Part shown: positions 1-64,000 of the stretch, piece by piece | Numbering within the stretch: the stretch's first letter is position 1 | How the letters are laid out: each line of letters begins with the position of its first letter | Assembly: GCA_019114415.1 (NCBI GenBank) | Contig: DXFO01000038.1 | Location: forward strand, 1-64,000 | Length of the DNA: 64,000 bases | From: Candidatus Gemmiger faecavium | Lineage (GTDB): Bacteria; Bacillota; Clostridia; Oscillospirales; Ruminococcaceae | Reading direction: 5' to 3' | Program-made: the position numbers and the translations under genes | Notes under the pieces: generated by a model | The model's database searches: none | The model's input: the letters and a program-made list of their open reading frames with translations, nothing else | Told to the model about the DNA's origin: nothing

Positions 1-42
1 CTAAGCGGTAGGCCGGAGGTTCGACTCCTCTCGGGGACGCCA
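1..42 (+). tRNA. tRNA 3' fragment, probably tRNA-Arg (anticodon NCU, 5' end outside window)
   Basis: T-arm GGAGG-TTCGACT-CCTCT, 3' acceptor strand CGGGGAC, discriminator G and encoded CCA at 40-42. The last anticodon-loop bases are CTAA, implying anticodon NCT. The short variable loop argues against Ser. Confidence 0.8.
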
Positions 43-232
43 TACGGGATTGGTCGATCCCTTTTGAAAGCTCAGGCTTGGCCTGGGCTTTTCTTTGTAT
101 AACTGTTTTCTGGGCGGAATCACACCGATAATGGCGGAACACCAATCGGTCATGAGCTGGCAGCTTTTTACTGCGGTTGCCACTTCGCCGGAAATCGCAA
201 TATTCCTATATATTAATGAAAGGAGAAGAATC

Positions 233-1114
233 GTGAAGTATCCCGTTTTGCCAACTCTGTTACCGGGAGATGTGGTTGGTATCGTTGCCTGTTCCAATGC
301 GCTGAACCTGCAGCAAGTCATAGAGGCCAAACAGCTTTTGTCCGTGCTGGAAAGTATGTCTCTGCGGCCTGTGTGTAGCGACAGTCTTTTGTCGGCACCG
401 GACGCGCCGGAGCGCAGCCCCCGCCGCCGTGCAGAACAGCTTCTGCAACTGTATGCCAATCCGGAAGTCAAGGCGATTTTCGATCTTTCCGGCGGCGACC
501 TTGCCAACGAGATCCTGCCGTTTCTGGATTATGAGCTGATCCGCCGCAATCCGAAGCCGTTCTGGGGATACAGCGACCTTACCACTGTCCTCAATGCGCT
601 GCTGCAAAAATCCAGCTGTCGCTCCGTGCTGTATCAGCTTCGGAATCTGGTCAAAGAAAACGGCGAGACCCAACGCCGGCTGTTTGGTTCCGCTGCTTTC
701 TATGGCAAAAACGATTTGTGGGATATCAATTGGAAATTTTTACAAGGCAGGCGGATGCAGGGGAAAGTGATCGGAGGAAACCTGCGTTGCCTGCTGAAGC
801 TGGCCGGCACACCATATTTCCCTGATTGCGATGGGAATCTCCTGTTTTTGGAGAGCCTAGGCGGCGGCCCCGAACTGGTTACAACCCACCTCTGCCAATT
901 AAAGCAGATGGGCGTGTTTTCGCGAATCGGCGGGCTTTTGCTTGGCACCTTTACGACGTTGGAACAACAGATCGGCACGGATGCTGCGTCGTCCATGATT
1001 GGTTCCGTTGTGGGGTGCCGGGAGCTTCCTATCGCCAAGACACAGCAGATCGGTCATGCTCCTAACAGTAAAGCGCTTCTCATTGGTTCTGAATATGGAA
1101 TCGGGGAAGAGTGA
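233..1114 (+). CDS. LD-carboxypeptidase-like protein (peptidase S66 family)
   Basis: ORF with LPGDVVGIVACSNAL N-terminus, DLSGGDLANEILPFLDYELIRRNPKPFWGYSDLT and GGNLRCLLKLAGTPYFPD motifs typical of S66. GTG start at 233 preceded by AAAGGAG. Confidence 0.8.
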   Translation: MKYPVLPTLLPGDVVGIVACSNALNLQQVIEAKQLLSVLESMSLRPVCSDSLLSAPDAPERSPRRRAEQLLQLYANPEVKAIFDLSGGDLANEILPFLDYELIRRNPKPFWGYSDLTTVLNALLQKSSCRSVLYQLRNLVKENGETQRRLFGSAAFYGKNDLWDINWKFLQGRRMQGKVIGGNLRCLLKLAGTPYFPDCDGNLLFLESLGGGPELVTTHLCQLKQMGVFSRIGGLLLGTFTTLEQQIGTDAASSMIGSVVGCRELPIAKTQQIGHAPNSKALLIGSEYGIGEE

Positions 1115-1264
1115 CCGGTCGACGGTTGACTTGAAGCAATGGTATGCTAAACTAGATACAGAGATTTTTTCGCAGAGAAACAGCCCTGACTACAGCGTTC
1201 CGGTCACTCTATACACACCGGCACGTCAACCAGTGCTTTATGAGAGAAAAAGAGGGAAGTCATT

Positions 1265-2197
1265 TTGCAACGGATCGTCAAAACGCGCGGCGTCAAAGGT
1301 GCGGCCTCTCTGTGCGCCTTTGCCGCAGTGCTTTATTTGTTGTGCAAACAGCTTTTACAGGCCGCAGCATCTTTTGTGATGAACCTTTTGGTGGAAGGTT
1401 CATCACTGGATGAACCGACTGGATTTTCGGCGGTAAGTGTCGATGTGATCCTGCTTGTGACCGGGATCGTGTCGATCATTCTGCCGATTTTCTGGTTGCT
1501 GCGTACCACACGCCTGGAAACGGAGGACCTGCGCCTGACCCGTCCGCCTCAGTGGTCGCCGCTGTTTTGCATCGTATCGTTCTTGGGCGTGGCAAACCTG
1601 GGCAACCTGTTTGGCGGATTGCTCGGCAGGCTGTTCCACTGGCAAGGCGGAACGACTGTTTTGCCGGCTTCCGGAGCGGAGCTGGTTTTGTCCGTTCTGA
1701 CACTCTGCGTACTGCCCGCTGTAGGGGAGGAACTCCTTTTCCGCGGCGCCTTACAGGGACTGATGCGCCCCTGCGGAAGTGCCGCGGCCGTGTTTGGTCC
1801 CGCACTGCTTTTTGCCCTTCTGCATATGAATCTGTCGCAGGGAATCACCGCTTTTTTGTGCGGGATTTTCCTGGGCTGGCTGACTGAGCGCACCGGTAGT
1901 GTTCTGCCCGGTATGATGCTGCACCTGATCAACAACTGCATTGCCTTTGCGGATATTTATCTGCAAATGTATGCACCAAACAACATTGCCATGGGGATCG
2001 AGCTTTTTGTGCTGCTGTTCTTCCCGCTTGCCGCCGCATGGCTCCTCTGGCGAGCGGTCACCCGGCAGGGCTTTTCCTTTGGTGCCGGGATGCATCCGGG
2101 CGTAGATGCGCTGTCTGTTTTTACAAGCCCCGCCTACACGCTGGCAATTTTGTTCCTGGCAGTTGCAAGCGTCTATTTCTCAATCACTGCCGGATAA
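1265..2197 (+). CDS. CPBP family intramembrane glutamic endopeptidase (CAAX protease-like)
   Basis: Multi-TM protein with GEELLFRGALQGLM, ALLFALLHMNLSQGITAFLCGIFLGWL and HLINN motifs. TTG start. Confidence 0.85.
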   Translation: MQRIVKTRGVKGAASLCAFAAVLYLLCKQLLQAAASFVMNLLVEGSSLDEPTGFSAVSVDVILLVTGIVSIILPIFWLLRTTRLETEDLRLTRPPQWSPLFCIVSFLGVANLGNLFGGLLGRLFHWQGGTTVLPASGAELVLSVLTLCVLPAVGEELLFRGALQGLMRPCGSAAAVFGPALLFALLHMNLSQGITAFLCGIFLGWLTERTGSVLPGMMLHLINNCIAFADIYLQMYAPNNIAMGIELFVLLFFPLAAAWLLWRAVTRQGFSFGAGMHPGVDALSVFTSPAYTLAILFLAVASVYFSITAG

Positions 2198-2206
2198 GAG
2201 GTATCT

Positions 2207-2695
2207 ATGACAGATCTGGAATTGATGCAGGCAGCCCTGGACGAAGCGAAAATTGCGGCCGATTTGGGAGAAGTCCCGGTCGGTGCCGTGATTGCCAAGG
2301 ATGGGGAGATCGTAGCCCGGGCCCACAATCTGCGGGAAAATGGAAAGAATGCCACTTACCATGCCGAGCTGCTTGCCATTGATGCCGCATGCCATGCGTT
2401 GGGCGGCTGGCGGCTTTGGCAGTGCGAGTTGTTTGTCACCCTGGAACCCTGCCCGATGTGCAGCGGTGCGATCATCAACAGCCGGCTGCGCCGTGTGGTA
2501 TACGGAGCCTCCGATCCCAAGGCGGGGTGCTGCGGTTCCCTGACCGATTTGTTTGCGCTTCCGTTCAACCATCATCCGGTGATCGAGCGGGGCTTGCTGG
2601 AGGACGAAGCCCAGGCCCTTTTGCAGGAGTTTTTTGTTCGCCTGCGGGAGAAACGAAAGGCCGGTAAACTTTCGTCACACAAAAAGGAGGAATGA
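2207..2695 (+). CDS. tadA: tRNA-specific adenosine deaminase
   Basis: HAELLAIDAA and LEPCPMCSGAIINSRLRRVVYGA zinc-dependent deaminase motifs. Confidence 0.93.
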   Translation: MTDLELMQAALDEAKIAADLGEVPVGAVIAKDGEIVARAHNLRENGKNATYHAELLAIDAACHALGGWRLWQCELFVTLEPCPMCSGAIINSRLRRVVYGASDPKAGCCGSLTDLFALPFNHHPVIERGLLEDEAQALLQEFFVRLREKRKAGKLSSHKKEE

Positions 2696-2698
2696 CAA

Positions 2699-3439
2699 AT
2701 GCCCCAGAAAATTCTGATCACTGGCGGCAGCCGGGGAATCGGCGCGGCCGCCGTGCAGGCGTTTGCCAAAAACGGAGACGACGTTGCCTTTGTGTGGCAC
2801 TCCAGCAGTGAAGCAGCGGAGAAGGTCCTTCGCAGTGCAGCGGCCTGTGCACCCCATGGACGGTTTCTGGCTCTGCGGGCAGATGTGTCCGATTCTGCCC
2901 AGATCACCGAGGCCGTGCGGGAAGCGGAGGAAACGCTGGGCGGCATTGACGTTCTTGTCTGCAACGCCGGAATTGCACAGCAGAAATTGTTTACCGATCT
3001 GACTGACGAAGATTGGCGCCGGGTCATGGGCGTGGATCTGGATGGGGCGTTTTATACCTGCCGTGCCGTTCTGCCGGGCATGATCCATCGAAAATACGGG
3101 CGAATCCTTTTGGTGTCCAGCATGTGGGGCCAGACCGGTGCCAGCTGTGAGGTCCATTATTCCGCTGCAAAAGCGGGAGTGATCGGCCTTTGCAAGGGCC
3201 TTGCCAAGGAGGAGGCCCCTTCCGGCATCACGGTCAACTGCATTGCACCGGGTGTCATCGATACCGATATGATGTCCGTTTTTTCCAAGGAAGACCGGGA
3301 TGCTCTTGCGGAGGAAACCCCGGTCGGGCGTCTGGGCAGCGCGGAGGAGATTGCCAGAACATTGGTATTTCTTGCCTCACCGGATGCCGGATACATTACC
3401 GGACAGGTCATTGGTCAAAACGGTGGCCTGGTTATTTGA
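2699..3439 (+). CDS. SDR family oxidoreductase (FabG/YmfI-like)
   Basis: GGSRGIGAAA Rossmann motif, NAG, catalytic YSAAKAG, C-terminal GYITGQVIGQNGG. Confidence 0.85.
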   Translation: MPQKILITGGSRGIGAAAVQAFAKNGDDVAFVWHSSSEAAEKVLRSAAACAPHGRFLALRADVSDSAQITEAVREAEETLGGIDVLVCNAGIAQQKLFTDLTDEDWRRVMGVDLDGAFYTCRAVLPGMIHRKYGRILLVSSMWGQTGASCEVHYSAAKAGVIGLCKGLAKEEAPSGITVNCIAPGVIDTDMMSVFSKEDRDALAEETPVGRLGSAEEIARTLVFLASPDAGYITGQVIGQNGGLVI

Positions 3440-3544
3440 GTGTCCGCCATCGCGCTGCTTCCAAACGATAAGTTACGACAAAAATAGAATTGGCAATCTC
3501 CCGTCCCGCTGCATACAATGCAGACAGGGAAGGGGGATTTTTCT

Positions 3545-4513
3545 ATGGCTGTTTTCCAATCCGGGATCGACGTATCCCGTTATCAGGGCAGTGTGAACTG
3601 GTCCCGTGTGGCCGCTGCCGGCAAACAGTTTGCAATCGTAAGACTGGGATCGTCCAACAGCAACGGCTTGTATGTGGACCCCTACTTTTTACAGAACGTC
3701 AACGGCGCACATGCCGCAGGTCTGAGGGTCGGCGCCTATTACTATACCTATGCCAAAACGCAGGCCGAAGTCACCAACGAACTCACGCTTTTTCTGGGGG
3801 CGCTGGAAGGCCTGCAGCTGGAATATCCGGTCTTTGTGGACGTGGAGGCCAACAGCCTGACTTCTTTGAGCCGGGCCCAGCTGACCGGGCTTGTCAAATA
3901 CGCGATGGATATCCTTTATCAGCGGAAATGGTATGCCGGATGGTATTCCTATACCAACTTCATCAATTCCTATCTGAACCCGAAAGATCTTGAAGGATAT
4001 CCGCTTTGGGTCGCAGACTACCGTTCCAGTCTGGGATATACCGGGTCCTACACCATGTGGCAGTACAGCGGTTCCGGAACCTGCGACGGCATTTCCGGTG
4101 CGGTGGACCTCAATTACAGCTACACCGATTTTCTGCCCACCATCCGCTCCGGCGGCTTCAATAACTACGGCGCTTCCGGTCCCAACATGGTCGATGTCAA
4201 GGGCTACACCCTCAACGTGTTTGGCAGCCGGACAGAGTATTTCTATACCGCGAACGTCAATGACATCGTCGGATACCTGCCCCTGGGCAATTACGAGGTC
4301 GTCAAGATCAGCTCCAACAAATATGCCGGGTATGACTGGGTCATTTTCCGCTACAATGGAGGGGAGTACTGGACGGCACTGATCGATGACCGCAACCGCC
4401 TGCAGCCCAGCAGTGCGGGGGATGGAACCGGTCAGGATGACTGTGCCGAACTGCTGGCCAAGGCCAACGAAGAGCTGGACCGTCTGCGCAGCGACCTGAA
4501 CGGCAGCACCTAA
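3545..4513 (+). CDS. Glycoside hydrolase family 25 (lysozyme-like) protein
   Basis: GIDVSRYQGSVNWSRVAAAGKQFAIVRLG N-terminus, VFVDVEANS, MWQYSGSG. ATG at 3545 after an AGGGGG RBS. Confidence 0.88.
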   Translation: MAVFQSGIDVSRYQGSVNWSRVAAAGKQFAIVRLGSSNSNGLYVDPYFLQNVNGAHAAGLRVGAYYYTYAKTQAEVTNELTLFLGALEGLQLEYPVFVDVEANSLTSLSRAQLTGLVKYAMDILYQRKWYAGWYSYTNFINSYLNPKDLEGYPLWVADYRSSLGYTGSYTMWQYSGSGTCDGISGAVDLNYSYTDFLPTIRSGGFNNYGASGPNMVDVKGYTLNVFGSRTEYFYTANVNDIVGYLPLGNYEVVKISSNKYAGYDWVIFRYNGGEYWTALIDDRNRLQPSSAGDGTGQDDCAELLAKANEELDRLRSDLNGST

Positions 4514-4537
4514 ACACGACTAATTTTGTCGAAGTGA

Positions 4538-4566
4538 TTGACAATCTCTACCGGTTGCGTTAGAAT
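4538..4566 (+). promoter_or_regulatory. Sigma-A type promoter for tRNA-Gly
   Basis: TTGACA (4538-4543), 17-nt spacer, TAGAAT (4561-4566), ending 14 nt before the tRNA. Confidence 0.75.
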
Positions 4567-4579
4567 AATATTCACCGAT

Positions 4580-4655
4580 GCGGGTTTAGCTCATCCGGTA
4601 GAGTGACTGCTTCCCAAGCAGTAGGTGGCGAGTTCGAGACTCGTAACCCGCTCCA
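4580..4655 (+). tRNA. tRNA-Gly (CCC)
   Basis: 76-nt cloverleaf; GCGGGTT/AACCCGC acceptor stem; anticodon loop TTCCCAA; T-loop TTCGAGA; encoded CCA. Confidence 0.93.
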
Positions 4656-4662
4656 ATACGCG

Positions 4663-4700
4663 CATAGAACCGTTTCTGCCTGGTTCTATGCGCTTTTTTG
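4663..4700 (+). terminator. Intrinsic terminator after tRNA-Gly
   Basis: GCATAGAACC...GGTTCTATGC hairpin followed by TTTTTT. Confidence 0.85.
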
Positions 4701-4847
4701 TTGCTTACCGGTCGCTCTTCATAGGCATGGGAATACTGTTGCAAAAGCAAAACGAAAAAGTATAATGGTTTGTATATAGAGAAAAAAGAAAGCCCCGCCG
4801 GGCAGCAGGGCTTTCCATTATATATTGACCGTAAAGGGGGACGTTTT

Positions 4848-5180
4848 ATGCTTTCCGGTTTTCCTTTGTATCACTATTTTCACTGCGGCAATCCGTTTTC
4901 CGGCTCCGAAGGCGGGATGCGCTATCTGATCGCACCTGCCAAACGGGCAGATCCCGCGGATGAAAGCGGCAAGAAAAAAATCGAATATCTGATTGCAACG
5001 GTATGGCCCGAACCCTGGAGTCTGGAACATACCGCGGACGAGAAAAAGACCACCCAGGAATTTGAAGGCACCCAGGAAGGCCTGGACAGTGCCGCGGCCT
5101 GGCTTTCGGAAATGTATCAAACGCAGCCCGAACGCTGGAAGGACCGCCCCTCCATTCTGGACTGTGAACCGGACCAATAA
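4848..5180 (+). CDS. Hypothetical protein (about 110 aa)
   Basis: ORF with ATG at 4848 preceded by AAAGGGGG; promoter TTGCAA-N16-TATAAT at 4739-4766. No recognised domain. Confidence 0.6.
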   Translation: MLSGFPLYHYFHCGNPFSGSEGGMRYLIAPAKRADPADESGKKKIEYLIATVWPEPWSLEHTADEKKTTQEFEGTQEGLDSAAAWLSEMYQTQPERWKDRPSILDCEPDQ

Positions 5181-5385
5181 AGGCCATCTTCACAAAAAGA
5201 AAATGCCCAACGGCTGTGCGGACCGTCAGGCATCTTAGAGGGAAGAGATCGAATATCTTGGCGTTTCCGCCTTGACTTTCTTGTATTATCATAGTACAGT
5301 ATCATCGATAAGTAAAATTCATTATTTTCACACGTAGAATGAAACTGATTCACCACAAAATGCGTGCAATGAAAGGGATACTGCT

Positions 5386-6267
5386 ATGACATTGCTGGCC
5401 TGCCAGATCTTTTTTACCGTCGCCCATGAAGGCAGTTTTGCGCGTACCGCAGAGCAGCTTCATCTGACGCCCTCGGCCATCAGTCATGCCGTTGCCACAA
5501 TGGAAGCCGAATGCGGTTTTCCGCTTTTCACCCGCACCAAGGCAGGCGTCACTATGACGGCTGCCGCGGAGAACCTGCTCCCGGACATCCAGCGTCTGCT
5601 TGCCAGCAGCGAAACTCTGGACCAGTCCATTGCCAGGATCAACGGTATGGACAAAGGTGTTTTGCGTCTTGCTGTGTTCAACAGTGCCTGCGTGACATGG
5701 ATCCCCAATCTTCTCCCGCTGTATGAGGAACAATACCCCGGCATTGCAGTGCAGCTCTACCAGGGCAGTTACGCAGATATTGCGGCCTGGCTCAAAAGCG
5801 GTACGGCAGAAATCGGATTGATGTCCAATTCCAGTGCGCCGGACCTGGATTTCGAGCCGCTGTACACCGATCCGCTGGTCTGCATTGCTCCGGCCGGTTT
5901 TATGACCCAAAGGCCTGGCATAGTCGGTGCAGAAGAACTCCGCGGCCAAACCTTTGTCAGCCAGCGTCCGGACACCGACGCCGATATCCAGAGTTACCTC
6001 AAAAAGCACGACCTGCGTGTCAAAACACGCTGCTACGTCAACGACGACGAATCCACGATCGCCATGGTGGCTTGCGGGCAGGGTGTCGCCATCATGCCCA
6101 AGCTCATTCTGGACCGATACAACCACCGGGCAGGGGAGTTTGAGATTTTGAATCTCGAGCCGTCCGCAAGTCGCACCATCGGTCTTGCTTGCCTGGATAA
6201 AAACGGACTTTCGCCCGCCGCACGGCAGTTCTGTCAAAGAGCCCGCGATTACGCGCGGGAGCTGTAA
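5386..6267 (+). CDS. LysR family transcriptional regulator
   Basis: N-terminal HTH FFTVAHEGSFARTAEQLHLTPSAISHAVATMEAECGFPLFTR followed by a LysR substrate-binding domain. Confidence 0.92.
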   Translation: MTLLACQIFFTVAHEGSFARTAEQLHLTPSAISHAVATMEAECGFPLFTRTKAGVTMTAAAENLLPDIQRLLASSETLDQSIARINGMDKGVLRLAVFNSACVTWIPNLLPLYEEQYPGIAVQLYQGSYADIAAWLKSGTAEIGLMSNSSAPDLDFEPLYTDPLVCIAPAGFMTQRPGIVGAEELRGQTFVSQRPDTDADIQSYLKKHDLRVKTRCYVNDDESTIAMVACGQGVAIMPKLILDRYNHRAGEFEILNLEPSASRTIGLACLDKNGLSPAARQFCQRARDYAREL

Positions 6268-6359
6268 AACCGGAGGCTTTTCAAATATTGCCGAAAGGTG
6301 TATAATGATTTGATGAGTCGCGCCCTGCGCGGCAAGTTTTTTGAAAGGGGAGTTGTGCT

Positions 6360-7211
6360 TTGGCCGGAGATCTGCATACACACACAACATTTTCCGACGG
6401 CTCCACTCCCGCCGCAAAGCTGCCGTTTCTGGCACGCTGCGCCGGTCTGGAACATCTGGCCATTTCCGACCACGATTCCATTCAAAGCGTACGATACGCC
6501 TATGCCCACCCGGTACAAAACGGGGTCCATCTGATCCCCGCCACCGAGTTGACAGCCTACGACTATGCGCGCGCCCACCGGGTCCATCTGCTTTGCTACT
6601 GGCCGGATGACTGTGCCGCCCTGGAGGACTTTGCCGACATGATGGCCCAGCGGCGCAAGGATGCCATGCTGCAAAGCTGCCGGGAACTGGAAGCCCTCTA
6701 CCCGCAGTTTTCTACCGAGGAAGCCCTCGAGTTTGCCCGGGACAGCAAAACCTTATATAAGGCGCATATCATGAGGGTGCTGTGGCAATACGGCCTGTCC
6801 GATGGAATGTATAACGATGTTTACCGGTCTCTGTTCGGGCTGCGCCCGGTGCGTGGCAAAGTCCTGCACACCCCGCGCTATGAGCCAGTGGACACGGTGC
6901 TTGACCTCATCCGGGCCTGCCGCGGTGTGGTGATTCTGGCACACCCCAGCGTCTATCACAGCATGGAACTGGCAAGAGAACTGATTCAGCAGGGAAGGCT
7001 GGACGGTGTCGAAATCGAACACCCGCGCAATACCGCCGAGGACAAGGCGGAACTGAAAGAACTGGCCCGGGAATATGACCTGATCGTGACCGGCGGCACC
7101 GACTACCACGGTATGAACGCCAACACGCCGCGGCCGGTGGGCACCTGCACCACCACGGTGGATCAGATCCGCCGCATTGAAGCATTGGCAAGAAAGCGGA
7201 AATCCCGCTGA
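6360..7211 (+). CDS. PHP domain-containing phosphoesterase
   Basis: DLHTHTTFSDGS, ISDHDS, GVVILAHPSVY and TGGTDYHG metal-binding PHP motifs. Confidence 0.88.
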   Translation: MAGDLHTHTTFSDGSTPAAKLPFLARCAGLEHLAISDHDSIQSVRYAYAHPVQNGVHLIPATELTAYDYARAHRVHLLCYWPDDCAALEDFADMMAQRRKDAMLQSCRELEALYPQFSTEEALEFARDSKTLYKAHIMRVLWQYGLSDGMYNDVYRSLFGLRPVRGKVLHTPRYEPVDTVLDLIRACRGVVILAHPSVYHSMELARELIQQGRLDGVEIEHPRNTAEDKAELKELAREYDLIVTGGTDYHGMNANTPRPVGTCTTTVDQIRRIEALARKRKSR

Positions 7212-7251
7212 TCCCATATAACGAAGTGAAACAAAAAGGAGATATGCTGTT

Positions 7252-7506
7252 ATGGTACATATTCGCAATAATCAGGGGACCTGCTCGGTTCGTACTTTGG
7301 TTGAACTCAACGACGATCACACCATCGCCCGTGTTGAAGTACTGGGCGGCTGCAACGGCAACCTGAAAGGTATTTCTCAGCTGCTGACCGGCATGAAGGC
7401 AGAGGATGCCATCCAGCGCATGGCCGGCACCACCTGCGGCCGCAAGCCCACTTCCTGCCCGGATCAGATCGCCAAGGCACTGGAAGAAGCCCTCGCCGAG
7501 ATGTAA
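7252..7506 (+). CDS. TSCPD domain-containing small protein
   Basis: 84 aa ORF containing the eponymous TSCPDQIAKALEEAL motif and GGCNGNLKGISQLLTG. Confidence 0.8.
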   Translation: MVHIRNNQGTCSVRTLVELNDDHTIARVEVLGGCNGNLKGISQLLTGMKAEDAIQRMAGTTCGRKPTSCPDQIAKALEEALAEM

Positions 7507-7556
7507 AGCCTTTCCGGCCCTTATAAGCCCCGTTTCATAAACGAGAGGAGTCTGCA

Positions 7557-9335
7557 ATGGATTGTTTTCAGTACCCGCTGGACACCGAACAGCTTTTGCG
7601 CAAAAAGCGCCGCATCCGCCGCGAGCTGACGGCGCAGAACCCGCATCCGCTCAAAAAGAAAATTGCGATCCTCGGCGGGTCCACCATAAACGAAGTGGCG
7701 GACCAGTTGGGGCTTTTTTTGCTGCAGTACGGTATCGAGGCTGAATTCTATCAGTCGGAGTACGGCCAGTACTGGCAGGATGCCATGTTCGGATCTCCGG
7801 AACTGGATGAATTTGCGCCCGACGTCATCTATATTCATACGACCTGGCGCAACATCACCCAGTTTCCCACCACGAAGAACACCCCGCAGGAAATCAACGA
7901 CATGCTGGACGGGGAGTACGCGCACTTTGAGACGATGTGGCATGCCATCGCCGAAAAGTTCCATTGCCCGGTGATCCAGAATAACTTTGATCGTCCCAAC
8001 TACCGCCTGATGGGCAACCGGGACATCTACGATCCCTGCGGACGCAGCAATTTTATTTCCCGTCTCAATCAGAAGTTCTATCAGTATGCCGCCGAGCATC
8101 AGGACTTCTATATCAACGACATCGACTACCTTTCGGCAGACTACGGCCTGACTGCCTGGGGCGATGCCTTCTACTGGCATATGTACAAGTATGCCATGTG
8201 CCTTGACGCCATCCCGTCTTTGGCCAACAGCATCGCCAACATCATCAAGTCGATTTACGGCAAGAACAAGAAAGCCCTCGTCCTCGACCTGGACAACACC
8301 CTGTGGGGCGGCGTTGTGGGCGACGACGGCGTGGACGGCATTGCCATTGGCCCGGAAGTTCCCGAAGGGCAGGTCTATGCCGAGTTCCAGAGCTACTGCA
8401 AGGCGCTGCGTTCCATCGGCGTGATTCTGGCAGTGGACTCCAAAAACGATGAAGCCAACGCTCTGGCCGGTCTTAACCACCCGGACGGCGTTCTGCGCCC
8501 GGATGATTTTGTCTCCATCAAGGCAAACTGGGACAACAAGGATCTGAACCTGAACCGCATCGCTCAGGAGCTTTCCCTGGGTGTGGACAGCTTTGTCTTT
8601 GCCGATGACAACCCCGCCGAACGTGCCATCGTTTCGGCGCAGATCCCCGGCGTTGCGGTGCCGCCGCTGGACGGAGCAGAAAACTATATCAAAATGCTGG
8701 ATCACGGCGGTTATTTTGAGGTCACAGCCCTCTCCGGCGAGGATCTGAAAAAGACCGAGCTGTACCATGCCAATGCCCAGCGCCGCAAGGCTGAGGCCGC
8801 CTTCACCGACTATGCGGATTATCTGCGAAGCCTGGAAATGAAGGCCACCATCCGCAACTTTGAGAATATTTACATCCAGCGCATTGCTCAGCTCACCAAC
8901 AAGTCCAATCAGTTCAACCTGACCACCTTGCGCTGTTCCGAAGATGATATCCGCGCCATGGCGGAAAATCCCGCCTGGCTGTGCCTGTACGGCAAACTGG
9001 TGGACAAGTTCGGCGACAACGGCGTGGTCACGGTGGTTGCCGGCGAACAGCAGGAGGACACGCTCCATCTGCGTCTGTGGCTGATGAGCTGCCGCGTCCT
9101 CAAGCGGGGGATGGAAGACGCCATGATGGACTGCCTGGTCCGGGATGCCGCTGCACGCGGCGTTGCCAAGGTGGTGGGATATTATTATCCCACGGCCAAG
9201 AATGCCATGGTAAAAGATTTCTACGAGCAGATGGGCTTTACCCGGACTTCCGCTGACGAGGCCGGCAACACCACCTGGGAGCTGACCGTGGCCGATTACG
9301 CGGAAAAGCATCCGCAAATGGAGATCGAACGCTGA
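7557..9335 (+). CDS. FkbH-like / HAD-IIIC family protein with C-terminal GNAT-like domain
   Basis: HAD motif I ALVLDLDNTLWGGVVGDDG, LAVDSKNDEANAL, FADDNPAERAIV. The C-terminus NKSNQFNLTTLR ... LMSCRVLKRGMEDAMMD is typical of FkbH-like proteins. Confidence 0.88.
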   Translation: MDCFQYPLDTEQLLRKKRRIRRELTAQNPHPLKKKIAILGGSTINEVADQLGLFLLQYGIEAEFYQSEYGQYWQDAMFGSPELDEFAPDVIYIHTTWRNITQFPTTKNTPQEINDMLDGEYAHFETMWHAIAEKFHCPVIQNNFDRPNYRLMGNRDIYDPCGRSNFISRLNQKFYQYAAEHQDFYINDIDYLSADYGLTAWGDAFYWHMYKYAMCLDAIPSLANSIANIIKSIYGKNKKALVLDLDNTLWGGVVGDDGVDGIAIGPEVPEGQVYAEFQSYCKALRSIGVILAVDSKNDEANALAGLNHPDGVLRPDDFVSIKANWDNKDLNLNRIAQELSLGVDSFVFADDNPAERAIVSAQIPGVAVPPLDGAENYIKMLDHGGYFEVTALSGEDLKKTELYHANAQRRKAEAAFTDYADYLRSLEMKATIRNFENIYIQRIAQLTNKSNQFNLTTLRCSEDDIRAMAENPAWLCLYGKLVDKFGDNGVVTVVAGEQQEDTLHLRLWLMSCRVLKRGMEDAMMDCLVRDAAARGVAKVVGYYYPTAKNAMVKDFYEQMGFTRTSADEAGNTTWELTVADYAEKHPQMEIER

Positions 9336-9358
9336 TTTTACCCGAAGGGAGATTGCCC

Positions 9359-10453
9359 ATGAAGTCCAAAGCACAGCCCGCCCGCTGGGGCGGCCGTTTG
9401 GGAAAAGCTGTCGCTTTTGCCGCCATCACGGTGGCATTGTGTCTTGCGTTCAACTTCCTGCTGGTGGACGATGTGCATTCTTACTCGCGGGTCATGCTTG
9501 ACGAGCTGTATGCTCAAAGCGGACAGATCGATACGCTGTTTCTGGGAGCTTCCCACTGTTACCGGAGTTTTGACCCTGCCGTTGTAGACGAGGAACTGGG
9601 GACGCACAGCTTCAATGCCGGAACTTCCCAGCAGCTTCCGGACGGTTCCTATTATCTTCTTCTGGAAGCCGCAGAGCACAACGATCTGGATACCGTATAT
9701 CTGGAAATGTTCTACACCGGCTATAACCAGCAGAAGTCCAGCGACGTTCCGCTTGCCTGTTATCTGCTTACCGATTATATGCCGGCCACCTCCTTCAACC
9801 GGTATGAGTACCTGTGGGAGATGGGTGGTCCGGCCGCCTTTGCGGACCTGATTTTCCCGGCACGGCATACCATCGCAAGCCCGGACGAGATCCCCGAACT
9901 GTGGATCGCAAAGCTGACCGATGGCTATGAGGTAGGCAACTACAAATATGTGACCTACCCTAACGAGGAAGAGTACCGGGGCAACGGTTTTGTGTATACC
10001 TACGGCGTCACGCCATACGGGTACGGTCCCATTTTGGAGGTCGATCCTCAGGCTCCGATGTCTGATTTCGGGCTTACTTACCTCGAGCGAATCACCGAAT
10101 TCTGCGCGGAAAATGAGATCCGGCTGGTACTTGTGACGGCTCCGGTTCCGAATGCTTTCTGCGCAAATACCGCCAATTATCAGGCATATCTATCCGCCGT
10201 GCAGGACTATGCTGATGCCCACGGGCTTGAATTCTGGGATTTCACGCTTTATCGCGATGCGGAAAACATTAATATGGACGTGGATGCTTTTGCCGATGCC
10301 CACCACTTGAACGGGGAAGGCGCCGAGCGTTTTACGCCTGTCTTTTGCGATGTTGTCAAGGCCAGAGAGAACGGCGTTCCTGTGGAAGAACTGTTCTTTG
10401 GTTCTCTGGAGGAAAAGCTGGCATCTGCACCGGACGGTACCTACGGTCTGTAA
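9359..10453 (+). CDS. SGNH-like / AlgJ-DltD-like membrane-anchored protein
   Basis: N-terminal TM segment, TLFLGASHCYRSFDPAVVDEELG motif, C-terminal D-x-x-H-like DAHHLNGEGAERFT. Located directly upstream of an MBOAT gene. Confidence 0.6.
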   Translation: MKSKAQPARWGGRLGKAVAFAAITVALCLAFNFLLVDDVHSYSRVMLDELYAQSGQIDTLFLGASHCYRSFDPAVVDEELGTHSFNAGTSQQLPDGSYYLLLEAAEHNDLDTVYLEMFYTGYNQQKSSDVPLACYLLTDYMPATSFNRYEYLWEMGGPAAFADLIFPARHTIASPDEIPELWIAKLTDGYEVGNYKYVTYPNEEEYRGNGFVYTYGVTPYGYGPILEVDPQAPMSDFGLTYLERITEFCAENEIRLVLVTAPVPNAFCANTANYQAYLSAVQDYADAHGLEFWDFTLYRDAENINMDVDAFADAHHLNGEGAERFTPVFCDVVKARENGVPVEELFFGSLEEKLASAPDGTYGL

Positions 10454-10589
10454 GGGGTAACGTCAGAAAACGCGAACCATATCCGGCAACAATTTTGCGG
10501 AAGCTGCTTTATAAACAAAAGCTGCTGTGTCCGCTTTGCGTTCAGAACTTTGCGGCTTTGTATGGAATCGCGCAGAATAGGGGAGCTCT

Positions 10590-12068
10590 ATGTTTTCAGT
10601 CAACGCGCCTGGATTTTTTGTCTTAATGGCGGTCCTTTTGCTGATCTGGTATCGGCTGCCGGCTTCCAAACGCTGGTATGCCATGCTCAGCGCAGGGATC
10701 GTGTTTTACCTGTCGCTGGATATTCCCGGCTTTTTCGTACTGCTTGTTTCAGCGCTGGTCGTCTGGTTCTGCGCAAGGCGTGCAGGGCCGAAGGCCCCCG
10801 GTAACTCTCAGTTGTGGTTCGGTTTGGGCCTTGCCGCTGCGCTGGGACCGCTGCTTTTGCTGAAATATTACGCCATGATGGCCGGGACCATCAACGGCCT
10901 GTTTGGGTTCCGGCTTTGGAGTGGAAGCCTTCTTCAGCCTCTTGGCCTTGCATATTACAGTCTGCAGCTGACCGGTTATCTGCTGGATGTCCGCCGCGGA
11001 GACATAGAAGCAGAACCCCGGTTTGCCAGGCTCTTTTGCTACGCATCCTTTTTTCTTTCCATCACGCAGGGGCCTTTCAATCGCTATCACGACCTGATGC
11101 CCCGTCTGGATGCAACACCGGATTTTGACGTAAGCCGCCTGCAGTACGGTGCTATGCGCTGTGCCTGGGGTTATTTCAAGAAATACGCCATCGCTGAGCG
11201 GGCGGCCACCGTTGTGGACACCGCCTTTTCCCGGCCCGCAGACATGGATATCTCTCAGTTGATTTTCGGCGTCGTGGTGTTCGCGTTCCAGCTCTACGCA
11301 GACTTTTCCGGATACACTGATATTGTGTTGGGCGCCGGAGAAATGCTGGGTTTGAAACTGCCCGAAAACTTCCGGCAGCCCTATTTTGCCTCCGCCATCG
11401 GCGAGTTTTGGGAACGCTGGCACATTTCTCTGTCCTCCTGGCTGCGGGATTATATCTTTGAACCGCTGGCATGGAACGGCTGGTTTGCACGTCTGCCGGT
11501 TGTGGGCAGGTTCTTCACCAAGCCGCCGGTCAACATCAGTCTGCTGCTGACTTTTCTGGTCAGTGGATTCTGGCACGGGGCGGCCTGGACCTATGTTGTC
11601 TGGGGTCTGCTGAACGGTGCCTATCAGGTCGTCAGCGGTTTGACCCGGCGCTGGCGCAAAAAGACCTGGAAGCGTCTCAAAGTTCCTGCCAAAAGCAAGG
11701 CACACCATGTGTTCCGTGTGGTGTTCGTGTTTGTATTCATCTGTATCGGATATGTCTTTTTCCGGGCGGAGAGCCTTGGCGCGGCCCTCAACTACTTTGC
11801 CTGTATGGGGGCGCGGGTGGAATTCACGGTGTTCTCCCGTTATTGGGAACTGGGGATTTCCAGCCGCCTGGATCTGCTTTTGCTCCTTGCCGGCATTGCG
11901 GCCCTTATCGCCGTCGACGTTCTGCATGAACGCGGCTGGCAGATCCGCAAAAAGATCCTTTCCAGTCCGCTTCCCGTACGCTGGTGCATTTATGAATGCG
12001 CGATCTTCGCTTTCCTGCTCATGGGACGTTTCTTGTCGGAAGGTTCTTTCCTGTACGCCCGCTTCTGA
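10590..12068 (+). CDS. MBOAT family O-acyltransferase (AlgI/DltB-like)
   Basis: Polytopic protein with ITQGPFNRY, ADFSGYTDIVLGAGEMLG, PYFASAIGEFWERWHISLSSWLRDYIFEPL and SGFWHGAAWTYVVWG motifs. Confidence 0.92.
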   Translation: MFSVNAPGFFVLMAVLLLIWYRLPASKRWYAMLSAGIVFYLSLDIPGFFVLLVSALVVWFCARRAGPKAPGNSQLWFGLGLAAALGPLLLLKYYAMMAGTINGLFGFRLWSGSLLQPLGLAYYSLQLTGYLLDVRRGDIEAEPRFARLFCYASFFLSITQGPFNRYHDLMPRLDATPDFDVSRLQYGAMRCAWGYFKKYAIAERAATVVDTAFSRPADMDISQLIFGVVVFAFQLYADFSGYTDIVLGAGEMLGLKLPENFRQPYFASAIGEFWERWHISLSSWLRDYIFEPLAWNGWFARLPVVGRFFTKPPVNISLLLTFLVSGFWHGAAWTYVVWGLLNGAYQVVSGLTRRWRKKTWKRLKVPAKSKAHHVFRVVFVFVFICIGYVFFRAESLGAALNYFACMGARVEFTVFSRYWELGISSRLDLLLLLAGIAALIAVDVLHERGWQIRKKILSSPLPVRWCIYECAIFAFLLMGRFLSEGSFLYARF

Positions 12069-12098
12069 GATATCCCAAGCACACAATCTAATCTAATC

Positions 12099-12139
12099 GG
12101 CTCCCTGCCATGCAGTTTTGCACGGCAGGGAGCCTTTTT
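12099..12139 (+). terminator. Intrinsic terminator after MBOAT gene
   Basis: GGCTCCCTGCC...GGCAGGGAGCC hairpin followed by TTTTT. Confidence 0.88.
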
Positions 12140-12224
12140 GCTGCCCGCCGCCAGGACAGGCAGTTCTATCTTTCCCGCAGTGGACATACAGTGTTGGTGT
12201 AAACCCCAATGCGAGGTGAGAACA

Positions 12225-13112
12225 ATGGACGAGTATTATACTCTGATCAAAAAGCTTCCGGAGCCTTTCCGGACCGAGTTGTCCGGGCTCAATACCCAGA
12301 TCGCCCCTTTTGTTCAGGAGATCCGCCTGCGTGCGGGACAACCTGTCATGTTCACCATGAAAGGGAAACTGTCTCCCTGCATCAAATATCTGCCCCGGGC
12401 AGGGCATTGCCAGCGTGTGCCGCAGGAGTCGATCCAGGCCTGCTTTCTGGCTCTTTGCCGCCACTCCGCCTATGCGTATGAGGAGGAACTGTCCCAGGGG
12501 TTCTTTACCATTCCCGGAGGCAGCCGTGTGGGGGTGGCAGGTACCAAGGGCGCCTCCGGCTTTGCAGTAGTAACATCTCTCAACCTGCGTGTTGCACGCT
12601 GGATCACCTGTGAGATCCCGCCCCAGGTACTGCGGCCGCTTTCCGCTTTGTCGGGGGGAATCCTGGTGGCCGGGGTCCCGGGCAGCGGAAAAACTACGTT
12701 TCTGCGCAGCATGATCCAGTATCTGAGCCAGAGCGACCGTGTTTTCTGCGTTGTGGATGAGCGGGGAGAACTGCTGTGGGGCAGTTCCGAAGGGCTGCCC
12801 AAAGATCGCAACATCGCGTGTGACGTTTACACCCAGCACCGCAAATCCCAGGCCATCTGCATGGCCCTGCGCTGCATGAATCCCCAGGCTATCATCTGCG
12901 ATGAGCTTGGCACGGAGGACGATGCCGCCGCACTGGAAGCTGGTTTGGCGTCCGGGGTTGTGTTTCTGGCATCGGTCCACTGCGACCGCATGGAAAACCT
13001 GGAGAAAAAGCCTCAGCTGGCCCGGCTGCTGCACACGGGGGCGTTTGACACAGCGGTCTTTCTGGACGGGCGTTCCCACCCCGGCGTAGTGGAACGGGTG
13101 GTGCAGCTGTGA
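12225..13112 (+). CDS. spoIIIAA: Stage III sporulation protein AA
   Basis: ATPase with GGILVAGVPGSGKTTFLRSM Walker A and VVDERGEL; first gene of a recognisable spoIIIA operon. Confidence 0.93.
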   Translation: MDEYYTLIKKLPEPFRTELSGLNTQIAPFVQEIRLRAGQPVMFTMKGKLSPCIKYLPRAGHCQRVPQESIQACFLALCRHSAYAYEEELSQGFFTIPGGSRVGVAGTKGASGFAVVTSLNLRVARWITCEIPPQVLRPLSALSGGILVAGVPGSGKTTFLRSMIQYLSQSDRVFCVVDERGELLWGSSEGLPKDRNIACDVYTQHRKSQAICMALRCMNPQAIICDELGTEDDAAALEAGLASGVVFLASVHCDRMENLEKKPQLARLLHTGAFDTAVFLDGRSHPGVVERVVQL

Positions 13113-13582
13113 CGGCCGTGCTGTGTCTGACTGGCGGTATACTTCTGGTGGTATGCGGAGCGGGAGTCGGTTTTGTACTGGCGCAGGCAGAGCGGGAAAA
13201 GTGGCGCAGCGCCCATGCTTTTTCCCGGCTGCTTCAATACGCGGAGGACTCCATCCGGTATAAAGCTGTCCCTGCCGAAGAAGTGCTGCGCGCCGCTGCG
13301 GCTTATCCCGAATTTGCCCGTCTTGGGCTTGGCAGCTGTTCACGCTTTGGAGAGCTTGCGGTGCCGCGGTCTTTCGGTGACGCCATGGGCAGGGAACTGC
13401 GGGACAATCTGTTCTCTCTGGAAGCCTGCGGCCGGGAATCCGCCTGCAAAACGATAGAAGGTATGATCCTTCTGTGCCGCTCTCGAGAAGATATTCTAGA
13501 ACAGAACGCTCAAAATGTTATGCGGCTGTATCCCAGGCTGGGCGGCTGCATTGGCGCATTGGCAGCGATCCTGCTGATATGA
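13109..13582 (+). CDS. spoIIIAB: Stage III sporulation protein AB
   Basis: Position between AA and AC; single N-terminal TM; translationally overlaps spoIIIAA. Confidence 0.85.
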   Translation: MTAVLCLTGGILLVVCGAGVGFVLAQAEREKWRSAHAFSRLLQYAEDSIRYKAVPAEEVLRAAAAYPEFARLGLGSCSRFGELAVPRSFGDAMGRELRDNLFSLEACGRESACKTIEGMILLCRSREDILEQNAQNVMRLYPRLGGCIGALAAILLI

Positions 13583-13608
13583 CCATAAAAGAATAGGAGC
13601 GGCCGGTT

Positions 13609-13803
13609 ATGGACATTGATCTGGTGTTTAAGATCGCCGCCACGGGGATTATTGTGGCTGTGCTCAATCAGCTTCTGATCCGGTCCGGACGGGAGGATCA
13701 GGCCATGATGACCACCCTGGCCGGATTGATCGTTGTGCTGACAATGTTGGTGGGGCAGATCAGCGATCTGTTCGTCCTCATCAAGGCACTGTTTGATCTG
13801 TAA
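13609..13803 (+). CDS. spoIIIAC: Stage III sporulation protein AC
   Basis: 64 aa two-TM protein, DLVFKIAATGIIVAVLNQLLIRSGREDQAMM. Confidence 0.9.
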   Translation: MDIDLVFKIAATGIIVAVLNQLLIRSGREDQAMMTTLAGLIVVLTMLVGQISDLFVLIKALFDL

Positions 13804-13823
13804 GATTACTGCGATGGTTTGTT

Positions 13824-14204
13824 ATGTTGATCATAAAAGTTGCCTCACTGGCGCTTGTGACCTGCTCGATCACGCTGGTTTTGAAAAAAGAACAGCCCGC
13901 ATACGCGTTTTTGGCATCCACCTGCGGCGCCGTCTGCCTTATGCTTCTGGCGGCGGAACACATAACGCCGCTGCTGGACTGGATACATACCCTGTCGGAT
14001 TACGGCATCGCCGAAAATGCTTCGTATCTTCTTCAGGTGCTGGGCATTGCATTGGTCGCGCAATTTGCTGCGGACCTCTGCCGGGAAGCGGGGCTGTCGG
14101 CGGCCGCATCCGCGGTCGACCTGTGCGGGCGGCTGCTGGCACTGATGCAGGCGGTTCCGATGCTGCAAAGCCTGTTATCCTCTTTTTCTGGCTTCTTGCA
14201 ATAA
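13824..14204 (+). CDS. spoIIIAD: Stage III sporulation protein AD
   Basis: Small multi-TM protein in syntenic position, IIKVASLALVTCSITLVLKKEQPAYAFL. Confidence 0.88.
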   Translation: MLIIKVASLALVTCSITLVLKKEQPAYAFLASTCGAVCLMLLAAEHITPLLDWIHTLSDYGIAENASYLLQVLGIALVAQFAADLCREAGLSAAASAVDLCGRLLALMQAVPMLQSLLSSFSGFLQ

Positions 14205-15235
14205 TGACCGCGCTGGTATTGCTGGCCCCTACGGCCCATGCCGCAGAGATTCCGGACACCGCGCAGGATATTCTGGAAGAAAGCGGACTGGATGGCAGCG
14301 AGACCGGGCAGGACTGGGAATTTGGCGATATTCTGGACAGCGCCGCCGGCCTTTTCCGCAACGAATCCGGCAAACCTCTGCGTTTTGCCGCCCAGGCTTT
14401 ATTCTATCTTTCCATTGCCTGCGGTGTCGGACTTGTGGCACAGGGCGGAGCATGGAAAAAGTGTATCGACGCGGTTTCCGTTTTGGGATTTGGAGCGCTG
14501 GGGCTTTCTGCCATGATGGATCTGATCGGCCGCGTCGGCAATACAGCGGCGGAAAGCCAGACTTACCTGGTAGGGTTCATCCCAGTATATTCCGCCGTTT
14601 TGTCCCTGTGCGGACAGACAACGGGTGCTGCGGTGTACAGCGGCATGTTTTTTTCCATGTCGACTTTTTTATCCATGGCCATTGAGAAGTTCCTTTTGCC
14701 CGTCATGCAGATTTATTTCTGCTTTTCCGTATCCGCGGCACTGTGGGGGAACCCCGGAATCGAGGACGCCGCAAAACTGTTCTCCCGCTGTATGTCCTGG
14801 CTGCTCAAAGGCTGCGGGACGCTGTTCTCCTTTGTGCTGGGATTGCAGGGGATTCTGGCCGGCAACAGTGACTCCGCCGCACTGCGCATCGGGAAAAGCG
14901 TTCTGTCGGGAGCTCTGCCTGTTGTAGGAGACGCCGCGGCCGCCGCGTTGGAAAGCACCGTGGCGACGGTGCGCCTGCTCAAAGGCTCGCTTGCCCTGGC
15001 GGCAGTCATCGTTCTGGCTGCGTCTTTTTTACCAGTATTGCTGCACTGTACACTCTACTTTCTGGCCTTTTCTGTCTCCGGCATTCTGGCGTCAGCCAGC
15101 GGGCAGCGGCAATGCGGTCAGCTCTGCCGGTTGTTTGCCGACGGCACCCGCCTGTGCGGCTCACTCCTGACACTGTACTTTTTTATGGTTCTGCTCTCTA
15201 CGCTTCTGCTTTTACTTTTGGGAAACGGGGGATGA
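14204..15235 (+). CDS. spoIIIAE: Stage III sporulation protein AE
   Basis: Syntenic position; polytopic with periplasmic-type N-terminus. ATG at 14204 overlaps the spoIIIAD stop (ATAATGA). The longer ORF back to 13793 only reads through spoIIIAD in another frame. Confidence 0.85.
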   Translation: MTALVLLAPTAHAAEIPDTAQDILEESGLDGSETGQDWEFGDILDSAAGLFRNESGKPLRFAAQALFYLSIACGVGLVAQGGAWKKCIDAVSVLGFGALGLSAMMDLIGRVGNTAAESQTYLVGFIPVYSAVLSLCGQTTGAAVYSGMFFSMSTFLSMAIEKFLLPVMQIYFCFSVSAALWGNPGIEDAAKLFSRCMSWLLKGCGTLFSFVLGLQGILAGNSDSAALRIGKSVLSGALPVVGDAAAAALESTVATVRLLKGSLALAAVIVLAASFLPVLLHCTLYFLAFSVSGILASASGQRQCGQLCRLFADGTRLCGSLLTLYFFMVLLSTLLLLLLGNGG

Positions 15236-15238
15236 TGT

Positions 15239-15670
15239 GTGGATACCCTGAAAAACCTTGCCCTGGGCATATGCATCCTATGTGCAGCCGGGGGCGTGAT
15301 TCAAATATTTTGGCCGGACAATTCCTACAAACCGGTCATAAATACCGTTTTAGTGCTGTATATTATAACGTCGGTGCTTCAAATGCGCGGTGTCGGAACG
15401 TGGCAGGTTCCCGAGCTGAACTGGCAAGACCCAAACAGCGACAATACGGATTACAGAGAATATGCCGCTCAGCTCGCCCAGGAAGCGTCGGTGCAGGCTT
15501 TGCAGGATATCTTGCAGGAACAGGACATTGATGCCCGGATCGAACTGCAGGACGATGTCTGCCGGGTATATCTGCCGGACGGCACTGACGCGCAGCAAGC
15601 TGAACGCATCCTGGAAGAAAACAGCGGCACTATGCCTTACGAAATCGTCGAGGGAGGTGAGGAGCCGTGA
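15239..15670 (+). CDS. spoIIIAF: Stage III sporulation protein AF
   Basis: Syntenic position; two N-terminal TM helices followed by a soluble domain. Confidence 0.85.
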   Translation: MDTLKNLALGICILCAAGGVIQIFWPDNSYKPVINTVLVLYIITSVLQMRGVGTWQVPELNWQDPNSDNTDYREYAAQLAQEASVQALQDILQEQDIDARIELQDDVCRVYLPDGTDAQQAERILEENSGTMPYEIVEGGEEP

Positions 15671-16200
15671 TTTCTTCGCTATGCAAGACGCTGCGGGAGA
15701 GATTGGGCGGCGACAAACGGCTGCTCAACTGGATCGTTCTTGCCGGTATTGCGGGGATGGTGCTCATTGCGCTCTCGGAATGGCTGCCCGATCCGCAGAC
15801 AGAAGCAGTCACCGAGCAAGAGGAGCCCACTGCGTCTACCGTATCCGATTATGAGGCAGATCTGGAACAGCGCCTGGAAGCGCTGATCTGCCAGGTGGAG
15901 GGAGCGGGGGAGGCTCGTGTGATGGTCACTCTGTCCACATCGGAGTATATCGTTTATGCCACGGACAGCGAGACTCATGCCGACGGAAGCAGCCGCCAGG
16001 AGCACCTGCTTCTGGATGAAGAGGCAGCGGAGCCGGCGCTTGTAGAAACGACCCGGACACCGGAGATACAGGGCGTCGCCGTACTGTGTACCGGCGCAGA
16101 AAGTCCCGATGTCCAGGCCAAAGTCACACAAATCGTACAGGTCCTGACCGGGATCGGTGCCAACCGCATCACGGTGGAACGCATGGCACAGCAGGGATGA
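15667..16200 (+). CDS. spoIIIAG: Stage III sporulation protein AG
   Basis: Syntenic; single TM then YEADLEQRLEALICQVEGAGEARVMVTL (ring-building-motif-like). Confidence 0.88.
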   Translation: MISSLCKTLRERLGGDKRLLNWIVLAGIAGMVLIALSEWLPDPQTEAVTEQEEPTASTVSDYEADLEQRLEALICQVEGAGEARVMVTLSTSEYIVYATDSETHADGSSRQEHLLLDEEAAEPALVETTRTPEIQGVAVLCTGAESPDVQAKVTQIVQVLTGIGANRITVERMAQQG

Positions 16201-16251
16201 CTCTGCCGCGCCGGAAGCCATTGATCTTACTGACATAAGGAGGAAACCGTT

Positions 16252-16917
16252 ATGAAAGTCAAACAGGCAGGGCGGGGCATGACCATGCTGGCACTGACGG
16301 CGGCATTGGGGGCCGCCGTATATCTGAACTGGTCTTTTTCCCAACAGACACCCCAGACGATCTCAGCCGACGACACCGCGCAGGATGCGGTCTCGGTCTC
16401 CGCCGAGGCTGATGCGGAGACCCAGGCCGTCCAGGGCGAAGCGGAAGATACCGTGGCCGTATATGACCCCCTGACCGCTGAAGACGAGACTGTAAGCCAG
16501 GAGACCGCAGACAAAAACTACGGGGAAGCCCAGCTCGTCAGCGTCAGCGAGGATACCGGCGACGAATTCTTTGAATCTGCACGCCTGTCCCGCGAAAAGA
16601 GCCGGGATGAGGCACTGGATACCATCGAGAAAACACTGAAAAATTCTTCGCTTTCCGACGAGGAAAAGCAGACGATGACCGATACCCTGAAAGCGCAGAT
16701 CACCAATATCGAAACCGAGAGCGAGCTGGAGACTTTGATCAAGGCCAAGGGCTTTGTAGACTGCGTCGTGATGCTGGACGGGACCTCCGCCAACGTGACT
16801 GTCATGACGGAAAACGACGCCCTGACCGCTGCCGAGGTCACCAAGATCCGGGACATCATTCTGTCCAAATGCGGTGAGATCAAGGCCCAGGACATTACCG
16901 TGGTGGAAGTCAAATAA
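16252..16917 (+). CDS. spoIIIAH: Stage III sporulation protein AH
   Basis: Single TM; LSREKSRDEALDTIEKTL and KGFVDCVVMLDGTSANVTV typical of SpoIIIAH. Confidence 0.9.
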   Translation: MKVKQAGRGMTMLALTAALGAAVYLNWSFSQQTPQTISADDTAQDAVSVSAEADAETQAVQGEAEDTVAVYDPLTAEDETVSQETADKNYGEAQLVSVSEDTGDEFFESARLSREKSRDEALDTIEKTLKNSSLSDEEKQTMTDTLKAQITNIETESELETLIKAKGFVDCVVMLDGTSANVTVMTENDALTAAEVTKIRDIILSKCGEIKAQDITVVEVK

Positions 16918-16956
16918 CTGCCGCGGAAAACCGCGCAGACCGGCGTTTGGATTTGG

Positions 16957-16985
16957 TTGCAAAGCCGTGCAATTTGTGGTACACT
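16957..16985 (+). promoter_or_regulatory. Predicted sigma-A promoter for asp23-nusB
   Basis: TTGCAA (16957-16962), 17-nt spacer, TACACT (16980-16985). Confidence 0.55.
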
Positions 16986-17079
16986 AATTTATACTTTGAT
17001 ACCGCAATACGGCAACCAAAATGTGCAGGGCGCGGCGCTTGACAGCCGCGAACATCCTGCGGCTAGGAGGCAACTGGAA

Positions 17080-17442
17080 ATGGATGTACGCAATACCGCG
17101 GGCGGCAGCCTGCAAATTTCCCTGGAGGTCGTTGCCAAGATCGCGCGCCTTGCTGCGCTTGAAGTGGACGACGTAGCCGAGGTTTCCAGTGGCAGCAATC
17201 AAAGCGTGCGCGGTCTTTTGAGCAAGACCAGCCTGCAGAAGGACGTTGACGTTGAGATGAAAGACGGCGTCGCGGTTGTTACCATCCACGTGATCCCGGT
17301 GTACGGCAGCAAGGTTATGCGCGTTTGCCAGAAGGTACAGGAAAACGTCAAGCAGACGATCCAGAACATGACCGGCATTACGGTGTCCCGCGTCAATGTT
17401 GTGGCCGCCGGACTTGCCGAGCCTGCGCCGGTCGAAGAATAA
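17080..17442 (+). CDS. Asp23/Gls24 family envelope stress response protein
   Basis: GGSLQISLEVVAKIARLAALEVDDVAEVS and VPVYGSKVMRVCQKVQENVKQTIQNMTGITVSRVNV. Confidence 0.93.
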   Translation: MDVRNTAGGSLQISLEVVAKIARLAALEVDDVAEVSSGSNQSVRGLLSKTSLQKDVDVEMKDGVAVVTIHVIPVYGSKVMRVCQKVQENVKQTIQNMTGITVSRVNVVAAGLAEPAPVEE

Positions 17443-17460
17443 AGATAAAGAAGAGGAATT

Positions 17461-17910
17461 ATGGAAGGAAATGCAGTGACCCGCCGCGAAGCGCGGGAAA
17501 GCGCTTTTCTTGCTGCGTTCTCGGCGACGTTCCAGCCGGAAGAGCGGCAGGAGGCTATCCGCGATTGCAGCGAGATGCAGGAAGTAACTCAGGACACCTT
17601 TACCGTGCAGCTCCTGCGAGCAATGGAGCAGCATGCAGAGGAAATTGACGAAACCATTACCGCTCATCTGAAAGGGTGGACGCTCAGCCGTCTGCCCCGT
17701 GTCAGCCTGACGGCTCTTCGTCTGGCGCTGGCGGAAATGCTTTACGGCAATGAGCAAAAGCCTGCCGTCGCCATCAATGAGGCGGTTGAACTTGTAAAAA
17801 AATACGGCGACGAAAACGACTATCAATTTGTCAACGGACTGCTTGGCACCGTGGCTCGTGAGCAGGCCGGGGCGGAGGACGCCGCCGCACCCGATCCGGA
17901 AACATGCTGA
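17461..17910 (+). CDS. nusB: Transcription antitermination factor NusB
   Basis: TRREARESAFLAAFS N-terminus and VAINEAVELVKKYGDENDYQFVNGLLG. Confidence 0.92.
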   Translation: MEGNAVTRREARESAFLAAFSATFQPEERQEAIRDCSEMQEVTQDTFTVQLLRAMEQHAEEIDETITAHLKGWTLSRLPRVSLTALRLALAEMLYGNEQKPAVAINEAVELVKKYGDENDYQFVNGLLGTVAREQAGAEDAAAPDPETC

Positions 17911-18851
17911 CGCTCGGGATCGATACCAGCAATTACGCAACCTCTCTGGCCGTGTTCGACACGGATGCCGGAGAGGTTGTTTGCGATGCCAAGAAATTTC
18001 TGCCGGTCCGCCCCGGGCAACTCGGTCTGCGCCAATGCGATGCGGTATTTCATCACACCGCCGCCCTGCCTGCCATGCTGGAAGAACTTTCTGAAAAAGT
18101 CGATCTCACCGCCATTGGTGCGGTGGGCGTTTCCGCCCGCCCCCGTCCGGTAGAGAAGTCTTATATGCCTTGTTTTCTGACCGGTGTCAGCGCAGCTACC
18201 GCCTTTTCTCTTGCCCGCGGCATTCCTTTGATCCAATCGACCCATCAGGAAGGGCATATTGCGGCGGCTTTGTTTGCCGCTTCCGGCAGTGAGCTGTTTG
18301 CCGGTCCGGTTCTTGTTTTCCATATTTCCGGCGGCACGACGGACCTTCTGTACTGTGAAGATGCACGTCCTTTGCAGTGTCTTGGAACAAGCGGCGATCT
18401 GTACGCCGGTCAGGCGGTGGACCGCCTGGGCGTGAAGCTCGGGTACGCTTTCCCCGCCGGAGCCCAGGTGAGCGAGCTGGCAGCAAAATGTACGGAGGAC
18501 ATCCGCCCCAAAGTCAGTGTCAAGGACATGACCTGCAGCTTTTCCGGGCTGGAAAATCAGTGTACCAAGCTGTTGAACGAGGGAAAATCGCCCGAATACG
18601 TATGCAAATACTGCCTCCTGTGTGTTGCGGAAACGCTTCGCCGCATGGCCAATGCCGCACGTAAGCAGTATTCCGAACTGCCCGTCGTATTTGCCGGCGG
18701 CGTCATGAGCAGCGAGATCGTCAGAGACTATCTTACCGCCCGGATGCATAATGTGAGTTTTGTTCCCGGGAAATTTGCCAGTGACAACGCGATCGGCATT
18801 TCCATCCTCGCCGCTAAGGGGGTATCTGCATGGCCGACTACATCGATGTAA
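17904..18851 (+). CDS. TsaD/Kae1-like (peptidase M22 family) paralog
   Basis: LGIDTSNYATSLAVFD N-terminus, HxxxH (THQEGHIAAAL), VFHISGGTTDLLY, VFAGGVMSSEIV and SDNAIGIS. The N-terminus departs from the canonical TsaD GIETSCDET. Confidence 0.8.
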   Translation: MLTLGIDTSNYATSLAVFDTDAGEVVCDAKKFLPVRPGQLGLRQCDAVFHHTAALPAMLEELSEKVDLTAIGAVGVSARPRPVEKSYMPCFLTGVSAATAFSLARGIPLIQSTHQEGHIAAALFAASGSELFAGPVLVFHISGGTTDLLYCEDARPLQCLGTSGDLYAGQAVDRLGVKLGYAFPAGAQVSELAAKCTEDIRPKVSVKDMTCSFSGLENQCTKLLNEGKSPEYVCKYCLLCVAETLRRMANAARKQYSELPVVFAGGVMSSEIVRDYLTARMHNVSFVPGKFASDNAIGISILAAKGVSAWPTTSM

Positions 18852-20047
18852 CGGCGCTCAATCGCCTGGCGCGCCAGGTCCTGGCCCAGTGTGAGCCCCT
18901 GAATAACCTGATCGTCTGCGGGGAAATCTCCAACTTTACACGGCATTACAAAAGCGGTCATCTGTATTTTACGCTGAAAGACGCCAACAGCTCTGTCAAA
19001 GCCGTCATGTTCCGGGATAAAGCCCGCCTTTTGAATTTTGAGCCTCAGAACGGCATGTTGGTGCTTGCTTACGGCAATGCCACCCTGTATGAGAGGGACG
19101 GCGCTTTCCAGGTATATGCGGACTATATGCGCCCCTTCGGCGCCGGCGCTGCTCAGATGGCCTTTGATGCCCTGAAGAAAAAGCTGGAATCCGAAGGGCT
19201 TTTTGCGCCTGAACACAAACGTCCGCTCCCCGCAATGCCGAAATGCATCGGCATCGTCACCTCAAAGACCGGGGCTGCACTCAAAGACGTCTGCCAGGTA
19301 ATGGGGCGGCGCTGGCCGCTGACCAGGCTTTTGCTTGCTCCTGTCAGCGTACAGGGACTGGAAGCGGAAGCAAGCATCCTGGATGGCATCCGCACTTTGG
19401 ATGCCCGCCGGGATGTGGATCTCATCCTTGTCACCCGCGGCGGCGGAAGCAAAGAAGATTTGTGGGTGTTCAACAGTGAGCGCATTGCCCGTGCGGTGTA
19501 TGCCTGCCGGAAACCGGTCGTTTCTGCAGTGGGACACGAGATCGACTATACCATTCTGGACTACGTGGCGGATCTTCGCGCCCCAACGCCCTCTGCCGCA
19601 GCGGAGTTGTGCGTGCCTGACCAAGTGCAGCTGCGAAACGAAATATACAATATTGGACAAAATATTCAAAATAGTATACAGTCCACGTGGCAGATGTGCT
19701 ATAATAAATTAGATACTGTGCGTCCTGAACAAGCCATGCGGGTGCAGCGCACTGCTTTGACTGCACGCCGGCGTCAGATTATGGACTGCATCATTCAAAC
19801 AACACGTTGCGCCAATGATATTCTGGACCAGAAAAAGGCTTCTTTGGGAGCCGCAGCCGGGGTTGCTGCCTCGCTGAATCCTTATGCGGTTTTGTCCCGC
19901 GGATACGCTATGGTCCTGAATGAAGCCTCGGACTGTCTGGCGGTACGGTATTTGCATCCGGGCCAGAACATTATTTTGAAAGGGGACGGTGCACAGGCCG
20001 AGTGTACGGTCAACACCGTCTGTTCCGATCGTGAGGATCAAACATGA
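18830..20047 (+). CDS. xseA: Exodeoxyribonuclease VII large subunit
   Basis: CGEISNFTRHYKSGHLYFTLKD OB-fold, VTRGGGSKEDLWVFN, VVSAVGHEIDYTILDYVADLRAPTPSAAAE. Confidence 0.95.
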   Translation: MADYIDVTALNRLARQVLAQCEPLNNLIVCGEISNFTRHYKSGHLYFTLKDANSSVKAVMFRDKARLLNFEPQNGMLVLAYGNATLYERDGAFQVYADYMRPFGAGAAQMAFDALKKKLESEGLFAPEHKRPLPAMPKCIGIVTSKTGAALKDVCQVMGRRWPLTRLLLAPVSVQGLEAEASILDGIRTLDARRDVDLILVTRGGGSKEDLWVFNSERIARAVYACRKPVVSAVGHEIDYTILDYVADLRAPTPSAAAELCVPDQVQLRNEIYNIGQNIQNSIQSTWQMCYNKLDTVRPEQAMRVQRTALTARRRQIMDCIIQTTRCANDILDQKKASLGAAAGVAASLNPYAVLSRGYAMVLNEASDCLAVRYLHPGQNIILKGDGAQAECTVNTVCSDREDQT

Positions 20048-20280
20048 AAAAAGCACCCAAAAGTTTCGAGGAAGGCCTTGAGCGTCTGCGTTCTGTTCTT
20101 GCTGCCATGCAGGAGCCGGACACACCTTTGGCTGAGTCGGTCAAGCTGTATGCCGAGGCCGCAGAGCTGATCCGGTATTGCAACAAAACGCTGGATGACG
20201 CCGAACTCCAAATCAAAGAGATCGACACCCGTCTGAACAATGCGGATTCCGCAGCAGGGGAGACCGACGATGGACAATAA
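20044..20280 (+). CDS. xseB: Exodeoxyribonuclease VII small subunit
   Basis: SFEEGLERLRSVLAAMQEPDTPLAESVKLYAEA, immediately after xseA. Confidence 0.93.
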   Translation: MKKAPKSFEEGLERLRSVLAAMQEPDTPLAESVKLYAEAAELIRYCNKTLDDAELQIKEIDTRLNNADSAAGETDDGQ

Positions 20281-21157
20281 CGCCTATAAAGCACACTATG
20301 ACTCCTATGTCAAATTAACAGAGGATCGTCTGCTGACTTTGTGTGACAGGTATCTGCCTGCCACTGCTGAGATCTCCCGCGCGGCGCGGTACAGCCTTTT
20401 AAGCGGCGGCAAACGCGTCCGTGCAGTCCTTGTACTGTCTGCCTGCGAACTGGCGGGCGGCGACGTCAATGCAGCGGCAGACTACGCCGCTGCGCTTGAG
20501 ATGCTGCACTGCTATTCGCTGATTCATGACGATCTGCCTTGCATGGACAATGATGATTTTCGCCGTGGTCAGCCCAGCTGCCACCGAAAGTACGGGGAAT
20601 CCACGGCACTGCTGGCCGCCGATGCGCTGGTCACTGCCGCCTTTGAGGTCATTGCCAATGCACCGCTCAGCGCTGAAAGCCGGGTCCGGGCAGCTTCTAT
20701 TCTTTCCAAAGGCGCAGGCGCCCGCGGGATGCTGTACGGCCAGGAACTGGATAAATACTTTGAGCAGCACCGCGCGGATGCCGACCAGCTTTTGAATCTT
20801 CACCGCCATAAGACCGGTGCTTTGATTCTGGCCGGCGTGCAGCTGGGCTGCGCTGCCTGCGATACTGCGCCCGAATGTTCCGACGCTTTGGAAACCTACG
20901 CTCAGGAAATCGGCCTGGTATTCCAAATCGTTGACGATATACTGGATGTGACCTCCAGCACCGAAACGCTGGGCAAGCCGGTGGGCAGTGACGCGGAAAA
21001 CAACAAGACAACTTTTGTTACGCTCTACGGCCTGGATGGAGCACATTCCATGGCAGAGCAGCACAACAACGCCGCGTTGGCTGCATTGGAGCCCTTGGGC
21101 GAAAAGGCAGATTTTTTGCGCTGCCTTGCCCGGAGCCTGCTGGTGCGCAACAAGTAA
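20270..21157 (+). CDS. ispA: Polyprenyl (farnesyl) diphosphate synthase
   Basis: LIHDDLPCMDNDDFRRGQPSCH first and FQIVDDILD second Asp-rich motifs; GGKRVRAVL. Confidence 0.93.
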   Translation: MDNNAYKAHYDSYVKLTEDRLLTLCDRYLPATAEISRAARYSLLSGGKRVRAVLVLSACELAGGDVNAAADYAAALEMLHCYSLIHDDLPCMDNDDFRRGQPSCHRKYGESTALLAADALVTAAFEVIANAPLSAESRVRAASILSKGAGARGMLYGQELDKYFEQHRADADQLLNLHRHKTGALILAGVQLGCAACDTAPECSDALETYAQEIGLVFQIVDDILDVTSSTETLGKPVGSDAENNKTTFVTLYGLDGAHSMAEQHNNAALAALEPLGEKADFLRCLARSLLVRNK

Positions 21158-21178
21158 AAACAGGAACGGGGGATGTGA

Positions 21179-21646
21179 ATGCGTTGGCTGATGATGCCGC
21201 TTCAATGGAATTTTGTTCTGGTCACAGCGCTGCTGGCATCGATCTGCGCCCAGCTGATCAAAGTCATCTTGAACCTGATCGTGGTTGGCCGCTTTATTCC
21301 TGAACGTGTCTGGGGCGCGGGCGGTATGCCCAGTTCCCATTCCGCCACCGTATGCGCCATGCTGGTGGCAACCGGACGCTACTGCGGTCCGAATTCCTCC
21401 TTGTTTGCCGTGGCGGTGGTGGTCTCTATTATCGTCATGTATGACGCCATGGGTGTGCGCCGGGAAACCGGCGAACAGGCCAAAGTCCTCAACCAGATGC
21501 TGAACGAATGGATGGACGAAGGCGCGCAGAATTTTTCCTGGCTTGCCGATAAGCGCCTGAAAGAAATGGTTGGTCATACGCCCATCCAGGTGTTGGCAGG
21601 TGCGATTCTGGGCGTTTTTGTCGGTTTTGTCGTGCCCATGCCGTGA
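21179..21646 (+). CDS. Divergent PAP2 family protein
   Basis: GGMPSSHSATVCAMLVA and MYDAMGVRRETGEQAKVLN, GHTPIQVLAGAILG. Confidence 0.9.
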   Translation: MRWLMMPLQWNFVLVTALLASICAQLIKVILNLIVVGRFIPERVWGAGGMPSSHSATVCAMLVATGRYCGPNSSLFAVAVVVSIIVMYDAMGVRRETGEQAKVLNQMLNEWMDEGAQNFSWLADKRLKEMVGHTPIQVLAGAILGVFVGFVVPMP

Positions 21647-21708
21647 CCGCCGTATGGTTTCTGTGCCCTGATGCAAAGCAAGGATCGTGAAACGAAGAGG
21701 TGTACCAC

Positions 21709-23577
21709 ATGAGGTATTCATTGCTGAGCCGTATCAATCGGCCGGGTGATGTAAAAAAACTTATGCCTGAGGAACTGCCGCTTCTCTGCGATGAGATCCG
21801 CAGCTTCCTGATCGAGAGTGTTTCCGCTACGGGCGGTCATCTCTCTTCCAACCTCGGTGTAGTTGAACTGACGGTTGCTCTCCATAAAGCTCTTGTACTG
21901 CCCCGCGACAAAATCGTCTTTGACGTCGGGCACCAGTGCTATACCCATAAGCTGCTCACCGGACGGAGGGACGGCTTTGCTCACCTGCGTCAGAAAGACG
22001 GCATTTCCGGATTTCCCTGTCCGGCCGAAAGCAACTGTGACGCTTTTATTGCCGGACACGGCAGCACGGCACTGTCGGTGGCTATCGGCATTGCCCGTGC
22101 CAAAAAACTCAAAAACGAGCCCGGCAAGGTCGTCGCCGTGATCGGTGACGGCGCCTTTACCGGCGGCATGGTATACGAGGGCATGAACAATGTGGGGATG
22201 CTCAACAATCTCATTGTCATCCTCAACGACAACAAAATGTCCATCTCCAAAAACGTCGGCGAGATCGCCAACTACCTGACCCGCCTTCGCACCGACCCCA
22301 AATATTTCCATGCCAAGGCACAGATGGAGACCGCTCTTGAGAGCATCCCGGTTTTGGGAACCGGCATGGTCCGTGTTCTGCAGGGCGGCAAACGGATCAT
22401 CCGCCGCGGGATCTATCACTCCACCATGTTTGAGGAAATGGGCTTCCAGTATGTCGGGCCGGTGGATGGTCACGACGTTATCCAGCTCAGCCAGATGCTG
22501 ACCAACCTGCAGGAGCAGGCCGCCCCTCTCTTCATCCATATCGTCACCCAAAAAGGCAAGGGTCTGAAACCCGCCGAGGAAAACCCCGGCGAGTTCCATA
22601 GCGTCTCCGCCTTTGATTTGAATCACCTGACTAACCCTGAGGTTTCCCCCAAAGACAGCTTCTCCAGCTATTTCGGGACCAAGCTCTCGGAACTTGGCGG
22701 GGAGTGCAGCAAGCTGTGTGCCATCACCGCCGCCATGAAATACGGCACAGGCCTGCAGTTTTTCAAGCACGATCATCCCGACCGCTTCTTTGATGTGGGC
22801 ATGGCTGAACAGCATGCCGTAACCTTTGCTGCGGGACTTGCCAGCCAGGGATTGCTGCCTGTCGTCGCCATTTACTCTACTTTCTTCCAGCGCGCCTACG
22901 ATCAGATGATCCATGATGTCTGCCTGCTGCGTCTGAATGTTTTGTTTGCTGTAGACCGTGCCGGCCTTGTCCCGGGTGACGGCGAGACTCACCAGGGAAT
23001 CTATGACCCTGCCTTTTTCAGTCAGATGCAGGTGGAGACCTACTCTCCGGCAAACTACGCCGAACTGGAGTATTGGCTGAGTTATCTTGTTCGGGAAGGC
23101 ACCGGTCCCCGCGCGATCCGCTATCCCCGCGGGGAAGAGAAGCCGTCTCTTTCTGCTCTGGGCTGTACCGGCAATCCCTTTGACATGATCGAACAGCGCG
23201 ACGGCGCCAAAATCGTTCTGGTCAGCTACGGTGCCGAAGCCGAGGAAATCCTTGCCGCATCGGATCTGCTGCTCCAGAAGGGCGTTGCTGCCGACTGCTG
23301 CAAACTGGTACGGATCAGTCCGCTGCCCGACGGGCTGTGCAATGCCCTGCAAAAATACGACACCATTATTTTTGCCGAAGAATGCGTCAAGTCCGGAGGA
23401 ATCGGGCAGCAGCTTTGTTTTGCTATGCAGCAATCCGGCTGGACCGGCCGCTTTGTGCTGCATGCCGTCGATAATCGTCATCTGCTGCACGCCAATGTGC
23501 CGCAGCTTCGCAAAGATCAGAATTTGGACGCCGCATCGCTCGCCAAAAGCGCGCTCGGCGCAGAAAGCGAGAACTGA
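21709..23577 (+). CDS. dxs: 1-deoxy-D-xylulose-5-phosphate synthase
   Basis: GGHLSSNLGVVELTVALH, GHQCYTHKLLTGR, GDGAFTGGMVYEGMNN, DRAGLVPGDGETHQGIYD. Confidence 0.96.
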   Translation: MRYSLLSRINRPGDVKKLMPEELPLLCDEIRSFLIESVSATGGHLSSNLGVVELTVALHKALVLPRDKIVFDVGHQCYTHKLLTGRRDGFAHLRQKDGISGFPCPAESNCDAFIAGHGSTALSVAIGIARAKKLKNEPGKVVAVIGDGAFTGGMVYEGMNNVGMLNNLIVILNDNKMSISKNVGEIANYLTRLRTDPKYFHAKAQMETALESIPVLGTGMVRVLQGGKRIIRRGIYHSTMFEEMGFQYVGPVDGHDVIQLSQMLTNLQEQAAPLFIHIVTQKGKGLKPAEENPGEFHSVSAFDLNHLTNPEVSPKDSFSSYFGTKLSELGGECSKLCAITAAMKYGTGLQFFKHDHPDRFFDVGMAEQHAVTFAAGLASQGLLPVVAIYSTFFQRAYDQMIHDVCLLRLNVLFAVDRAGLVPGDGETHQGIYDPAFFSQMQVETYSPANYAELEYWLSYLVREGTGPRAIRYPRGEEKPSLSALGCTGNPFDMIEQRDGAKIVLVSYGAEAEEILAASDLLLQKGVAADCCKLVRISPLPDGLCNALQKYDTIIFAEECVKSGGIGQQLCFAMQQSGWTGRFVLHAVDNRHLLHANVPQLRKDQNLDAASLAKSALGAESEN

Positions 23578-23579
23578 GC

Positions 23580-24401
23580 ATGAAAGTGCGTTTGGATCAA
23601 TATCTTTGCCAGGAAGGCTTTACCCAAAGTCGTGAGCGGGCAAAAGCGCTCATTATGTCCGGCATTGTTTTCATCAACGGGCAGAAGGCTGACAAGGCAG
23701 GGGAGCTCGTCCCTGAAGGCGCACAGGTAGAAGTCCGTGGCCACGACATTGGTTACGTCAGCCGCGGCGGCCTCAAGCTGGAAAAGGCCATGAAGGTGTT
23801 TCCTCTCAGCCCGGATGGCAAGGTCTGTATGGATATCGGTGCATCCACAGGCGGGTTCACCGACTGTATGCTCCAAAACGGTGCCACGAAAGTGTATGCC
23901 GTGGATGTGGGATACGGCCAGCTTGCCTGGAGCCTGCGCACCGATGACCGTGTCGTCAATATGGAGCGCACCAATATCCGCAATGTCACGCCGGATATGC
24001 TGGAGGATGCCATTGAATTCTTCAGCGTCGACGTTTCCTTTATTTCGTTAAAGCATATTTTCCCCGTTGCCGATGCCGTCTGCTCGCCCGACGCCTGCGG
24101 TGTTTGCCTGGTCAAGCCGCAATTTGAGGCCGGAAGAGAAAAGGTTGGCAAGAAAGGTGTCGTGCGGGAGCCCGCCACCCATCGCGAGGTCCTGCACGCT
24201 GCCATCGAATACGCCGCTCAGAACCATTTTGCAGCGGAAGGGTTGGATTTTTCTCCCATCAAGGGACCGGAAGGCAACATTGAGTTTCTGCTGTTTGTCC
24301 GCCATAACGGAACTTCCGGTCTGGAGCCGGATGCCATCGACCGGGTGGTGGCCAGTGCCCACGAAACGCTCGACGGCGTATCATCCCGGCATCGGGGTTG
24401 A
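23580..24401 (+). CDS. tlyA: TlyA family rRNA (cytidine-2'-O)-methyltransferase
   Basis: S4 domain RLDQYLCQEGFTQSRERAKALIMSGIV; SRGGLKLEKA; DIGASTGGFTDCMLQNGA. Confidence 0.93.
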   Translation: MKVRLDQYLCQEGFTQSRERAKALIMSGIVFINGQKADKAGELVPEGAQVEVRGHDIGYVSRGGLKLEKAMKVFPLSPDGKVCMDIGASTGGFTDCMLQNGATKVYAVDVGYGQLAWSLRTDDRVVNMERTNIRNVTPDMLEDAIEFFSVDVSFISLKHIFPVADAVCSPDACGVCLVKPQFEAGREKVGKKGVVREPATHREVLHAAIEYAAQNHFAAEGLDFSPIKGPEGNIEFLLFVRHNGTSGLEPDAIDRVVASAHETLDGVSSRHRG

Positions 24402-24450
24402 CGCCTGATGCAATCCATGGCCTAACACCGGCCAGAAAGAGATTGATTAC

Positions 24451-25296
24451 ATGACGGTTCTTTTATACCCCAATCCATTGAAAGACACCGATCTTTCGGT
24501 CACACGCCGCGCTGCGGCGTTGCTGCGCAGTTACGGTGTCCGCGTCCTTCTTCCGGACGACCTTGGCCCCGATGCCGTTTGCCCGGAGAGCGAACGGATG
24601 CCCATGGAGCAGGCGCTGTCCATCACCGATCAGGTTGTTACCATCGGCGGCGACGGCACCTTGCTGCGTGCTGCGTCCCAGTGTCTGAAGCATGATAAAC
24701 CTTTGCTGGGGATCAATCTCGGGCGCATGGGTTTTCTTGCCACGTGCGAAATGGATGAGATGCCGCATAAACTCAAGCGGCTGGCTCAGGGTGACTGTCA
24801 TTTTGAGCGCCGCTCTCTTTTGCAGGTAGAGAAAAACGACGGTGCCTGGTCAGCCGCAGCACTCAATGATGTGGTGCTGTACGGCAAATCCCGCATGCAC
24901 CCCATGGACTACACCATTTACTGCGACGGAGTGTTTGTCTGCCGCTATCGGAGTGATGGCATCATCGCAGCCACTCCCACCGGATCCACGGCATATTCTC
25001 TGTCGGCGGGCGGACCGATTCTGGATGCTTCCGCATCGGTATTCGTGCTCAATGCCATTTGCCCGCACAGTCCCAGACAGATCCCCCTGGTATTCTCCCA
25101 TACCCGCCGCGTGACCGTTGTGTCCGAGGCCGCCAACCGCGACAAAGTACTTGCTTCCGCAGACAGCCGGGTATCCTGCGAACTGGAACCGGGGGATCGG
25201 GTCGATATTTTTGTGGCAAAAACACAGCTGCGTCTCGCGGCTTTTGATGAGGCCGAACAGTTTCGCGCCATCGAGACCAAGCTGATGAGGAGATGA
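24451..25296 (+). CDS. nadK: NAD kinase
   Basis: GGDGTLLRAAS, LGINLGRMGFLAT, GIIAATPTGSTAYSLSAGGPILD. Confidence 0.95.
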   Translation: MTVLLYPNPLKDTDLSVTRRAAALLRSYGVRVLLPDDLGPDAVCPESERMPMEQALSITDQVVTIGGDGTLLRAASQCLKHDKPLLGINLGRMGFLATCEMDEMPHKLKRLAQGDCHFERRSLLQVEKNDGAWSAAALNDVVLYGKSRMHPMDYTIYCDGVFVCRYRSDGIIAATPTGSTAYSLSAGGPILDASASVFVLNAICPHSPRQIPLVFSHTRRVTVVSEAANRDKVLASADSRVSCELEPGDRVDIFVAKTQLRLAAFDEAEQFRAIETKLMRR

Positions 25297-25304
25297 TAGT
25301 ATCA

Positions 25305-25766
25305 ATGAAACGCGCAAGACACCAGGCCATCCTGGATTTGATCGAAAAGCACCCCATCGACCGTCAGGAAGAGCTGCTTTCCTACCTGAAAGACGAAGGC
25401 TTTGACGTAACGCAGGCCACGGTCTCCCGTGACATTCGCGAACTGCGGCTGGTCAAGACGGCGACCGGCAGCGGCGGCTACCGTTATATGTCTGCGTCGG
25501 AATCCGGCAAGGTGAGCCACTCTCCCAGCCGGTTCGAGACGATTTTCCGGGAGTCTGTGCTGAAGGTGGACTATGCCGGTCATATGGTGCTGGTCAAATG
25601 TTTTTCCGGCATGGCCAATGCCGCATGCGAAGTGTTTGACGCCCGTGCGTGGGATAACGTCGTGGGGACGCTTTCCGGTGACGACACATTCTTCATTCTG
25701 ATGCGCACCGAGGAATCGGCCAAACAAATCTGCGAGGAATTGCGCCGTTTCACGCCCCGGCACTGA
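25305..25766 (+). CDS. argR: Arginine repressor ArgR
   Basis: KRARHQAILDLIEKHPIDRQEELLSYLKDEGFDVTQATVSRDIRELRLVK winged helix; C-terminal GTLSGDDTFFILMR. Confidence 0.95.
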   Translation: MKRARHQAILDLIEKHPIDRQEELLSYLKDEGFDVTQATVSRDIRELRLVKTATGSGGYRYMSASESGKVSHSPSRFETIFRESVLKVDYAGHMVLVKCFSGMANAACEVFDARAWDNVVGTLSGDDTFFILMRTEESAKQICEELRRFTPRH

Positions 25767-25800
25767 GTTTGAACGCTGAAAGAGGGGAGACACCCGCCCT

Positions 25801-27468
25801 ATGCTGACGGATCTCAAAATTGAAAATGTGGCGGTTATCGAGAAAGCTGAGGTGCATTTTGCCCCCGGCTTTAACGTGCTGACCGGTGAGACCGGTGCGG
25901 GCAAATCCATCCTGATCGACTCGATCAATGCGATCCTCGGCAATCGAGCCTCCCGCGAACTGGTGCGCAGCGGTACGCAAAAGGCCTGCATCTGGGCAAC
26001 TTTTGAAAACATCCCGGCGAACGTCCGCGCCCAAATGGAACGCTGCGGTTATGAGGCCCAGGATGATCTTCTGCTTTATCGTGAGATCAACGCGGAAGGA
26101 AAGGGCAGCTGCCGTGTCAACGGCATGCCCGCCACCGCTACCGTGGTGCGGGACATTTGCGCCGGGCTCATTGCCATCCATGGCCAGCATGACAGCCAGA
26201 GCCTGACCAATCCGGCAGCGCATCTCTCGCTGCTGGATCAGTACGCGCAAAACGGCGAGCTCCGGGAAGCCTATCACAGACTGTACCGCGAGGTCGTCCG
26301 GGTCAAGCGGGAAGCCGACGCCCTCATGGCAAACGAAGCGGACAAACAGCGCCGGATCGCCATGTTGACGGAAGAGGTGGAGGAACTCACAGCCGCCAAC
26401 CTGTCTGTTGACGAGGAAGCCCAGCTGACGGAGCGCAAACATGTGATCGTTCATGCCCAAAGTATCCTCGACCGCATCACCGCCGCTTACGTTGCCCTTG
26501 ACGGCCAGGAAGACACCGACGTCCAGGGGGCGGCCGATCTTCTGGGAGATGCTTCCACCAATCTGTCCGAAGCAGCCCGCCTGGATGAAAGCCTGAACAC
26601 TTTGTCGGAGCGGCTGAACGAACTGTATTATACTGCCCGGGAACTGACCACCGACCTGGCAGACCGGCTGGACGGGTATTCCTTTGACGGAGGAGAACTG
26701 AACCAGATCGAGGAACGCCTTGACCTCATCTACCGTTTGAAAAAGAAATATGGCGGCGAGGTATCCGATCTGCTGGCGAGGCGGGATGCCGCCGCTGCCG
26801 AACTGGAAAACTTCCAGTCCTCTTCCCAGCGGATCGAAAAGCTCAACCAGCTCAAGCAGGACCTCTACCGCCAGGCCCGGGAGGCTGCCGAGCGCCTGAC
26901 CCAGTCCCGCTTGCAGGCTTTCGAAGCCATGAACCGCCAGATGCTCTCGGCTCTGGCTTTCCTGAATATGCCGGGGATACGCTTTACCTTGCAGCATCAC
27001 CGCGGCCCCCTGGCTTCGGCAGGGCAGGACACCATTGAATTTCTCATCTCCACCAACCCCGGTGAAGATCCCAAGCCGCTGTCCAAGGTTGCTTCCGGCG
27101 GCGAGCTTTCCCGTATCATGCTGGCATTCAAGAGCGCCCTTGCCGACAAAGACGCCATTCCCACCGTCATTTACGACGAGATCGATACCGGTGTATCCGG
27201 CCTTGCTGCAGGGCGTATCGGACAGCTTTTGAAACAGACTGCGGCAGGACACCAGGTGCTGTGCATCACTCATACACCGCAGGTGGCCGCCTTTGCGGAC
27301 AATCAGCTGCTTATCCGCAAGGAGGTCCGCGACGGCCGGACCTATACCCAGATCCACACCCTTGATCTGGATGCACGGGTCCGCGCTCTGGCGGCAATGA
27401 TCTCGGGCGACAAAGTCACGGAACTGAGCCTTGCCAATGCCCGGGAAATGATCGAAAAATCCAAGTAA
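25801..27468 (+). CDS. recN: DNA repair protein RecN
   Basis: LTGETGAGKSILIDSINAILGNRAS, GQHDSQSL, SGGELSRIMLAFK, YDEIDTGVSGLAAG. Confidence 0.96.
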   Translation: MLTDLKIENVAVIEKAEVHFAPGFNVLTGETGAGKSILIDSINAILGNRASRELVRSGTQKACIWATFENIPANVRAQMERCGYEAQDDLLLYREINAEGKGSCRVNGMPATATVVRDICAGLIAIHGQHDSQSLTNPAAHLSLLDQYAQNGELREAYHRLYREVVRVKREADALMANEADKQRRIAMLTEEVEELTAANLSVDEEAQLTERKHVIVHAQSILDRITAAYVALDGQEDTDVQGAADLLGDASTNLSEAARLDESLNTLSERLNELYYTARELTTDLADRLDGYSFDGGELNQIEERLDLIYRLKKKYGGEVSDLLARRDAAAAELENFQSSSQRIEKLNQLKQDLYRQAREAAERLTQSRLQAFEAMNRQMLSALAFLNMPGIRFTLQHHRGPLASAGQDTIEFLISTNPGEDPKPLSKVASGGELSRIMLAFKSALADKDAIPTVIYDEIDTGVSGLAAGRIGQLLKQTAAGHQVLCITHTPQVAAFADNQLLIRKEVRDGRTYTQIHTLDLDARVRALAAMISGDKVTELSLANAREMIEKSK

Positions 27469-27483
27469 TGCCCGGTGCAGTGC

Positions 27484-27822
27484 TTGACTTTTATCTGCCG
27501 ATGTGGTAGTGTAATTTTTGTTCAAATGCATTGATGAGGATCAGTAACCGTCATTTCTGTGCGAGAGAGAGGCCCCGGCTGGTGAAAGGGACCGGCACGG
27601 CGGACGGCGAATACCCCTTTGAGCAGCAGGCTGAACGTCCCGTCCGGGATCAGTAGGCTGTGCCGTGTGCGCACGTTACAGCGTTTGGGTATCGGTCCGG
27701 TCACATCTGCCGCCTGTACCCGCGAAGGTCCGCCGCCGTGAGGGGACGGACGAACAGAGGTGGTACCGCGTAATCATCGCCCTCTGCCAAATTTCACGTT
27801 TGGCAGGGGCGTTTTTTTGTCC
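27484..27822 (+). promoter_or_regulatory. T-box leader (tRNA-Tyr-responsive) with terminator, upstream of tyrS
   Basis: T-box sequence AACAGAGGTGGTACCGCG at 27753-27770; terminator CGCCCTCTGCCAAA...TTTGGCAGGGGCG-TTTTTTT ending about 27819. Stem I GCGAATACCCC carries a candidate UAC (Tyr) specifier at 27612-27614. Upstream promoter TTGACT-N17-TAGTGT at 27484-27512. Confidence 0.92.
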
Positions 27823-27852
27823 CTTGCCGCAACACACAAGGAGGAGTATCCC

Positions 27853-29073
27853 ATGCAGATCTACGAAGAACTGAAAGCGCGCGGCCTGATCGCGCAGGTG
27901 ACGGACGCGGAAGAGATCCGCGACGTCATCAACAATGGCAAGGCCACTTTTTACATCGGCTTTGACTGCACTGCCGACAGCCTGACCGCCGGACATTTTA
28001 TGGCGCTGACCCTGATGAAGCGTCTGCAGATGGCCGGCAACAAGCCCATTGCACTGATCGGCGGCGGCACGACCATGATCGGTGACCCTTCCGGCCGTAC
28101 CGACATGCGCAAAATGCTGACCAAGGAAGACATTGCTCATAACGCCGAGTGCTTCAAGCGCCAGATGGAGCGCTTTATCGAATTCGGCGAGGGCAAGGCC
28201 ATGATGCTCAATAACGCTGACTGGCTGCTGAACCTCAACTACGTGGAGCTGCTCCGTGAAGTCGGTGCCTGCTTCAGCGTCAACAACATGCTGCGCGCCG
28301 AGTGCTACAAGCAGCGCATGGAAAAAGGCCTGTCCTTCCTTGAGTTCAACTACATGATCATGCAGAGCTACGACTTCTACTACATGTTCCAGCATTACGG
28401 CTGCAACATGCAGTTCGGCGGCGACGATCAGTGGTCCAACATGCTGGGCGGTACTGAGCTGATCCGCCGCAAGCTGGGCAAGGATGCCTTTGCCATGACC
28501 ATCACGCTGCTGACCGACTCCCAGGGCAAGAAAATGGGCAAGACCGCCGGCAATGCCGTCTGGCTCGACCCCAACAAGACCAGCCCCTTCGAATTCTACC
28601 AGTACTGGCGCAACGTGGGCGATGCGGACGTTCTCAAGTGCATCCGCATGCTGACCTTCCTGCCGCTGGAGCAGATCGATGAGATGGATCACTGGCAGGG
28701 CGAGCAGCTCAACAAAGCCAAGGAGATCCTGGCCTTTGAGCTGACCCAGATGGTTCACGGCACCGAAGAAGCCGAGAAGGCACAGGCCACGGCCCGCGGG
28801 CTTTTCAGCGGCGCGGCAGACGAAGCCAATATGCCCTCCACCCAGCTGGACGAGAGTCTGCTGCGCGACGGCAAAGCCGGCCTTCTATCTGTGATGGTCG
28901 CAGCAAAGCTGTGCTCTTCCAACCGTGAGGCACGCCAGCTCATCCAGCAGGGCGGCGTTCTGGTCGACGGTGAGAAGGTCACCGATTCCACCTTTGCACT
29001 GGCCGCAGAACAGCTCCAGAAGGGCGTCGTCATCAAAAAGGGCAAAAAGGTGTATCATAAAGTCATGCTGTGA
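27853..29073 (+). CDS. tyrS: Tyrosyl-tRNA synthetase
   Basis: YIGFDCTADSLTAGHFMALTLMKRLQ, FGGDDQWSNMLGGTELIR, GKKMGKTAGNAVWLD (KMSKS-like), C-terminal S4 domain. Confidence 0.96.
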   Translation: MQIYEELKARGLIAQVTDAEEIRDVINNGKATFYIGFDCTADSLTAGHFMALTLMKRLQMAGNKPIALIGGGTTMIGDPSGRTDMRKMLTKEDIAHNAECFKRQMERFIEFGEGKAMMLNNADWLLNLNYVELLREVGACFSVNNMLRAECYKQRMEKGLSFLEFNYMIMQSYDFYYMFQHYGCNMQFGGDDQWSNMLGGTELIRRKLGKDAFAMTITLLTDSQGKKMGKTAGNAVWLDPNKTSPFEFYQYWRNVGDADVLKCIRMLTFLPLEQIDEMDHWQGEQLNKAKEILAFELTQMVHGTEEAEKAQATARGLFSGAADEANMPSTQLDESLLRDGKAGLLSVMVAAKLCSSNREARQLIQQGGVLVDGEKVTDSTFALAAEQLQKGVVIKKGKKVYHKVML

Positions 29074-29111
29074 TTTATAATGCACAGATTCTGAAACCAC
29101 GGCATTTTCCG

Positions 29112-29146
29112 GCGGAGAGCGGGCAGTACGCCTGCTCTCCGCTTTT
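29112..29146 (+). terminator. Intrinsic terminator after tyrS
   Basis: GCGGAGAGC...GCTCTCCGC followed by TTTTT. Confidence 0.88.
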
Positions 29147-29220
29147 TATGTGCCGCCCTTGCTGAACTGCTGCCTTTGGGCTATAATAAAGAAGATACTT
29201 CAAAAAGCGAGGATATCCCC

Positions 29221-30624
29221 ATGGCCAAGGAAAAACTGAAAACCATATATGTCTGCAGTCAATGCGGTGAAACCAGTCCCCGCTGGCTGGGACGGTGTCC
29301 ATCCTGCGGCGCATGGAACACCATGAATGAGGATGTTATCGCGGAACCGGCCAAGAGCAGTTCGTCCCGGGCTTCGGCTCCTGTGCGCGTAACCGGGCAG
29401 ACCAGCCTGACGGCACTGAATCTGAAAAGCGTCAGCACGACGGAAGAAAAGAGCCGCATTGTGACCGGTATCGGTGAACTGGACCGCGTGCTGGGCGGCG
29501 GTATTGTCCTGGGCAGCATGACATTGATCGGCGGTGAGCCCGGTATCGGCAAGTCGACCATTCTGTTGCAGCTTTGCGGGCAGGTGTCCCAGACACACAG
29601 CGTTTTGTATGTCACTGGCGAGGAATCGGTCCGCCAGATCAAGCTGCGCGCCGTCCGTCTGGATGTTGCACAGGAAAACATTTCTCTGGTCGCCGAGAGT
29701 GACGTGGACGAGATCTGCGGCCTGATCGAACAGCTGAAGCCCGGCCTGGTGGTCATTGACTCGGTGCAGACCATGCGCTGTGCAGACATTGCTTCCTCCG
29801 CTGGTACGGTTTCTCAGGTCAAAGAGAGCACGGCACGCTTTTTGAACGTTGCCAAATCCAATGACATCCCCATGTTTATCGTGGGTCATGTCAACAAGGA
29901 TGGCGCCATCGCCGGCCCCAAAGTCATGGAGCACATTGTAGACACCGTGCTGTATTTTGAAGGCGACAAAACGCTGCCTTACCGTGTGCTGCGTGCCGTC
30001 AAAAACCGCTACGGCTCTACCAATGAGATCGGCATGTTTGATATGACCGGCAGGGGACTGGCCCAGATTGAAAACCCCTCCCTGGTCATGCTGGAAGGCC
30101 GTCCAGTGGGCATCAGCGGCACCTGTGTCGCCTGTGCCATGGAGGGCACCCGCCCTATTCTGAGCGAGGTTCAGGCTCTTGTTACCAAGACCTCTTTCCC
30201 CACGCCGCGCCGGACTGCCAGCGGTTTTGATTATAACCGGATGTATCTGCTGCTTGCCGTTTTGGAAAAGCGTGCCGGATATTTCTTCGGGAATCAGGAT
30301 GTTTACGTCAATATTATCGGTGGGCTTCGTCTGGATGAGACCGCCTGCGATCTGCCGGTTTGCCTTGCTATGGCCTCCAGCCTGCTGGATTTGCCCGTAG
30401 GAGAGAAAACCGTTGCCATCGGTGAAGTCGGCCTAGGCGGGGAAATTCGCAGTGTAACTCATTTGGAGACCCGTCTACGGGAGGCCTGCCGCATTGGCTT
30501 TGACACCGCCATTGTCCCAAAACACAATCTGAAAATGATTGATCCCTCGCAGTTTGAGGGGATGCGCCTGATCGGGGTTTCCTACCTGCGGGAGGCAATC
30601 AACAGCATCAAACTGAAGGACTGA
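29221..30624 (+). CDS. radA: DNA repair protein RadA
   Basis: CSQCGETSPRWLGRCPSCGAWN zinc finger; GGEPGIGKSTILLQ; KNRYGSTNEIGMF motif. Confidence 0.96.
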   Translation: MAKEKLKTIYVCSQCGETSPRWLGRCPSCGAWNTMNEDVIAEPAKSSSSRASAPVRVTGQTSLTALNLKSVSTTEEKSRIVTGIGELDRVLGGGIVLGSMTLIGGEPGIGKSTILLQLCGQVSQTHSVLYVTGEESVRQIKLRAVRLDVAQENISLVAESDVDEICGLIEQLKPGLVVIDSVQTMRCADIASSAGTVSQVKESTARFLNVAKSNDIPMFIVGHVNKDGAIAGPKVMEHIVDTVLYFEGDKTLPYRVLRAVKNRYGSTNEIGMFDMTGRGLAQIENPSLVMLEGRPVGISGTCVACAMEGTRPILSEVQALVTKTSFPTPRRTASGFDYNRMYLLLAVLEKRAGYFFGNQDVYVNIIGGLRLDETACDLPVCLAMASSLLDLPVGEKTVAIGEVGLGGEIRSVTHLETRLREACRIGFDTAIVPKHNLKMIDPSQFEGMRLIGVSYLREAINSIKLKD

Positions 30625-30684
30625 ACTTGACCGCATCAGGGAATAGGCATAAGCGGTCCAGAACATATAAAAGGAGCAAGAACG

Positions 30685-31527
30685 ATGAAAGATTCCAAAA
30701 CGCCGCTGACCAATCCGGCGCTGAAACAGGCAATGGCTGCAATGAAAGCCGACAACACCCCGCAGACGCGCAACGTTATGATCAACGAAATGATGCGTGC
30801 CACTTTTCTTGTTCCAGTTCAGGTAGGTTTTGCGGGGACTCCGCCCAAGATGGACAAAAACGGGAAGGTCACGATCCCGCCCAACACCAAGATTTCCTTT
30901 GCTTTGCTTGGCACCACGGATAAAAAGCAGTATTTTATGGCCTTTACCGACTGGGATGAGCTGCACAAATGGCGCAAAAATCCCGCACAGCAAACCATGA
31001 TGCTGCGCTTTGACGATTATGCCTCCATGATCGAAAAAAATCCTCAGGTTTCGGGTTTTGTCATCAATCCCTTTGATGAGAATCTGCGCCTGGAGCGGGA
31101 GATGGTGGCATCTCTCAAACAGCAAAAAGATGCCTTTGCCAAAGCCGCAAAAGAGCGTGCCCAGCAGAAGCGCATCAACCCGGGAGACAAGGTTGTTATC
31201 GTAGAGCTGTCCCATTATCCGGAAGAACTGCTAGGTCCGGTCTGTGATGTCCTCGAGGCCAATGCTCAGGTCAACGAGGCCTATTTGCAAATGATGATCG
31301 TCAACGATACGCAAAAAAGCTATCTGCTGGTTCTTGATGCCCCCAAGGACAACGAGCTTTTTACCGCGGTTATCAATGCGGCGCGTCCGTATCTTCAGCA
31401 GGTCAAGCTGGATATGAACCTGACCATCGCCGCATCGCCGCTGGGACAGCAGGGCATTCGCGGCAGCGAGCCGTTCTATTCCCGTGTGCGGGGCCGCATC
31501 TACGAGCAGGAAGATGAGGAGGATTGA
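30685..31527 (+). CDS. SseB family protein (N- and C-terminal SseB domains)
   Basis: FALLGTTDKKQYFMAFTDWDELHKW, SGFVINPFDENLRLERE, then a second domain with QMMIVNDTQKSYLLVLDA. Confidence 0.75.
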   Translation: MKDSKTPLTNPALKQAMAAMKADNTPQTRNVMINEMMRATFLVPVQVGFAGTPPKMDKNGKVTIPPNTKISFALLGTTDKKQYFMAFTDWDELHKWRKNPAQQTMMLRFDDYASMIEKNPQVSGFVINPFDENLRLEREMVASLKQQKDAFAKAAKERAQQKRINPGDKVVIVELSHYPEELLGPVCDVLEANAQVNEAYLQMMIVNDTQKSYLLVLDAPKDNELFTAVINAARPYLQQVKLDMNLTIAASPLGQQGIRGSEPFYSRVRGRIYEQEDEED

Positions 31528-31531
31528 TTTC

Positions 31532-32461
31532 GTGGTCAAACGCCTTTTGGATTGCACCGCCAGCGAAATTTGCCGTTTTAACAAGAAAGACTTGCTGGCA
31601 TCCATTGCCGGCTGTGAAGGCCGCGTCCTCGCCTGCGAGACCATCGGCATCACGCCGCCGCTGCTTGCGGATGTCACCAACGCAGAATATGCAGCCTCCC
31701 TCGGCGCAGAGATTTTGCTGTTAAACATGTTTGACGTGCAAAATCCCGTCGTCCAGGCTCTACCCAAAGTGCCGCCCTGTGAAACCGTGCGTGAACTCAA
31801 ACGTCTGACCGGACGAGTGATTGCGATCAACCTGGAACCGGTGGATCCGGAGATTGCCAAAACTGCAAACGGAGGTACCATGTGGCAAATGACACCCGGG
31901 CGCATGGCTACTGCCGAAAATGCCCGTCTGGCCGCTGAGATGGGCGTTGACATGGTTGTTCTAACGGGAAATCCCGGAAATGGCGTCAAAAATGATGCCA
32001 TTGTGCAGGCTCTTCGGGATATCAAGGATGCCGCCGGTGATTGCTTGATTCTGGCTGCCGGCAAAATGCATGCCGCCGGTGTGATAGGGGAAGGCGGAGC
32101 ATCCATTCTGACACACCAGGATGTCTCAGACTTCACTGCTGAGGGTGCCGATATCATTTTGATGCCTGCCCCGGGTACCGTTCCCGGAATCACGCAGGAA
32201 ATTGCTCACGATCTTGTCACGCAAATCCACAAAAGTGGCGCGTTGGCCCTGACGGCCATTGGTACCTCTCAGGAAGGCGCTGATGTGGATACCATTCGCC
32301 GCATTGCTTTGATGTGCAAGATGGCTGGCGCTGATATTCATCATATCGGTGACACCGGTGTTCCCGGGATGGCATTACCGCAGAATATCCTGGCGTATTC
32401 CATCGCAATCCGCGGAGAGCGGCACACGTATCACCGGATGGCTAGTTCTGTCAATCGTTGA
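31532..32461 (+). CDS. TIM-barrel protein of uncertain function (PEP phosphonomutase-like/DUF7916-type)
   Basis: LLADVTNAEYAASLGAEILLLNMFDVQNP, GRVIAINLEPVDPEIAKTANGGTMWQMTPGRMATAENARLAAEMG, MCKMAGADIHHIGDTGVPGMALPQNI. GTG start 5 nt after the SseB stop. Confidence 0.55.
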   Translation: MVKRLLDCTASEICRFNKKDLLASIAGCEGRVLACETIGITPPLLADVTNAEYAASLGAEILLLNMFDVQNPVVQALPKVPPCETVRELKRLTGRVIAINLEPVDPEIAKTANGGTMWQMTPGRMATAENARLAAEMGVDMVVLTGNPGNGVKNDAIVQALRDIKDAAGDCLILAAGKMHAAGVIGEGGASILTHQDVSDFTAEGADIILMPAPGTVPGITQEIAHDLVTQIHKSGALALTAIGTSQEGADVDTIRRIALMCKMAGADIHHIGDTGVPGMALPQNILAYSIAIRGERHTYHRMASSVNR

Positions 32462-32475
32462 TCCAATATCAAATT

Positions 32476-32511
32476 AAAAAGCAAGTGTTAGGCTTACTGC
32501 ACTTGCTTTTT
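32476..32511 (+). terminator. Intrinsic terminator
   Basis: AAAAAGCAAGTG...CACTTGCTTTTT hairpin. Confidence 0.85.
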
Positions 32512-32541
32512 GTTGTTTCTGACGATGCCACGTATTTTTTG

Positions 32542-32571
32542 TTGACATAACGTCATTATTTGTAATATAAT
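32542..32571 (+). promoter_or_regulatory. Near-consensus sigma-A promoter
   Basis: TTGACA (32542-32547), 18-nt spacer, TATAAT (32566-32571). Confidence 0.75.
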
Positions 32572-33067
32572 CTGTACACAGGCAAGGCTTTCGGCCTAAA
32601 AAATGGCTTGGCAATGCAAAAGAGCATATCTTGTCCGGAAAGGCTTCAGAATTTCAAAGAAAGCAGGGAAGGGAAGCTCTTGCCTGCCGATTGCCGTTTT
32701 TACCAGGGGTTCCATCAGATTGAGAGCCATATTCCAACATTCCAATGTCCGACATTCTAAATTCTCGATTCCTTGTCGGTTGAGAAGCAATACCAAAGCC
32801 ATTCTCATAAAGCCGTACGCAAAATGCGCCTGACTGGATGCTATCGGCTTATTTTGAATTGCTCCATAGAGTGTGCAGCTCCGGCAAATTTGAACTCGAG
32901 TCACACAGGGCCACAGATAGCCACACTGGCCTCCGGTTGATGCAGTCATGCGTGGTTTCGTGGTTTAATTGTAGGATAATACCAGATAACGCCTCCGGAC
33001 ACCATCCCGCATATGCTTGGATTCCTTGGGGAAGAGCTTTTACATTTTGTAAAAGCCGATTGTTCTT

Positions 33068-33095
33068 ATTTCGCTAAATGCAAATTTAGCGAAAT
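33068..33095. repeat. Perfect 28-bp inverted repeat (12-4-12)
   Basis: ATTTCGCTAAAT-GCAA-ATTTAGCGAAAT read directly; arms are exact reverse complements. Confidence 0.95.
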
Positions 33096-33265
33096 GTAGG
33101 GGGAGTCAAAATCGCCATTTTACGCCCTCCAAGGCCTCTCGGAGCTTTCGGTGGCTTTCTTTGAATTCCGGCCCTTGCATTATTCGCACCTGGTCACGCA
33201 CCCTTGTATGCCACCGGTACTTTCATAGTTTCGCGTTTATCACCATTCGTTTTAGGAGTTTATAT

Positions 33266-34333
33266 ATGAGCAGTTATATCGATGTCGTACATCCGGAACG
33301 CCATGCTCCGTATCTGGATATTCCGGATGATGTTGTAGACTATCTGCATTATCTGGATTTCGTTAAGCAGCGCTCTCCACGCACCGTAAACGGATACTAT
33401 CTCGATCTGCGGAGTTTCTTTCGGTTTATGGCCGTACAGTGGCATCTCGTTTCAGAAGATGCTGATCCTTCCCAAATCGATCTGCGCGGTATCGACACCC
33501 GCCAGATTGCATCCATCCGTAAACGAGACATCTTTGATTTTTTGGAATATGCACGGGCGCAGTCCAATGGTTCCAAAGCACGTGCCCGCAAGCTTTCCGC
33601 GCTACGTGGCTTTTTTGGATACATGCATACGCAGGTCAACCGCATTCAGGACGATCCAACCGCAAACATCAGCTTAGGAACGCCAAAAAAGGCTTTGCCC
33701 AAGTATTTGACCCTGGACGAAAGCCTGGAATTGTTAAAAAATGTACAAAGTGATTTTTATAGTCGCGATTTTTGCATACTTACGCTATTTTTGAATTGCG
33801 GCATGCGTTTGGCGGAGCTTGTTTCCATCAATTTGGGCGATTTTCGCGACGAAACGATCCGCATTGTCGGCAAAGGCCACAAGGAGCGTCTTGTTTACCT
33901 TAACTCTGCCTGTCTGCAGGCTCTTGACCGTTATAAAAAAGAGCGAGCTTCCCTGCCCAACCTGGTCGACAAAAGCGCTCTGTTCGTCTCCAAACGCACA
34001 GGAAAACGCCTGACAGCCCGCCGAGTGGAACAGATCGTTGCGCGCTGCCTGCAAAGTGCCGGTCTCAGCGGAATGGGCTTTTCTCCGCACAAGCTCCGTC
34101 ATACCGCCGCCACCTTGATGTACCAATACGGTCAGGTCGATATGCTGGCCCTTAAAGAGATCCTTGGGCACGAAAACGTCTCTACCACGCAAATCTACAC
34201 CCATATTAATCAGGCACAGCTGAAACAAGCTGTCGAGTCCTCGCCACTGTCCAAAGTCGAATATACGCCCCCCGTCGATGCCGATGCTGACGCAATCCGT
34301 GAAGCTGATTCAGAGCAAGACACCGGCAAATAA
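33266..34333 (+). CDS. Tyrosine recombinase (XerC/XerD-like)
   Basis: N-terminal SAM-like core-binding domain; GMRLAELVSINLGD (R), GKGHKERLVYL (K), HKLRHTAATLM (H..R), LGHENVSTTQIYTH (H..Y). Confidence 0.9.
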   Translation: MSSYIDVVHPERHAPYLDIPDDVVDYLHYLDFVKQRSPRTVNGYYLDLRSFFRFMAVQWHLVSEDADPSQIDLRGIDTRQIASIRKRDIFDFLEYARAQSNGSKARARKLSALRGFFGYMHTQVNRIQDDPTANISLGTPKKALPKYLTLDESLELLKNVQSDFYSRDFCILTLFLNCGMRLAELVSINLGDFRDETIRIVGKGHKERLVYLNSACLQALDRYKKERASLPNLVDKSALFVSKRTGKRLTARRVEQIVARCLQSAGLSGMGFSPHKLRHTAATLMYQYGQVDMLALKEILGHENVSTTQIYTHINQAQLKQAVESSPLSKVEYTPPVDADADAIREADSEQDTGK

Positions 34334-34963
34334 ACCGGAGGAAGCCGCACCCAAAGCGCTGCATACCGCGCCGATCCCCAAAGTAACCAGGTATCGGATC
34401 AGCATCTTCTTTGTCTGGCGTTCCAGGGTTCCACGCGTACCGGCACCGCTTAAAACCGTGCGGAACAACGCCCCCGATGTCTCTGCAGCGTTCTTGGCAA
34501 GCCAAAGCAACAGAACCAATGTCACAACATCCGGCAAACAGGTCATCAGCCAGTACACAACCAGCCCACGTGCCTCGGATGTCAAAAACACGGACGCCGC
34601 GCAGATTCCGAGCAAAGCGCCTTTCGCTCCAAAAAACGCCGCCAGTAACGGAATTCCCACCGCATTCATGCCGCAAAGCAGCACCATCCCACTTTGCAGG
34701 AACAATGCCGAAAACAACCGGACAAATAGTTTGGCAAAAGAAGTATAGTTTTGCTTGTCCATGTAATATTGAGCAAACGCTGACCCAATTTCCGGCGTTT
34801 GCTCACGGCAAATCAAAATCCCGACAGTATACCCTACCAAAAAAAGTGCGCCGAATCCCAATACACATCCCAGCTCTTCTTTGCCGGGATTTTGCAGCAG
34901 TTTCGGGGTTTGCCGCTCCGTCGGATTGCGCTGCCAATGCGGCACCGTTTTTGCAGCACGCAT
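34310..34963 (-). CDS. Polytopic membrane protein, possibly SpoIIM-like
   Basis: About five hydrophobic segments; position next to a small membrane protein gene and yajC. Family assignment is tentative. Confidence 0.5.
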   Translation of the reverse strand: MRAAKTVPHWQRNPTERQTPKLLQNPGKEELGCVLGFGALFLVGYTVGILICREQTPEIGSAFAQYYMDKQNYTSFAKLFVRLFSALFLQSGMVLLCGMNAVGIPLLAAFFGAKGALLGICAASVFLTSEARGLVVYWLMTCLPDVVTLVLLLWLAKNAAETSGALFRTVLSGAGTRGTLERQTKKMLIRYLVTLGIGAVCSALGAASSGLFAGVLL

Positions 34964-34965
34964 GG

Positions 34966-35409
34966 TCAGTTCCTCCGGCCGGAAGGCCTGAGTGCGGTCA
35001 GGGTTCCGCCCAGCATGCCGGTCAACAGCAGCATACAGACCAATGCGATTGCACGCTGTTCAAAAGCAAATTCGCCTTTCAGCGCACTTGCCCCCGCAAT
35101 GCACAGAGAATAGAAAACGCCGCTGGCCAGCCCGCAAAGCAAGCGCTGACGTCCGATCCCTTTTGCCAGCAGCATTCCGGAAAGCGCCGCCCCTACTCCG
35201 GCAATGGTGCAGGCGACCGGACGTACCATGTCCCCCGGAATTGGAAACCTCGCAAAGGCCGCCGCCCCTATCATCAACAGGATCAACGTGGCAGCAAAGC
35301 CCCCAAGGAATGCTCTGACCACCACCCAAACAAGATTCCGCCCGCCATTGGTCTGACGGCGAATGGTCTTAGCTGCGGATGACCGTTTCCACTTCAATTT
35401 CTGATTCAT
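34966..35409 (-). CDS. Small integral membrane protein (TIGR04086-like)
   Basis: Four predicted TM segments, AFLGGFAATLILLMIGAAAFARFPIP...; conserved location by yajC. Confidence 0.6.
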   Translation of the reverse strand: MNQKLKWKRSSAAKTIRRQTNGGRNLVWVVVRAFLGGFAATLILLMIGAAAFARFPIPGDMVRPVACTIAGVGAALSGMLLAKGIGRQRLLCGLASGVFYSLCIAGASALKGEFAFEQRAIALVCMLLLTGMLGGTLTALRPSGRRN

Positions 35410-35416
35410 AAAATAA

Positions 35417-35458
35417 CACGCCCCCTTGCACAGTAAACACTATGCGAGGGGGCGTGTC
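35417..35458 (-). terminator. Intrinsic terminator after yajC
   Basis: CACGCCCCC...GGGGGCGTG hairpin with a T-rich tail on the minus strand. Confidence 0.7.
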
Positions 35459-35484
35459 GTTATGCAGTTTTAAGAGCAGGTCTC

Positions 35485-35823
35485 TTATTTCTTTGCAGCG
35501 GTATCCTTGCTGTCTTTGGTACCCATATCCAGCTTCTCCACTGCAGCAATAGCAGAACGGCGGAAACGGATCTTCACACGGTCGCTGCCGGTTTCCAGGA
35601 CAAAAGTGTCCTCCTTGATGGCAGACACGCGGCCAACAACACCGCCGATGGTAGTGACTTCGTCACCGATCTCGATGGAGTTGCGCATAGCAGCGTCCTT
35701 TTTGTCCTGCTTTTTCTGCGGCAGATAGATGATGAGGTACATGAAAACGACCAGAACGAGCATCGGCAGGACGAGGGTCAGCATGCTGCCCGAAGCCGAA
35801 GTGGTTTCCAAAAATTGATACAT
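35485..35823 (-). CDS. yajC: Preprotein translocase subunit YajC
   Basis: Single TM then FMYLIIYLPQKKQDKKDAAMRNSIEIGDEVTTIGGVVGRVSAIKEDTFVLETG. Confidence 0.95.
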   Translation of the reverse strand: MYQFLETTSASGSMLTLVLPMLVLVVFMYLIIYLPQKKQDKKDAAMRNSIEIGDEVTTIGGVVGRVSAIKEDTFVLETGSDRVKIRFRRSAIAAVEKLDMGTKDSKDTAAKK

Positions 35824-35941
35824 ACAAAAAGCTCCTTAATTCAAACGATTTGTTTCATTATACAAAAATATAGCGGATAAAGCAAGCCTTTACCGGCATT
35901 TTTTGTGTATCTTTTCACATAAAAATGCAGTAAAACCAAGC

Positions 35942-37087
<1,146 letters not shown>

Positions 37088-37099
37088 CTATCTTTTAGA

Positions 37100-38488
37100 T
37101 TATTCGCAGTCTTCGCAGAAAGCCTTGAACGTCAGGTACGCCATGTAGACGTCGCTCTTGGCAACCAGCTCATACGGAGAATGCATGGACAGCACCGGCA
37201 CACCGATATCGATGGTATCGATGTTCTGGTTCGCCACATACTTTGCAACGGTGCCGCCGCCGCCCAGATCGATCTTGCCCATTTCGCCGATCTGCCAGAC
37301 GATGTTGTTACGGTCCATCAGACGGGTCAGATAGCTCACCAGCTCTGCGGGTGCATCGTTGGTGGAGGACTTGCCGCGCGCACCGGTATACTTGTAAACG
37401 GCAATACCGCGGCCTGCATAAGTGGCGTTATTGGGCTCAAACGCATCCGAGAAGCTCGGATCATATGCCGCGGTAACGTCGGCAGAGAGGCACTTGGAAG
37501 CCTGGAATGCAGTGATGTAGTCCACATTCTGCGCGGCGCACAGCTGCTGCAGGAAATGGAAGGTGTACATGCTGTTGAGGCCGGTAACACCGTCGGAGCC
37601 GGTCTCCTCCTTATCGGTGAGCACGCAGACCGTGGTGTAAACTGGATTCTTGGTCTCGATCTCGGCCATCAGAGCAGGATAGGCATCGACACGGTCATCA
37701 TGGCCGTAGCTGCCGATCATGGCGCGGTCCAGACCCACGTCGCGAGCCTTGAATGCAGGCACGACCTCGATCTCGGCACGGGTAAAGTCCTTCTCGGTAA
37801 TACCGTAGATCTCGTTGAGCATGCGCAGCACGTTCAGCTTGACGCGGCTCTCCAGCTCCTTGTCTTCCACCGGGGTAGACGCAATGAGCACATTGAGATT
37901 TTCGCCGGTAATGCCCTCGTTCAGCTTTTTCTCGCTCTGCTTGGCAGCCAGATGGGGCAGCAGGTCGGTGATGCAGAATACGGGGTCGTCGTCCTTCTCA
38001 CCGATGCAGACATCCACGACAGAACCGTCACCACGGCAGATCACGCCGTGCAGGGCCAGAGGAATGGTCGGCCACTGATACTTGCGCACACCGCCGTAAT
38101 AGTGGGTACGGAAATAGGCGAAATCGTTGCTCTCATACAGAGGCACCGGGCGCAGGTCCAGGCGCGGTGCGTCGATGTGAGCGATGTTCAGGCGGAAACC
38201 GTCCGCCAGGCTCTTCTGGCCGATGGTTGCTGCGAGAACGCACTTTTTGCGGTTGATAAAGTAAATCTTGTCGCCGGGCTGCAGCGCCTGGCCAGGAACA
38301 AATTCACGGTATCCGGCCTGCTTGAGAAGCTGCTCGCTGTATGCGCAGGCTTCACGCTCGGTCTTACCGTTGTCCAGGAACACCTTATACCCTTCGCAGA
38401 AAGCATCTGCTTTCTCCATCATATCGGGAGCCAGATCCGCCACCGTTTCATTTTTGTAGAGAAGACTTTTGAGAGTTTCCTTATCCAT
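37100..38488 (-). CDS. M18 family aminopeptidase
   Basis: HIDAPRLDLRP, DKEETGSDGVTGLNS, GTVAKYVANQNIDTIDIGVPVLSMHSPYELVAKSD. Confidence 0.92.
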   Translation of the reverse strand: MDKETLKSLLYKNETVADLAPDMMEKADAFCEGYKVFLDNGKTEREACAYSEQLLKQAGYREFVPGQALQPGDKIYFINRKKCVLAATIGQKSLADGFRLNIAHIDAPRLDLRPVPLYESNDFAYFRTHYYGGVRKYQWPTIPLALHGVICRGDGSVVDVCIGEKDDDPVFCITDLLPHLAAKQSEKKLNEGITGENLNVLIASTPVEDKELESRVKLNVLRMLNEIYGITEKDFTRAEIEVVPAFKARDVGLDRAMIGSYGHDDRVDAYPALMAEIETKNPVYTTVCVLTDKEETGSDGVTGLNSMYTFHFLQQLCAAQNVDYITAFQASKCLSADVTAAYDPSFSDAFEPNNATYAGRGIAVYKYTGARGKSSTNDAPAELVSYLTRLMDRNNIVWQIGEMGKIDLGGGGTVAKYVANQNIDTIDIGVPVLSMHSPYELVAKSDVYMAYLTFKAFCEDCE

Positions 38489-38554
38489 TTTACAGTTCAT
38501 TCCTTTCTTATCTGAAAGCAGGGCCCATTTCTGTGTCCTGCCCGACATCCTTGG

Positions 38555-39184
38555 TCAGTCTGCGTAGATCTCACAATACCGTTCGTAGGCACTGGTGACC
38601 TTGTAGACATACCGGCTCATCTGAGTGTAGGGAAAATCCTGCAGCGTAACGCCGTCCTGTGAATACTCGCTGTTTTCCAGCAGTTCGTCCACCGTTCCCA
38701 CACCGCTGTGATACGCCGCAGCGGCCGTTGCCAGGTCATTGCCGTAACGCTGAAGGCAATAACTCAAATAGTAGGTACCAAACCGGATATTGGTTTCCGG
38801 ATCGTACAGATCCTCAAAGTTCAAATCCTCTGACGGCGCAATTTTTGATTTGATCCAGTCAAAGGTGATCTCGGTGATCTGCATCAGACCACGGGCATCC
38901 ACATTGGATTGGGCCTCGGGATCAAAGTTGCTTTCGGTACGGATAATGGCATACAGCATCCGCTTATCCATGCCATATTTGCCCGCGTAATACTCCACCA
39001 GGTCGGAATATTTTCGAGGGTATTCCCACTGTTCGATTTTATCGTGGGCAGAAATGACAAATATACTTCCAATCGCCACCAGGCACAGCAAAATCGCTGC
39101 GATCCGCAGCCACCATACCCTCCAGCGACATTGTTTTTCCTTTGGTTTATTCTTTTCCCTGAAAGTCTGTTGTGATCGTCTCAT
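38555..39184 (-). CDS. Lytic transglycosylase domain-containing protein (SLT-type)
   Basis: N-terminal TM, then YAIIRTESNFDPEAQSNVDARGLMQITEITFDWI ... TAAAAYHSGVGTVDELL. Confidence 0.92.
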   Translation of the reverse strand: MRRSQQTFREKNKPKEKQCRWRVWWLRIAAILLCLVAIGSIFVISAHDKIEQWEYPRKYSDLVEYYAGKYGMDKRMLYAIIRTESNFDPEAQSNVDARGLMQITEITFDWIKSKIAPSEDLNFEDLYDPETNIRFGTYYLSYCLQRYGNDLATAAAAYHSGVGTVDELLENSEYSQDGVTLQDFPYTQMSRYVYKVTSAYERYCEIYAD

Positions 39185-39782
39185 GTGCCTCCTTCCGCAG
39201 AGAGTCCAACACTCTTCCGCATTGCAGTTCAAGGTCGGCCAGACTTCCGTCGTTGTGGATCAGGTAATCCGCTGCGGCACAAATTATTTCCTCCGGCATC
39301 TGTGCATCCAGACGCCGCCGCGCCATCTCCTCGGAGATATGATCCCGGGCGCAGATTCGTGCAACACTTTGCGCGTACGGAGCAGTCACAACGACAAGCC
39401 GGTCACACTCTTTTTCAAACGGAGTTCCCAGAATCACCGCGCCATCCACAAAGAATAACGGCTCCCCTTGCAGCCGAGCGTGCTCTGCCGCTCCACGGAT
39501 ACGCGCCAGAATTTCCGGATGGGTAATATCCGTCAACTGTCTGGTGCCTTCAGGGGTGGCAAAAGCCCGGTCTGCAAGCAGACGGCGATCAAGGACTCCA
39601 TTCTTATCTAAAATATCAAAACCAAATACATTTTGCAAGCGCGGCAGGCAGGGCGATCCCGGCTGCAGCACCTGACGGGAAATCTGATCCGCATCCACGC
39701 AGACGCATCCTTGCGCCGTCAGATAAGCACTGACACTGGATTTGCCGCAGCCGGAACGCCCGGTCAGGCCAACGATCATCAT
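39147..39782 (-). CDS. coaE: Dephospho-CoA kinase
   Basis: MIVGLTGRSGCGKSSVSAYLTAQGCVCVDADQISRQVL; HPEILARI. Confidence 0.93.
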   Translation of the reverse strand: MMIVGLTGRSGCGKSSVSAYLTAQGCVCVDADQISRQVLQPGSPCLPRLQNVFGFDILDKNGVLDRRLLADRAFATPEGTRQLTDITHPEILARIRGAAEHARLQGEPLFFVDGAVILGTPFEKECDRLVVVTAPYAQSVARICARDHISEEMARRRLDAQMPEEIICAAADYLIHNDGSLADLELQCGRVLDSLRKEAHETITTDFQGKE

Positions 39783-40798
39783 ATCTGCACCACCCGAAAG
39801 GCCGCAGCCCGAATCAGACGATTGTACACCGCCATGGAAACGCCATCCCGACGCGGGCACCGGGCATAGACGGTGACTGCTCCGCGGCGGTCAAGCTCCC
39901 GGAGTGCCGAAAACAGCCGGTGAGCCTGTTCTTCGGGATGTGTCTCACGTCCGTACTCAATACAAGGTACAGGGAGATGCTCCCCTTCACCCTCAAAGCA
40001 AAGTCCCCAAACGCCCTCTGCCGCATGTTCGGCAAGGTATTCGCGGTAGGCATCGAAGCTGCCTTCCAGAATGGTGACCTCCGCCTTGGGGGCATAGTGC
40101 TTATATTTCATGCCCGGCGAACGAGCCACTTCCCCGTCGGCCAGTTTTTCCAAAATGGCGTGGGAGACAAGCACAGGCTCGCCCAGAACCTGCTCCATTT
40201 CCTCCTTGGTCACATAACCGGGACGCAGCAGGACCGGCTGATCGCCCGTAAGCGAGACGACCGTGGACTCTACACCGTAAGTACATTCGCCGCCGTCCAG
40301 GATCAAAGGCAGGCGGCCGTTCATGTCGGCGAAGGTGTCTTCAGCGCTGGTAGGGCTGGGCTTGCCGGAAAGGTTGGCCGACGGTGCGGCAAAGGCCACG
40401 CCGGAGCGGCGGATCACCGCCTGTACGACTGGATGAGAGGGCATTCTGACCCCCACCGTATCCAGCCCCGCACAAGTCACCTCGGACACCTCCGGCCCTT
40501 TGGGAAGCACCATGGTGAGAGGCCCCGGCCAGAAAGCTGCCGCCAGCTTTTTGGCACGCTCCGGGACTTCCGAGACAATGCCGTGAAGCATTTCCATCCC
40601 GCAGATGTGAACGATCAGCGGGTTGTCCTGGGGACGGCCCTTGGCCTCAAAGATTTTTTTGACAGCTTCACCATTGCGGGCGTCTGCTGCAATTCCATAT
40701 ACCGTTTCGGTCGGCAAAGCCACCAGTTGACCGCTGCGCAGCAACTCCGCTGCGTAGGTCAGGCTTTGTTCATCGACCTGCATGACTTTTGTCTGCAT
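39779..40798 (-). CDS. tsaC: L-threonylcarbamoyladenylate synthase (Sua5/YwlC type)
   Basis: LVALPTETVYGIAADARNGEAVKKIFEAKGRPQDNPLIVHI; APSANLSGKPSPTSA; C-terminal Sua5 domain after SPGMKYKHYAPKAEV. Confidence 0.95.
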   Translation of the reverse strand: MQTKVMQVDEQSLTYAAELLRSGQLVALPTETVYGIAADARNGEAVKKIFEAKGRPQDNPLIVHICGMEMLHGIVSEVPERAKKLAAAFWPGPLTMVLPKGPEVSEVTCAGLDTVGVRMPSHPVVQAVIRRSGVAFAAPSANLSGKPSPTSAEDTFADMNGRLPLILDGGECTYGVESTVVSLTGDQPVLLRPGYVTKEEMEQVLGEPVLVSHAILEKLADGEVARSPGMKYKHYAPKAEVTILEGSFDAYREYLAEHAAEGVWGLCFEGEGEHLPVPCIEYGRETHPEEQAHRLFSALRELDRRGAVTVYARCPRRDGVSMAVYNRLIRAAAFRVVQI

Positions 40799-40830
40799 AG
40801 TTTTCGCTTCTTTCCCTGAATGCTGTGGTT

Positions 40831-41910
40831 TTATTGCTGTTCATCCCGTGCGCGGAGCTTTTCCTGCTGGTCGGCAAGTGTCAGCGGCTCCACGACCAGT
40901 TCCAGCGCACCATTCAGCACGTCTTCCAATTTGTAAATCGTCAGCCCGATCCGGTGATCGGTCAGCCGTCCTTGGGGGAAGTTATATGTCCGGATGCGCT
41001 CACTGCGGTCACCGGTTCCCACCTGGCTGTGACGCTTTGCATTGTAGTCGGCGTCATATTCGGCCTGTTTCTGCTGCAAAAGGCGGCTGCGCAGGACCTT
41101 GAGCGCCTGTTCGCGGTTTTCCCGCTGGCTTCTCTGATCCTGGCACTCCACCACCATACCGGTGGGAAGGTGCGTCACGCGGATGGCACTGGAAGTCTTA
41201 TTGATATGCTGTCCGCCTGCGCCGGATGCCCGGAAGGTATCGATGCGCAGATCCTTGGGATCGATGGTCAGTTCTACTTCTTCTGCCTCTGGCATGACCG
41301 CGACAGTCACAGTAGAGGTATGGATGCGCCCCTGTGTCTCGGTCTCCGGCACACGCTGGACCCGATGGACGCCGCTTTCAAACTTGAGCTTGCTGTACAC
41401 GCCGGTGCCTTCCACCAGCAGGATCAGTTCCTTTACGCCACCCAGTTCCGTCTCGTTCAGGCTGACGATCTCGCACCGCCAGCCGCATTTGGAGGCATAC
41501 ATCTGGTACATCCGCCAAAGGCTGTGGGCAAACAAAGCGGCCTCTTCCCCGCCGGCACCTGCACGGATTTCAAGAATAACGCTCTTATCGTCGTTGTCGT
41601 CCTTGGGCAGCAGAAGAAGTCGAATCTTTCCTTCCAGCTCGGTTTTATTTCGTGCGTTTTCGCATATTTCCTGCTGTAACATAGCTTTGAACTCAGCGTC
41701 AGGGCTGCCGTCCTGCATAAGCTGCTGCATTTCATCCAGTTCCCGGCAAACGTCCCGGTAGCGGTGAAATGCTTCGATCAGCGGTTCAAGCTCTTTGTAT
41801 TCCCGGGTCAGTTTTCCGTATGCCGCAGGGGCCTGCACGGCTTCCGGCATCGTCAGCCGATGGGAAAGTTCTTCGTAATGACGCTCGATCTCGTGCAGTT
41901 CCTCAAACAT
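40831..41910 (-). CDS. prfA: Peptide chain release factor 1
   Basis: EIRAGAGGEEAALFAHSLWRMY and SGAGGQHINKTSSAIRVTHLPTGMVVECQDQRSQ. Confidence 0.97.
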   Translation of the reverse strand: MFEELHEIERHYEELSHRLTMPEAVQAPAAYGKLTREYKELEPLIEAFHRYRDVCRELDEMQQLMQDGSPDAEFKAMLQQEICENARNKTELEGKIRLLLLPKDDNDDKSVILEIRAGAGGEEAALFAHSLWRMYQMYASKCGWRCEIVSLNETELGGVKELILLVEGTGVYSKLKFESGVHRVQRVPETETQGRIHTSTVTVAVMPEAEEVELTIDPKDLRIDTFRASGAGGQHINKTSSAIRVTHLPTGMVVECQDQRSQRENREQALKVLRSRLLQQKQAEYDADYNAKRHSQVGTGDRSERIRTYNFPQGRLTDHRIGLTIYKLEDVLNGALELVVEPLTLADQQEKLRARDEQQ

Positions 41911-41937
41911 AGCAACCCTTCCGCCGCCGGCAGGAGA

Positions 41938-42123
41938 TCATTCCTGACCACGCAGCACTTTTTTGATGTTTTTTTCGATCTTGACCCTGGGCAGCATGAT
42001 CTCTCGTCCGCAGCCCTGGCAGCGGATCTTGAAATCCATGCCCACACGCAGTACATCAAACCGATTTGCACCGCAGGGATGCTGCTTTTTGGTCTGGATC
42101 ACATCGCCGACCTGTACATCCAT
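41938..42123 (-). CDS. DUF951 family protein
   Basis: 61 aa: VGDVIQTKKQHPCGANRFDVLRVGMDFKIRCQGCGREIMLPR. Confidence 0.88.
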   Translation of the reverse strand: MDVQVGDVIQTKKQHPCGANRFDVLRVGMDFKIRCQGCGREIMLPRVKIEKNIKKVLRGQE

Positions 42124-42262
42124 GATGCCCCACCCTTTCCTGCCGCATAACGGCACAGCAATATTATATACCACCTTGCCGTTTTTGCAAATATCCCCCG
42201 TCCCATCCGCATACAGTAAAGCACCGCAACCGCGGAAACCATAAGAAAAGAGGAAATGTGAA

Positions 42263-43171
42263 ATGTTGGAATACCGTGCCGAAGGCCTTTGCCGAAACGC
42301 CGGCCATTTGCGCCGCGACGAACTGGAACGCTGCATCGTGACCGGAGAAGTGCTGCAAAGCACAGCACTCGCCTATGACACAAACCGCCGCCTTCGTTTT
42401 GAATTATGCGGCTGCAAAGCGTATATGCCTTACGAGGAATGTCTGGACACCTCTCATGGTGAAGCGCTCAAGGATATTGCGGTGCTGACGCGCGTCGGGC
42501 GTCCCACCTGCTTTGTCATCACCGATGCCCGCCAGGATGAAAACGGTGAAAGTATCTATCTGCTCTCCCGCGCAGCTGCCCAGCGCGCCTGCCGTACACA
42601 GTACCTCGATACGCTGGAATCCGGCAGCGTCATTCCCTGTACCGTAACGCATATCGAAAGCTTCGGTGCCTTCTGTGACGTGGGGTGCGGCATTTCGGCG
42701 CTGCTGCCCATCGACTGCCTTTCGGTGTCGCGCATTTCCTCCCCGGCGGACCGGGTATCCGTGGGGCAGCAGCTGCTGTGTGCCATCAAGACCCGGGACG
42801 CCCAGGGACGCATCGTCCTGACCTTGCGGGAGCTTCTCGGCACCTGGAGCGAAAACGCCGCCTGCTTTGCCGCCGGCGAAACCGTGGTAGGCATCGTGAG
42901 AAGCGTGGAGGACTACGGGGTGTTTGTGGAGATCGCCCCCAACCTTGCCGGTCTGGCCGAACCCGACGCCACCCTGCGCCCCGGTCAGTCGGTCAGCGTT
43001 TACATCAAGAGCATTCTGCCGGATAAAATGAAGATCAAACTGGTGATCGTAAACAAAAACCTGGGACAGTCTCTGCGCTTTGAACCCCATTACTTTGTAA
43101 CCAAAGGCCGGCTGAAACATTGGACCTACTCCACCCCGCAAAGCCGGAAACAGATCGAAACCGTGTTTTGA
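42263..43171 (+). CDS. S1 RNA-binding domain-containing protein
   Basis: Two S1-like repeats: GSVIPCTVTHIESFGAFCDVGCGISALLPIDCLS and GETVVGIVRSVEDYGVFVEIAPNLAGLAEP. Confidence 0.82.
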   Translation: MLEYRAEGLCRNAGHLRRDELERCIVTGEVLQSTALAYDTNRRLRFELCGCKAYMPYEECLDTSHGEALKDIAVLTRVGRPTCFVITDARQDENGESIYLLSRAAAQRACRTQYLDTLESGSVIPCTVTHIESFGAFCDVGCGISALLPIDCLSVSRISSPADRVSVGQQLLCAIKTRDAQGRIVLTLRELLGTWSENAACFAAGETVVGIVRSVEDYGVFVEIAPNLAGLAEPDATLRPGQSVSVYIKSILPDKMKIKLVIVNKNLGQSLRFEPHYFVTKGRLKHWTYSTPQSRKQIETVF

Positions 43172-43222
43172 CCTTGTATCTTTTCCCGTGTTTTTGTATA
43201 ATAGATTTAATACAAAGTCTAT

Positions 43223-43810
43223 TTGCGGGAAGTGATGGCAATGGCGGAGGCCTTTACCGCCGGTGTAAAGCCCGGCGGCCTTACAAGCGATACCGAGATC
43301 CGGATCCTGCTGTGCTACCTTGTCAAAACCGCTGCGCCGCTCACGCGGGACGCCATGCAGGGGGCACTTTTGCAGGAACAACTGGTAAACTACTTTGAAT
43401 TTGTCAATGCCCTGGATGAACTGCAGGAACAGCAGCTGATCGAATCGACAGAAAATGGTTTTGTGATCACAGAAAAAGGCTCTGTTGTCGCCGATACCCT
43501 GTCCGATGATTTGCCGCGCAGTGTTCGGGAAAGCGCCGTCCGCGCCGTGATCCGTATCCAGAGCTGGGTGCATAAAGCCGCCCAGAACAAAGCCCGCGTA
43601 GAACATAACGGCGACGAATACCGCGTCATCTGTACCATTGAGGACATGGGGCGCGACAGTTTCCAGGTTCAACTCTCCATGCCCGACCAACTGACGGCAG
43701 AGATGGTCAAAAACCGGTTCATTGCCAAAGGCAGCGAAGTATACTCCCAGCTGCTCAACCTGCTGACCCAGCCTTTCCCGGAGGATGCGCCGCCTGAAGC
43801 CGTGCTGTAA
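43223..43810 (+). CDS. DUF4364 family protein
   Basis: SDTEIRILLCYLVKTAAPLTRDAM ... FEFVNALDELQEQQLIES ... FVITEKG winged-helix-like arrangement. Confidence 0.75.
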   Translation: MREVMAMAEAFTAGVKPGGLTSDTEIRILLCYLVKTAAPLTRDAMQGALLQEQLVNYFEFVNALDELQEQQLIESTENGFVITEKGSVVADTLSDDLPRSVRESAVRAVIRIQSWVHKAAQNKARVEHNGDEYRVICTIEDMGRDSFQVQLSMPDQLTAEMVKNRFIAKGSEVYSQLLNLLTQPFPEDAPPEAVL

Positions 43811-43833
43811 TCCATTTATAAAACATCAAACAT

Positions 43834-43875
43834 AAAAGAGAGGGTTCGCCACATGAGCGTTCCCTCTCTTGTTTT
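43834..43875. terminator. Bidirectional terminator between convergent genes
   Basis: AAGAGAGGG...CCCTCTCTT stem flanked by A-rich and T-rich tracts. Confidence 0.75.
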
Positions 43876-43905
43876 ATTGCGATATTTTTTGCCGCCGAGC
43901 GCTTT

Positions 43906-44628
43906 TCAGCAGCCGAGGTAAGCCTTGCGGACCTCGATATTGTTGGCAAGCTCGTAGGCATCGCCTTCCATTTTAATGGTGCCGGTCTCAAGGACATAGG
44001 CACGGTTGGCAATTTCCAGGGCCATCTTGGCGTTCTGTTCCACCAGCAGCACCGTCACGCCGTTGCGGTTAACGTCGCGGATGATCTTAAAGATCTCCTT
44101 GACCAAAAGCGGAGACAAGCCCATGGAGGGTTCATCCAGCAGCAGCATTTTGGGCTTGCACATCAGTGCACGGCCAATGGCCAGCATCTGCTGCTCACCA
44201 CCGGACAGCGTTCCCGCAGGCTGACTGCGGCGCTCTTTCAGGCGAGGCAGCAGCTCATAAACCATATCGAAGTCATTCTGGATGGCTTCTTTGCCGTCCC
44301 GGCGGGTATAAGCGCCCAGCATCAGATTCTGCTGCACCGTCAGGCCGCTGAACACACGACGGCCTTCCGGCACCTGAGAGAGCCCCAGACGGATGATTTT
44401 ATGGGCTTCCATCTTGCTGATGATCTCGCCGCAGTAGGTGATCTCGCCGCTCTTCAGCTTGAGCAGGCCAGAGATGGCATGCATGGTGGTGGTCTTGCCT
44501 GCGCCGTTGGCACCGATCAGTGTGACGATCTCGCCGTCATCGACGTGGAAAGAGACATCACGAATGGCGTGGATCGAGCCGTAAAACACATTGATGTTCT
44601 TGACCGAAAGCATCTCCCCCATCGTCAA
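43906..44628 (-). CDS. livF: Branched-chain amino acid ABC transporter ATPase
   Basis: GANGAGKTTTMHAISGLL, LSGGEQQMLAIGRALM, LLLDEPSMGLSPLLV. Confidence 0.93.
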   Translation of the reverse strand: MTMGEMLSVKNINVFYGSIHAIRDVSFHVDDGEIVTLIGANGAGKTTTMHAISGLLKLKSGEITYCGEIISKMEAHKIIRLGLSQVPEGRRVFSGLTVQQNLMLGAYTRRDGKEAIQNDFDMVYELLPRLKERRSQPAGTLSGGEQQMLAIGRALMCKPKMLLLDEPSMGLSPLLVKEIFKIIRDVNRNGVTVLLVEQNAKMALEIANRAYVLETGTIKMEGDAYELANNIEVRKAYLGC

Positions 44629-45386
44629 TCACCTCCCAGATATGCCGCAATGACCTTGGGGTTATTGCGGATGGATTTGCCGTCACCGCGGGCAATCACA
44701 CGGCCATAGTCCAAAACCGTGATTTCCTCGCAGATGCCCATAACAAAGTTCATGTCATGTTCAATGAGCAAAATAGCAATACCGAACTGATCCCGGACAC
44801 TGCGGACCGTCTGCATCAGCTCCTCAGTCTCATTGGGGTTCATACCGGCAGCCGGCTCGTCCAGCAGCAGCAGTTTCGGATTGGTTCCGAGAGCACGGGC
44901 AATCTCCAGCTTTCTCTGCTTGCCGTAAGGCAGCTGAGATGCCTTGAGATTGCACTCGCCATCCAGGTCGAAAATCTGAAGCAGTTTATGTGCCCGGCGG
45001 TTCATCTCGTGTTCCTTTTCCTTAAAGGAAGGCAGACGCAGAATGCCGGTGGCCATGCTGTACCGCACCTGATTGTGCAGTGCGACCTTGACGTTATCCA
45101 GAACGCTCATTTCGCTGAACAGACGGATATTCTGGAACGTACGGGCAATGCCCGCCTTGCTGATGACCTCAGGGCTTTTGCCGGTGATGTCCTTGCCGTC
45201 CAGCACGATATTGCCCTCAGTGGGGCGGTAGACGCCGGTCAGCATATTGAACACTGTGGTTTTGCCTGCGCCGTTGGGGCCGATCAGACCGTACAAATGG
45301 CCTTTTTCAATGGAAAGGTCCAGCTGCGAAACTGCCTGGAGGCCGCCGAAGGCAATGCCCAGGTTGCTAACTTCCAACAAAGCCAT
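44625..45386 (-). CDS. livG: Branched-chain amino acid ABC transporter ATPase
   Basis: GPNGAGKTTVFNMLTGVY, LPYGKQRKLEIARALG, LLLDEPAAGMNPNETEEL. Confidence 0.94.
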   Translation of the reverse strand: MALLEVSNLGIAFGGLQAVSQLDLSIEKGHLYGLIGPNGAGKTTVFNMLTGVYRPTEGNIVLDGKDITGKSPEVISKAGIARTFQNIRLFSEMSVLDNVKVALHNQVRYSMATGILRLPSFKEKEHEMNRRAHKLLQIFDLDGECNLKASQLPYGKQRKLEIARALGTNPKLLLLDEPAAGMNPNETEELMQTVRSVRDQFGIAILLIEHDMNFVMGICEEITVLDYGRVIARGDGKSIRNNPKVIAAYLGGD

Positions 45387-46478
45387 TCAGGCCACCTCCT
45401 TCTTTTTGGCGTCCGACTTGCGGAAACCTTTGAAACGTTCCGCAATGCGCTTTCTCCAGGCGATCATCTGCGGGCTCTGGTTAAAGATCATCATGACGAT
45501 CAGGACCACCGCATAGATCAGCATGCGGTAATCATCCAGACCGCGCAGCATCTCGGGCAGAACGGTCAGCAGCGCGGCGGCAATGATGGAACCGCGCAGG
45601 TTGCCCATACCGCCCAGAACCACAAAGACCAGGATTTGGATCGAGGTATTGTAGTCAAACCGGCGTGCAACCAGAGAGGAGTAATTGAGTCCGTAAAGAA
45701 CACCCGCAAGACCGGCAAACACAGCCGAGGTAACAAAGGCCATCAGCTTGTACTTGGTCAGGTTGATGCCAACACTCTGCGCTGCGATCTCGTTGTCACG
45801 GATAGCGGTGATTGCACGGCCGGCACGGGAGTTGATAAGGTTGATGATAACAAACAGGGACAGAAGCACCAGCACAATGCCGATGGTGAACGTCGAGACC
45901 GTCTTGATACGGGTAATGCCCATCGCGCCATTGATGAGCGTGGTTCCGTCCGCTTCCAGTCCCATGGAAGCGGCATCTTTCAAAGAGAAATGGATTCCCT
46001 TTGAGTCATAGCCAAGGTAGCAGGCATTGATGACGTTTTTGATAATTTCACCGAAAGCCAGGGTAACGATGGCCAGATAGTCGCCCGAAAGGCGCAGGAC
46101 CGGGATGCCGATCAGGAAGCCGAACAAGCCGGCCACACATCCGCCCACGATGAATGCCAGCAAAACCGCCAGCCAGGTGGGGGCATTCTGGTTCAGCACC
46201 GTCCAGACCAGAACGCCGGAAAAGGCACCGGCGCTCATAAAGCCGGCATGGCCCAGGCTCAGTTCTCCCAGAAAACCAACCGTCAGGTTCAGGGACACTG
46301 CCAACACCACATAGGCACAGATGGGGACCAGCTGTCCTTCAAAGGAGCTGCTGGTCAGCCCCGCGCCGGAAAGGATCTGGACAACCAGGTAGAACACAAT
46401 GACAATACCATAGGTAATGATTTTGCTCTTGGTGGATTTTTTCATGTTTTTCAATCTTGTCAGCGGCACTGGTATCAC
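45387..46478 (-). CDS. livM: Branched-chain amino acid ABC transporter permease
   Basis: Polytopic, LSGDYLAIVTLAFGEIIKNV, GLAGVLYGLNYS, LVFVVLGGMGNLRGSI. Confidence 0.94.
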   Translation of the reverse strand: MIPVPLTRLKNMKKSTKSKIITYGIVIVFYLVVQILSGAGLTSSSFEGQLVPICAYVVLAVSLNLTVGFLGELSLGHAGFMSAGAFSGVLVWTVLNQNAPTWLAVLLAFIVGGCVAGLFGFLIGIPVLRLSGDYLAIVTLAFGEIIKNVINACYLGYDSKGIHFSLKDAASMGLEADGTTLINGAMGITRIKTVSTFTIGIVLVLLSLFVIINLINSRAGRAITAIRDNEIAAQSVGINLTKYKLMAFVTSAVFAGLAGVLYGLNYSSLVARRFDYNTSIQILVFVVLGGMGNLRGSIIAAALLTVLPEMLRGLDDYRMLIYAVVLIVMMIFNQSPQMIAWRKRIAERFKGFRKSDAKKKEVA

Positions 46479-46479
46479 C

Positions 46480-47361
46480 TCACACTTTCACGTTGACTTT
46501 CTTGCCGAGCAGGCCGGTGGGTTTCACCAGAAGCACAACGATCAGGACCGCAAAAACGATCGCGTCCGAAAGCTGGGTGGAAATGTACGCCTTGCTCAGG
46601 TTTTCAATGACACCAAGCAGAATGCCGCCGATAAAAGCGCCGGGAATGGAGCCGATTCCGCCAAAAACTGCCGCAACGAAAGCCTTGATACCAGGCATGG
46701 CGCCGGTGGTCGGAGACAGCGACGGATAGGTGGAGCACAGCAGCGCACCGGCCACTGCAGCCAGAGCGGAGCCAATGGCAAAGGTCAGCGAAATTGTCGC
46801 GTTGACATTGACGCCCATGAGCTGTGCTGCACCCCGGTCCTCACTGACCGCCAGCATGGCATGACCGGGAACCGTATGGTTGACAAACAGGGTCAGGAAC
46901 ACCATGATCACGATGCAAACCAGAATGGTCACGATGGTCTCGCCCGAAATCGTCAGCTGCCCGTCAAACAGAGTAACTTTCTGCAGGCCGACGACCGAGG
47001 TGAAGCTCTTGGTGTTTGAGGTCCAGAGCAGCTGCGCCACCTGCTGCAGCAGGTAGCTGACACCAATGGCCGTGATCAGCACCGCCAGCGACGGCGCATC
47101 GCGCAAAGGACGGTAAGCCACGCGCTCAATGACAATGCCCAGGATCAGGCAGACCACCATCGAAAACAGCACCGCCACAATGGGGTTCCAGCCAAAGGAA
47201 CCAAAGGCAAAAAAGATCACGTAGCTGCCGATCATGATGATATCGCCGTGTGCAAAGTTCAGCATTTTGGCAATGCCGTAGACCATTGTGTAGCCCAAGG
47301 CGATCAATGCATACACACTGCCCAGGCTGATCCCACTGATCAGGTAAGACAAAAACTGCAT
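46480..47361 (-). CDS. livH: Branched-chain amino acid ABC transporter permease
   Basis: SGISLGSVYALIALGYTMVYGIAKMLNFAHGDIIMIGSY; GGIGSIPGAFIGGILLG. Confidence 0.95.
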   Translation of the reverse strand: MQFLSYLISGISLGSVYALIALGYTMVYGIAKMLNFAHGDIIMIGSYVIFFAFGSFGWNPIVAVLFSMVVCLILGIVIERVAYRPLRDAPSLAVLITAIGVSYLLQQVAQLLWTSNTKSFTSVVGLQKVTLFDGQLTISGETIVTILVCIVIMVFLTLFVNHTVPGHAMLAVSEDRGAAQLMGVNVNATISLTFAIGSALAAVAGALLCSTYPSLSPTTGAMPGIKAFVAAVFGGIGSIPGAFIGGILLGVIENLSKAYISTQLSDAIVFAVLIVVLLVKPTGLLGKKVNVKV

Positions 47362-47543
47362 TGCGAAACACACCTCACAATTTTCTTTTCCCAACTTCGC
47401 CCCTATGAATTCTTCAAAGGTGCAAACCGAATAGCATTATGGTATCACAAAAAATGCGTCGAAACAATGCAAACACGGCAAAAATGGCCGTTTCGCAGCA
47501 GATTATTGTCTGTTTTTCTCGAAAAAGCACTGTTTGCCACGCA

Positions 47544-47591
47544 AAAAAAACAAAAGGGGGCTGCCGAAACAGCGTTCGGTCAGCCCCCTTT
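47544..47591 (-). terminator. Intrinsic terminator between livK and livH
   Basis: AAAGGGGGCTG...CAGCCCCCTTT with an 8-nt T-tract on the minus strand. Confidence 0.85.
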
Positions 47592-47618
47592 GGCATGCAG
47601 AATCTGGGTCAGATCAAA

Positions 47619-48818
47619 TTAGTCGGCCAGAACATAAGCGCCGGACTCGATGATGTAGACCTTCGGCTCCTTGGAGATCATGCCGTTCTCGTCCCAGGTC
47701 TGACCCTCGCCGGTGGTGCCGTTAAAGGTCATGGAGGTGAACGCAGTGGTCAGAGCATCGCACATCTCGCTGGAAGACATATCCGGAGAGATTGCGCCGT
47801 CCTGCAGAGCCTGGTAGATGGCGTAAACGCAGTCGTAAGCGTCCGCAGCGAACTGGTTGGGAGTCTCGTCGTTGTAAGCAGCCTTGTAAGCGCTGACAAA
47901 GGTAGTGGTGGTCTCGTCATCGCCGAAAGCGGAGAACGGGCACAGCATCATCAGGCCGTCAGCCAGGCTGGTGTCGAAGCCTTCAACACCCAGGATGCCG
48001 TCCATGCCGTCACAGCCGAAGAAGGTCGGCTCGTAGCCGATGCGGTCGGCAGCGATCAGGACCTGGCTGGCCTCGTTATAGTAGATGGGCAGGAAGACCA
48101 GATCAGCGCCGGCCTCCTGGCACTTGGTGACCTGGGTGGACAGGTCGCTCTTGTTGTCGGCGGTAAAGGAAGCATCGCTGACAACAATGTTCAGCCCCAG
48201 CTCCTGAGCCTGAGCCATAAACGCGGTGTAGATACCGGTGGAGTACGGATCGGAAGAGTCGTAGATGATACCGATCTTGGTGCCCAGGTTGTTATCGGCA
48301 ATGTAGTTGGCAGAAACAACGCCCTGGTTGGGGTCGGTGAAGCACATCTGGAAGATGTTGCTGCCGGTCAGAGCCACGTCCTCCGCGGAAGCGGAAGGAG
48401 TCAGCATGAACATATTATCATTGACGCACTCGGAGGCAACGTTCAGGCTGGGGTCGCTGGTGACAGGGCCGACCAAGACCTGCATGCCCCAGTCCTTCAG
48501 GGCATTGTAGGCGTTGAGAGCGGTCTCGGGATCGCTCTCGTCGTCCTCAAACTTCAGTTCAAAGACCGTGTAGCCGGCAGCGGCGTTGATCTCGTCAACA
48601 GCCAGCTGCTCACCGTTCTTGACAGCATTGCCGTACTGGGCGTTGCCGCCGGTGGTGGGGCCGATGCCGCCAAGCTTAATGGTAGCCTGGGAAGCGCCCT
48701 CAGACGTGGAAGCCTGAGAATCCTGTGCGGAAGAAGTGTCCGACGAATTGTTGCCGGAACAGGCAGCGAGGCTCAGCGCCATAACAGCTGCCAGCATACC
48801 ACTGACAAACTTTTTCAT
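47619..48818 (-). CDS. livK: Branched-chain amino acid ABC transporter substrate-binding protein
   Basis: Lipoprotein signal AVMALSLAACSGNNSS; IKLGGIGPTTGGNAQYGNAVKNGEQLAVDEINA. Confidence 0.94.
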   Translation of the reverse strand: MKKFVSGMLAAVMALSLAACSGNNSSDTSSAQDSQASTSEGASQATIKLGGIGPTTGGNAQYGNAVKNGEQLAVDEINAAAGYTVFELKFEDDESDPETALNAYNALKDWGMQVLVGPVTSDPSLNVASECVNDNMFMLTPSASAEDVALTGSNIFQMCFTDPNQGVVSANYIADNNLGTKIGIIYDSSDPYSTGIYTAFMAQAQELGLNIVVSDASFTADNKSDLSTQVTKCQEAGADLVFLPIYYNEASQVLIAADRIGYEPTFFGCDGMDGILGVEGFDTSLADGLMMLCPFSAFGDDETTTTFVSAYKAAYNDETPNQFAADAYDCVYAIYQALQDGAISPDMSSSEMCDALTTAFTSMTFNGTTGEGQTWDENGMISKEPKVYIIESGAYVLAD

Positions 48819-49161
48819 GTTATATCCCTCCTAGATCTTTACAGCGTACCCTCCTTTTTGACGATGTCAAAAAAGAAAATGCACAAATACACTGTAATAT
48901 GCTCATTATTATACCGCCGTCCCCAAGGGACTTCAATACATCAAATCGCCATAGTTTGTTTACGATTTATTCATCTTTGTGGACATTTTACATAAATATT
49001 AGTTACAAAACAATATCAGTTTGTCAAAACGCAGAGACCGTCTTTCAAAATAGGGATTGCAAATATTGGCGGTTTTTGGCATAATAAAGGTTAAATCTTA
49101 TCGCCGCGGTGTGCGGCTAAAAGGACACAAGGCCTTTTGCGACAGGCCGAAAGGGGTTATC

Positions 49162-49737
49162 ATGAAACTGCTGGAAGAGCGCATCCTGCGCGAGGGTCAG
49201 GTGCGACCCGGAAACGTACTGAAAGTCGATTGTTTTTTGAACCACCAGCTTGATGTTGCGCTTTTGGATCAAATCGGTCAGGAATTTTACCGGATCTTTG
49301 GCCAGGATGGAATCACTAAAATTCTGACCATTGAAGCTTCCGGCATTGCGATCGCCTGCATGACGGCCCGCCATTTCGGTGTTCCCGTTGTCTTTGCCAA
49401 GAAGGCCAAAAGTAAAAATATTGACGGCGAAGTCTACACCTCCGTTGTGCATTCTTATACATATGGCAAAGACTATGACATCACTCTGGCCAAAAAATTC
49501 CTTACGCCCGAGGACAAGGTCCTGATCGTGGATGACTTTCTGGCCAACGGCAAAGCCATGCGCGGCCTTCTGGATGTTTGCAGCCAGGCGGGCGTGACCG
49601 TGGGCGGTATCGGCATCTGCATCGAAAAGGGCTTCCAGTCCGGCGGTGCTGAGCTGCGTGCGGCCGGCTACAAACTGGCCAGCCTTGCCATTGTGGATCA
49701 CATGGATGACACTTCCCTCACCTTCCGACAGCAATAA
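49162..49737 (+). CDS. xpt: Xanthine phosphoribosyltransferase
   Basis: [51 protein letters not shown] motif. Confidence 0.95.
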
Positions 49738-49848
49738 AATCATGCGGCGTGTTTTATCGCTGTGTCCGGACGTCCAAACTTGCACAAAGACGATGTCTAG
49801 TGTAAAATGAATTATTCCTTTTATAAAAATGGATTGTGGAGTGGAATT

Positions 49849-51510
<1,662 letters not shown>

Positions 51511-51525
51511 TGCAATCGTAAAATC

Positions 51526-51577
51526 AAAGAGCCCGCTTCTTCATTCGCCGATCGAATGAGAAGCGGGCTCTTTTTAT
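51526..51577. terminator. Bidirectional terminator between glnS and MATE gene
   Basis: AAAGAGCCCGCTTCT...AGAAGCGGGCTCTTTTT. Confidence 0.88.
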
Positions 51578-51595
51578 TCTTTCTTTTTCGATTGT

Positions 51596-52984
51596 TCAGG
51601 ACATCTGTGCCGCAGCCTGCTGCGCCGCAATCCGGCGCTTGAGCCAGCCGCCGGCAAAATAATACCCGATAAAACACAGCGAAGCCGGAATCCAGGAAAT
51701 CGGGTAGCTGCACTCCACCATCCATACAGCCGGATGCATGGGGACGATCACCAACAGCCATACCAGACGCAGCCCGCAGACCAGGAAGCAGGTTATGACA
51801 GTGGGGACCGTCACATCTCCGCAACCGCGCAACGTTCCGGAAAGGATCTCGATACAGATATAGGTGATGTACATGGGCGCCAGAACATGGAGCATCTCAA
51901 CACCCTGCTGCAGAACGGCTTCGTCCGGAGTAAAAACCCGGAACAGCGGCTCCGCCGCCAGATAAAGTGCCAGACTGAGACAAACGGTAATCCCTGCCGT
52001 GATTCCAAGACAGATAGACGTTCCCTTTTTCACGCGGTCATACAGACCTGCGCCAAAATTCTGTCCCGCAAAAGTCGTGACCGAAATACCGAGAGAGTTG
52101 ACGGTCATCCAGAACAGGAAATCGATTTTGCCGTACACGCCCCACGCCGCGACTGCCGTCGTGCCGAATCCATTGATGCTGCTTTGGATCATGATATTGC
52201 TCACACTGTACAGTGCACTCTGCGCCGCCGTGGGCAGGCCGATTCGACAGATATCTGCCAGAGCGGCAGGTTCCATGCGCAGCTGTTTCCAGTCCAGATG
52301 CCAGGGCATCTCCGGCGCGCCGGTCAGGCAACGCAGCGTCAGCACTGCACTGGCAATCTGACTCAAAACCGTGGCTATGGAGGCGCCGGCGACTCCCCAG
52401 CCCAGCCCTGCAACAAATACCAGGTCGAACACGATATTGACGATGGATGCAATGATCAGGAAATACAGCGGACGCTTGGAGTCTCCCACCGCACGCAGGA
52501 TGCTGGTACCCATGTTATAGAGCATCTGCGGCACCATACCCAAGAAGTAGATCCGCAGGTACAGGACCGCATCGTCCAGAACATCGGCGGGGGTGTTCAT
52601 CCAGGAAAGCGCCGCCCTTGCTCCCGCAATCCCCAGCACCATCAGCAGCACACCGCCCGCAATGGCCAACGCAATGGATGTGTGCACCTGAAGGGAAATC
52701 CTGCGGGTATCTCTGGCGCCGAAACTCTGGGCCACCACAACACTGGCGCCGCTGCACAATCCGGTAAAAATACCGATCAGAAGCTGTGTCAGCGCTCCGG
52801 TAGCGCCGACCGCGGCCAGCGCCTGTGTTCCCACATAGTTGCCGACAATCAGAGTGTCGGCCGTATTATACAACTGCTGAAAAAAGGTTCCGAACCAGAC
52901 CGGCAGGAAAAACAAGATCAACTGAGTGGGGATGTTCCCCGTCAAAATATCCCCCTGGCGAAACGCCCGCCGCATAAAAAGCAT
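51596..52984 (-). CDS. MATE family efflux transporter
   Basis: 12-TM protein; LFFLPVWFGTFFQQLYNTADTLIVGNYVG and TFAGQNFGAGLYDRVKKG. Confidence 0.94.
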   Translation of the reverse strand: MLFMRRAFRQGDILTGNIPTQLILFFLPVWFGTFFQQLYNTADTLIVGNYVGTQALAAVGATGALTQLLIGIFTGLCSGASVVVAQSFGARDTRRISLQVHTSIALAIAGGVLLMVLGIAGARAALSWMNTPADVLDDAVLYLRIYFLGMVPQMLYNMGTSILRAVGDSKRPLYFLIIASIVNIVFDLVFVAGLGWGVAGASIATVLSQIASAVLTLRCLTGAPEMPWHLDWKQLRMEPAALADICRIGLPTAAQSALYSVSNIMIQSSINGFGTTAVAAWGVYGKIDFLFWMTVNSLGISVTTFAGQNFGAGLYDRVKKGTSICLGITAGITVCLSLALYLAAEPLFRVFTPDEAVLQQGVEMLHVLAPMYITYICIEILSGTLRGCGDVTVPTVITCFLVCGLRLVWLLVIVPMHPAVWMVECSYPISWIPASLCFIGYYFAGGWLKRRIAAQQAAAQMS

Positions 52985-53031
52985 CCTCCTTTTCTTCCCG
53001 TCCCCGCGCTTTGCGACCCGCGCGGATTCAC

Positions 53032-53059
53032 TTGCCTAGCGGCTATTTTATGCTATAAT
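53032..53059 (+). promoter_or_regulatory. Predicted promoter of LRR-vWA-AAA operon
   Basis: TTGCCT (53032-53037), 16-nt spacer, extended -10 TGCTATAAT (TATAAT 53054-53059). Confidence 0.65.
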
Positions 53060-53084
53060 GGCAGTATTGTAAAGGGGGCCGACA

Positions 53085-54041
53085 ATGAATTTTTCTCTTG
53101 GCTGTTTGTGGCAGCCCTGCCGTGACGGAGCAAGGCTGCTGAAAGTCTATGGGGACACCCCGTGCCCCGTCGTCCCCGGGCAAATCGAAGGCCTTCCCGT
53201 TATTGAGATCGGCCCTTACTGCTTTGCGGAAAAAGAACCGCAGGCGGGGCAGTTTTCCCTGCCGGATGGCATGTCCAAAGACGCACTCCATTGCATCTGC
53301 GGTAATTTTGTGGAGGAGATCACCCTCCCCGACAGCGTGACCGTGCTGGACAGCGCCGCGTTCTATAACTGCCGCAGTCTGCGGCGGCTGGAACTTGGCC
53401 CCAAATGTGAGTCACTGGGCAGTGATATGTTCACAAATTGCCGCAGTCTTGCCTGCCTTTCGCTGCGCTGCTCCCCTGCTTCCCCTTCCGGGCTCAAAAA
53501 GCTGATCGGCAGCATCAGCGCGGACATCTCCGTGGAATTCATCGAAAACCGGCAGACGCAAGCCCGCCTGTTTTTCCCGGAATACTTTGAATATCTGGAC
53601 GAAAACACTCCCGCGCATATTTTCAATCATAGCATCGAAGGAGAAGGCTACCGCTATCGCCAGTGCTTTGACGGTGCAGTCTTTCATGCGGCTGAATATG
53701 ACGCGGTTTTTGCGCAGGCCTGTGTTGGAGAACCCGCCGAGAAGCTTTGCCGCATCGCCTTGGAACGCCTCCGTTATCCTTATGCCCTCTCGGAAGATGC
53801 CAAAGAAGCGTATCTTTCGTATCTGCGCAGTCACACGGACACGCTGGTCTCTCCATATATCAATACCCGGGATCTGGACGCGCTGAGATTTATCAGCCGC
53901 CTGGATGTTTTGGATCATGCCGCCCGTGCGGCAGCCGCCGAAGCCTGCGGGCGGGTAGGTTTTGGCGCCGGAGCCGCTCTGTTTTTGAGCAGCGGAACTG
54001 CCAAACGTGCAGCAAAGCAATACAGTTTTGATGACCTTTGA
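53085..54041 (+). CDS. Leucine-rich repeat (BspA-like) protein with helical C-terminus
   Basis: EEITLPDSVTVLDSAAFYNCRSLRRLELGPKCESLGSDMFTNCRSLACLSL repeats; no obvious signal peptide. Confidence 0.75.
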   Translation: MNFSLGCLWQPCRDGARLLKVYGDTPCPVVPGQIEGLPVIEIGPYCFAEKEPQAGQFSLPDGMSKDALHCICGNFVEEITLPDSVTVLDSAAFYNCRSLRRLELGPKCESLGSDMFTNCRSLACLSLRCSPASPSGLKKLIGSISADISVEFIENRQTQARLFFPEYFEYLDENTPAHIFNHSIEGEGYRYRQCFDGAVFHAAEYDAVFAQACVGEPAEKLCRIALERLRYPYALSEDAKEAYLSYLRSHTDTLVSPYINTRDLDALRFISRLDVLDHAARAAAAEACGRVGFGAGAALFLSSGTAKRAAKQYSFDDL

Positions 54042-54077
54042 TGGTCCGGGAATTCAAAAAGGAAGGAGGAATCACCT

Positions 54078-55448
54078 TTGCCCGACAAACACATCCAGAC
54101 CCAGGCCGAATGGGAGAATACCATGGCCCGGAAAGTCTTTGCTGCGGTGCGCGGAGATCTTTACCTTGCCTTGCCATATATGAATTCCGCCCTCTGCGCT
54201 CTTGTTCCCGTATCCAGGCAGGAACTGCGAAGTTTTGCCACGGACGGCGCCGGCCTTTACTTTGCCGATGCCTGGCTGCTGCGCATTTACCGCAGCAACC
54301 GCAGGTTTCTCCCGCGCGCTTTCCTGCACAGTATCCTCCATTGCGTATTCCGGCATTTGTGGCTGCGCGGCAATCGTGACCCCGCCATCTGGAATATTGC
54401 CTGTGACATCTGTGTCGAGAATGTTCTGGACCGCGTGGACAACGATCTGCTTCGCCGCCCGGTGGGCTGGCTGCGTCAAAAGACTTACACAGACCTTACA
54501 AAGTCCTGCCGCATTTTGAGCGTCGGCCCGGTTTACCGGGAGCTTTGCACCCGGGACGCCGCGGAGCTGACTCGTTTACAGCACGAGTTTTACTGCGATG
54601 ACCACGGTTTCTGGCCCAAGGACCCCGACTCGCCCTCTGCGCAGATGCAGGGCAAGCGATGGGAACAGCTTGGCCGGGAAACGCAGCTTTCCATGCAGCA
54701 GGGCGGCACCCGCGCTTCCGATGCAGAAGCCGCATCCGCTCTTGCCGCGCAGGTCCAGGCCGGGCGCGGGAGAAAACTTTACCGCGACTTCCTGCGGCGC
54801 TTTTCCGTCTGGCGGGAAGAACCCCATCTTGATCTGGACGAGTTTGATCTGGGGTATTACAGTTACGGCCTTCGCACTTACGGCAATATGCCACTGATCG
54901 AGCCGCTGGAGACCCGGGAAAGCAAACGGGTCCGCGATCTTGCCATTGTTCTTGATACCAGCGAATCCACCTCCGGCGATCTTGTGAAAGCCTTTTTGAA
55001 AGAGACTTTCTCCATTTTGCGGACCAGTGAGACCTTTTTTGCCCGGTGCCGCATTCTTGTCCTGCAATGCGACGATGCCGTCCGGAGCGAAACCCTTTTA
55101 TCCGATTTGAATGCGCTGGACCGGTACGCCGACCGTTTTGTTCTGAAAGGCGGCGGCGGAACAGACTTCCGGCCTGCTTTTCAGCGGATCGAAGAACTGC
55201 GCGCCCAAGGCACGCTGCGCAACTTGCAGGGTGTTTTGTATTTTACCGACGGCAAAGGGATCTATCCTTCCCGGCGTCCGCCCTACGATGTGGCATTTCT
55301 GTTTCTGGACACCGGAGAGCCCGTGCCCGATGTACCGCCCTGGGCCATGCGCCTCATGCTGGAACCGGACGAGTTCATCGCACCGCAGGCGCCCAAACTC
55401 CCCGATTTTGACTTTGCCGCAGACCCGGAAGATCTGCCTCAGCTGTAA
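54078..55448 (+). CDS. vWA-like/putative metallopeptidase protein (DUF2201 type)
   Basis: N-terminal HSILHCVFRHLWLRG...WNIACDICVENVLD; C-terminal vWA with VLDTSES (DxSxS MIDAS), GGGGTDFRPAF, YFTDGKGIYP. Confidence 0.82.
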   Translation: MPDKHIQTQAEWENTMARKVFAAVRGDLYLALPYMNSALCALVPVSRQELRSFATDGAGLYFADAWLLRIYRSNRRFLPRAFLHSILHCVFRHLWLRGNRDPAIWNIACDICVENVLDRVDNDLLRRPVGWLRQKTYTDLTKSCRILSVGPVYRELCTRDAAELTRLQHEFYCDDHGFWPKDPDSPSAQMQGKRWEQLGRETQLSMQQGGTRASDAEAASALAAQVQAGRGRKLYRDFLRRFSVWREEPHLDLDEFDLGYYSYGLRTYGNMPLIEPLETRESKRVRDLAIVLDTSESTSGDLVKAFLKETFSILRTSETFFARCRILVLQCDDAVRSETLLSDLNALDRYADRFVLKGGGGTDFRPAFQRIEELRAQGTLRNLQGVLYFTDGKGIYPSRRPPYDVAFLFLDTGEPVPDVPPWAMRLMLEPDEFIAPQAPKLPDFDFAADPEDLPQL

Positions 55449-55487
55449 CAATACTCCCGCAAACATTGTCAGGAAGGTTGATAAACC

Positions 55488-57029
55488 ATGGATATCAAAA
55501 GAGCCAAACAGGAGATTGAAACCACCGTCCGGGCATATCTTGCCAAAGACGACGGCGGGAACTACCGCATCCCTGCCCTGCGTCAGCGCCCGCTGCTGCT
55601 GATGGGCCCTCCGGGTGTAGGCAAAACCCAGATCGTGGAGCAGGCAGCTCGCAGCTGCGGCATCGCTCTCGTCGCCTATACCATTACCCATCACACCCGC
55701 CAAAGCGCGGTTGGCCTGCCTTTTATCCGTCAGCGCGACATCGACGGAAAGACCTGCAGCGTGACCGAATATACCATGAGCGAGATCATCGCCAGCATCT
55801 ACACCAAGATGGAACAGACCGGCCTGCGGCAAGGCATTCTGTTCATTGATGAGATCAACTGTGTATCCGAGACGCTGGCCCCTACCATGCTCCAGTTTTT
55901 GCAGTACAAGACTTTTGGCAATCAGGCCATTCCCGAAGGCTGGGTCATTGTCGCGGCAGGCAACCCGCCTGAGTACAACAAATCCGTGCGGGAGTTCGAC
56001 CTGGTCACCCTCGACCGTGTCCGCCGCATCGATGTGGAGCCCAACTTGTCTGTCTGGCAGGAATATGCCCGCGCACAGCGCCTGCACCCGGCTGTGCTGG
56101 CATATCTGGAACTGCGCCCCCAGCATTTTTACAAAGTAGAGCAGGACGTGGACGGCATTCAGTTTGTCACCGCCCGCGGATGGGAGGATCTGTCCGCCAT
56201 GCTCGTCACCTGCGATGCGCTGGATCTGCCTGTGGATGAAGCCGTTATCGGAGAATATCTGCGTCATCCCGATGTAATGCGGGACTTTGCCGCCTATTGG
56301 GCACTGTACAAAAAATACCGCAGCGATTACGGCATCGAGGACATCCTGCGCGGACGTCCCGCCGACAAAGTCGTGGCCCGCGCTTTGGATGCCGCTTTTG
56401 ATGAACGGCTGTCCCTTGTCAGCCTTCTGCTGGCGGGTCTTAACGTGCGTTTTTCGGCAGCAAGAGAGAACGACGCCGTGACCGACGCCTGCTATCAGCA
56501 GCTGCGGACCTTCAAGCGTGCGTTGTCCCAGCCTGACCAGCAGGAGGACTCCCCCACTGCTATTCTTGCCCGTCAGTGTGCCGACGCACAAGCCCGTCTG
56601 GATCGCGAAAAAGCTGCCGGACGCATGACGCCTTATGAATTGGGCATCCATCGCCGTGCCGTTTCCCTTCTGCAAAATTGGTCTGAAACCATTTCTCAGG
56701 AATTCGACGCCGATGAAACTTTTGATGCCGTGCGTGCAGGCTTTAACCAGCAGGTCCGCAAGCGTGAGGACTCCGTGGCTGCCGCATCCGATGCGCTGGA
56801 ATTTGCATTTGATTTTATGGAGCGCTGCTTTGCCCAACAGCAGGAAATGGTCGTTTTTGTCAACGAGCTGGCGCTGGGGCCCGACTCTGCGCCCTTCCTC
56901 GCCGAAAACGAATGCGAACGCTTTGACATGTACAGCCGCACACTGCTGCTTGATTCCAACCATGATGAGCTCTTGGCAGAGCTTCAGCGGGACGATATCC
57001 GCAGCAATGAACACAGCGCAGATTTCTGA
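55488..57029 (+). CDS. MoxR-type AAA+ ATPase
   Basis: LLLMGPPGVGKTQIVEQAA Walker A, ILFIDEINCVSETLAPTMLQFLQ Walker B, VIVAAGNPPEYNKSVREFD sensor 1. Confidence 0.88.
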   Translation: MDIKRAKQEIETTVRAYLAKDDGGNYRIPALRQRPLLLMGPPGVGKTQIVEQAARSCGIALVAYTITHHTRQSAVGLPFIRQRDIDGKTCSVTEYTMSEIIASIYTKMEQTGLRQGILFIDEINCVSETLAPTMLQFLQYKTFGNQAIPEGWVIVAAGNPPEYNKSVREFDLVTLDRVRRIDVEPNLSVWQEYARAQRLHPAVLAYLELRPQHFYKVEQDVDGIQFVTARGWEDLSAMLVTCDALDLPVDEAVIGEYLRHPDVMRDFAAYWALYKKYRSDYGIEDILRGRPADKVVARALDAAFDERLSLVSLLLAGLNVRFSAARENDAVTDACYQQLRTFKRALSQPDQQEDSPTAILARQCADAQARLDREKAAGRMTPYELGIHRRAVSLLQNWSETISQEFDADETFDAVRAGFNQQVRKREDSVAAASDALEFAFDFMERCFAQQQEMVVFVNELALGPDSAPFLAENECERFDMYSRTLLLDSNHDELLAELQRDDIRSNEHSADF

Positions 57030-57044
57030 CAACATGTAAATAAG

Positions 57045-57078
57045 CCCCGGCAGTTCTCGTTAAGAGCTGCCGGGGTTT
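57045..57078 (+). terminator. Intrinsic terminator of LRR-vWA-AAA operon
   Basis: CCCCGGCAG...CTGCCGGGG followed by TTTATTTATT. Confidence 0.82.
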
Positions 57079-57176
57079 ATTTATTATATTTCTTTTTCAA
57101 GACGCAGCAGATTCTCCGAGCGGACAATTCATATTTCGGAGTTCGGATTTTTACAAGTGTATTTCCTGATTTCCTA

Positions 57177-57229
57177 TTGACAAAACGCATCGGGCATGTA
57201 TTATTGTATTAGTTGCTTAATACAATAAT
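57177..57229 (+). promoter_or_regulatory. GntR-operon promoter overlapped by a perfect inverted-repeat operator
   Basis: TTGACA at 57177-57182; ATTATTGTATTA-GTTGCT-TAATACAATAAT (57200-57229) overlapping the -10 region (TATTAT at 57199-57204). Confidence 0.75.
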
Positions 57230-57263
57230 ACAGTAAAATTTCTAATAAGAAGGAGGACGACTT

Positions 57264-57638
57264 TTGAATTGGAATATTACTGCCGGGCGTCCTGTCTATG
57301 TACAGCTGATCGAACAGCTGGAACTTGCCATCGTCACCGGTGATTATCCCCTTGGCAGCCGCATTCCACCGGTGCGGGAACTCGCCGCGGAAGCCGGAGT
57401 CAATCCCAACACCATGCAGCGTGCCCTTCAGGAGCTCGAAACGCGGGGGTTGCTGCAAACCATGCGGACCTCGGGGCGTATCGTGAGTGCCGACGAACAG
57501 ACACTGCATGACCTGCGGCAGAAACGCGCCGAGGTTTGTCTTTCTGATTTTTTGCTTCAGATGCAGAAACTGGGCTACTCCCGTCAGGAGACCCTCGATC
57601 TGTTTCAGCAGGCAGATTTCCCCTCGGAAAACCGGTAA
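57264..57638 (+). CDS. GntR family (YtrA-like) transcriptional regulator
   Basis: PVYVQLIEQLELAIVTGDYPLGSRIPPVRELAAEAGVNPNTMQRALQELETRGLLQTMRTSGRIV; short C-terminus. Confidence 0.92.
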   Translation: MNWNITAGRPVYVQLIEQLELAIVTGDYPLGSRIPPVRELAAEAGVNPNTMQRALQELETRGLLQTMRTSGRIVSADEQTLHDLRQKRAEVCLSDFLLQMQKLGYSRQETLDLFQQADFPSENR

Positions 57639-57651
57639 AGGAGGAGTTTTG

Positions 57652-58350
57652 ATGCACCCTATTTTTGAAACACGTAAGCTAAGCAAGCAATATAAGCAGA
57701 TCCATGCCTTAAATAATCTGGACCTTATTCTGACGTCCGGGAAAATGGTCGGGCTTTTGGGTCCCAATGGAAGCGGCAAAACCACGTTGCTGAAAATCAG
57801 TGCCGGACTTTTGACCCCGAGCAGCGGATGCGTTCTGATTAACGGCCAGGCGCCGGGAACCGAAACCAAAAAGATCGTCTCCTACCTGCCCGACCGCATG
57901 TCGCTCCCCACCGAATTGACTGCCGCGGATACCCTCGCCATGTATGGTGACTTTTTCCAGGATTTCGACAAAGAAAAAGCGCACGACATGCTGAAAGCCC
58001 TGAAGCTATCCCCTGCGCAGCGCATCGGTACCATGAGCAAAGGCACTCAGGAAAAATTTCAGATTTGCCTGACGATGAGCCGTTCGGCAAAGCTGTATCT
58101 TCTGGATGAGCCTCTTGGCGGCGTGGACCCTGCGGCCCGGGAATATATCCTCTCCACCATTCTGCGCAATTACAGCGAAAACTCTACGGTTCTGTTCTCG
58201 ACGCATCTGATCGGCGACATTGAAAAGGCCCTGGACGAAGTCGTGATCTTGCGCAATGGTTCGCTGATTTTACACGACAGCGTCGATCATCTGCGGGAAG
58301 AAAAAGGCATGAGCGTCGACGAATATTTTAAGGAGGTATTTCGATGCTGA
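57652..58350 (+). CDS. ABC transporter ATP-binding protein
   Basis: GLLGPNGSGKTTLLKISAGLL; LYLLDEPLGGVDPAAREYIL; LFSTHLIGDIE. Confidence 0.93.
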   Translation: MHPIFETRKLSKQYKQIHALNNLDLILTSGKMVGLLGPNGSGKTTLLKISAGLLTPSSGCVLINGQAPGTETKKIVSYLPDRMSLPTELTAADTLAMYGDFFQDFDKEKAHDMLKALKLSPAQRIGTMSKGTQEKFQICLTMSRSAKLYLLDEPLGGVDPAAREYILSTILRNYSENSTVLFSTHLIGDIEKALDEVVILRNGSLILHDSVDHLREEKGMSVDEYFKEVFRC

Positions 58351-59150
58351 GCAAACTTCTGAAATATGAATACCGCGCAACGGCAAAGATTCTGCTGCCC
58401 CTCTATCTGGGCGTTCTTTTTGTCATCATGCTCAATGTTCTGGTGTTCCGTATCGGCACTCTTTGTCCTGTCCTTGGTTCCGGTACACCGTACACGGTCA
58501 TTCAGGTTTTGCTGACTTTTCTCTGCGGCCTCGGCCTTTTGGCGGTCCTTGCTGTAAGCTTTTTTATGGGAATCCAGCGTTTTTACAGCCTTTTGGGTAC
58601 ACGGGGATATTTGATGTTCAGTCTGCCCGTAACGACCAATCAGTTGATCGCTTCCAAATTGATCTGCGCCGTAAGCTGGATGACTGCCAGTTTCCTCCTT
58701 TGCAACATTCTTTTCCGTATGATTGGTCTGCCCACGGAGGGCAGCGACCTGGTAATCGCGCCCATGGGAGAAACGCTGCCTTTGTTTGTCAGCCTCTGCC
58801 TTGCAATTTTGTCTATGTTCTGCTGTGCGTTCCTGTTTTTCTATTTTTGCATTGCGATCGGCGGTCAATGGCCGCAGAACCGGCTGCTTGCCACCGTGGT
58901 CTGCTATTTTGTAATTTCGTTCCTTTTGCAGCTCCTGCTGATCGTCGGAATGATGATCCTTGGTACAATCATCTATTTCAGCGGCATAGAGGCATTCGGG
59001 AATGCCACACAGGCAATCGCAAGTGTGGTGACATCATACCAACTGATCAGCATCATTTTACTGTGCATGTTCTTGTTTTTTGCCGTGGGAAGTGTTATTC
59101 TGTGGTTACTGACTCGCCACTTTCTCACTCGAAAACTCAATCTTGCCTGA
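58344..59150 (+). CDS. ABC-2 type transporter permease
   Basis: Polytopic protein overlapping the ATPase stop; starts MLSKLLKYEYRATAKILLPLYLG. Confidence 0.85.
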   Translation: MLSKLLKYEYRATAKILLPLYLGVLFVIMLNVLVFRIGTLCPVLGSGTPYTVIQVLLTFLCGLGLLAVLAVSFFMGIQRFYSLLGTRGYLMFSLPVTTNQLIASKLICAVSWMTASFLLCNILFRMIGLPTEGSDLVIAPMGETLPLFVSLCLAILSMFCCAFLFFYFCIAIGGQWPQNRLLATVVCYFVISFLLQLLLIVGMMILGTIIYFSGIEAFGNATQAIASVVTSYQLISIILLCMFLFFAVGSVILWLLTRHFLTRKLNLA

Positions 59151-59181
59151 ACACCATTGGATCAAAGCATAGGAGACTTTT

Positions 59182-59394
59182 ATGGAAAAAAGACAGTACG
59201 TCTGCCCCAAATGCGGCTGTACCGAATACGAAGCCGACCAGCTGCAGGCTACCGGCGGCAACTTTGCCAAGCTTTTCGATATCCAGAACAAGAAGTTCAT
59301 CACGGTAAGCTGCTGCAACTGCGGATATACCGAACTGTACCGCCAGACCGGCGGCGAAGGCTGGGATATTCTGGACTTCTTTATGGGCGGCTGA
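59182..59394 (+). CDS. Zinc-ribbon nucleic-acid-binding-like small protein
   Basis: 70 aa with two CxxC pairs: YVCPKCGCTEYE ... VSCCNCGYTELYR. Confidence 0.85.
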   Translation: MEKRQYVCPKCGCTEYEADQLQATGGNFAKLFDIQNKKFITVSCCNCGYTELYRQTGGEGWDILDFFMGG

Positions 59395-59412
59395 CCCTTT
59401 TCTTGGCGCAAG

Positions 59413-59448
59413 AGTTTGCCCGGTGCTTTGCAAAGCACCGGGCAAACT
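59413..59448. repeat. Perfect 36-bp palindrome (18-bp arms, no spacer)
   Basis: AGTTTGCCCGGTGCTTTG|CAAAGCACCGGGCAAACT checked base by base. Confidence 0.95.
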
Positions 59449-59456
59449 GCTATAAT
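59428..59456 (+). promoter_or_regulatory. Predicted coaX promoter
   Basis: TTGCAA (59428-59433), 17-nt spacer, TATAAT (59451-59456). Confidence 0.65.
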
Positions 59457-59531
59457 AAGGCATTATAATTCTAAGGCATCTGTGGAGGACCCGCTCTTTC
59501 CCGGTGCCAAAATCAAAGAGGAGCGCTTTCT

Positions 59532-60308
59532 ATGCTGCTGGCCGTTGACATCGGCAACTCCAATATCTGCATTGGCATTCTGGAAAAAGACGAGGTACGC
59601 TTCACAACCCGGATGGTCACCCGTCCCCGCTGCACTGCCGACGAGTACACGGCAGAGCTGAAATTTCTTCTGCGGCGCCTGAATGTTGACCCGTCCCAGG
59701 CCGACGGGGCCATTGTATGCAGCGTGGTACCCGGCCTGACACGTCCCCTTGCCGAGGCATGCCGCCGTCTGACCGGACTGGAACCCTTACTGGTCAGCTC
59801 TGAGTTGGATACCGGACTTACAATGGATGTGGACGAGCCTGCACGCGTGGGGCAGGATCGCCTTGCAGATGCCGCTGCCGCCGCCGACCGTTATCCCCTG
59901 CCCTGCATGACTGTCGACCTGGGCACGGCAACGACCTACAACGTCATTGGAGTGGGCGGCGTTTTCCTGGGTGGATTTATTGTTCCCGGTGTCCAGACCA
60001 GCCTGCGTGCAATCAGTGCCGGAACCGCACAGCTCCCTCCGATTGCACCGGAAACGCCGGGCCATCTGATTGGAAAAAACACGGTTGCCTGTCTGAACAA
60101 CGGTGCCATGTTCGGCACCGCAGCCATGCTGGACGGCCTTGCCGACCGCGTGGAGAAAGAGCTGGGGCAGCCGCTGACGGTTGTCGCTACAGGCGGGCTT
60201 GCGCCTTACATCATGCCCTGCTGCCGGCGCAAGGTTCACTATGATGCCGACCTGCTGTTTCACGGTCTGGCACTGTTGTATCGCAAAAACCATCACGCTG
60301 TTCCTTAA
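59532..60308 (+). CDS. coaX: Type III pantothenate kinase
   Basis: LLAVDIGNSNICIGILEKDEV; VGQDRLADAAAA; VDLGTATTYNVIGVGGVFLGGFIVPG. Confidence 0.95.
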   Translation: MLLAVDIGNSNICIGILEKDEVRFTTRMVTRPRCTADEYTAELKFLLRRLNVDPSQADGAIVCSVVPGLTRPLAEACRRLTGLEPLLVSSELDTGLTMDVDEPARVGQDRLADAAAAADRYPLPCMTVDLGTATTYNVIGVGGVFLGGFIVPGVQTSLRAISAGTAQLPPIAPETPGHLIGKNTVACLNNGAMFGTAAMLDGLADRVEKELGQPLTVVATGGLAPYIMPCCRRKVHYDADLLFHGLALLYRKNHHAVP

Positions 60309-60356
60309 CCAATGCGGTCATATCGTTTCCCTGTAAAATCATTTTCAGAATATGCA

Positions 60357-60395
60357 AAAAGAGCCTGCTTCATCACTGGATGAAGCAGGCTCTTT
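60357..60395. terminator. Bidirectional terminator between coaX and guaB
   Basis: AAAGAGCCTGCTTCATC-ACTG-GATGAAGCAGGCTCTTT. Confidence 0.88.
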
Positions 60396-60403
60396 GTAAT
60401 TGC

Positions 60404-61906
60404 TTAGTTATTGGGAGAGTTCTTCAGAATGACGTCGTGGCTGCCGCCTTCCACAATGCTGGTGGAGGAAACGACCGTCAGACGGGCTTTCTGCTGCAGC
60501 TCCTCAATGGAGAGGGCGCCGCAGTTGCACATGGTGCTGCGGACCTTATACAGCGTGGTCTGCACGCCATCTGCCAGAGGGCCGGCGTAAGGCACGTAGC
60601 TGTCCACGCCTTCCTCGAAGCTGAGCTTCTGGGCGCCGCCCAGATCGTAACGCTGCCAGTTGCGGGCGCGATTGGAACCTTCGCCCCAATACTCCTTGAC
60701 GTAGTTGCCGCCGACACGCAGTTTGTTGGTCGGGCTCTCGTCAAAGCGGGCAAAGTAGCGGCCCAGCATCACAAAGTCGGCGCCCATAGCCAGGGCCAGC
60801 GTAATGTGATAGTCGTGAACAATGCCGCCGTCAGAGCAGATGGGAACATAGATACCGGTCTGCTCATAATACTCGTCACGAGCCTTGGCGACCTCGATGA
60901 CAGCAGTCGCCTGACCGCGGCCGATGCCCTTGGTCTCACGGGTAATGCAGATAGAACCGCCGCCGATGCCGATCTTGACGAAGTCAGCGCCAGCCTTGGC
61001 CAGGAAGAGGAAGCCTTCACGGTCGACAACGTTACCGGCACCGACCTTCACCTTGTCGCCGTAACGCTCGCGAATCCAGGACAGGGTGCGGGCCTGCCAT
61101 TCAGAGAAGCCTTCCGAAGAGTCAATGCACAGAACGTCCACACCGGCATCCACCAGAGCGGGAACACGCTCGGCATAGTCACGGGTATTGATGCCTGCGC
61201 CCACCACGTAGCTCTTGTTGGCGTCCAGCAGCTCGTTGACGTTTTCCTTGTGGCTGTCGTAGTCCTTACGGAAAACCATGTACTGCAGATGGCCTTCCTC
61301 ATCCAGCAGCGGCAGCGTGTTGATCTTGTTGTCCCAGATAATATCGTTGCAGTCATGCAGGCTGGTGGTAGCCGGAGCAGTGACCAGCTTTTCCAGCGGA
61401 GTCATAAACTCCGTGACTTTCAGATCCGTGCTCATGCGGGACAAACGGTAGTCGCGGGACGCAACCAGGCCCAGCAGTTTGCCGTGAGCGGTACCGTCAT
61501 CGGTGATGGCAACCGTGGAGTGGCCGGTACGGACTTTCAGGTCCAGCACATCGGCCAGGGTAGCCTCCGGCGGCAGGTTGGAGTCGCTGGTGACAAAGCC
61601 CTTTTTGTACGCCTTGACCCGGCGGACCATGTTGGCTTCCTCCTGAATGCTCTGGGAGCCGTAAATGAACGAAATGCCGCCCTGCTTGGCCAGAGCAATG
61701 GCCAGATTCTCACCGGAAACCGACTGCATAATGGCCGAAACCATCGGAATATTCATGGAAAGAGGGCACTCCTCCTCCCCTTTGCGATACTTCACCAACG
61801 GTGTCTTGAGGCTGACACGGTCAGGGACGCATTCCGAAGAGGAATAGCCCGGAACCAGAAGATATTCGCCAAACGTGCGGGAAGGTTCAGAAAAATAGTA
61901 CGCCAT
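60404..61906 (-). CDS. guaB: IMP dehydrogenase
   Basis: CBS-domain region; [90 protein letters not shown]. Confidence 0.92.
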
Positions 61907-61984
61907 ATTCTTCTCCTTTTCATTCTGAGATCGACCGTCTCGGCAGGCGGCACGTCATGGATAAAACCCTATTGCTTAGAAGAA

Positions 61985-62013
61985 ATTGTACCATATTCGT
62001 GTATAAAACACAA
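61985..62013 (-). promoter_or_regulatory. Predicted guaB promoter
   Basis: Minus strand TTGTGT-N17-TACAAT, about 80 nt upstream of guaB. Confidence 0.5.
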
Positions 62014-62296
62014 AATTCTGCGCGTAGAATCTTTTTTCTTCTTTGACGCCAAAGTTGTGAAAACTGCCGTACCCACGCAAGGAATAGTATTACTAACGCT
62101 TTCTCCTTTCCAATCAAGCGCCTTTTATCGCATATGGTTCTTATATTTGTATGTTGCCCTGCCTGTTTTTTCCCTTTATCAATATTTGAAACGGAAGTAT
62201 TTGTCTTCAAAAAGCGGAAACTCGGCCAAACATTGATCTTTTCAGTAGGATTTTGGCTCCGCGGAAAGAAAATTACAATTTTTTTACAAAAAGCTA

Positions 62297-62325
62297 TTGA
62301 CAGATGGTGTCAAAAGAGTTACAAT
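62297..62325 (+). promoter_or_regulatory. Orphan sigma-A type promoter
   Basis: TTGACA (62297-62302), 17-nt spacer, TACAAT (62320-62325); no plausible ORF downstream. Confidence 0.65.
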
Positions 62326-62331
62326 TTAGTT

Positions 62332-62476
62332 GCAAGTTAATTACAACCACTTTTTCATGTGTTCTTCTCCTCCTTTCAGAAATCCCCGCCTTTCCCTCAG
62401 GCGGGGATTTCGTCGTGTATAACCTCCGTTCCCACTACAACAAACCGGCGCCGGAAATCATTCCGGCGCCGGTTTG
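62332..62476 (+). ncRNA. Candidate small RNA with two hairpins (speculative)
   Basis: Lies directly behind the orphan promoter. Contains CTCCTCCTTTC, then AAATCCCCGCC/GGCGGGGATTT (62380-62410) and CAAACCGGCGCCGG/CCGGCGCCGGTTTG (62441-62476) perfect hairpins. Confidence 0.35.
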
Positions 62477-62528
62477 TCATATCATATAGAAAGCATCTCG
62501 GTCGATCGCAAATCCCCCGGCCCAATCG

Positions 62529-63296
62529 TCAATCGATCCGGGAATTTTCCTTCTGAGAAATCGGCCTCATGGTGATATTGGCCTCAAAACAGCAGGTATC
62601 TTCATGCCATCCGCTGAAGAACCATTTGTTTTCTTTCATCTGTGCACGGCAGACGCGGAAGCTCTGCCCCAGCGGGATCTCTTTGTGGTAATAGATCAAA
62701 AAGTCTTCCACCGTTTGGGTGCGAATCACTTCCAGAGGAAGCAAGTTGAAGATAATATCCGCATAGCGGGTATTGTTCAGATGCCCGTTCATATCGCACA
62801 GTGAGTAATCCGCCCGCAGGGTCGCGACCGTCTCGGCATCGGTCAGCTTTTTGATGCGCATGGGAAGCGAGCGCGGCAGTTTTTCCGCCCAGGGATGATT
62901 GCTGAACTCCTCCGGATGATTGCGCAGAATGGTGCGCTTATCCGTATCGATCAAGACCCACCGGCTGTCTACAAAAACGCATTCCTCTCCCTGCTCATCA
63001 TAGATGCAGGTCAGACGTTTATTCACTGCATGATGCACCGCTTCCGGCTGCGTCACCAAGGTCAGGCGTTCATCCACCCGCGGCAACCGGGCCACATGAA
63101 ACGCCAGACGAGCCAGAAGGTAAGCGGTGTGAGTTCTGGCGTATACCGAGTCGTCAATGCCCAGGGCGGTACACTGTGCCGTTGCGATCTGCTGTGCATA
63201 GCGCAGGATGCTGCCGGGCTGGATATTTCCCAGAAAGTCTCCGTCATATCGGTAAACAAAATAGTCCTGTTCAAATTCGTAGGGCTGCAACTGCAT
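62529..63296 (-). CDS. Acyl-ACP thioesterase family protein
   Basis: YEFEQDYFVYRYDGDFLGNIQPGSILRYAQQIATAQCTALG; DYSLCDMNGHLNNTRYADIIFNLLP hotdog-fold catalytic region. Confidence 0.9.
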   Translation of the reverse strand: MQLQPYEFEQDYFVYRYDGDFLGNIQPGSILRYAQQIATAQCTALGIDDSVYARTHTAYLLARLAFHVARLPRVDERLTLVTQPEAVHHAVNKRLTCIYDEQGEECVFVDSRWVLIDTDKRTILRNHPEEFSNHPWAEKLPRSLPMRIKKLTDAETVATLRADYSLCDMNGHLNNTRYADIIFNLLPLEVIRTQTVEDFLIYYHKEIPLGQSFRVCRAQMKENKWFFSGWHEDTCCFEANITMRPISQKENSRID

Positions 63297-63337
63297 GAGT
63301 TCGCCACCTCTTTCTGTCTTTGCATGCGGCGTTACTT

Positions 63338-64000
63338 TTACTTCTGTTCCTGTTCCGGTTCGCCTTCTGCCGGTTCTTCCGGCTGTGTCTCGGGCCATTC
63401 CGCCAGCAGCTGGCCAAGATCGATATGATAGCTCTTGTCACAGAACTGGCAGTGAACTTCCGCCGTGGGGTTCTCCTGACGGAGTTTTTCCACTTCGCTC
63501 TTGCCAAGGCTGTACAGCATCCGCTTGACGCGGTCCTCGCTGCAATCACAAAGATACTCTACATATTCCCGGTCCAGGATATCGGGCGCAAAGCCCTGCA
63601 GCGCCATATTCAGCATATCTTCAATGCTTTTGCCCTCGGACAGCATGGTCGTGACCGGCGGCATAGCGGCAATATTTTTCTCCAGCGCAGTGATTTCCTC
63701 CTCGGTAGCACCGGGAAGCAGCTGCACAATAAAACCGCCCGCGCACTGTACCGTAAGATCCTGGTTGACCAGAACGCCCAAAGCGCATACGGTGGGAACC
63801 TGCTCGCTGGTTGCAAAATAAGAAGTGATATCCTCCGCGATCTCACCCGAGACCAGCGGCACCTGACCGATATAAGGTTCCCGCATCCCCAGATCGCGAA
63901 TCACGTCCAGGGTACCGTCGCGGCCGACTGCGGTTCCCACATCCAGATGCCCGTCACTCCGGGGCGGCAGTTCCACAACAGGGTTCTGAACATAGCCCTT
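63338..64000 (-). CDS. hslO: Hsp33 family molecular chaperone (5' end outside window)
   Basis: GYVQNPVVELPP...GHLDVGTAVG; C-terminal redox-switch cysteines CDC and CQFC. Reading frame stays open to the window end. Confidence 0.93.
   Translation of the reverse strand, partial: KGYVQNPVVELPPRSDGHLDVGTAVGRDGTLDVIRDLGMREPYIGQVPLVSGEIAEDITSYFATSEQVPTVCALGVLVNQDLTVQCAGGFIVQLLPGATEEEITALEKNIAAMPPVTTMLSEGKSIEDMLNMALQGFAPDILDREYVEYLCDCSEDRVKRMLYSLGKSEVEKLRQENPTAEVHCQFCDKSYHIDLGQLLAEWPETQPEEPAEGEPEQEQK

Follow-up and report, generated by a model that had tools for sequence, protein, structure and literature searches.

In a stretch of 64,000 nucleotides of the Candidatus Gemmiger faecavium contig DXFO01000038.1 (hereafter the window), a gene for a BspA-type LRR protein lies ahead of the genes for a DUF2201/vWA protein and a MoxR-type AAA+ ATPase, raising the question of whether the LRR protein is a true partner of the vWA-MoxR pair and, if so, what such a trio could do. 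The original prediction put the three genes forward as the best candidate in the window for an undescribed system; no published description of an LRR-vWA-MoxR trio was found.

Gene organization

As shown in Table 1, the three genes are adjacent and co-oriented, and the ORF check of the window gave intergenic gaps of 36 and 39 nt. The extended -10 promoter and the terminator that had been proposed for the unit were both located at its ends. In L031 and L042 the promoter block (CTTGCC...TGCTATAAT) likewise precedes the orthologous gene, and L032, L034 and L035 retain the -10 element, so that the promoter is more than a chance match, and the Gemmiger loci share one conserved promoter.

Table 1. 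Features of the LRR-vWA-MoxR locus, in coordinates of the window.
Feature	Position	Strand	Basis or remark
Extended -10 promoter, TTGCCT-16-TATAAT with TG before -10	53032..53059	+	Sequence; conserved upstream in orthologous loci
LRR subunit gene, 318 aa	53085..54041	+	ORF; LRR_5 1e-10; AF2 monomer model, mean pLDDT 93
BspA-type LRR region, residues 40-126, candidate recognition surface	53202..53462	+	Pfam, Foldseek, sequence matches
Helix plus strands, residues 137-185, FPEYFEYLDENTPAHIF motif	53493..53639	+	Best-conserved part of the LRR protein
C-terminal helical tail domain, residues 202-302	53688..53990	+	Common to clade LRR subunits
C-terminal motif FDDL-COOH	54027..54038	+	Clade pattern aromatic-acidic-(0-3)-hydrophobic
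DUF2201_N + vWA (DUF2201) co-chaperone gene (putative), 456 aa, TTG start	54078..55448	+	ORF; Pfam; AF2; Foldseek
HxxxHxxxxH motif, H84, H88, H93	54327..54356	+	Candidate metal site, inactivated HExxH peptidase-like domain
Segment 245-283, candidate finger contacting the MoxR ring	54810..54926	+	Conservation; NorD VWA finger analogy (PMC9976466)
MIDAS DTSES, residues 293-297	54954..54968	+	Intact, conserved in orthologues
MoxR-type AAA+ ATPase gene, 513 aa	55488..57029	+	ORF; Pfam
Walker A GPPGVGKT	55605..55628	+	Intact, conserved in orthologues
Walker B ILFIDE	55836..55853	+	Intact, conserved in orthologues
Sensor-1 region AGNPPEYN	55956..55979	+	Sensor-1 AGN intact, conserved in orthologues
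R177, candidate arginine finger (LDR)	56016..56018	+	Nearly invariant in alignment; analogy to MoxR proteins
Intrinsic terminator, 20-pair stem	57037..57083	+	Sequence

Properties of the three proteins

The HMM search suggested at the outset gave Pfam matches above the cut-off for all three proteins, namely LRR_5 in the first, DUF2201_N (1e-9; 38.8 bits against a cut-off of 23.2) and DUF2201 (4e-10; 40.4 bits against 26.4) in the second, and AAA_5 (7e-9) in the third, whose C-terminal extension has no Pfam match.

In the LRR protein, LRR_5 was the only Pfam match, leaving it distinct from the VMAP, iSTAND and FtsH third components, and no match was obtained in NCBIfam or PADLOC. Both Foldseek and sequence comparison related its LRR region to the LRR_5 structures 6mlx, 4gt6 and 4fs7, and the PDB search for relatives of the tail returned matches to the LRR part only. 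There is no sign of a transmembrane segment or a signal peptide, with hydropathy over 19 residues peaking at 1.2-1.4, consistent with the cytoplasmic location proposed earlier, and the predicted helical C-terminus corresponds to the tail domain shared across the clade. The protein ends in an aromatic-acidic-hydrophobic motif that is found in 54 of 75 LRR subunits against 5 of 783 neighboring ORFs, and in 15 of the 27 LRR proteins of a diverged sample; it is absent from the LRR subunits of L111, L129 and L249 and from two of the three in L115. Since the tail and the C-terminus occur across LRR proteins ranging from about 270 to 1186 aa, these two parts are constrained and the number of repeats is not.

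The AF2 monomer model of the vWA protein has a mean pLDDT of 81, and Foldseek matched it to vWA domains; its segment 245-283 is highly conserved, yet modeled with low confidence. The doubt cast on its peptidase activity was strengthened, as the protein carries HSILHCVFRH for HExxH, without the catalytic Glu. None of the 73 clade members has Glu at position 85, though the histidines are kept; among 17 related sequences outside the clade, 9 have it. The peptidase-like N-domain would have turned into a non-catalytic, possibly metal-binding, scaffold. The MIDAS, Walker A, Walker B and sensor-1 motifs are intact as predicted, and the third gene encodes a MoxR-type AAA+ with a co-encoded vWA partner. 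Its score against bpMoxR was 19.3 bits, under the cut-off of 27 bits, and the vWA protein has no propeller, which separates the trio from the beta-propeller ternary system.

Conservation of the LRR gene beside the vWA-MoxR pair

The conservation of the LRR gene beside the pair in relatives, on which the original prediction depended, was borne out by the neighborhood survey in almost all loci that had sufficient sequence. The trio was present in the 30 Gemmiger loci examined (30/30) and in 31 of the 34 other genomes of the genus. In the scan of the genome collection, the LRR gene adjoined the pair in 48 of 51 loci, the other three being at contig ends. Among 388 sampled Clostridia genomes trio-type MoxR is carried by 24, a patchy distribution at the class level, and the LRR gene stands beside the pair in 20 of these; the three loci from other classes of the phylum (3/3) also had the trio. 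This proximity is kept through at least five gene arrangements (LRR-vWA-MoxR; vWA-MoxR-LRR; vWA-LRR-MoxR; LRR-MoxR with the vWA gene at a distance of a few kb; and a pair in divergent orientation), and in intact LRR-first loci the gaps are mostly short, with genes overlapping in some. One locus (L115) has three tandem LRR paralogues adjoining a single vWA-MoxR pair. A clade member (L126) shows vWA-MoxR with no LRR gene in view, and therefore the LRR protein is not strictly obligatory.

The three proteins are co-inherited, their distance matrices correlating at 0.93-0.95 (n = 69), and the LRR-linked clade appears monophyletic on a FastTree tree rooted with other DUF2201 pairs. Against L031, dN/dS values of 0.12 for LRR, 0.06 for vWA and 0.05 for MoxR denote purifying selection on all three, the LRR region not being faster than the tail (the LRR of L042, whose comparison was out of frame, was left out). 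The 364 sampled genomes that lack trio-type MoxR yielded no protein with the tail domain. Positives of the tail profile (A4) are partly circular, because some of the proteins used to build it came from the genomes sampled here; non-circular support for the tail linkage comes from the HMM hits, the negatives in the 364 genomes and the out-of-class loci. No fourth gene recurs beside the trio, and the repeated neighbors, which we take from their sequences to be glnS/MATE, dihydroorotase or rpsF-ssb-rpsR depending on the lineage, reflect lineage synteny. The trio is thus well supported as a conserved module.

Proposed function and alternatives

The reading that we favor, if by a modest degree, is that the trio is one cytoplasmic ternary machine in which the LRR protein would serve as the client-recognition subunit on a MoxR-vWA core. 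We infer complex formation, contact between tail and vWA protein, and client binding. MoxR would form an ATP-hydrolysing AAA+ ring, with the DUF2201/vWA protein as its co-chaperone, whose conserved segment before the vWA fold would touch the ring and whose MIDAS would grip an acidic ligand. The LRR surface would bind the target, while the helical tail with its acidic C-terminus would tether the LRR protein to the core, so that ATP hydrolysis could remodel the bound client or free the LRR-client complex. In NorQ/NorD, the MIDAS is needed for activity, acidic client residues are candidate ligands, and a VWA finger has been proposed to insert into the ring (PMC9976466); in the trio, a concrete docking hypothesis is that the acidic LRR C-terminus docks to the vWA MIDAS or to MoxR. 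The occurrence of the trio throughout the genus points to a resident cellular target, in maturation, assembly or quality control.

The strict genetic linkage and the tail handle would suit equally well a dedicated substrate, that is, an LRR protein that the pair folds, assembles or activates through its tail and C-terminus, and the tandem paralogues of L115 look as if several clients shared one machine; the Gemmiger LRR protein, however, is small, cytoplasmic by sequence and has no enzymatic or cofactor domain needing maturation, and we consider this explanation unlikely, though the most serious competitor. That the LRR gene is just a co-transcribed neighbor of unrelated function is disfavored and highly improbable. 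Chance LRR neighbors are conceivable in some Clostridia because BspA-type LRR proteins are abundant there, with 92 LRR_5 matches in one genome (G043), but the adjacency outlasts rearrangements and holds in genomes with just two LRR_5 matches (the window genome, and G100, where both are in the locus), the tail is confined in the sample to genomes with trio-type MoxR, and other DUF2201-MoxR pairs have no tailed LRR.

A link to vWA-MoxR conflict systems had also been raised; in such a system the LRR protein would sense an invader and the switch would trigger a response. The ternary logic resembles that of the VMAP, iSTAND and TERNS3 systems (PMC7159879, PMC8195603), the distribution is patchy at the class level, and LRR number and architecture differ between lineages. 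Against this, an effector domain and a patchy, mobile distribution would mark such a system, whereas no effector domain was found in any trio component scanned, the PADLOC scan of defense families gave weak AAA cross-matches only, no additional gene recurs, the trio is near-universal in the genus, and its LRR gene shows the low dN/dS given above, with an LRR region evolving no faster than the tail. Plasmids and IMG/VR contained only remote MoxR, often adjoining a vWA gene, and no LRR, so a plasmid or viral origin was rejected. No finding indicates defense or mobility of the trio; the suggested link was not supported, and we regard a defense role as improbable.

Comparison with known systems

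Like the ternary machine that we favor, the MoxR-vWA ternary systems (VMAP, iSTAND, FtsH, beta-propeller; later iSTAND2 and TERNS3; PMC7159879, PMC8195603) combine a MoxR AAA+, a vWA co-chaperone and a conserved third protein, and the trio has the general feature of such systems, a third protein conserved and co-encoded across lineages. It differs in that a BspA-type LRR protein bearing a helical tail takes the third place, that VMAP, iSTAND, FtsH and beta-propeller components are absent, that its vWA partner is DUF2201_N-DUF2201, that it has no effector or effector-associated domain, and that the loci examined lie in Clostridia and relatives, as opposed to the classically multicellular groups. 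The two-gene form, with DUF2201_N (putative metallopeptidase), DUF2201 vWA and an adjacent MoxR ATPase, has the same two Pfam domains; in the 15 such Clostridia loci examined the tailed LRR is absent and HExxH is kept in most, whereas the trio has the LRR and lacks the Glu. NorQ/NorD and CbbQ/CbbO (PMC9976466 and references therein) are expected to share with the trio the principle of a MoxR ring, a vWA finger and a MIDAS on an acidic ligand, but the trio has no nearby metallo-enzyme client gene, a separate LRR subunit and another vWA N-domain. RavA-ViaA (PMC9489729, PMC3893208) is likewise a MoxR ATPase with a vWA partner acting without a metallopeptidase reaction, but consists of two components and lacks an LRR subunit.

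If the trio is a machine, it would be an ATP-driven protein remodeler with an LRR recognition subunit in common gut bacteria, its carriers being Gemmiger, Blautia, Anaerostipes, Dorea, Faecalicatena and other Lachnospiraceae, and its LRR-based design would extend MoxR-vWA ternary systems beyond the multicellular groups of their original description. More tentatively, the trio could be an undescribed class of AAA+ remodeler, in which an exchangeable tailed LRR adaptor with an acidic docking peptide would program a MoxR-vWA core that descends from an inactivated metallopeptidase, and LRR sets such as that of L115 would address several targets. One motor with several LRR adaptors would then be analogous to adaptor-programmed AAA+ proteases.

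Seven unannotated "Bacteriophage sp." fecal records also match MoxR well. The three records inspected all carry trio genes, the LRR gene being fragmentary in one of them (L245). The largest has flanking genes for DegV, a Mur ligase, an M18 peptidase and an aminotransferase, so that it was judged to be mislabeled bacterial DNA, and a phage origin was rejected.

Gene Content and Distribution

The three ORFs of the original prediction, separated by 36 and 39 nt, and the promoter and terminator around them were borne out on the window sequence, and the promoter block is also kept in other Gemmiger species. The Pfam matches above cut-off were LRR_5, DUF2201_N plus DUF2201, and AAA_5, respectively; nothing specific was found in NCBIfam or PADLOC, and hydropathy revealed no membrane segment or signal peptide in any of the three proteins. 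The vWA gene matches PHROG_1314 nearly end to end (9e-34), whose "HNH endonuclease" label is probably wrong. No description of the trio was found in the open-licence literature on DUF2201/MoxR-LRR; a paper outside that set could have one.

Features of the window and arrangements at compared loci (L-numbers)
Feature	Where	Coordinates
LRR gene	window	53085-54041
vWA gene	window	54078-55448
MoxR AAA+ gene	window	55488-57029
GntR-family regulator, ABC ATPase, membrane protein; own promoter, separate from the trio	window, downstream	57264-59150
LRR-vWA-MoxR order	window, Gemmiger, most Lachnospiraceae	
vWA-MoxR-LRR order	L111, L112, L115, L116, L118, L122, L125, L130, L249	
vWA-LRR-MoxR order	L129	
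LRR-MoxR, vWA a few kb off	L047, L056, L069, L081	
Divergent arrangement	L062	
Multiple LRR genes	two in L110, three in L115	
Tandem LRR paralogues	L115	931-8525
LRR subunit with BRCT domain	L129	5871-8036

The neighbourhood survey supported the predicted association of the LRR gene with the vWA-MoxR pair. Scanning genome contigs with MoxR yielded 51 loci, which belong to Gemmiger and Lachnospiraceae, with Blautia wexlerae, Anaerostipes hominis, Dorea phocaeensis and Faecalicatena among the carriers; LRR and vWA genes share the locus in 48, and the remaining three (L076, L077, L079) start or stop near the MoxR match. A genome search brought in 30 Gemmiger loci, and in every one of them the three genes are adjacent. 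The vWA protein occurs in 31/34 other sampled genomes of the genus and is rare across the remainder of the order in our sample. Among 388 genomes sampled across the class, 24 carry this type of MoxR, 20 of them with an LRR_5 protein at the locus; the exceptions are the genomes G145 (no LRR seen), G342 (contig end), G377 and G333. In the last one (locus L124) the vWA gene is broken into two frames, and the sole LRR_5 protein in that genome, which has the C-terminal helical domain of the window subunit (residues 202-302 there, hereafter the tail), lies on a different contig, possibly reflecting decay of the system. The trio was also found in three genomes outside the class.

No recurrent fourth gene was detected around the compared loci, lineage synteny apart. 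Across 69 loci, the distance sets of the three proteins are correlated with one another (0.93-0.95), which owes much to shared ancestry and so shows co-inheritance, not contact.

The LRR Subunit

In the confident model of the window protein (mean pLDDT 93), a short BspA-type LRR is followed by a strand-rich middle section and then by seven helices at the C-terminus; Foldseek and sequence searches matched the LRR part only. The tail, or a variant of it, is common to LRR subunits of widely differing length, and is present in all three tandem paralogues of L115 (837-861 aa), encoded downstream of a single vWA-MoxR pair. Its profile matched 19/388 class genomes, all of them MoxR-positive (hypergeometric P ~8e-27, overstated because the profile included sequences from some matched genomes and the genomes are related). 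What is informative on this linkage is the lack of the tail in MoxR-negative genomes, the matches of an HMM built solely from the genome-contig set, and the out-of-class loci. In L129 a BRCT domain lies between the tail and a second LRR block, and that genome carries 92 LRR_5 matches.

An aromatic-acidic-(0-3)-hydrophobic end was found in 54/75 LRR subunits versus 5/783 neighbouring ORFs and one of 155 vWA or MoxR proteins (Fisher P 5e-62), and in 15/27 LRR subunits of a diverged set (P 9e-21), P values that are indicative only, as the pattern was set after inspecting the ends and the sequences are related. Of the three LRR proteins from outside the class, which were examined after the pattern was set, two likewise terminate in YEL.

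The vWA Protein

Fifteen other DUF2201_N-MoxR loci from Clostridia served as controls. None has a tailed LRR; two (L196, L201) do have LRR_5 proteins nearby, in which no tail was detectable. In a tree rooted with other DUF2201 pairs the LRR-linked loci form a single group, with L126, lacking an LRR, inside it and L128, also without LRR, as its sister.

The controls mostly read HExxH, some HCxxH or HQxxH. The absence of HExxH from the window protein (HSILHCVFRH), as originally noted, holds throughout the LRR-linked clade: the residue at position 85 is E in 0/73 members, varying among M, S, L, T, I, A, V, N and C. H84 and H88 are invariant in the alignment and H93 is present in 71/73, so the site is retained minus its catalytic acid, with E114 of the next predicted helix as a possible third ligand. 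Loss of the Glu also occurs outside the LRR-linked clade and hence is not specific to it.

Proposed Role and Alternatives

MoxR-vWA pairs of known function remodel clients. Residues 245-283 of the vWA protein are among the best conserved and have pLDDT below 50 in the monomer model, as would be expected if the segment became ordered only upon binding a partner, and may act as a finger equivalent. In NorQ/NorD, function requires the MIDAS but ring binding does not, acidic client residues are implicated, and a VWA finger has been proposed to insert into the ring (PMC9976466). By analogy, the conserved acidic LRR C-terminus could serve as natural MIDAS ligand. That the LRR protein is itself the client is less likely, as a variable repeat number combined with a constrained tail points more to an adaptor than to one dedicated client.

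The suggested link to vWA-MoxR conflict systems fared worse, and a defence role appears improbable. Known ternary conflict systems combine VMAP, iSTAND, FtsH or beta-propeller parts with effector domains (PMC7159879, PMC8195603), whereas the trio has none of these. It is also near-universal in the genus, its genes are under purifying selection (dN/dS being approximate, with dS near saturation), and close relatives are absent from plasmids and IMG/VR.

Many IMG/VR viral contigs (L206-L239) carry a remote MoxR gene adjoining a vWA gene, without LRR. The trio is present in three faecal scaffolds labelled "UNVERIFIED: Bacteriophage sp." in GenBank (MT835935.1, MT837937.1 and MT836813.1; L243-L245), the largest of which is flanked by DegV, Mur ligase and M18 peptidase genes and thus looks like a mislabelled bacterial chromosome.
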